Both the position numbers and the translations under genes were made by a program. A stretch of 20,339 nt of DNA from a virus, in IMG/VR virus record IMGVR_UViG_3300032893_000306, positions 1 through 20,339 of that record. One strand, written 5' to 3'. The notes beneath the pieces were generated by a model, which had not been told where the DNA came from, did not search any database, and saw nothing but the letters and a program-made list of their open reading frames with translations. Below are positions 1-20,339 of this stretch, one piece after another; positions within the stretch are counted from its first letter, which is position 1; every line of letters starts with the position of its first letter.

Positions 1-167
1 AGATAGGCACCCCTGAGATAGGCACCCCCGAGATCGGCACCCCCGAGATAGGCACCCCTGAGATCGGCACTTTCCTTAACTTTTTGTTCAACAGCCTTCA
101 AAAAAGACTCTGCTTCGACCTCGAACATTACGTTGTTCGCCCATCTGTTCCTAATCTCGAATTTCAT
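1..167 (-). CDS. Pentapeptide-repeat protein, N-terminal part (runs off the window)
   Basis: Read on the minus strand, an ATG at 167-165 follows AAAGGAGG with a 4-nt gap and opens a frame of 55 codons that continues past base 1 without a stop. The protein begins MKFEIRNRW, has a short alpha/beta head of about 32 residues, and then enters pentapeptide repeats of the form A(D/Y)LxG (ADLRG, AYLGG, ADLGG, AYLRG). The 15-bp DNA tandem repeat at 1-68 is simply this coding pattern: each unit is three pentapeptide-type codon blocks' worth of near-identical sequence. Pentapeptide repeats fold into a right-handed beta helix. Phage versions with this MKFEI(R/K)NR head are common, but their function is unknown to me. 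The start lies inside the end of the repressor gene (17-bp overlap), so the two are probably one leftward operon with coupled translation. The C-terminus is not seen. Confidence 0.85.
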   Translation of the reverse strand, partial: MKFEIRNRWANNVMFEVEAESFLKAVEQKVKESADLRGAYLGGADLGGAYLRGAY

Positions 168-393
168 GATGCCTCCTTTGTGGCAGCTCGCTCCGGTATC
201 CAGGGTAAAACTGCCAGATTGGGAAATCAAGCGCAGTTGCTATCTTCCATAAGTCTTCGGCATCTACATTGCCTTTATTAAGCTCGATGTCGGACAAATA
301 GCTCTGACTGATCCCCGTACTGTCGCCCAATTTCTCTTGGCTGATGCCCCTTTTCAATCTCAATTCCCTTATTTTATCGCCTATTGTTGCCAT
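151..393 (-). CDS. XRE-family helix-turn-helix repressor (CI-like)
   Basis: This 80-residue protein begins MATIGDKIRELRLKRG. It carries a classic XRE/Cro-CI helix-turn-helix at about residues 6-60 (GISQEKLGDSTGISQSYLSD is the recognition part) and ends in a short basic tail. It lacks a CI-type C-terminal peptidase or dimerisation domain, so RecA-triggered self-cleavage is not expected. It is transcribed leftward, divergently from the Cro-like gene at 503, across a 109-bp gap holding paired operator-like inverted repeats. There is no good ribosome site before the ATG. The predicted promoter would start transcription only 2-3 nt upstream, so a nearly leaderless message, as for lambda cI from PRM, is likely (inference). 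It overlaps the pentapeptide gene downstream. Confidence 0.85.
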   Translation of the reverse strand: MATIGDKIRELRLKRGISQEKLGDSTGISQSYLSDIELNKGNVDAEDLWKIATALDFPIWQFYPGYRSELPQRRHHEIRD

Positions 394-402
394 CTTTCGA
401 TA

Positions 403-431
403 ACTCTACCGCACATGGCGATACTTGTCAA
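403..431 (-). promoter_or_regulatory. Leftward promoter of the repressor operon
   Basis: On the minus strand, TTGACA (431-426) is followed by a 17-nt spacer and TAGAGT (408-403). The predicted start is near 396-395, just before the ATG at 393. A perfect palindrome ACTTG-T-CAAGT (423-433) overlaps the -35 box. Confidence 0.65.
407..423. promoter_or_regulatory. Operator O1 (inverted repeat)
   Basis: TACCGC-N5-GCGATA is a 17-bp near-palindrome inside the leftward promoter, touching its -10 box. It has the same half-site and the same 5-bp spacing as the element at 473-489. It probably binds the repressor and/or the Cro-like protein. Confidence 0.6.
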
Positions 432-464
432 GTGTTTTCTCAAAAATTTTTCTGAAGATTTTTC

Positions 465-493
465 TTGCAATCCACCGCGAATAGCGGTAGCAT
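465..493 (+). promoter_or_regulatory. Rightward promoter of the early operon
   Basis: TTGCAA (465-470), a 17-nt spacer and TAGCAT (488-493) place the start near 500, about 3 nt before the ATG at 503. The mirror-image arrangement to the leftward promoter supports it. Confidence 0.55.
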
Positions 494-500
494 ATCGGTA
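473..500. promoter_or_regulatory. Operator O2 plus an extra half-site
   Basis: CACCGC-N5-GCGGTA (473-489) fills the spacer of the rightward promoter. A third half-site TCGGTA (495-500) follows with the same 5-bp gap, in direct orientation to GCGGTA. A regulator bound here would block the rightward promoter. Confidence 0.6.
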
Positions 501-502
501 TT

Positions 503-730
503 ATGATAACTCAAGAGCAAATAGCCAGTAAATACGGGAAGAAACAGAGCTTCATTAGCGATCTGAGCTTGGGAAACCGGTTCACGACGGACCCCGATCT
601 CGCGGTAGAGATGGCACAGATGTACGGGCGGCTACCGATTGACTACATCAACCCAAGGAAACGGCCCGTGTATCTGAAGGCATACCCTAAGCTCGGCCGG
701 CCGGTCAGGATCGCACAGGGACAAGTCTAA
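503..730 (+). CDS. Cro-like helix-turn-helix protein
   Basis: This 75-residue protein carries a single helix-turn-helix near its N-terminus (ITQEQIASKYGKKQSFISDL, residues 2-21) and a basic C-terminal half. Size, position and orientation opposite the repressor fit a Cro-type regulator that is first in the rightward early operon. No Shine-Dalgarno sequence precedes the ATG. The promoter at 465-493 predicts an almost leaderless message, matching the repressor side. It probably competes with the repressor for the operators at 407-423 and 473-500. The identification as Cro is from context; the HTH itself is visible. Confidence 0.75.
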   Translation: MITQEQIASKYGKKQSFISDLSLGNRFTTDPDLAVEMAQMYGRLPIDYINPRKRPVYLKAYPKLGRPVRIAQGQV

Positions 731-1175
731 ATGCGCCCATACGCCGGGGAAGGGGAGAGGATGAGAATACCTACGCATAGAGAAGGCTCGACGCCTAGAG
801 CGGTGGAGGCCGGTGTGAGCGCACGGAAGCCGGTAAGCCTGCCCGAAGGAAACTCAAAGGTGCGTCCGGACGTCGAGTCGCCTTGCCAGAGCAGTGGACA
901 AGGTCAGGGAATTGAGGGGCTGAATCGGGATAGGCCCCTCACTTACGACAAGCATTTTCTCAACCTCCGCACCTTGGAGGATGAATGAAAGATACCCCCG
1001 GCCCGGCTTTTATCAGGTGTCCCACACTCCGCGGAACATGGCTCCGAAATGTGGAAAGGAGCCCAAAACGTGCAGATAGGCTTTTGGTGGCTGTCCCATC
1101 AAGAGTTGACCGGGAAAAGCGCGGAGATTGCCCTGGCGGAGCCTGGGGGAGTTTAGTGTGCGGTCGGGGTGAAGG
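731..1175 (+). other. Structured stretch with weak coding potential
   Basis: This 445-bp stretch between the Cro-like gene and the first clearly conserved early gene has several strong hairpins. One is a long-range helix of 783-793 with 871-884 (11 pairs, one 3-nt bulge). Others are an 8-bp hairpin TGAGGGGC/GCCCCTCA (913-920 with 934-941) and CCTCC/GGAGG (964-968 with 976-980), the last of which hides a ribosome site. Short open frames exist (761-988, 985-1179, 981-1079, 1049-1156), but none gives a recognisable protein. It may be a cis-acting RNA at the position where other temperate phages carry early antitermination sites, or a decayed gene. I cannot decide between these. Confidence 0.4.
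761..988 (+). CDS. Hypothetical small protein (doubtful)
   Basis: An ATG preceded by a purine-rich GGGGAGAGG opens a 75-codon frame ending at TGA 986-988. An in-frame ATG at 731 abuts the Cro stop. The product is rich in Arg, Gly, Ser and Pro and has no recognisable domain, membrane segment or coiled coil. The frame runs through the strongest hairpins of the region, which is more typical of an RNA structure than of a protein gene. It is kept only because the spacing and start signal are acceptable. Confidence 0.25.
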   Translation: MRIPTHREGSTPRAVEAGVSARKPVSLPEGNSKVRPDVESPCQSSGQGQGIEGLNRDRPLTYDKHFLNLRTLEDE

Positions 1176-1179
1176 ATGA
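985..1179 (+). CDS. Hypothetical small protein (doubtful)
   Basis: The ATG at 985 sits 4 nt after GGAGG, and the stop overlaps the next ATG as ATGA (1176-1179), the junction style used throughout this phage. The 64-residue product is basic, with three cysteines, and matches nothing I know. Two other frames in the same stretch look at least as protein-like: 981-1079, beginning MNERYPRPGFYQVS, and 1049-1156, containing IGFWWLSHQELTG. A gene broken by a frameshift is therefore a real alternative. Confidence 0.25.
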   Translation: MKDTPGPAFIRCPTLRGTWLRNVERSPKRADRLLVAVPSRVDREKRGDCPGGAWGSLVCGRGEG

Positions 1180-1469
1180 AACTCGTTAACCGCTTCATGG
1201 ACGACTCCAAAGACCTCCAGGCCTTCATGTGGGGGCCTATCAAGATTCTCAAGAGCGTGGATAATACCGAGAAATGGGGATGGCTCCTGCATGTCTCACT
1301 CTCACTGCCGCTGCGGCATCCTACCTGGCCGGAAATCCTGGCGGTGAAGGAACATTTCTTCGGGGATCAGGACTGCATGATGGTTCTGCCGAAGAAAGAG
1401 GACTATGTGAACATTCACGAGCATTGCTTTCATATTTGGCAATGCCCGGAAGAGTGGGGGATCAGATAA
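1176..1469 (+). CDS. DUF7694-type phage protein
   Basis: This 97-residue protein has the pattern I associate with the DUF7694 family of small phage proteins: MWGPIKI near residue 18, WGWLLHVSLS, PTWPEI, a central FFGDQDCMMVLPKKEDYVN and a final HCFHIWQ. These proteins occur in early or accessory regions of many tailed phages, and no biochemical role is known to me. The start ATGA overlaps the previous short frame, and GGGTGAAGG provides the ribosome site. The family assignment is from memory of the pattern and was not searched. Confidence 0.75.
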   Translation: MKLVNRFMDDSKDLQAFMWGPIKILKSVDNTEKWGWLLHVSLSLPLRHPTWPEILAVKEHFFGDQDCMMVLPKKEDYVNIHEHCFHIWQCPEEWGIR

Positions 1470-1498
1470 ACGACGGAACAGAAGGAGGTGAGACAAAT

Positions 1499-1726
1499 AT
1501 GGTAAGAGGAAAATTCAGAGTGAACAGTATTATGGATCACGGGAGCGACGTTAAGACGCTAAAGCTCGGTTGCGTCTATGATTCAACAATCCCGGAAGAC
1601 AAAGCATTTCAGAAAGCAACGCCATGGGGAGAAATCTCCATGGACATCGGTAACCCTGCGGCCCTTGAGCAACTTCAGATCGGCGCTTATGTGTATGTGG
1701 ATTTCACGGTCATTCCGAAGGAGTAA
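1499..1726 (+). CDS. Conserved phage hypothetical protein
   Basis: The start at 1499 has an excellent ribosome site (AAGGAGGTGA at 1482-1491, 8-nt gap). Upstream in-frame ATGs at 1274 and after lie inside the previous gene and are rejected. The 75-residue product begins MVRGKFRVNSIMDHG and contains LGCVYDSTIPEDKAFQKATPWGEISMDIGNPAALEQL, written here across its two halves, with a terminal YVDFT motif. Proteins of this shape (a small beta-rich fold with an IPED..F.K.TP.G motif) are frequent in phage genomes near structural or early genes. The function is unknown. Confidence 0.8.
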   Translation: MVRGKFRVNSIMDHGSDVKTLKLGCVYDSTIPEDKAFQKATPWGEISMDIGNPAALEQLQIGAYVYVDFTVIPKE

Positions 1727-1731
1727 AGGAC

Positions 1732-1743
1732 GTGCGGTCGGGG
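1732..1743 (+). repeat. Copy 2 of a 12-bp leader repeat (copy 1 at 1158-1169)
   Basis: GTGCGGTCGGGG occurs identically at 1158-1169 and 1732-1743. Both copies are followed by a TGA(A/G)GG ribosome site and an ATGA start. The sequence appears to be a duplicated translation-initiation leader or a site for a phage regulator. Confidence 0.5.
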
Positions 1744-1750
1744 CTGAGGG

Positions 1751-1963
1751 ATGATGAATGTTTGTGATTTCATTTACATCGAACGAGAACATTATGGAAT
1801 TGAAGACGGCGAGGGCCAGGACGGCGAGCAGTCGGCGCAGAATGCAACAGGGCGCACAGGGGAACGGCCCAGTACCCGAACGGCGCAGAGCGACTCTGAT
1901 ATCCTCCCTGTTGAGGGTAAATCAGCGTTCCTGGACCCCGGCCGCCTTTTGAGGGGGGGATGA
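1751..1963 (+). CDS. Hypothetical acidic small protein
   Basis: The 70-residue frame begins MMNVCDFIYIEREHYG, is rich in Glu, Asp, Gln and Ser, and ends in an ATGA overlap (1960-1963) with the replication gene. This overlap is why it is preferred over the competing frame 1758-1952, whose product is implausibly Arg/Ala/Ser-rich. GAGGG precedes the ATG closely. There is no recognisable domain. Its position just upstream of the initiator gene suggests an early-operon accessory protein, but this is inference. Confidence 0.45.
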   Translation: MMNVCDFIYIEREHYGIEDGEGQDGEQSAQNATGRTGERPSTRTAQSDSDILPVEGKSAFLDPGRLLRGG

Positions 1964-2676
1964 GCGCAGACCTGCGTATTGATTTTGGATTCTTTGACCA
2001 CCGCAAGACTAAGCGGCTTATCTCTCAGCTTGGGCTGCAAGGCGCGTGGTCCCTTCTGAAGCTATGGCGCAAGGCAGCGGAGACCAGGCCGAAGGGCAAA
2101 CTTTACGGCATGGATGAGACAGACATAGCCCTCGACGCGGAATGGCCCGGTGATCCTTTGGAGTTCTGCAAAACACTCCTTGATCTACATTGGTTGGATA
2201 GAAACGGAGATAACGTCTATGAGGTCCATGATTGGCAGGAACATCAGCCTTGGATATTCGGAAGTGAGGAGCGGTCAGTACAGGCCCGAGAAGCTGCAAA
2301 AATTATGTGGGATAAAAAGCGGTCTAAAAGCGCAAAGAAAGCGGAGAAGAAGCGCACCGCAAGCGCACCGCTTACAGACAGCAATGCCCCATCTCCTTTC
2401 CTTTCCTCTCCTATCCCTTCCATCTCCATAAAAGAAAGAAAAGATATACCACCCGATTTTGAGAGTGTAAAAGCGTACTGCGAACAACGACACAACACAA
2501 TCAACGCTCAGAAGTTTATCGACCACTATTCTGCAAGAGGATGGATGATCGGCAAGAACAAAATGAAAGACTGGCAGGCAGCCATCAGAACGTGGGAAGA
2601 GAACGAAAAGGAAAACCCAATCGAAAAAACAAAGCCCAAAGAAAAATGGGAGCTCGCCTTGGAGGGCAAGATATGA
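1960..2676 (+). CDS. Phage replication initiator (DnaD-like, replisome organizer)
   Basis: This 238-residue protein has two visible parts. Residues 1-95 form a winged-helix-like domain (IDFGFFDHRKTKRLI, GLQGAWSLLKLWRKAAE, LLDLHWLD) and end in the DWQEHQPW...EERSVQAREAAKIMW segment typical of phage replication initiators. After a low-complexity linker at about 120-165 (Lys, Ser, Pro), residues 166-213 carry the DnaD-type tail FESVKAYCEQR...FIDHYSARGW followed by KMKDWQAAIRTW. Such proteins bind the phage origin and recruit the host helicase loader or helicase. The DNA encoding the linker holds direct repeats and a pyrimidine tract that could be the origin. The gene overlaps both neighbours by ATGA. 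The class call is strong; the exact family is not certain. Confidence 0.8.
   Translation: MSADLRIDFGFFDHRKTKRLISQLGLQGAWSLLKLWRKAAETRPKGKLYGMDETDIALDAEWPGDPLEFCKTLLDLHWLDRNGDNVYEVHDWQEHQPWIFGSEERSVQAREAAKIMWDKKRSKSAKKAEKKRTASAPLTDSNAPSPFLSSPIPSISIKERKDIPPDFESVKAYCEQRHNTINAQKFIDHYSARGWMIGKNKMKDWQAAIRTWEENEKENPIEKTKPKEKWELALEGKI
2351..2427 (+). repeat. Repeats and polypyrimidine tract inside the initiator gene
   Basis: AGCGCACCGC occurs at 2351-2360 and again at 2362-2371 (11-bp period). A 41-nt tract at 2387-2427 follows with only three purines. The segment lies in the interdomain linker of the initiator gene, where lambdoid phages carry their origin inside gene O. It is a possible origin. 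Confidence 0.35.
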
Positions 2677-3149
2677 ACGTCTCGTCTGATATGAAGAACC
2701 AATCCCATATCGTTCATTGGCAGGAGATTGTCAAAGACGATTTCATGGATGAGTTTGTCAAAGTAGTGAAGGCCTCGCATTACACCGGTCGAGCGGGTTT
2801 TCTCAGCACCGAAGCGGCCGTTAAGAAGATCATGGACGGCATGAAGCCCGAGAATAAAGACAAGTATTTGGATATTCGGTTTTCCATGAGGGAGTGCGGC
2901 TATTACTACGACAAAGCAGGGATTTGGCATGTCGTGGGATGGACTGACGATACATGGATTGACGACAAGGGCAACTTGAAATTCTACACGACGGCGCCGG
3001 GGCCAATGGTGTTTATCTCTATGGCGTCTTTCATGGAAGCCAAGGAAGAGCATAAGAGAGACACGGGGAAGGTTCCCTTGCCGCCACCAGGCCCGCTCGC
3101 GCCATTACTCGACGACTTCATACATGAGCCCGACGCCTGGGAATCGTAG
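2673..3149 (+). CDS. Hypothetical protein
   Basis: The start at 2673 overlaps the initiator stop (ATGA) and has GGAGGGC upstream. An earlier in-frame ATG at 2541 lies inside the previous gene and is rejected. The 158-residue product is soluble, mixed in charge and rich in aromatic residues in its middle (GYYYDKAGIWHVVGWTDDTW). It has a Pro-rich C-terminal stretch (KVPLPPPGPLAPLL). The slot after a replication initiator is often held by a helicase loader, but no Walker motif is present, so that role is not supported. I do not recognise the family. Confidence 0.75.
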   Translation: MNVSSDMKNQSHIVHWQEIVKDDFMDEFVKVVKASHYTGRAGFLSTEAAVKKIMDGMKPENKDKYLDIRFSMRECGYYYDKAGIWHVVGWTDDTWIDDKGNLKFYTTAPGPMVFISMASFMEAKEEHKRDTGKVPLPPPGPLAPLLDDFIHEPDAWES

Positions 3150-3165
3150 GGAAAGGAGGGAGGGG

Positions 3166-3885
3166 ATGGCTCTGATTGAACACGATCTATTCCGAGGCCG
3201 CATAGACAAGGTCCAGATCGCCATCGACCGGATGAAAATGTTTGAGCCGCCGGAAGGGTACTACCTAGCCTATTCAGGCGGCAAAGATTCAGACACGATC
3301 TTGGCACTTGCGAAGATGGCCGGTGTGAAATTCGACGCGCACTACAATCGGGCTGTAGAACCCCCAGAAGTGTACTGGCACGTCAAGAAGCACCCAGAAG
3401 TGAAAATCCATCTGCCCAAAGAAACCATGTGGCAACTGATAAGACGTAAGCATTGCCCGCCGCTAAGGCAAGCCCGTTTTTGTTGTGAGTTTCTTAAGGA
3501 ATCCTCTGGAGGAGGGAGATTTGTTCTTACGGGTGTAAGAGCTGAAGAAAGCGTTATGAGAGCAAAGAGAAAGATGGTTGATAACTGCCTCAAAGATGGA
3601 GGCAAGCGGTATCTACACCCTATCATAGATTGGTCTGCCAAGGATGTATGGCAATTCTTAAGACAGAACAATGTCGAATACTGCCGTCTGTATGACGAAG
3701 GCTTCAAGCGAATAGGGTGTGTGCTATGTCCCTGTTCTTCTCGTCGGGATATTGAGGCTCTTAGATGGCCCAAAATACGAGAGGCTTATAAAAGGGCAAT
3801 GGAAAGAGGCGGATGTAAGCTCACGATTGAACGGTGGCTTTCGACATACAAAGGGAAGACAGAGGATGGAGGATTGTTCACTTAG
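3166..3885 (+). CDS. PP-loop ATPase, phosphoadenosine phosphosulfate reductase-like
   Basis: This 239-residue protein follows a strong AAAGGAGG site. The PP-loop SGGKDSDT (residues 37-44) binds ATP in the PAPS reductase/adenylyl-transferring superfamily. Cys106-Cys107 and C185-VL-C188 reproduce the CC...CxxC spacing (about 77 residues) of [4Fe-4S] APS reductases and related phage proteins, so an iron-sulfur cluster is plausible. The C-terminal catalytic ECG(L/I)H of true PAPS/APS reductases is absent, with only a lone Cys217 in that area. It is therefore probably not a sulfate-assimilation enzyme. Related PP-loop proteins act in nucleotide or DNA/RNA sulfur modification, which would fit a phage early gene, but the substrate cannot be read from sequence. 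The in-frame ATG at 3124 lies inside the preceding gene and lacks a ribosome site. Confidence 0.85.
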   Translation: MALIEHDLFRGRIDKVQIAIDRMKMFEPPEGYYLAYSGGKDSDTILALAKMAGVKFDAHYNRAVEPPEVYWHVKKHPEVKIHLPKETMWQLIRRKHCPPLRQARFCCEFLKESSGGGRFVLTGVRAEESVMRAKRKMVDNCLKDGGKRYLHPIIDWSAKDVWQFLRQNNVEYCRLYDEGFKRIGCVLCPCSSRRDIEALRWPKIREAYKRAMERGGCKLTIERWLSTYKGKTEDGGLFT

Positions 3886-3897
3886 CCCCCACGGGGC
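3885..3897 (+). other. Short GC hairpin between genes
   Basis: GCCCC-CAC-GGGGC overlaps the last base of the PP-loop gene stop and is followed at once by the ribosome site GAGGAGGGG of the next gene. It has no T tract, so it is more likely an mRNA-processing or stability element than a terminator. Confidence 0.4.
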
Positions 3898-3908
3898 GAG
3901 GAGGGGAG

Positions 3909-4046
3909 ATGAAGTATTTTGGGTATGTTGCGCTTGCTTACGGAATATCAATGTCGGCAGGCAATTGGGGTAAGGACAAAAATTATCTTCTCTTTTTTTT
4001 GGGGGTCGGATTGATAGTAGCTGGAGCTATTATGTTAAGTAATTAG
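3909..4046 (+). CDS. Small membrane protein
   Basis: The ATG at 3909 follows GAGGAGGGGAG. The 45-residue product has two hydrophobic segments, at about residues 4-18 (FGYVALAYGISMSAG) and 26-44 (YLLFFLGVGLIVAGAIMLS), separated by the short polar turn NWGKDKN. It is probably a helical hairpin in the inner membrane. Its size and topology resemble holin-like or superinfection-related phage peptides, but there is no endolysin beside it and I do not assign a function. The upstream in-frame ATG at 3834 lies inside the previous gene. Confidence 0.7.
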   Translation: MKYFGYVALAYGISMSAGNWGKDKNYLLFFLGVGLIVAGAIMLSN

Positions 4047-4100
4047 AAGGCAAAGGATGAGTAAGGCACGGGCATGGAAGCCCAAAGAGGAGGGTTGAGG

Positions 4101-4409
4101 GTGAAGCAATCCGACCGTGAGCCCAACATCACCACGAGGGGCGTGATTATCCACCTCCTGCGTATGTTGTGGCTTCACAGCCGGGAGCGGCGCGCAGCCC
4201 TCAAGCGGGACGATTACACGTGCCAGGGTTGCCACAGGAAGCAGAGCGCGGCCAAGGGGAAAGAGTTCAAGGTGGAGGTCCACCACTGTGCGGGAAGCAT
4301 CGATTGGGATGCCATCATAGAGTACATCCGGCGCAACCTGCTCGTGGATCATTCGAGGCTCGTCACGCTCTGCAAGGAATGCCACGATGAGGAAGAGAGA
4401 GAAGGCTGA
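4101..4409 (+). CDS. HNH endonuclease
   Basis: A GTG at 4101 with AGAGGAGGG at 4086-4094 (6-nt gap) is chosen as start; an ATG at 4074 in the same frame has no ribosome site. The 102-residue product carries zinc-binding C41-QG-C44 and C91-KE-C94-H95, with the catalytic His pair at 61-62 (VEVHH). The usual Asn before the last motif is replaced (DHSRLVTLC), as in other phage HNH proteins with the AKGKEFKVEVHH and IIEYIRRNLLVD segments. It is a probable nicking or cleaving DNA endonuclease. A 13-codon peptide (4057-4098, MSKARAWKPKEEG) ends just before the GTG and could be a translated leader. Confidence 0.8.
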   Translation: MKQSDREPNITTRGVIIHLLRMLWLHSRERRAALKRDDYTCQGCHRKQSAAKGKEFKVEVHHCAGSIDWDAIIEYIRRNLLVDHSRLVTLCKECHDEEEREG

Positions 4410-4421
4410 AAGGGGGTTAGG

Positions 4422-4844
4422 ATGATTGCAGAAAAAGTAACAGTGACGATTACGGTCGAGACATTGAGCGTTGATTCGGTCCCCGCAATGCTCTTGGAAG
4501 TCGCGGAGCATATCAGGAAGGAATTCGTGACGGGAGTGATCACGGCTGACGACGGCGATACTGCTACGTGGAATACAACCAAGGGAGTGGGAATGATGGA
4601 AAATGAAGAAAGCCTGAGAAAAAGCCTTGAGGATGCCCTCCCGCCGATTGTGCCCCGGCACGGCATACAGCGGTACGGATGGCCCTATAGCGAGGGGCAC
4701 ATGGCCAATCAAGACTCTATCGGCCAGGGGCCTCCCGGGGCTTTCGTGGTGGGGAGGAAGGTCGTTTATCCACGGGCCTCTCTCATAGATTGGTTGCTCT
4801 CTCGCTTGACGGAGAAGCCGACGAAGGCCCGCGAGGCGCGGTAG
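4422..4844 (+). CDS. Two-part protein: small conserved phage domain plus excisionase-like domain
   Basis: In this 140-residue frame, residues 1-55 (VTVTITVETLSVDSV...ITADDGDTATW) match a small phage protein usually found alone. Residues 75-132 (LPPIVPRHGIQRYGWPYSEG, then RKVVYPRASLIDWLLSRL) look like an AlpA/Xis-type winged helix-turn-helix. The two parts meet at Met58-Met59 (4593-4598), which is preceded by GGGAGTGGGA. A second protein may therefore start internally, giving both a fused and a short product. The excisionase-like part would bind DNA as a regulator or recombination accessory protein; the role is inferred. Confidence 0.65.
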   Translation: MIAEKVTVTITVETLSVDSVPAMLLEVAEHIRKEFVTGVITADDGDTATWNTTKGVGMMENEESLRKSLEDALPPIVPRHGIQRYGWPYSEGHMANQDSIGQGPPGAFVVGRKVVYPRASLIDWLLSRLTEKPTKAREAR

Positions 4845-4977
4845 GCCATGGACCTTAAATACGTAGATTCCGCGGATAGGGTATCGATCCCGACAAGGTC
4901 AGCTCCCCGGCTGGCTTTCCGCGGTTCACTTTCCGGGCCGCACGGGGATGGGAAGATGCTTGAGGAAGGGGTGAGAG

Positions 4978-5202
4978 ATGCCAAAATACTCAGGATTCAA
5001 CAAATACAAGCCGGTCTGGACATTAAGCCACGAGAGAGAATTTATCAGTGGCCTGGGCTCGTGGAACAGCAAGAGTGGGGTGGCACCAAGGAAGAAAGCA
5101 TTGGAAGGGTATATTAAATCCCTCGATCTGCCCGACAGGCGATGGACGGATACGGAGAGGGAAAGACTCAGGAAGTGGGCTATGGCGTGTCTGGGGGCTT
5201 GA
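4978..5202 (+). CDS. Conserved phage hypothetical protein
   Basis: The 74-residue protein starts at an ATG after GGAAGGGGTGAG. It contains WTLSHEREFISGLG, a basic stretch APRKKALEGYIKSLD, and a charged helical end (TDTERERLRKWAMACLG). The pattern of an initial (F/W)xxxHE..FI.GLG followed by R..AL..Y recurs in small phage proteins near replication genes. The function is unknown. The overlapping frame 4848-5117 has no ribosome site and loses coding character past its first 25 codons, so it was not called. The 133 bp upstream (4845-4977) holds no gene I can support. Confidence 0.75.
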   Translation: MPKYSGFNKYKPVWTLSHEREFISGLGSWNSKSGVAPRKKALEGYIKSLDLPDRRWTDTERERLRKWAMACLGA

Positions 5203-5232
5203 CAAACAGCAGAAGAGGAGTAAAATAAGCCT

Positions 5233-5715
5233 ATGCCGCCGTTAGCACTGCCCGTATGGCGTCCAAAGTCAGTATCGAGAGAAATTGAGGGAAGAATTGA
5301 TAAGGCCCTGGCGCTCAAGCTCCGAGTCGTCAACAAGCTTTCCTACGAGGAGATAGGTAGGCAATTCGGAGTATCCGCACAAGCCGTACATCAAGCACTG
5401 CGTAAGTTTACCGGCATTCTTGATGAACTACCAATCTGTTCTGTTTATGAGGATTCAAAGGCAGAAATGCTCAGTGCGGTAGAAATGAGGCTATTAGGGC
5501 TTCTGCTTGACCCTGACAAACTTAAAGAGGCGAGCCTGAACAATGTGGCCTATACGTTTCAGCAGGTATTCAATGCTAATCAGCTTAAACGAGGCCAAGC
5601 AACAGCAAATGTCAACCATAACGTCATTATCGATGACGGACACCGCCTTTCCGATGAGATCACCCGCCTCGAAGCCGAGCTGTCCAGGCTTCAGAACGAC
5701 TATGAAAGCCGCTAA
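5233..5715 (+). CDS. Helix-turn-helix protein, candidate small terminase
   Basis: The 160-residue protein has a clear helix-turn-helix at about 36-58 (LSYEEIGRQFGVSAQAVHQAL). A helical middle follows (EMLSAVEMRLLGLLLDPDKL...AYTFQQVF), then the QLKRGQAT motif and a C-terminal coiled-coil-like helix (EITRLEAELSRLQ). Phage proteins of this build often precede the large terminase and act as the small, DNA-recognising subunit. Here the large subunit lies 3.4 kb downstream, past a non-coding block. Small terminase is a candidate role; a transcription regulator of the late region is the main alternative. The ribosome site GAGGAG is about 11 nt from the ATG. Confidence 0.65.
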   Translation: MPPLALPVWRPKSVSREIEGRIDKALALKLRVVNKLSYEEIGRQFGVSAQAVHQALRKFTGILDELPICSVYEDSKAEMLSAVEMRLLGLLLDPDKLKEASLNNVAYTFQQVFNANQLKRGQATANVNHNVIIDDGHRLSDEITRLEAELSRLQNDYESR

Positions 5716-5927
5716 GAACAGCCAGATAATCACTGTAAACTGATACCCATCTGTAACTCATTGAAATCATTAGAGCACGTGGTTACATAATACAGCTTAT
5801 CTGAACCATACGCTTAGTAATAACGGTTTGATACTATGTCCCTGTAGGTGATTTGCCGACCCCCGTAGGGGGGGGGATGACACCCCTACCCCCTCCCATA
5901 GGTACACCTTCCCCTATCTGACTAAAA
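5716..5927 (+). other. Non-coding gap with GC hairpins
   Basis: No credible gene is present on either strand. A CCCCC-GTA-GGGGG hairpin (5860-5872) and an alternative pairing GTAGGGG/CCCCTAC (5865-5871 with 5883-5889) may close the early operon, although there is no T tract. The run of nine G (5868-5876) is a likely place for a sequencing length error. Possible weak promoter boxes near 5761 were not convincing. Confidence 0.5.
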
Positions 5928-5956
5928 TTTACAAAAGGGCCCCTCTATGCTATCAT
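5928..5956 (+). promoter_or_regulatory. Promoter A, driving the rRNA-mimic RNA
   Basis: TTTACA (5928-5933), a 17-nt spacer and TATCAT (5951-5956) predict a start at about G5963. That is the first base of the 10-bp helix closing the downstream RNA. The whole promoter is a near-copy of promoter B. Confidence 0.75.
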
Positions 5957-5962
5957 GTTCAT

Positions 5963-6163
5963 GGGAGATTGAAAGGTTGGCTTAGAAGCAGCCATCCTCT
6001 AAGGAGTGTGGGCGTTACATGCCCTGAAACATGGGCGCGGAGCGTGATTGGTAATGACCCGATACCGACGGCGAGCCCTTCACCTTCCTTAGCCGGAACC
6101 GAAAACCCCCATTCAGCGGGCGGCGGACTGGATGCCCCTGGCGTAATAGCACATCAATCTCCC
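5963..6163 (+). ncRNA. RNA mimicking the 23S rRNA GTPase-associated centre (L11-binding domain)
   Basis: Bases 5974-6008 follow E. coli 23S positions 1057-1091. Positions 5976-5996 are identical to 1059-1079, including the helix 43 loop TTAGAAGCA. The remainder differs from the common CUUUAAAGAGUG form at only a few bases. Bases 6141-6153 (GCGTAATAGC plus ACA) match 1091-1103 with one change. The equivalents of A1067 (5984) and A1095 (6145), the thiostrepton-site adenines, are kept. rRNA helix 42 is replaced by an unrelated perfect 10-bp helix, GGGAGATTGA (5963-5972) with TCAATCTCCC (6154-6163), which holds the domain shut. About 132 nt (6009-6140) are inserted in helix 44. The insertion contains several GGGC/GCCC segments able to form alternative stems, for example 6010-6016 with 6131-6137. 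The predicted RNA start falls on G5963. Binding of L11 is inferred from the known role of this rRNA domain. Confidence 0.8.
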
Positions 6164-6186
6164 CCCTTCCCTCTCCCAACTAAAAA

Positions 6187-6215
6187 TTGTAAAAGGCCCC
6201 TCATAATGCTATAAT
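6187..6215 (+). promoter_or_regulatory. Promoter B, upstream of the small gene at 6233
   Basis: TTGTAA (6187-6192), a 17-nt spacer and a consensus TATAAT (6210-6215) predict a start near 6219-6222, right at the ribosome site. About 40 nt around it (ACTAAAA...AAAAGGCCCCTC...TGCTAT) repeat promoter A. Confidence 0.8.
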
Positions 6216-6232
6216 TCAACAGGAGGTGTCGA

Positions 6233-6403
6233 ATGAATCCAGAACTCAAATTGATCTATCGGTTTGGTGAGAATGAAAAAGTTGTAGGCATTACATATTT
6301 TCAAGACCGCCTTATCGTTGCTACAGAAGATAGCATCTACGAAATGACCTACGACGGCCAAGACTACCACATAAACAAGGTTGGAGATAAAACCATCCCC
6401 TAA
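6233..6403 (+). CDS. Small conserved-looking protein
   Basis: An ATG 5 nt after AGGAGGT opens a 56-codon frame. The product begins MNPELKLIYRFGENEK and contains a beta-rich core VVGITYFQDRLIVATEDSIYEMTYDG. This resembles a single blade of a beta-propeller-type repeat, a motif also seen in small proteins of other phages. It is monocistronic, between promoter B and the terminator at 6434, so it is expressed independently of the flanking operons. It may be functionally paired with the RNA immediately upstream, which uses a twin promoter. The function is unknown. Confidence 0.75.
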   Translation: MNPELKLIYRFGENEKVVGITYFQDRLIVATEDSIYEMTYDGQDYHINKVGDKTIP

Positions 6404-6433
6404 AAGGCCCCTTCGAGACCCCCCCTTCCCAAC

Positions 6434-6460
6434 AAAACGCAAAAAATCTGCGTTTTTTTC
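6434..6460 (+). terminator. Intrinsic terminator
   Basis: AAAACGCA (6434-6441) pairs with TGCGTTTT (6449-6456) around a 7-nt loop, and the T run continues to 6459. It ends the transcript of the 6233 gene and probably that of the RNA upstream. Confidence 0.8.
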
Positions 6461-6466
6461 TTGCAC

Positions 6467-6494
6467 TTGTTCTCGGGTAAGCATTTCCTATAGA
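6467..6494 (+). promoter_or_regulatory. Possible promoter C
   Basis: TTGTTC (6467-6472), a 16-nt spacer and TATAGA (6489-6494) lie directly after the terminator. This would be a suitable start for the long downstream operon. The match is moderate. Confidence 0.4.
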
Positions 6495-6509
6495 TATGTT
6501 GAAGCAGAG

Positions 6510-6755
6510 GCTTGAGAGACTATCGAATTGGGAGGCGTCGCGAACCTCTTTCAAGCGGTCCTCATCGCGTCTGCTTTTTGAGTTGAATACCGATGTTGAA
6601 AACTCTGTTGAATGGCTGTTGAAAAGTTATGTGGAAAACCCCACGAGAGGGAGCGAAGGGGGAAGTATGAGGACCCCTACGGGGTCCGAATACGGGGGTA
6701 GTGAGGGAGAGGCTTTTCCCCCTTGGGGTGTGAGGGGTTTGGGGAGAGAGGGGGC
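6510..6755 (+). other. Non-coding or weakly coding block before the late operon
   Basis: This block contains a nested stem (GCTTGA 6510-6515 with TCAAGC 6551-6556, enclosing GAGG/CCTC), the GTTGAA repeats at 6582-6636, a perfect hairpin GGACCCC-TAC-GGGGTCC (6671-6687) and a very G-rich end (6690-6754). An 87-codon frame from 6496 crosses all of it but lacks a ribosome site and turns into Gly/Pro/Arg-rich sequence. I read the block as regulatory or origin DNA. Confidence 0.45.
6582..6636 (+). repeat. Five spaced GT(T/G)GAA repeats (DnaA-box-like)
   Basis: GTTGAA occurs at 6582, 6595, 6607 and 6618, and GTGGAA at 6631, spaced 13, 12, 11 and 13 bp apart. Extended units such as TGTTGAAAA and TGTGGAAAA resemble the DnaA box TGTGGATAA; the last differs from it at one base. 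This is a possible replication origin or iteron set. Confidence 0.5.
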
Positions 6756-6947
6756 GTGATTCATCTCTGCTCTTCCTGCGCCAAGACGGCCCGCCAGATC
6801 GACTTGGAGCCCGCCTGTGCTACCGAGGAAAAGACCGTGAGGTATCACGACGACTACGCCATAGACAACTACGGCGTAGCTTCTCCGGTGGGCGTTATGG
6901 CTTGTACGGCTTATCTCGATGCGCCGCTGTTCGTGGTGACCACATGA
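6756..6947 (+). CDS. Small zinc-finger-like protein
   Basis: A GTG at 6756 after GAGAGAGGGGG is the best start; the in-frame ATG at 6723 lies in the G-rich block without a suitable site. The 63-residue product begins VIHLCSSCAKTARQIDLEPAC. It carries C-x2-C near its N-terminus and further Cys residues at positions 21 and 50, so metal binding is possible. The rest is acidic and aromatic (RYHDDYAIDNYG). It is first of a run of tightly overlapping small genes, with ATGA at 6944-6947. The family is not recognised. Confidence 0.65.
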   Translation: MIHLCSSCAKTARQIDLEPACATEEKTVRYHDDYAIDNYGVASPVGVMACTAYLDAPLFVVTT

Positions 6948-7111
6948 TTCTCGTCTGTGCCAACTGCCAAGCCTACGTAGAGACAGAGGACGAGACATGC
7001 GATTGCCCGTGGTGCGGCGCTGATGTGGGCTTAGGCATCATCGACTTTGATCCTCCGGCCCAAAAGTCTTTCGTCCTGCCCGCTACACCGAGGAGGTATT
7101 TGTTGCAATGA
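6944..7111 (+). CDS. Zinc-ribbon protein
   Basis: Starting at the ATGA overlap, the 55-residue product has two cysteine pairs, CANC (residues 5-8) and CPWC (residues 20-23, within CDCPWCG), which form a compact rubredoxin-like zinc ribbon. A Pro-rich tail follows (DPPAQKSFVLPATPRRY). Small zinc ribbons in phages usually serve protein-protein or nucleic-acid contacts. The frame upstream from 6902 lies within the previous gene. Its ATGA junctions on both sides show it is translated as part of the operon. Confidence 0.7.
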   Translation: MILVCANCQAYVETEDETCDCPWCGADVGLGIIDFDPPAQKSFVLPATPRRYLLQ

Positions 7112-7377
7112 GCCTAAAGCAAAAAGAATTGGAGCGGCGCGTAGAAAAACTTGAGAAGGAAGTCGAAGACCTCAAGTTGCGGCCTTCCGTTCTCATTCCT
7201 ATGCCCTATTACGTTCCTCAGCCCTACTTTGTGCCGGTCTATCCTTACTATCCGGTGATTTCTCCTCAACCCTATTGGCAGCCAACATATCGGCCGTGGT
7301 GCACCTCCGGAGGATTGACTGGCCAAGCGATCGGCGGAAATATTCAGGCCCTCACAAGCGGAGGGACGTGCCAATGA
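7108..7377 (+). CDS. Coiled-coil and Pro/Tyr-rich small protein
   Basis: The 89-residue product has an N-terminal charged coiled coil (KQKELERRVEKLEKEVEDLKL, residues 4-24, given here as its span). It is followed by a striking Pro/Tyr-rich segment (YYVPQPYFVPVYPYYPV and PQPYWQPTYRPW, residues 34-66) and a Gly/Ser-rich end. The coiled coil suggests oligomer formation, and the Pro/Tyr stretch is likely extended or disordered. It overlaps both neighbours by ATGA. Composition is all that can be used; the function is unknown. Confidence 0.7.
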   Translation: MSLKQKELERRVEKLEKEVEDLKLRPSVLIPMPYYVPQPYFVPVYPYYPVISPQPYWQPTYRPWCTSGGLTGQAIGGNIQALTSGGTCQ

Positions 7378-7595
7378 CCTTCTCCCCCGGCGACACGGTA
7401 AATTTCAAGCAGGGTGACGGCCCCGACTGCACCGTCCTTCAGGTCCGCGACGACGGCGGGGTGGAGTGCAGGTGGTACAACCCCCACGAGGACTCTATGT
7501 GCCGCGGCTGCTTCGACGGGAGCCATCTGAGACTGGTGTATACCTGCAAAAAGACGTATGACTCTCCCTGGGAGGACCAGCACTATGCTCCCTGA
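7374..7595 (+). CDS. Small beta-barrel-like protein
   Basis: The start is the ATGA overlap at 7374; the in-frame ATG at 7275 is inside the previous gene. The 73-residue product begins MTFSPGDTVNFKQGDGPDC and continues VLQVRDDGGVECRWYNPHED, then CRGCFDGSHLRLV. The pattern of PGD.V....G....V..V...G.V.CRW resembles the small SH3-like or YodC/DUF2158-type fold, common in phage and host accessory proteins. Four cysteines, two as CRGC, might bind metal. The family guess is tentative. Confidence 0.7.
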   Translation: MTFSPGDTVNFKQGDGPDCTVLQVRDDGGVECRWYNPHEDSMCRGCFDGSHLRLVYTCKKTYDSPWEDQHYAP

Positions 7596-7839
7596 CCTGG
7601 CCCCCCGCCAAACCCCCCATGGAAACTATCTGTGCCCCGCCATGCCTGACGGGACGGTCATTAGCCGGCCGGTAGATTGTCTGGCCAAGAAGATTCCCCG
7701 GAACGTCCGGCGGGGCCCCGACGGGTACTTTAACGACATTCAGGACACCCTGGATGCCTTTCATTCGGAGGGCTGGAAGCTCGTGGGCAAGGACGGGGAT
7801 TGGTATACGTTCGTGAGGGAGAGAGCAGATGAATATTGA
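7585..7839 (+). CDS. Hypothetical protein
   Basis: The ATG at 7585 follows GGAGGACC with an 8-nt gap and overlaps the previous gene by 11 bp. The 84-residue product contains HGNYLCPAMPDGTVISRPV, RRGPDGYFNDIQDTLDAFHSEGWKLVG and a C-terminal DWYTFVRE. It is a soluble alpha/beta protein by appearance, with no motif I can name. The second half (a long helix, then short beta strands ending WYTFVRE) looks like a small single domain. Codon use and tight packing in the operon support a real gene. Confidence 0.65.
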   Translation: MLPDLAPRQTPHGNYLCPAMPDGTVISRPVDCLAKKIPRNVRRGPDGYFNDIQDTLDAFHSEGWKLVGKDGDWYTFVRERADEY

Positions 7840-8230
7840 AGCCGTTGGCGCGGCATGGACGAACGAAAATCCTACTAAACCTGGTCCGTATTGGTGGAAA
7901 GAAACGCCAGATGGGCCTCCGATATTTATTTGGGTATCGGCCGAGATGATCGCTGAGGGAAGAGGTTTATTTCCTCAAAATAGATGGCTTGGGCCAATAA
8001 AATATCCGCCATATTTAGTCAAACGGAGTGGTTTAACAAAAAACGTGAATTACGGGACGGTCGAAACGGCGTTAACGACGATACACAATCTTCACACTAT
8101 CATTCTCTACTCAAAGGACAATGACGTTTTTGCAAGCTGCGAACACACAATTGCAGTGTTGCAGGAAAAGATTGTATCTCCAATGATAGAATATCGGAAG
8201 TTGCTCAACGAGATGCCTGATGGGAAATGA
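7829..8230 (+). CDS. Hypothetical protein
   Basis: The 133-residue product has GGGAGAG as ribosome site and an 11-bp overlap with the previous gene. It begins with the segment PTKPGPYWWKETPDGPPIF, where an (P)GxYWW.....GP..V layout recurs in small phage and host proteins. It then has helical stretches, including a C-terminal HTIAVLQEKIVSPMIEYRKLL. The base composition is more AT-rich than its neighbours (about 7850-8190), which may mean a separate origin. No function is evident. Confidence 0.65.
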   Translation: MNIEAVGAAWTNENPTKPGPYWWKETPDGPPIFIWVSAEMIAEGRGLFPQNRWLGPIKYPPYLVKRSGLTKNVNYGTVETALTTIHNLHTIILYSKDNDVFASCEHTIAVLQEKIVSPMIEYRKLLNEMPDGK

Positions 8231-8585
8231 AGCCGTAGACCAAGCCATAGCCGACCAGCGCCGCGCCGATGCCTGTGAGAAGGCTATTTTTCAGGTATTG
8301 GAGCAATTCGATTGTGTGATCCTCCCCTATTTTCAGATACTCGGCTCACAGATCGACAGCCCCGGCTTCAGCGTGAATGCCAAGGAGTCCGCCATCATCA
8401 TCCCCCCTCAGATGATTAAGGCCCGCACTCAGGCGGCATTCGACAAGATAGGCGCCATTCTCAAGCTTCACAACTGCGTCGTGGTGCCCCGCGTGGTGTT
8501 TCTGGGCGCACAGATAGTGGAGAGCGGCTGTATTGTCCACGCTATTCCCCTCGACGTCGATATGAAGAAAATAAAGGAGAATTGA
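8220..8585 (+). CDS. Hypothetical protein with an internal duplication
   Basis: This 121-residue protein consists largely of two related halves, residues 22-54 and 76-108. They align over 33 positions with about 12 identities, sharing the pattern C-V..P....LG-x-QI...G...V.A. Each half reads as a helix followed by beta strands, so the protein is probably a pseudo-dimer. Between them is the loop AKESAIIIPPQMIKARTQ. It overlaps the preceding gene by 11 bp. I do not recognise the family. Duplication of a small fold within one chain often marks a binding protein, but this is inference. Confidence 0.65.
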   Translation: MGNEAVDQAIADQRRADACEKAIFQVLEQFDCVILPYFQILGSQIDSPGFSVNAKESAIIIPPQMIKARTQAAFDKIGAILKLHNCVVVPRVVFLGAQIVESGCIVHAIPLDVDMKKIKEN

Positions 8586-8586
8586 G

Positions 8587-8757
8587 ATGCCAGCAGTGTC
8601 GAAGAAGCAGCAAATCGCCATGGCCATCGCGGAACATTCGCCCTCAAAGCTCCACGCGAAGAACAAATCCCTTGCGGACATGAGCAAGAAGCAGCTCCAC
8701 GACTTTGCCTCTACGCCGCGCAAGGGCCTTCCCACAAGGGCGAAGAAGCATAAATGA
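8587..8757 (+). CDS. DUF3008-like small basic protein
   Basis: An ATG follows AAGGAG at good spacing. The 56-residue product begins MPAVSKKQQIAMAIAEH and ends MSKKQLHDFASTPRKGLP with a basic tail. This is the layout of the widespread small phage proteins annotated DUF3008: an MPAVSK.QQ start, then a helix, an (S)MS...L.DFA motif and .KGLP. They are often found near terminase genes; no function is established to my knowledge. The stop overlaps the next ATG (ATGA at 8754-8757). Confidence 0.75.
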   Translation: MPAVSKKQQIAMAIAEHSPSKLHAKNKSLADMSKKQLHDFASTPRKGLPTRAKKHK

Positions 8758-8963
8758 CCAAACGGGACTTCGCTCTCATCAAGGGGCTGATCGAGGAAGC
8801 AAACAAGCTCCATGAGGACTATAACGCTGGTATTACCGCCCTTTCCAAGAAATACGGCTGCGAGGTTCCCCCTCTGGAGACGTTCAAGGCTTTCAAGACG
8901 TGGCTTCACGGCCTTCATGCCGCCTGGCAGATCGTGACGTACAAGGGGAAAGGCAAGGCATGA
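8754..8963 (+). CDS. Hypothetical helical protein
   Basis: The 69-residue product is almost entirely helical by composition: DFALIKGLIEEANKLHEDYN, ITALSKKYG and FKAFKTWLHGLHAAW. It has a short basic end (YKGKGKA). ATGA overlaps link it to both neighbours. There is no motif to assign. It lies among the small genes just before the large terminase, but the sequence has no HTH and so gives no reason to call it a small terminase. Confidence 0.65.
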   Translation: MTKRDFALIKGLIEEANKLHEDYNAGITALSKKYGCEVPPLETFKAFKTWLHGLHAAWQIVTYKGKGKA

Positions 8964-9145
8964 CTAAGGGAAATTACTCCATTATCAACATTTACTTGGC
9001 CATCAACTACGGCACGGAAGGATGGAAGTTGGAGCTGTTTCCAACGGTTGAAGCCGCTGTTTCCAAGGCTATGGAAGGCACTTATGGACATTGGAAAATC
9101 CTTGCTGAGTTGTCCCTTGCTGCCGTAGAGGAACTTCCATCATGA
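8960..9145 (+). CDS. Hypothetical protein
   Basis: Starting at the ATGA overlap (8960-8963), the 61-residue product reads SIINIYLAINYGTEGWKLELF, VEAAVSKAMEG and HWKILAELSLAAVEELP, a mixed alpha/beta protein. The in-frame ATG at 8900 is inside the previous gene and is not used. Its stop overlaps the terminase start. No family is recognised, and its retention as an intact frame in a tight operon is the main support. Confidence 0.65.
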   Translation: MTKGNYSIINIYLAINYGTEGWKLELFPTVEAAVSKAMEGTYGHWKILAELSLAAVEELPS

Positions 9146-10734
9146 CCGACGAAAAGCAGGCCATTGCCAATAGAATTGCAGAGATTCAGGAACTTCTCAA
9201 GCAGAAGAAAGCCCAATACTACGAAAACCTTACCCTTCAAGAGCAGTACCGCTTTGACAACAAGATAGAATTTGTCCCGAGGCAGCCGAATCCCAAGCAG
9301 GCATTGATTCTTGATGCGTGGCTTAACCCCTTTTACAAGGTATTTTACTATACAGGGGGAGAGAGATCGGCCAAAACGACTACAGGAACATGGCTTGCTA
9401 TCTCAGTAATGGCGGGATACTTCCTATGGACAGATCCTCCCGTGAAAATCCCATTCATACACAAATATCCCCGAAAAGTGAGACTCGTAGGCCAGGATTG
9501 GGAGAAGCATATAAAAACAGTCCTCGTACCATCCCTTGAGGAGTGGTGGCCGAAAAACAGGCCAGTAAAAACAAGCAAAAATACTATGGGGGTAGATGCT
9601 TTCTGGAAGGATGAGAAAACAAAGTCCACCCTGGAGATTATGTCGAACGGGCAGGATGCGTCTCTTTTCCTTGGCTGGCAGGGAGATTTAGTCATTTACG
9701 ATGAGCCAAGCGATAGGGACATCAGAATAGCTTGCGCACGTGGCCTCGTAGACCGTCATGGGCGGGAATTATTTGACATGACGCTGCTTAGACAGCCGTG
9801 GGTAAACAAGGAAGTAGTACACGCCCAAAACCCCGATGGAACTCCAGATATGTCCGTTTTCGGCGTCATAGCTGATACTCTCGATAACTGTTCCCGTTGT
9901 GGCGAATGTGACGGATACATAGATCATTTTGAGGACAGGCCGACCGGTCCCGTGGGAATTTGCCCCAGATGTGGCGAAGTGACGAACTATCGGCGCTACG
10001 GTCTCGATATGGAAGGTATCAGGGACTATGCCAAGAAAATGACGCCAAAGGAGCAGGAAGCCCACTTGAGAGGAAAACCCTCATATCTCTCTACTCTCAT
10101 ATGGGATATTGATAGGCGCCTTCACGTCAAGAAGCGGTTCCCCGTTCCCCTCAACTGGATTGTCGATGTTTTCATAGACTTCCACCCCTCGAAGCCCTGG
10201 ATGGTTAATTTCTTCGCCACCGAGCCCCGGCAGTTCCATTGGGCCATCTACGAGATGTGGGAAAACATGAACTCCAAGAGCATGGCCGAGAAAATAGTGC
10301 TCTTCCTGCTCACGAACAAATTCAGGATAGGGGGGATTTGGATTGACCCGCTGGCCAAGGGTGACGAAAACTCGGGTTATACCGACGAGACGGTCTTTCA
10401 AATCATGTGGAATGTCTTTGCGCCCTACGGAATCAACCTTCAGGTGGCAAGCAAGGACAAAGACAACGGCCTGAAGCTGGTTTCCGAGCTGCTGATGACT
10501 GAGAACGAGATGCCCGCGCTCTTTTTCTTTGACGATCTGAAGAAAACCCTTGAGCAGTGCGAGAATTACGTATTAGACCCCAAAACGGGCAAGCCGAGCA
10601 AGGAAGAGGACGACGCGCCGGAAAACCTCTACCGATATGCCCTTTTGAACCGTCAATGGGAAGAACCTTATCAGGACCAGGGAGACTACAGGTATGTTGA
10701 CGACCGATCAAGAAGCAGCGCAACCGGGTACTAA
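9142..10734 (+). CDS. terL: Terminase large subunit
   Basis: The 530-residue DNA-packaging motor has an ATPase half with Walker A TGGERSAKTT (71-80) and Walker B LVIYDE (183-188). The Walker A has Ala in place of the usual Gly before the Lys. A Cys-rich insert, C250-x2-C253-x2-C256 and C274-PR-C277, forms a zinc ribbon between the two halves. The nuclease half follows with acidic motifs IVDVFIDFHP (D342, D346), GIWIDPLAKGDEN (D402, D408) and FFFDD (464-465). It pumps DNA into the procapsid through the portal and cuts the concatemer. The gene opens with an ATGA overlap and lies two small genes upstream of the portal, as in many phages. The small subunit is not adjacent; the HTH protein at 5233 is the candidate. 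Confidence 0.92.
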   Translation: MTDEKQAIANRIAEIQELLKQKKAQYYENLTLQEQYRFDNKIEFVPRQPNPKQALILDAWLNPFYKVFYYTGGERSAKTTTGTWLAISVMAGYFLWTDPPVKIPFIHKYPRKVRLVGQDWEKHIKTVLVPSLEEWWPKNRPVKTSKNTMGVDAFWKDEKTKSTLEIMSNGQDASLFLGWQGDLVIYDEPSDRDIRIACARGLVDRHGRELFDMTLLRQPWVNKEVVHAQNPDGTPDMSVFGVIADTLDNCSRCGECDGYIDHFEDRPTGPVGICPRCGEVTNYRRYGLDMEGIRDYAKKMTPKEQEAHLRGKPSYLSTLIWDIDRRLHVKKRFPVPLNWIVDVFIDFHPSKPWMVNFFATEPRQFHWAIYEMWENMNSKSMAEKIVLFLLTNKFRIGGIWIDPLAKGDENSGYTDETVFQIMWNVFAPYGINLQVASKDKDNGLKLVSELLMTENEMPALFFFDDLKKTLEQCENYVLDPKTGKPSKEEDDAPENLYRYALLNRQWEEPYQDQGDYRYVDDRSRSSATGY

Positions 10735-10900
10735 AGCCTGGCTCAAGGCCAATCTGGACGAGATAATCATGCTCTCCGGTAAGGATCGCATGGGCTTGAG
10801 CCTTCCCACTTGGACTCTCCCTATGGCGCCCCTCGGGGTGAACATGATGGGCCAGATATACGACATTGAACTTTTTACGAAGTGGGTGAACGAGGAATGA
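10694..10900 (+). CDS. Small hypothetical protein overlapping the terminase end
   Basis: The 68-residue frame starts 41 bp before the terminase stop. The product reads TKAWLKANLDEIIMLSGKD, LSLPTWTLPMAPLGVNMMG and IELFTKWVNEE, with the composition of a genuine protein. It ends in an ATGA overlap with the next gene. The ribosome site is weak (GGGA), and translation may depend on that of the terminase. No domain is recognised. Confidence 0.6.
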   Translation: MLTTDQEAAQPGTKAWLKANLDEIIMLSGKDRMGLSLPTWTLPMAPLGVNMMGQIYDIELFTKWVNEE

Positions 10901-11250
10901 TATACCTTATTTTTCACTATCTCTTCTGGGGAGTAGTCGGTGTCGTTGCCCTCTGCCTTACGGCTATTATCATTCTCCTTGCCTGGAGGGGCATCGAAGA
11001 AGTAATTTTCCGCATCAGGGCACGAAACTGTGAGCACGATTGGAAATGTTTTCGCACGGTGGGGCGGCCTTGGAACGACAATTATGAACGGTGGTTTTGC
11101 CCGAAGTGTAAGCGGACATTCATAATACCGAGATGTAGGCACGTCTTCAAACCCTATAATGGCGGAATGTGGCGTTTCTTCAAAGCCTACAATGGAGAAA
11201 TGTGGCGTTGTACTAAGTGCAAACACAAATTCCGGCCGGTGACGACATGA
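10897..11250 (+). CDS. Membrane-anchored double zinc-ribbon protein
   Basis: The 117-residue product has an N-terminal membrane helix (residues 8-33, GVVGVVALCLTAIIILLAW). It is followed by a basic cytoplasmic part with two Cys/His groups: CEHDWKC...FCPKC (residues 49-75) and CRHVFK...CTKCKHKF (85-113). An 11-residue segment is tandemly duplicated within the second group (FKPYNGGMWRF, FKAYNGEMWRC). The in-frame ATG at 10882 is inside the previous gene. A membrane-tethered zinc protein between terminase and portal genes is unusual, and its role is unknown. Both ends use ATGA overlaps. Confidence 0.7.
   Translation: MIYLIFHYLFWGVVGVVALCLTAIIILLAWRGIEEVIFRIRARNCEHDWKCFRTVGRPWNDNYERWFCPKCKRTFIIPRCRHVFKPYNGGMWRFFKAYNGEMWRCTKCKHKFRPVTT
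11145..11210 (+). repeat. Tandem 33-bp repeat inside the zinc-ribbon gene
   Basis: Units 11145-11177 and 11178-11210 differ at only a few bases (CTTCAAA.CCTA.AATGG...AATGTGGCGTT). They add 11 codons in frame, a recent duplication. Confidence 0.7.
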
Positions 11251-13262
11251 ACGGCGACGACCAGACCCAAGACCTCCTTGTTTTCGACGGCGAGAACGAC
11301 ATTCAGGCCGACAATACCAACATTGCCGCCCGGATGAAGGATGACGACCTCGACAAGATCGGGGATTGGGTTGTCAGGTGCTACGATGCCGACATAAAGT
11401 CTCGTACCGACTTCGATACGTGGAGGGCCAAGTGGCTCAAGGCAGTATCGGGATTTTTAGAAGAAAAGAACACGCCATGGCACCACGCCGCCAACACCAC
11501 CCTCCACTTCATTCTCGTAGCCTGCCTTCAATTCTATGCCAGAGCCTACAAAGCCTTGATAGGCAAGGATATTGTGAAGTGCTACTCCAAGGATGGGCTT
11601 CAGAAGGACAAGGCGAAGCGGGCCGAGAATTACATGAATTGGCAGCTCCGCTTTGATATGTGCGACTTTCTATCAGATATGCGCCGGTCCCTAGTGGCTC
11701 TGCCTTTGGATGGCACGATCTTCAAGAAGACCTACCCCGACTACGAGACCAAGCAGCCTGTCTCCATGTTCCTGATGGTCGATGAGTTTGTGGTGAACTA
11801 CCGCACGAGAAGCCTGAATAACCCCCGGACCCGCAAGACTCATATCCTCTGGCTCGAAATCGACCTCATCAAAGACCGGATCGAGAACAAGATATTCCTC
11901 GACGCCTACCCCAACAACACCCTTGTCCCTGAAGACTCCAAACTTCCTGGCAACATGCCCGAGACGCGGGAGATGCAGGACCGCGTAGAAGGAACGACCG
12001 AGCCTGAAACGGAGTTTTCCGACAAGAGAAACCTTCTGGAGCAGCACGTCTACCTCGATCTGAACTATGACCCGAAGGAGCAAAAGCTCAAGAAGAAAGA
12101 CGGGAAGAAGCGGCCCTACATCGTTACAGTGGACTACACCACCCGAAAAGTCCTGCGAATCGTGAGCCGGGAGGTATGGAACCCCGATAGGAACCGCTTT
12201 GACGTTCTGGAATACTTCACCCCCTACTTTTTCATCCCGAACCCCAACAGTATCTATGCCTTCGGCTTCGGTCAGCTCCTCTTCTCGATGAGCGAGGCGG
12301 CTAACACGGCATTGAACCAGCTCCTTGATGCGGGCCACCTCAACAACATCGTGGCGGGCTTCATCAACCGCCGTGCGGGCCTGAGACGCGGTGACATGGG
12401 CTTCGAGATGGGCGTTTTCAAGGAAGTCGATATTATGGCGCCTGATATCAGAAACGCCATCTATCAATTCCAGTTCAAGGAGCCCTCCCGGGTCCTCTTC
12501 CAGCTTATCGGCCTTCTCTTCGAGCATGTGCAGCGCGTAGGATCGACCCCCGAGGCCCTGATGGGCAAAATCCCTCCCTCCGACACCGCAGCGACCTCGA
12601 TGCTAGCGGCAATAGAGCAGGGCCTCGTCATTTACTCCGTGCTTCAGGAAGGGATGCACGACTCTTTCCGGCAGGAATTGGAAAAGATATTTGCCATCAA
12701 CCACGACGTTCTCGATGAGACGGTCTACGCGATGGTGCAGGACCACACCTCACGGGAATTTCAGACCCTCCAAAGCGGAAAAGGTGATTTCGCAAGCAAA
12801 ATAGGCATCATCCCGGTGTCAGATCCGAATATCACCTCACGGGCCGAAAAGCTCATCAAGGCCCAGACGACCCTTGCAGAAGCCAAGCAGAACCCTTTAA
12901 TGACCAATCCCCGCGCTCTCTACCCCGCTACTGTCAATTACCTCGGAGCACTGGAAGCTCCTGCCGAAGTAATCGACGGGGTGACAAGGCCCGACCAGGC
13001 GCAGCCACCCCCGCCCGACTTGCCGCCCGAGCAGGAAAACGCGATGTTCCTCAAGGAGCAGTCTACCCCCGTGCTCCCGCAGCAGAACCACAAGAAGCAC
13101 TTGGAGAACCACGAGGGTTTTAGGTTGAGCCACCACTTTGAGCAGATGACGCCACACGGGAAGAAACTACACGAAGCCCACGAGCGGGAGCACATGGCCC
13201 ACGATTACTTGCAGGAAGAGCAGGCGAGAAAGGCCATAGTGAGCCAGATGGGTGGCGCATGA
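11247..13262 (+). CDS. Portal protein
   Basis: This 671-residue protein sits right after the terminase block and before scaffold and capsid genes. It has the build of large podovirus/P22-type portals: an N-terminal helical part with WLKAVSGFLEEKNTPWHHAAN, a PLDGTIFKKTYPDYETK strand region, a conserved core YFFIPNPNSIYAFGFGQLL and AANTALNQLLDAGHLNNI. Then come LMGKIPPSDTAATSMLAAIEQG and a His/Glu-rich C-terminal helix (EHREH-type, residues 630-665). The portal forms the dodecameric ring through which DNA enters. The start at the ATGA overlap (11247) is preferred to the in-frame ATG at 11217. The class is well supported by context and core motifs; the exact family was not tested. Confidence 0.85.
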   Translation: MNGDDQTQDLLVFDGENDIQADNTNIAARMKDDDLDKIGDWVVRCYDADIKSRTDFDTWRAKWLKAVSGFLEEKNTPWHHAANTTLHFILVACLQFYARAYKALIGKDIVKCYSKDGLQKDKAKRAENYMNWQLRFDMCDFLSDMRRSLVALPLDGTIFKKTYPDYETKQPVSMFLMVDEFVVNYRTRSLNNPRTRKTHILWLEIDLIKDRIENKIFLDAYPNNTLVPEDSKLPGNMPETREMQDRVEGTTEPETEFSDKRNLLEQHVYLDLNYDPKEQKLKKKDGKKRPYIVTVDYTTRKVLRIVSREVWNPDRNRFDVLEYFTPYFFIPNPNSIYAFGFGQLLFSMSEAANTALNQLLDAGHLNNIVAGFINRRAGLRRGDMGFEMGVFKEVDIMAPDIRNAIYQFQFKEPSRVLFQLIGLLFEHVQRVGSTPEALMGKIPPSDTAATSMLAAIEQGLVIYSVLQEGMHDSFRQELEKIFAINHDVLDETVYAMVQDHTSREFQTLQSGKGDFASKIGIIPVSDPNITSRAEKLIKAQTTLAEAKQNPLMTNPRALYPATVNYLGALEAPAEVIDGVTRPDQAQPPPPDLPPEQENAMFLKEQSTPVLPQQNHKKHLENHEGFRLSHHFEQMTPHGKKLHEAHEREHMAHDYLQEEQARKAIVSQMGGA

Positions 13263-13543
13263 GCATAGTACAACTCCGAGGCGAGACGAACGAAGAGTTT
13301 GAAAAACGAAAAAGATGGGTTGACCTTTGCGAAGAGACCTTTTACAAGGAATACGGCTATCACAGAGACGGGAGCATAAAGCATCGTGTGGGTTCTCTCA
13401 TAGATTGGACAGTACTCAACAAGCAACTTCATCCCAATAACCACGTTGATCCTTGGGACGATAACAGCCCCTTATGGAAAGATGTAGACTTAGAAGAAAC
13501 GGTGAAGAAGGCCATAGTGGCGGGGATGGGAGGGGGAGCATGA
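13259..13543 (+). CDS. Hypothetical protein in the head module
   Basis: The 94-residue product starts at an ATGA overlap with the portal. It is charged and helical (GETNEEFEKRKRWVDLCEETF), with a GYHRDGSIKHRVGSLIDW middle and an acidic Trp-rich stretch (HVDPWDDNSPLWKDVDLEE). There is no known motif. Its position between portal and chaperonin suggests a minor head or assembly factor, but nothing in the sequence proves it. Codon use matches the AT-richer small genes rather than the portal. Confidence 0.65.
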   Translation: MSIVQLRGETNEEFEKRKRWVDLCEETFYKEYGYHRDGSIKHRVGSLIDWTVLNKQLHPNNHVDPWDDNSPLWKDVDLEETVKKAIVAGMGGGA

Positions 13544-13860
13544 TTCTAAGCAGAGAGAACAGTAAATTCCTAGCTGGAATATTAAATGCCGTTCCGTCTA
13601 TGGGGCTCCTCATGCCGGGAATCATACAGATAGCAAAACAGAATGGCGTCAACAGGGTTGTAGCTGATGTTGACGGGCTTGTATTTTACAACGGAGAGAA
13701 GCATTACCGAATATTTTCAGAAGAACTCCGAAGATTGGTTGAGGGCGATCTCTACCACGAATTGCACGTTAGGATAGAACAGGGATGCCGGGAAATAACA
13801 AAGTCCCCCGAGAATGTTCCTGAAAGTTGGAAATACCTATACGGTGAAACCAATGCCTGA
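13540..13860 (+). CDS. Hypothetical protein in the head module
   Basis: Starting at the ATGA overlap, the 106-residue product has a hydrophobic helix at about 10-33 (FLAGILNAVPSMGLLMPGII), then a beta-rich part (RVVADVDGLVFYNGEKHYRIF) and a charged helical end. The first segment contains Pro and is amphipathic, so a true membrane helix is uncertain. It overlaps the next gene by 8 bp. No family is recognised. The in-frame ATG at 13474 lies within the previous gene. Confidence 0.65.
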   Translation: MILSRENSKFLAGILNAVPSMGLLMPGIIQIAKQNGVNRVVADVDGLVFYNGEKHYRIFSEELRRLVEGDLYHELHVRIEQGCREITKSPENVPESWKYLYGETNA

Positions 13861-14131
13861 CCTCAACGACACCCTCATAGAAGAAATCAGGGAATGGCAA
13901 AAGCATCCGGTAACGAAGCGATTCAAGAATGTCCTTCAGGCCAAGCTCATTGAGGCTCAGCAAGGCTATGCGGCGGCTAACAGCATTGACCAGTTCCGCT
14001 ACCAGCAAGGCATTGAGATAGGGTACTTCTACGCGATGGACGCCCTTGACAACCTCCAGAACTCACCGGCCATCGACATGATTTCTGTCCCGGTGTTTAC
14101 GGAGAAACCCGAGAAGAAGAATGGAAAATAA
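13853..14131 (+). CDS. Conserved-looking helical phage protein
   Basis: The 92-residue product is largely helical: NDTLIEEIREWQKHPVTKRF, AKLIEAQQGYAAANSIDQF and GYFYAMDALDNL, with a basic tail. The pattern of a W..hP.t..l...L....... followed by ....GyyyA.d.l is common in small proteins beside phage portal and scaffold genes. The start at 13853 follows GGTGA; the in-frame ATG at 13814 lies in the previous gene. The function is unknown, and a structural or assembly role is suggested only by context. Confidence 0.65.
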   Translation: MPDLNDTLIEEIREWQKHPVTKRFKNVLQAKLIEAQQGYAAANSIDQFRYQQGIEIGYFYAMDALDNLQNSPAIDMISVPVFTEKPEKKNGK

Positions 14132-14261
14132 GAATATTGTTGACAAAACTGAAGTAATAGTATCAAATGAAACCAAGGTTTCGATTCCCAAAAGGGAGAT
14201 CATCGAAGCCCTGAAGATGCTGGCGGCCGCCAAGAGGAAGTTAGAGGCGCTGATGAAGTAA
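14121..14261 (+). CDS. Small helical protein
   Basis: The 46-residue frame overlaps the end of the previous gene by 11 bp. The product MENKNIVDKTEVIVSNETKV is followed by one long basic helix (KREIIEALKMLAAAKRKLEALMK). The ribosome site is a purine-rich GAGAAGAAGA adjoining the ATG. It is the last gene before the terminator at 14304, closing the terminase-portal transcription unit. Function unknown. Confidence 0.6.
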   Translation: MENKNIVDKTEVIVSNETKVSIPKREIIEALKMLAAAKRKLEALMK

Positions 14262-14283
14262 CAGTATATTAAACTTTTCCTAT

Positions 14284-14302
14284 CTCCCAAGGGTAATGGG
14301 AG
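14284..14302 (+). other. Hairpin just before the terminator
   Basis: CTCCCA (14284-14289) pairs with TGGGAG (14297-14302). It stands directly upstream of the terminator stem and may pause polymerase or protect the transcript end. Confidence 0.4.
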
Positions 14303-14303
14303 C

Positions 14304-14343
14304 AAAGGGTCAACGGAGAAATCCGCTGGCCCTTTTTGTTTTC
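14304..14343 (+). terminator. Intrinsic terminator with a nested GAAA tetraloop stem
   Basis: AAAGGGTCA (14304-14312) pairs with TGGCCCTTT (14327-14335), with one G-U pair. The stem caps in CGGA-GAAA-TCCG (14314-14325) and is followed by a T-rich tail to 14343. It separates the portal unit from the chaperonin/capsid unit. Confidence 0.8.
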
Positions 14344-14358
14344 GCCAAGGAGGCGCAT

Positions 14359-14691
14359 ATGGACCAACCATTGAAACCCTTTACCGAAAGGGTCTTGATG
14401 CGGAGAAAGGTTATCAAGAAGATCGGGAGCATCCTTGTGTCCGAGGATTCACAGGAAACCCGTATCGGCATAGCCGAAGTCATCGCCAAGGGACCTTCGT
14501 GCAAGCGCGTGAAGGTGGGCGATTTGGTCTATTTCGGCCGGTATGCGACGGTGACGGTCAATCCCACGGAGCTTGAGTGGAACGGCATCAATATGCCCGA
14601 TACCGAGGAATATGAATACCTTTTCACCAACGAGAAAGACTTGATCTCCAAGGTGGAGAAGCCTGCTCTCAAGGCGGTGTCCAATGGATGA
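14359..14691 (+). CDS. GroES-like co-chaperonin
   Basis: This 110-residue protein aligns by eye with GroES. PFTERVLMRRK (7-17) corresponds to PLHDRVIVKRK, and KIGSILVSEDSQETR (21-35) sits at the mobile loop. AEVIAKGPSCKRVKVGDLVYF (39-59) corresponds to the EVLAVGNG...VKVGDIVIF region, and EYLFTNEKDLISKVE (86-100) to the final beta strand and helix. The mobile loop contacts GroEL. Phages such as T4 (gp31) encode GroES-like proteins so that host GroEL can fold the large capsid protein. Its place directly before scaffold and capsid genes fits that role. The start at 14359 follows AAGGAGG; the upstream in-frame ATG at 14296 lies in the terminator. Confidence 0.85.
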   Translation: MDQPLKPFTERVLMRRKVIKKIGSILVSEDSQETRIGIAEVIAKGPSCKRVKVGDLVYFGRYATVTVNPTELEWNGINMPDTEEYEYLFTNEKDLISKVEKPALKAVSNG

Positions 14692-15694
14692 GAACCAGAC
14701 CACCTGGACGCCAGCGGGTAGCGCCGAGCCCCACGAGGAGACCATAGAGCTTCTTCCTCCCGAAGAGGCCGCTTCTCTCCCCCAGGAAGAAAAAGACTTC
14801 CGTAAATATGCCGGTGTCCCTGAGAATGCCAAGTCAAACAAGGCATGGGACAACCAGCGTTTTCGCCAAGTCTACCGCCATTACAAGGACTCTGAACGAG
14901 AAAACACCCAGCTCCGCACCGACATGAAGGCTGCCCTTGAGCATTCCAAGCGCACGGCTGAGGCGATGGAGAACCTTGCGAAGATCCAGACAGGCAACGT
15001 GACGAACGAGATGCAGAAGAAGGCGGACGCCATACAGGGCGAGCTTCAGGGCCTTGAGCAGAACCTCAGCAGCCTGAAGTTACAGAAAAAGGCTGTCAGG
15101 CGCAACGAAGAGATGTCCCGAGCAGATATAGCCGATAAAGAGGACGAAATAGACGATAAGATCGACGCCCTCAAGACTCAAATTGCCCGTAAGACGAGCG
15201 AGGCCGAGGCCGCCATCAAGGAAGCCAAGGAAGCGGAGAGAAAGACGAAGGACGGCTTGGGGAAGCCCGCAGAGAAGCCTTCAGACACGGCGGCCCGTGA
15301 GTTTGTTCAGAATACCCCTTGGTACAACGAGACTTCCGATGACTTCGACCCCGAGATGGCAATCGCGGCCGAGAGATACGACCGCGCTCTTCTTCTCAAG
15401 CCGGAATGGCAAGACCCTACCCTTGAAAACAACCGTGCCCGCCTCGCCAAGACCCGCGAGTACATCGAGAAAAAATTCGGGTGGACGAAGGAAGGCGGGG
15501 CCACGACCCCCGTAGCGAGGCGCGGCAACCTCAACCTTGTCGAAGGCGTGGGCAACGAGCAGGGCGGCAAGAGGCAGGGCGGAGCGGTTCAACTCACCGC
15601 AGAGCAGAAGCGCATCGCTCACATGATGCTTGACGATACCGAAGGCCCCGCGAATGCGGAGAAAGCCTACGCGAAATCATTGGGGATGATCTGA
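14684..15694 (+). CDS. Capsid scaffolding protein
   Basis: The 336-residue protein lies between the chaperonin and the head proteins and has typical scaffold composition. It has an acidic N-terminus (HEETIELLPPEEAAS) and a long coiled coil over about residues 60-200, with many Glu, Lys, Ala and Gln heptads (ELQGLEQNLSSLKLQKKA, DEIDDKIDALKTQIARK). A short folded C-terminal part follows (WYNETSDDFDPEMAIAAERY, and a basic end ELTAEQKRIAHMML-like helix that could bind capsid protein). Scaffolds direct procapsid assembly and leave before packaging. The start overlaps the chaperonin stop by 8 bp. No protease is visible nearby, so removal by exit rather than digestion is likely. Confidence 0.8.
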   Translation: MDENQTTWTPAGSAEPHEETIELLPPEEAASLPQEEKDFRKYAGVPENAKSNKAWDNQRFRQVYRHYKDSERENTQLRTDMKAALEHSKRTAEAMENLAKIQTGNVTNEMQKKADAIQGELQGLEQNLSSLKLQKKAVRRNEEMSRADIADKEDEIDDKIDALKTQIARKTSEAEAAIKEAKEAERKTKDGLGKPAEKPSDTAAREFVQNTPWYNETSDDFDPEMAIAAERYDRALLLKPEWQDPTLENNRARLAKTREYIEKKFGWTKEGGATTPVARRGNLNLVEGVGNEQGGKRQGGAVQLTAEQKRIAHMMLDDTEGPANAEKAYAKSLGMI

Positions 15695-16326
15695 TGGAAG
15701 AGACAGAGAAGAAACCCGAAACACAGCAAGCGGCACCGGCAGTAGCAAAAAAGGTAGCGCCGAAGAAGAGGCGAAGAGTAGTGAAGAGAAAGAAGGTGGT
15801 TGCCAAGGCCGCCCCTCCCGTTACTGGCCTTCCCATCAAGCAGCAGCAGGCCCAGATAGACGACGAGGCCACAGATTCCTGGCGGCCAGCCAGAATCACC
15901 GACATTCCCGAGAGCATGAAGCGGCCCGACCGGGAATATCACTTTTTCCTGGACAATCCCAACTCCATCAGGAAACGCCAGATGGAGCGGTGGCACATAG
16001 ACACAGAGATCGCCGGTTTGATGGCTGCAACATACGGAGCCCGGACCCTGGCGCAAGGGACCACCCTCGACGGGTGCTATCGAGTAAACGAACTCATCCT
16101 CATGTGGATGCCCAAGACAGTGGCAGCATCACGGACGAAGTATTTTCAGGACATGGCACGTATGGAGACGGGCACGATGAAGCGCATCATGAAGCAGGAA
16201 GTGCAACAGAACAGCCCGGACTCCAGAGAGACAGAGATGCAGGTCTACACGCGCAATCCTATGGCCCCCAATGCCCCAGATATGAACAAGGTGGATAGGA
16301 TCAGCGCGGCGGACCTACCAGCATAA
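15694..16326 (+). CDS. Basic N-terminus accessory head protein (hypothetical)
   Basis: The 210-residue protein overlaps the scaffold stop by one base (TGATG). Residues 15-42 are a Lys/Arg/Ala/Val tract (KKVAPKKRRRVVKRKKVVAK) resembling histone-like tails. The rest is soluble: WRPARITDIPESMKRPDREYHF, a helical centre GLMAATYGARTLAQGTT and VNELILMWMPKTVAASR. The basic tail could bind DNA in the capsid or RNA. The phrase MKRPDREYHFFLDN recalls small head-region proteins of other phages. The function is not established. Confidence 0.7.
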   Translation: MEETEKKPETQQAAPAVAKKVAPKKRRRVVKRKKVVAKAAPPVTGLPIKQQQAQIDDEATDSWRPARITDIPESMKRPDREYHFFLDNPNSIRKRQMERWHIDTEIAGLMAATYGARTLAQGTTLDGCYRVNELILMWMPKTVAASRTKYFQDMARMETGTMKRIMKQEVQQNSPDSRETEMQVYTRNPMAPNAPDMNKVDRISAADLPA

Positions 16327-16335
16327 GGAGATAAC

Positions 16336-16974
16336 ATGGCAAACGTCAATGCGCCATTCGGCTTCAAATTGATAGGAAGCCAAACGAACGACAAGCTCCC
16401 GCAGGCTCAGCCGTTCACCGTGACGACTAGTCAGACGATATGCGTCGGCGACCCGGTAATTAAGACATCATCCGGCACGGTGAGCATCGCAACGGCAGGG
16501 CTTACCACGGGACACCTCGGCATTGCGGCAACGGCAACACAGACGGCGAACGGATCCTCTACCTTCCCCAATGGGGCTTATGCCCCGGCTGGCGGTACGT
16601 TCGGCGCGGCACCGGCAGGGCAGGGCATCATGGTTTACACGGACCCCATGGCCCTCTATGCGGTCCAGTGCTACACCTCATCGGCTGGCACACCGGCCCA
16701 GACCATCGTTTTCGGCACCTACGACGTGTATATCGGCACCGGAAGCACGACCACCGGCCAGAGCGCGTGCGCACTGAACATAGCGGCGGCGGCCACCGGA
16801 GTCTTGCCGTGGGAAGTCCTCTGGCTGTACCCCGACATGAGCGGCAAGAATGCCTGGGGCGCCAATGCCGTAGTAGTCGTCAGGTACAACCCCGCCTTCA
16901 TCTTCGGCATGTTGACGACGATGTACTGGACGGGAAGCGTCGGAACGCAGAAGATCGCGTATCCGGGCATATAG
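16336..16974 (+). CDS. Head decoration (capsid cement) protein
   Basis: The 212-residue protein begins MANVNAPFGFKLIGSQ, the opening of a widespread family encoded next to major capsid genes (MANVNAPFGFRPV-type). It is rich in Thr, Ala, Gly and Ser and beta-rich throughout, with a GDPVIKTSSG motif, repeated TTG and SSAGTP segments, and a final VVVVRYNPAFIFG. Such proteins form cement that strengthens the expanded capsid. It has a clean AAGGAGATAAC ribosome site and is only 11 bp from the capsid gene, so the two are co-expressed. Family membership is based on the start motif and context. Confidence 0.75.
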   Translation: MANVNAPFGFKLIGSQTNDKLPQAQPFTVTTSQTICVGDPVIKTSSGTVSIATAGLTTGHLGIAATATQTANGSSTFPNGAYAPAGGTFGAAPAGQGIMVYTDPMALYAVQCYTSSAGTPAQTIVFGTYDVYIGTGSTTTGQSACALNIAAAATGVLPWEVLWLYPDMSGKNAWGANAVVVVRYNPAFIFGMLTTMYWTGSVGTQKIAYPGI

Positions 16975-16985
16975 GAGGATAACCC

Positions 16986-17924
16986 ATGCCAACCTACGAA
17001 TCTTCATTTCCGCAACTGTTGTATCCGGGTTTGGTTCACATATGGGGTACTTCCTATCCGATGTACAAGCCCGAATACTCGATGCTGTTCCCGAAGAAAC
17101 CCACGAAGCAGGCTTATGAGAAGAGCCTCGGCATGAGCGGGTTTGGCCGGGCGGTCCTGAAGGAAGAAGGGAAGAACATCTACTATGACACTCCCTTTCA
17201 GGGCTACACCCAATCGATCTACCAGTACGTCCGGGGCCTTGGTTTCATCGTGACCAAGGAGATGTACACGGACGACCAGTACAACAAGATCAACGCACTC
17301 CCGAAGTCCCTGAAATACTCCATGCACGAAACAAAGGAGTGGGATGCGTGGTCGATCATCAACAACGGCCAGTCCGCGAGCTACACGGGTGCCGATGGGG
17401 TTTCCCTCATCAACACCCTGCATCCTCTCTTGAGAGGCGGCTACCTCGCCAACTGCCCGTCAACACCGTCTGACCTCTCGTACACGGCCTTGGAACAGGC
17501 GTTCATCGACATACAGGCGTGGACGAACGACGACGGGCTGCTCGTTCACTTGAAACCCCGGCGCCTGTGGGTGACGCCGACAAACGATTGGCAGGCACAC
17601 GCCCTCACGAAATCCCCGAAGAACCCGGAACAGCCCGCGAGCAACGCAGTCAACCCGCTTGCGGACGGTCACGAGACGGGGAGTTTCCCGCAGGGCTATG
17701 CGGTCACTCACTACGTCACCGACACGGATTTCTGGGGCATTGAGACGGAGTGCGAGTATGGCTTTGTCTGGTACGAGCATTCCAAGTGGGGCCTGGAGTT
17801 CACCCGTGACAACGACTTTGGGTCGGACAATGGGCTCTACAAGGCGACCGACAGGTACGCTTTTGCGTGGGACAACCCCCGGTGCATGTATGCGAGCTAT
17901 GGCTCTGCAACCGGGTCGTACTAA
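16986..17924 (+). CDS. Major capsid protein (HK97-fold, probable)
   Basis: This 312-residue protein follows scaffold and decoration genes and has a strong GGAGGATAAC ribosome site, as expected for the most abundant virion protein. The N-terminus is PTYESSFPQLLYPGLVHIWG. A central GFIVTKEMYTDDQYNKI...SLKYSMHETKEWDAWSIINNG segment matches the long spine-helix region of Mu gpT-like capsid proteins. It is followed by LINTLHPLLRGG, KPRRLWVTPTNDWQAHALTKS and a terminal DRYAFAWDNPRCMYAS. No separate protease-cleaved delta domain is present, since a scaffold is encoded separately. The HK97 fold is inferred, not shown. Confidence 0.85.
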   Translation: MPTYESSFPQLLYPGLVHIWGTSYPMYKPEYSMLFPKKPTKQAYEKSLGMSGFGRAVLKEEGKNIYYDTPFQGYTQSIYQYVRGLGFIVTKEMYTDDQYNKINALPKSLKYSMHETKEWDAWSIINNGQSASYTGADGVSLINTLHPLLRGGYLANCPSTPSDLSYTALEQAFIDIQAWTNDDGLLVHLKPRRLWVTPTNDWQAHALTKSPKNPEQPASNAVNPLADGHETGSFPQGYAVTHYVTDTDFWGIETECEYGFVWYEHSKWGLEFTRDNDFGSDNGLYKATDRYAFAWDNPRCMYASYGSATGSY

Positions 17925-17942
17925 CAACTAAACGCACAAAGG

Positions 17943-17967
17943 GGGCTTAGGATGACGCCCTAAGCCC
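17943..17967 (+). other. Strong hairpin after the capsid gene
   Basis: GGGCTTAGG (17943-17951) pairs perfectly with CCTAAGCCC (17959-17967) around a 7-nt loop. It lacks a T tract, so it is probably a partial terminator or a stabilising 3' end for capsid mRNA. Confidence 0.6.
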
Positions 17968-18008
17968 TCTCGATTCCACATCGCCCGGCGGGTGAGGAGG
18001 TACAAGCG

Positions 18009-18518
18009 ATGGCAATAAAGAACCGTTCGACTCTCATAAGAGTATTCAGCAGGAAATACGCGTACTCGACGTGTTTTCTCGGAACCGGCGGCGTTTCCGG
18101 CAAGGCGTTCATGACGATCCAAGGGGCCATCGCGGTCTCTTTCCTCGGCATAGAAGTCCTTGTCGCAACACCCTCCACTGCAAACACCTTGTGCTTCACC
18201 TATACCTCGGCCTATGGGACTTCAACCGCGCTCTGTACGGCCGTGAGCACGGCATCGGCAACCGCAAACGATTTGTTCTACGTGCCCGGTCCTGTGGCAA
18301 GCGCACTCACGAAGAACACCGCAAACGGCTTGCTGGCATCGGCTCAGTTGGCGGGAACAGCCGGATACCTTGGCAGCGGCGGCTATATCGTCATGACAAG
18401 CGGCTATATCGCCATGACGTGGACCGCAACGTCTGCCTTGGCCTCCGGTCAGATCAAAGTCATGTGTCAGTGGGAACCTCTGGCGATTGATACGATCATC
18501 CCGGCTGAAGGGTACTAA
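18009..18518 (+). CDS. Structural protein, Thr/Ala/Ser-rich (hypothetical)
   Basis: The 169-residue product has a GAGGAGGT ribosome site. It begins with a basic segment (MAIKNRSTLIRVFSRKYAYS) and continues as beta-rich, low-charge sequence full of Thr, Ser, Ala and Gly (TASATANDLFYVPGP, ALTKNTANGLLASAQLAG). A short repeat SGGYIVMT/SGYIAMT occurs at residues 127-139. The composition is typical of phage head or tail accessory proteins that coat the virion. It stands between two hairpins and so may form its own transcript segment. Confidence 0.65.
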   Translation: MAIKNRSTLIRVFSRKYAYSTCFLGTGGVSGKAFMTIQGAIAVSFLGIEVLVATPSTANTLCFTYTSAYGTSTALCTAVSTASATANDLFYVPGPVASALTKNTANGLLASAQLAGTAGYLGSGGYIVMTSGYIAMTWTATSALASGQIKVMCQWEPLAIDTIIPAEGY

Positions 18519-18523
18519 CAGGG

Positions 18524-18552
18524 AAGGGGGCCTTAAACAAGCCCCCTTTCTT
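18524..18552 (+). terminator. Intrinsic terminator
   Basis: AAGGGGGC (18524-18531) pairs with GCCCCCTT (18541-18548) around a 9-nt loop and is followed by TCTT. The T tract is short and interrupted, so termination may be partial. Confidence 0.7.
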
Positions 18553-18596
18553 AAAAAGCGAGGAGCCGGGGCAGCGCACCGGACAAGTGAGGAACG

Positions 18597-19406
18597 ATGT
18601 CATATAAACTGCTAAACAACGTCACCGCCGTAGGAGCCTCGGCGCCTATCCGCATGGCGAACTACGTCGGGGTCAAGGATCACACGATCACCGGTCACCT
18701 CAAGCCGACAGGCGTTACCGCCGTTACCGGGATAACCGTCACCCTTCAGGGCGCCACGGACAATATGGATGCTTACACGGGCGTCATTACCGGCCCAGGA
18801 CTGACCACGGCGACCACCGGCGGGGGAAACGGCTACTATCCCGCCATCGGTACGACCTTCTACTATCTTATCAATGGCACGAACTACAGCGCAGCGGCAG
18901 CCACAGCGGGGCAGGGTTTCTCCGCGTCCCACGTCATCAACAGCACGGGCAGCGGTGATCTGTTCGGTTGCATCAATATCTACATCGACGTCAATGGAAC
19001 GATCCAGACGGCCGTACCGGCGGCAAATCAGAACTACGCTACAGCCGCCGCAGCCGTGGCCGCCGCAGAGGTATTGACGGCGACCGGGCCAGACGGTCAG
19101 CCTTCAGGAACGTATGCCTCCCCCAACTGGTGCCTTATCGGCCGGCTGATCCTTGAATCAAACGGCGCGACCTGGACGGCGAACAGCTCTACCATCGCAA
19201 GCGCCACAGCCTCTCAGTGGGTGAGCAAGGGGTCAAAATTTGTGGACTTCCTCACTCACGTCATGACACCGGCTGAATTGACGGCCTGTGAGTTCTTCGA
19301 CTCCATCAAGGGTGTGTACTTCCCCTACGTGAGAATGTTCCTCAAAGCGGCAACCGGAGGGGGGTTCAAGTTCACCGGCATCTATGCACCAGAGGAGTCG
19401 CCCTGA
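18597..19406 (+). CDS. Structural protein, head or head-fibre type (hypothetical)
   Basis: The 269-residue product begins MSYKLLNNVTAVGASAPIRM. It continues with AVTGITVTLQGATDNMDAYTG and long Ala/Thr/Gly-rich stretches, and ends in a more ordered part with SIKGVYFPYVRMFLKAATGGGF. Sequences reading V..G.S..I.M......H.I.G.L...GV.AVTG.TVTLQG are common in virion surface or decoration proteins next to capsid genes. The ribosome site is GTGAGGAACG. The assignment to head or fibre is from composition and position only. Confidence 0.65.
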   Translation: MSYKLLNNVTAVGASAPIRMANYVGVKDHTITGHLKPTGVTAVTGITVTLQGATDNMDAYTGVITGPGLTTATTGGGNGYYPAIGTTFYYLINGTNYSAAAATAGQGFSASHVINSTGSGDLFGCINIYIDVNGTIQTAVPAANQNYATAAAAVAAAEVLTATGPDGQPSGTYASPNWCLIGRLILESNGATWTANSSTIASATASQWVSKGSKFVDFLTHVMTPAELTACEFFDSIKGVYFPYVRMFLKAATGGGFKFTGIYAPEESP

Positions 19407-19663
19407 TGAGAGTCTACCCGAAGAATAGGTATGTGCCGGGCGATTATAAGTGCACATGCTTCCGTTGCGGCTGTGATGGCCTTCGTTCGGAAATGGGGAT
19501 AGACGGCAGGACTGGTGGGGTAGGGCACTTCCGCTGTCTCGATCCGGTTCACCCCCAAGATCTGATTAAGCCCTCTATCCAGAGGCCGATGCTGAAGAGG
19601 GATGGAGGCGGGCCGGGGTACGACCCTTCCGACATGGGATGGACTTATTACGGTGAGCAGTAA
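19406..19663 (+). CDS. Zinc-finger-like phage protein (MRVYPKNRYVPGD family)
   Basis: The 85-residue product overlaps the previous stop by one base. It begins MRVYPKNRYVPGDYKCTCFR and has C16-T-C18 and C21-G-C23 plus C44, with H42 and H49, enough for one zinc site. It ends in a basic, Pro/Gly-rich tail. Small proteins beginning MR.(Y/H)PKNRYVPGD.. with a Cys-rich patch and an (R)HPQD motif recur in the head-tail region of phages. They are thought to be structural connectors or unknowns. Here the HPQDL motif is at residues 49-53. Confidence 0.7.
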   Translation: MRVYPKNRYVPGDYKCTCFRCGCDGLRSEMGIDGRTGGVGHFRCLDPVHPQDLIKPSIQRPMLKRDGGGPGYDPSDMGWTYYGEQ

Positions 19664-20339
19664 TGGATATTCCCGGCCTCGTCCGTAATCCCGTTGATCC
19701 CCGCAGCCGCATCTTCGTTGCTATCGGGATGACCGGCCTTCTCCGTGCCGAATGGGTACTTGCGAGATACGGCCAGGCCATGCCCTGTAACTGGTCTATG
19801 CTCGAATACCAGGGATGGCTCGATACCTTCGCCCCTCTCGGCTATCTCGTGGCGGACTGGCGAAACCTCGCGGTCAAGACGTTTCTTGAGCACGGCTATG
19901 AGTGGCTTGTCTTCATCGACCATGACGTTGTGCTCCCCCACGACTTCTATGTCAGGCTCAACGAGAGGATCATCAAGGAGCGCATTCCCATATGGAGCGG
20001 CCTGTACTTCACGAGAAGCACCCCCTCTGAGCCGATCCTCTACAGGGATTGGGGAACGGGATACTTCGCCGATTGGAGGATGGGGGAGCAGGTGTGGGTG
20101 AAGGGTATCCCGATGGGTTGTACGGTTATCCACAGCTCTCTCCTGAAGGCCGTATGGGAAGAGTCCGAGGAATACAAGATAGAGACGCCAAAGACCGGAA
20201 GTCAAACCGTCAGGCGAGTATTTGAGACGCCCCTCAAGGTCCATAGAGACCTCCAGGGCGTGCGTGTGGATGGCGGGACGGAAGACCTCAACTTCTGCCA
20301 AAGGCTCATAGAGAACAGGATATTCGAGAAGGCAGGGTG
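19663..20339 (+). CDS. GT-A glycosyltransferase (continues past the window)
   Basis: The start at ATG 19663 overlaps the previous stop (TAATG). 225 codons are seen with no stop. The protein has an N-terminal strand and helix (RIFVAIGMTGLLRAEWV, 16-32) and an (N)LAVKTFLEHGYEWLVFIDHDVVLP block with DHD at 86-88, the metal- and sugar-nucleotide-binding signature of GT-A enzymes. WVKGIPMGCTVIHSSLLK (145-162) and GGTEDLNFCQRL (204-215) follow, the latter with the acidic base motif seen in family 2-like enzymes. It may glycosylate virion proteins, or modify phage DNA or host surface sugars. The location after structural genes favours a virion-related role. The substrate is unknown. Confidence 0.75.
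   Translation, partial: MDIPGLVRNPVDPRSRIFVAIGMTGLLRAEWVLARYGQAMPCNWSMLEYQGWLDTFAPLGYLVADWRNLAVKTFLEHGYEWLVFIDHDVVLPHDFYVRLNERIIKERIPIWSGLYFTRSTPSEPILYRDWGTGYFADWRMGEQVWVKGIPMGCTVIHSSLLKAVWEESEEYKIETPKTGSQTVRRVFETPLKVHRDLQGVRVDGGTEDLNFCQRLIENRIFEKAG

Follow-up and report, generated by a model that had tools for sequence, protein, structure and literature searches.

A viral protein family named PAPS reductase with an ATP-type PP-loop, a putative four-cysteine cluster site and no reductase tail

(P)APS reductases bind a sulfonucleotide and attack it with a tail cysteine, and PP-loops of the lysine-bearing SGGKDS type cleave ATP to give an adenylated substrate and pyrophosphate. Three-cysteine thiolases activate sulfur at a free iron; the tRNA thiolases use three cluster cysteines. 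In the available parts of the respective papers, the cluster of DndC is described as held by three cysteines (PMC10853773), the type-4 BREX PAPS reductase is grouped with the enzymes of phosphorothioation (PMC12839542), and CasCysH, a CysH-like protein of type IV-B CRISPR, is given a loop of the ATP-PPase type and no catalytic cysteine (PMC8175902), with the same loop argument as the one made below. The likeness of CasCysH to the viral protein considered here (loop type, missing catalytic cysteine) is taken from that published description; the annotations of three plasmid records out of 33 list no csf gene. The viral family itself is already known: it is catalogued in PHROGs (moron/AMG class) as phrog_424 and named 'phosphoadenosine phosphosulfate reductase'. 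The accessible text of PMC10848311 mentions a separate 'viral CysH branch', and that of PMC11437467 states that such phage proteins deserve investigation. In the text available to a literature search that left aside preprints and most subscription papers, there was no functional test of the viral family and no remark on a mismatch between its loop and its tail.

The window analysed here is the whole of a linear virus record of 20,339 bases; such records are often fragments. Features of the gene and of its surroundings are listed in Table 1. The motifs named in the original prediction were found in the translated ORF where it had placed them (S37-G-G-K-D-S-D-T44, C106-C107 and C185-V-L-C188), and the start codon is supported because AGGAGG lies six bases upstream of it.

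Table 1. Coordinates of the gene, its motifs and the adjoining genes in the window
Feature	Position	Strand	Remarks
Replication initiation / DnaD-like protein	1960..2676	+	phrog_9474 8.6e-15; DnaD profile 3.2e-8
Protein of unknown function, directly upstream	2673..3149	+	ATG 2673 is our reading; longer ORF 2541-3149 has weak family matches only
Shine-Dalgarno-like AGGAGG	3154..3159	+	6 bases before ATG 3166, read from the sequence
Putative Fe-S PP-loop ATPase, viral phrog_424 family	3166..3885	+	239 aa + stop; annotated elsewhere as PAPS reductase
PP-loop SGGKDSDT, residues 37-44	3274..3297	+	ATP-pyrophosphatase type, with lysine; SGGKDS in 99/99 rows
C106-C107, first half of presumed [4Fe-4S] site	3481..3486	+	99/99 rows; on CC of 2goy
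GVRAEESVMR, residues 123-132, Arg-loop of the superfamily	3532..3561	+	Conserved in family rows
C141, viral-clade-specific cysteine, candidate catalytic thiol (inferred)	3586..3588	+	87/99 rows
C173 of YC-LY motif	3682..3684	+	88/99 rows; on C of human FAD synthase
C185-x-x-C188, second half of presumed [4Fe-4S] site	3718..3729	+	95/99 rows, others gaps; on GC-x-x-C of 2goy and 7lhr
HNH-endonuclease-like protein	4074..4409	+	phrog_8446 7.3e-8; 9 more HNH families at E < 0.005

Judged by profile scores, the family match of the window protein is not a chance one: PF01507 (PAPS_reduct, Pfam) matched at 6.7e-22 (78.8 bits vs the cut-off of 22.5) and phrog_424 at 2.2e-36. The BrxP profile in PADLOC matched at 4.3e-17, over profile positions 135-320 of 779 only, and the full-length BrxP architecture (~780 aa) is not found in the window protein, which has 239 aa. 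The curated NCBIfam models for APS/PAPS reductases all stayed under their cut-offs (53.1/235.3, 53.5/165.1 and 45/254.2 bits). The same was true of the NCBIfam models of DndC (TIGR03183, 18.5 vs 290.4 bits), TtcA (13.1 vs 272 bits) and TtuA (13.4 vs 450 bits); thus, the direct likeness to TtcA that had been raised with the original prediction was not borne out.

Searching viral contigs with an alignment gave at least 338 confirmed relatives, of which the best 80 were kept. The family alignment has 99 rows, i.e., 98 loci (88 non-redundant) and the window; an alignment of 83 rows is called A2 below. Of 50,697 phage records, tblastn matched 35 at an E of at most 1e-5, with Methanosarcina virus MetMV as the best (54.7%) and with an Altiarchaeum virus and Bacteroides phages among the others. 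By these matches the family is a large one, present in viruses of bacteria and archaea, and phrog_424 matched 83 of the 83 aligned members as well as the window protein; phrog_2302, which has the same name, also matched all 83 members of A2, more weakly.

SGGKDS and the CC pair are present in 99 of 99 rows, while C185 and C188 are present in 95, the remaining four having a gap; all these columns are invariant in A2. The Arg-loop is conserved to a similar degree (G123, S129 and R132 in 99/99 rows, R125 and E128 in 98/99). Two further cysteines, which the original prediction had not named, are C141 (87/99 rows) and C173 (88/99). We considered them as an obligate pair and dropped the idea: 75 of 87 rows have both, 12 have one and none has neither, a pattern compatible with chance.

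The name of phrog_424 implies a reaction whose catalytic tail, ECGxH, occurs in 0 of the 99 rows, a few of which are cut at the C-terminus; the window protein has no ECG(L/I)H, as the original prediction states. The tails are partly unseen, since rows L009, L010, L011 and L015 hold just the N-terminal half of a split ORF and a few others stop at a contig end. A relaxed tail scan (C-x-x-H/S or EC-G/A) matched 4 of 94 rows, with ECGxH in none of them.

The window copy departs from the family at several positions. It has R62 where 95/99 rows have T, E65 where 98/99 have D (BrxP, DndC and SspD regularly have E), RW where 85/99 have WW, and a shortened tail (residues 215-239). Considering R62, RW and the short tail, the window copy may be an altered, weakened or decaying enzyme. 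Orf84 of phage 186, a distant homolog of the family, is recorded as not essential. In the contigs of two records, those of loci L002 and L033 (G001 and G007), the family profile also matched weakly at another place (E 2.3e-8).

Some of the homologs have homopolymer tracts within the coding region. Over an alignment of 2,002 columns, the 2-kb stretches of L006 and L010 differ by a single gap and by no mismatch; the gap is located in a coding poly-G tract (8 vs 10), and one copy of the gene is open while the other is split. A pattern scan gave the shorter poly-G tract in three contigs and the longer tract in one; the contigs of this group are L006, L007, L008 and L010. L009 and L015, identical in DNA, are split at a G8 run, and L011 is split at an A9 run. 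Runs of G7 or longer were found in 14 of the 88 family genes compared to 13 of 515 other plus-strand ORFs with a length of 150 aa or more from those loci (p 3e-6), while 100 codon shuffles of the family genes gave a mean of 7.6 and a maximum of 13. Poly-G switching in homologs is possible, as is homopolymer sequencing error. The only run of G8 or longer in the window, at 5868-5876, is outside the gene.

The AlphaFold2 model built on A2 had pLDDT 94.8 and pTM 0.90, in agreement with the predicted PAPS-reductase-like fold. The VIA-align comparison, in which rows up to 1 Z apart were treated as tied, gave the PAPS domain of human FAD synthase (8rom, Z 16.5, rmsd 2.7, 155 aligned), M. tuberculosis APS reductase (7lhs, Z 16.3, rmsd 2.5, 173 aligned), the ATP sulfurylase CysD (1zun, Z 16.1, rmsd 2.5, 157 aligned) and P. 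aeruginosa APS reductase (2goy, Z 15.7, rmsd 3.1, 178 aligned), followed at a lower value by the tRNA thiolase TtuA (5b4e, Z 13.9, rmsd 4.7, 189 aligned). In the profile alignment with 2goy, the viral CC falls on CC and GCxxC on GCxxC, as would be expected of the cluster-type cysteines proposed in the original prediction; the GCxxC of 7lhr aligns as well. The PP-loop of 2goy has no lysine, unlike the viral SGGKDS, and 2goy and 7lhr presumably both carry the catalytic ECGxH tail.

In phmmer, FAD synthase was the best single solved match (3.7e-7), over a segment with PIIDW...YC-LYDEG, and its PAPS domain shares with the viral protein the motif LDW...PYC-LYD-G in addition to the fold. These matches, together with the top Z value, would suit a pure AMP transferase acting on a nucleotide, a cofactor or a nucleic-acid end with no sulfur involved. 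Such an enzyme is rather unlikely, given that, in the alignments, FAD synthase lacks cysteines where the viral protein has CC and carries S in place of the first C of GCxxC (the second C lies beyond the aligned part), whereas the viral cysteines at these positions are invariant in A2.

For a comparison with cellular proteins, the family profile was run on 299 Bacillota genomes, the central genome G009, an already known carrier of the family, being included. A match at E 1e-12 was found in 55 of the 299 genomes, and the viral clade itself (E < 1e-100) in two. The next tier (30 loci were fetched) held 23 BrxP and BrxP-like proteins with E from 1e-33 to 5e-24 and lengths of 522-816 aa; below it came CysD (3e-22) and then the CysH proteins with ECGxH (1e-18, 2e-18). 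The two CysH proteins fetched (L216 and L217) have ECGxH, and the loop lysine is replaced by A or I. Conversely, SGGKDS, CC and GCxxC with no ECGxH were found in 23 of the 23 BrxP and BrxP-like proteins (the latter ~570 aa, PRK13795-like), a combination shared with the viral family, and a PADLOC scan of eight of the 23 gave BrxP as the best match for all eight. One BrxP was 30% identical to the viral protein over 184 aligned positions. The cellular proteins differ in having extra cysteine-rich parts and no C141, while the viral protein is a single domain.

The tree has 86 rows and is rooted at the midpoint only. Its viral rows number 46 (the window plus 45 of the 88 non-redundant loci) and were taken mostly by locus order and not at random, and the single IbrA-like row was left out. 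All 46 form one clade with support 100/100, which joins BrxP and the BrxP-like proteins at a weak 98/73, while DndC, SspD and CysH/CysD are on other branches. BrxP of type-4 BREX and the BrxP-like proteins may thus be the nearest cellular kin of the viral clade, a placement that we regard as weak.

The column of C107 has C in the viral, BrxP, BrxP-like, CysH and CysD rows and T in the DndC (4) and SspD (5) rows. In the same joint alignment, 43 of 46 viral rows carry the cysteine at 141, compared to 0 of the 40 others, 6 of which have a gap there; for C173, the counts are 42 of 46 viral rows and 1 of 40 others (5 gaps). As far as the alignment goes, the clade is one with four aligned cluster cysteines, like APS reductase and BrxP, compared to three in DndC and SspD. 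These two share SGGKDS and CxxC with the viral family; membership in either was ruled out by the cysteine set and the tree. The direct likeness to DndC that had been raised was not borne out on three counts: T at the position of the fourth cysteine, a score far below the cut-off, and the place in the tree. No dnd partner was present among the families found for 11 ORFs of the window, a record that is possibly a fragment.

Could the protein be a viral thiolase of tRNA or another RNA, working in the mode of TtuA, TtcA or NcsA? The TtuA fold match and the shared SGGKDS loop and Fe-S site are consistent with such a role. Still, TtuA ranks after the reductase and FAD synthase folds, the TtcA and TtuA models score far below their cut-offs, and the viral site has four cluster cysteines, not three, so we regard an RNA thiolase as quite unlikely. 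Since the viral site has four cysteines, like the sites of APS reductase and BrxP, sulfur activation at a free iron would not fit readily.

The closeness of BrxP and the BrxP-like proteins would also accommodate a counter-defence decoy, i.e., a BrxP relative that jams type-4 BREX or phosphorothioation complexes. We consider a decoy very unlikely: the invariant PP-loop and cluster residues in A2 argue for catalysis, and the family is also present in viruses of archaea and of Bacteroides. An auxiliary metabolic gene for a true (P)APS reductase that raises host sulfate assimilation, for which the PF01507 match and the phrog_424 name speak, and to which genes so named are assigned as assimilatory sulfate reduction or host metabolism in the available parts of PMC10914622, PMC7785012, PMC11318856 and PMC8879888, is highly unlikely and was rejected on the tail (ECGxH in 0/99 rows), the loop (ATP-type in 99/99), the NCBIfam reductase scores far below cut-off and the position apart from CysH in the tree.

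The enzyme class that is left is well supported: the window protein is very probably a viral ATP pyrophosphatase of the PP-loop type that stands alone, has the fold of the APS reductases and bears a [4Fe-4S] site of four cysteines, and not a reductase of sulfate assimilation. What it acts upon was approached through the gene neighbourhood. The replication gene expected next to it is there, a DnaD-like gene with both phrog_9474 and DnaD profile matches (Table 1), and a portal protein gene is located farther downstream than the HNH-like gene. Upstream of the structural genes, the window also codes at 5233-5715 for a sigma-region-4-like helix-turn-helix protein (25.4 bits vs the Pfam cut-off of 25.7), which at a guess is perhaps a terminase small subunit or a regulator.

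Of the 88 non-redundant family loci, 28 have a DNA methyltransferase gene (N6/N4 or C5) no farther than 1.5 kb away, compared to 3 of 63 control loci anchored on SSB (p 2e-5); with the distance set to 6.5 kb, the counts are 42 of 88 and 12 of 63 (p 2e-4). The loci are phylogenetically non-independent, and the methyltransferase and radical-SAM profiles and the SSB seeds were all derived from the family's own loci. The controls were collected with an SSB alignment, as a single-protein search had given too few loci, and 63 of 80 SSB loci were kept after removal of four with a PAPS-reductase match and of near copies. In the same 88 and 63 loci, genes of DnaD, RusA and IstB had no excess near the family; therefore, the methyltransferase excess is not general to every early gene. 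DUF5131 alone was non-significant (9 of 88 vs 2 of 63).

Individual loci vary. In L002, whose protein is 58% identical to the window protein, a C5 methyltransferase gene, the family gene and a radical-SAM gene directly downstream stand in a row. Two DNA methyltransferase genes flank the family gene in phage NatCom_17901, one is near it in MetMV, and a Bacteroides plasmid has a cytosine methyltransferase gene three genes upstream. By contrast, none is annotated near the family gene in Dulem virus 33, an Altiarchaeum virus or one phage each of Bacteroides and Ruminococcus, and the profiles used found neither a methyltransferase nor a radical-SAM gene in the 20 kb of the window. L025 also codes, 2662 to 1412 bases ahead of the family gene, for another protein of the PAPS-reductase type, which is unlike the family protein (417 aa, FSAGKDST loop) and overlaps an ORF with a match to the N6/N4 methyltransferase profile; this arrangement, as we take it, recalls IbrA/IbrB pairs.

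A radical-SAM family of the phrog_9298 type was found within 6.5 kb in 12 of 88 family loci and in 0 of 63 SSB controls. In the reciprocal test, the family (>120 bits) was present in 7 of 74 non-redundant radical-SAM loci, or 3 of 70 when contigs that had supplied seeds were set aside (Fisher p 0.35 against the 1 of 63 entered for SSB loci, where the lone non-seed match had 41 bits), and the radical-SAM gene was dropped as a fixed partner because of this failure. Among the 74 radical-SAM-anchored loci, 67 of which have no family member, 24 had a methyltransferase gene within 1.5 kb, so methyltransferase closeness is not special to the viral PP-loop family. A fair reading is that the family gene lies in an accessory region rich in DNA-modification genes, with no fixed operon.

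The original prediction had proposed a role in nucleic-acid sulfur chemistry or nucleotide modification, with anti-restriction as a possible purpose. The nucleic-acid part became more plausible through the closeness to BrxP and the methyltransferase excess, although the profiles used found no methyltransferase gene in the window itself; sulfur transfer to DNA or tRNA and anti-restriction are still conjectural. We favor a nucleic-acid or nucleotide substrate because of the BrxP kinship and the genome position. Most likely, the protein is an adenylating Fe-S enzyme that depends on ATP and has nucleic acid or nucleotides as its substrate.

Starting from the motifs, the predicted fold, the clade and the neighbourhood statistics, which the analysis gives directly, we infer the following course, the use of ATP being read from the type of the PP-loop. 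The SGGKDS loop would bind ATP, not PAPS, and the release of pyrophosphate would leave an adenylated substrate. A transferred group might then be handled near the cluster, if that is occupied as presumed; the handling might fall to C141, the cysteine specific to the clade, which would be the first choice of thiol for a transfer of sulfur. The substrate would most likely be a nucleic acid of the virus or of its host, or else a nucleotide, in early or replicative infection, and the resulting modification could protect the virus from host DNA surveillance, at times together with DNA methyltransferases that the virus itself encodes. A four-cysteine cluster has no free iron site, unlike that of the three-cysteine DndC type, and this counts against the explanation. 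The same holds for the departures of the window copy from its family, for the methyltransferase results that speak against a specific link and for the non-essential Orf84. For the whole of it, an ATP-adenylating Fe-S enzyme that modifies nucleic acid or nucleotides and thereby helps the virus against host DNA surveillance, we would put the probability at roughly 0.4. A more specific version, in which a distinct viral Fe-S ATP-pyrophosphatase installs a sulfur- or adenylate-dependent protective mark on DNA or nucleotides, C141 replaces the tail, and the gene is poly-G-switched in some phages, appears doubtful.

With respect to novelty, the sequences point to a clade that combines an ATP-type loop, a putative four-cysteine site, no reductase tail and a cysteine of its own, and that appears separate from the CysH, DndC, SspD and BrxP rows with which it was compared. 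Viral genes named cysH or PAPS reductase have been taken as evidence of virus-driven sulfate assimilation, in the available portions of PMC10914622 and PMC7785012. If the clade consists of ATP-using Fe-S enzymes with no reductase tail, virome counts would need to be re-sorted by PP-loop and tail, with SGGKDS and no ECGxH on one side and no loop lysine with ECGxH on the other. If this is true, a common viral enzyme would be left with no known substrate, and K40, C141 and the cluster cysteines would make its function directly testable.
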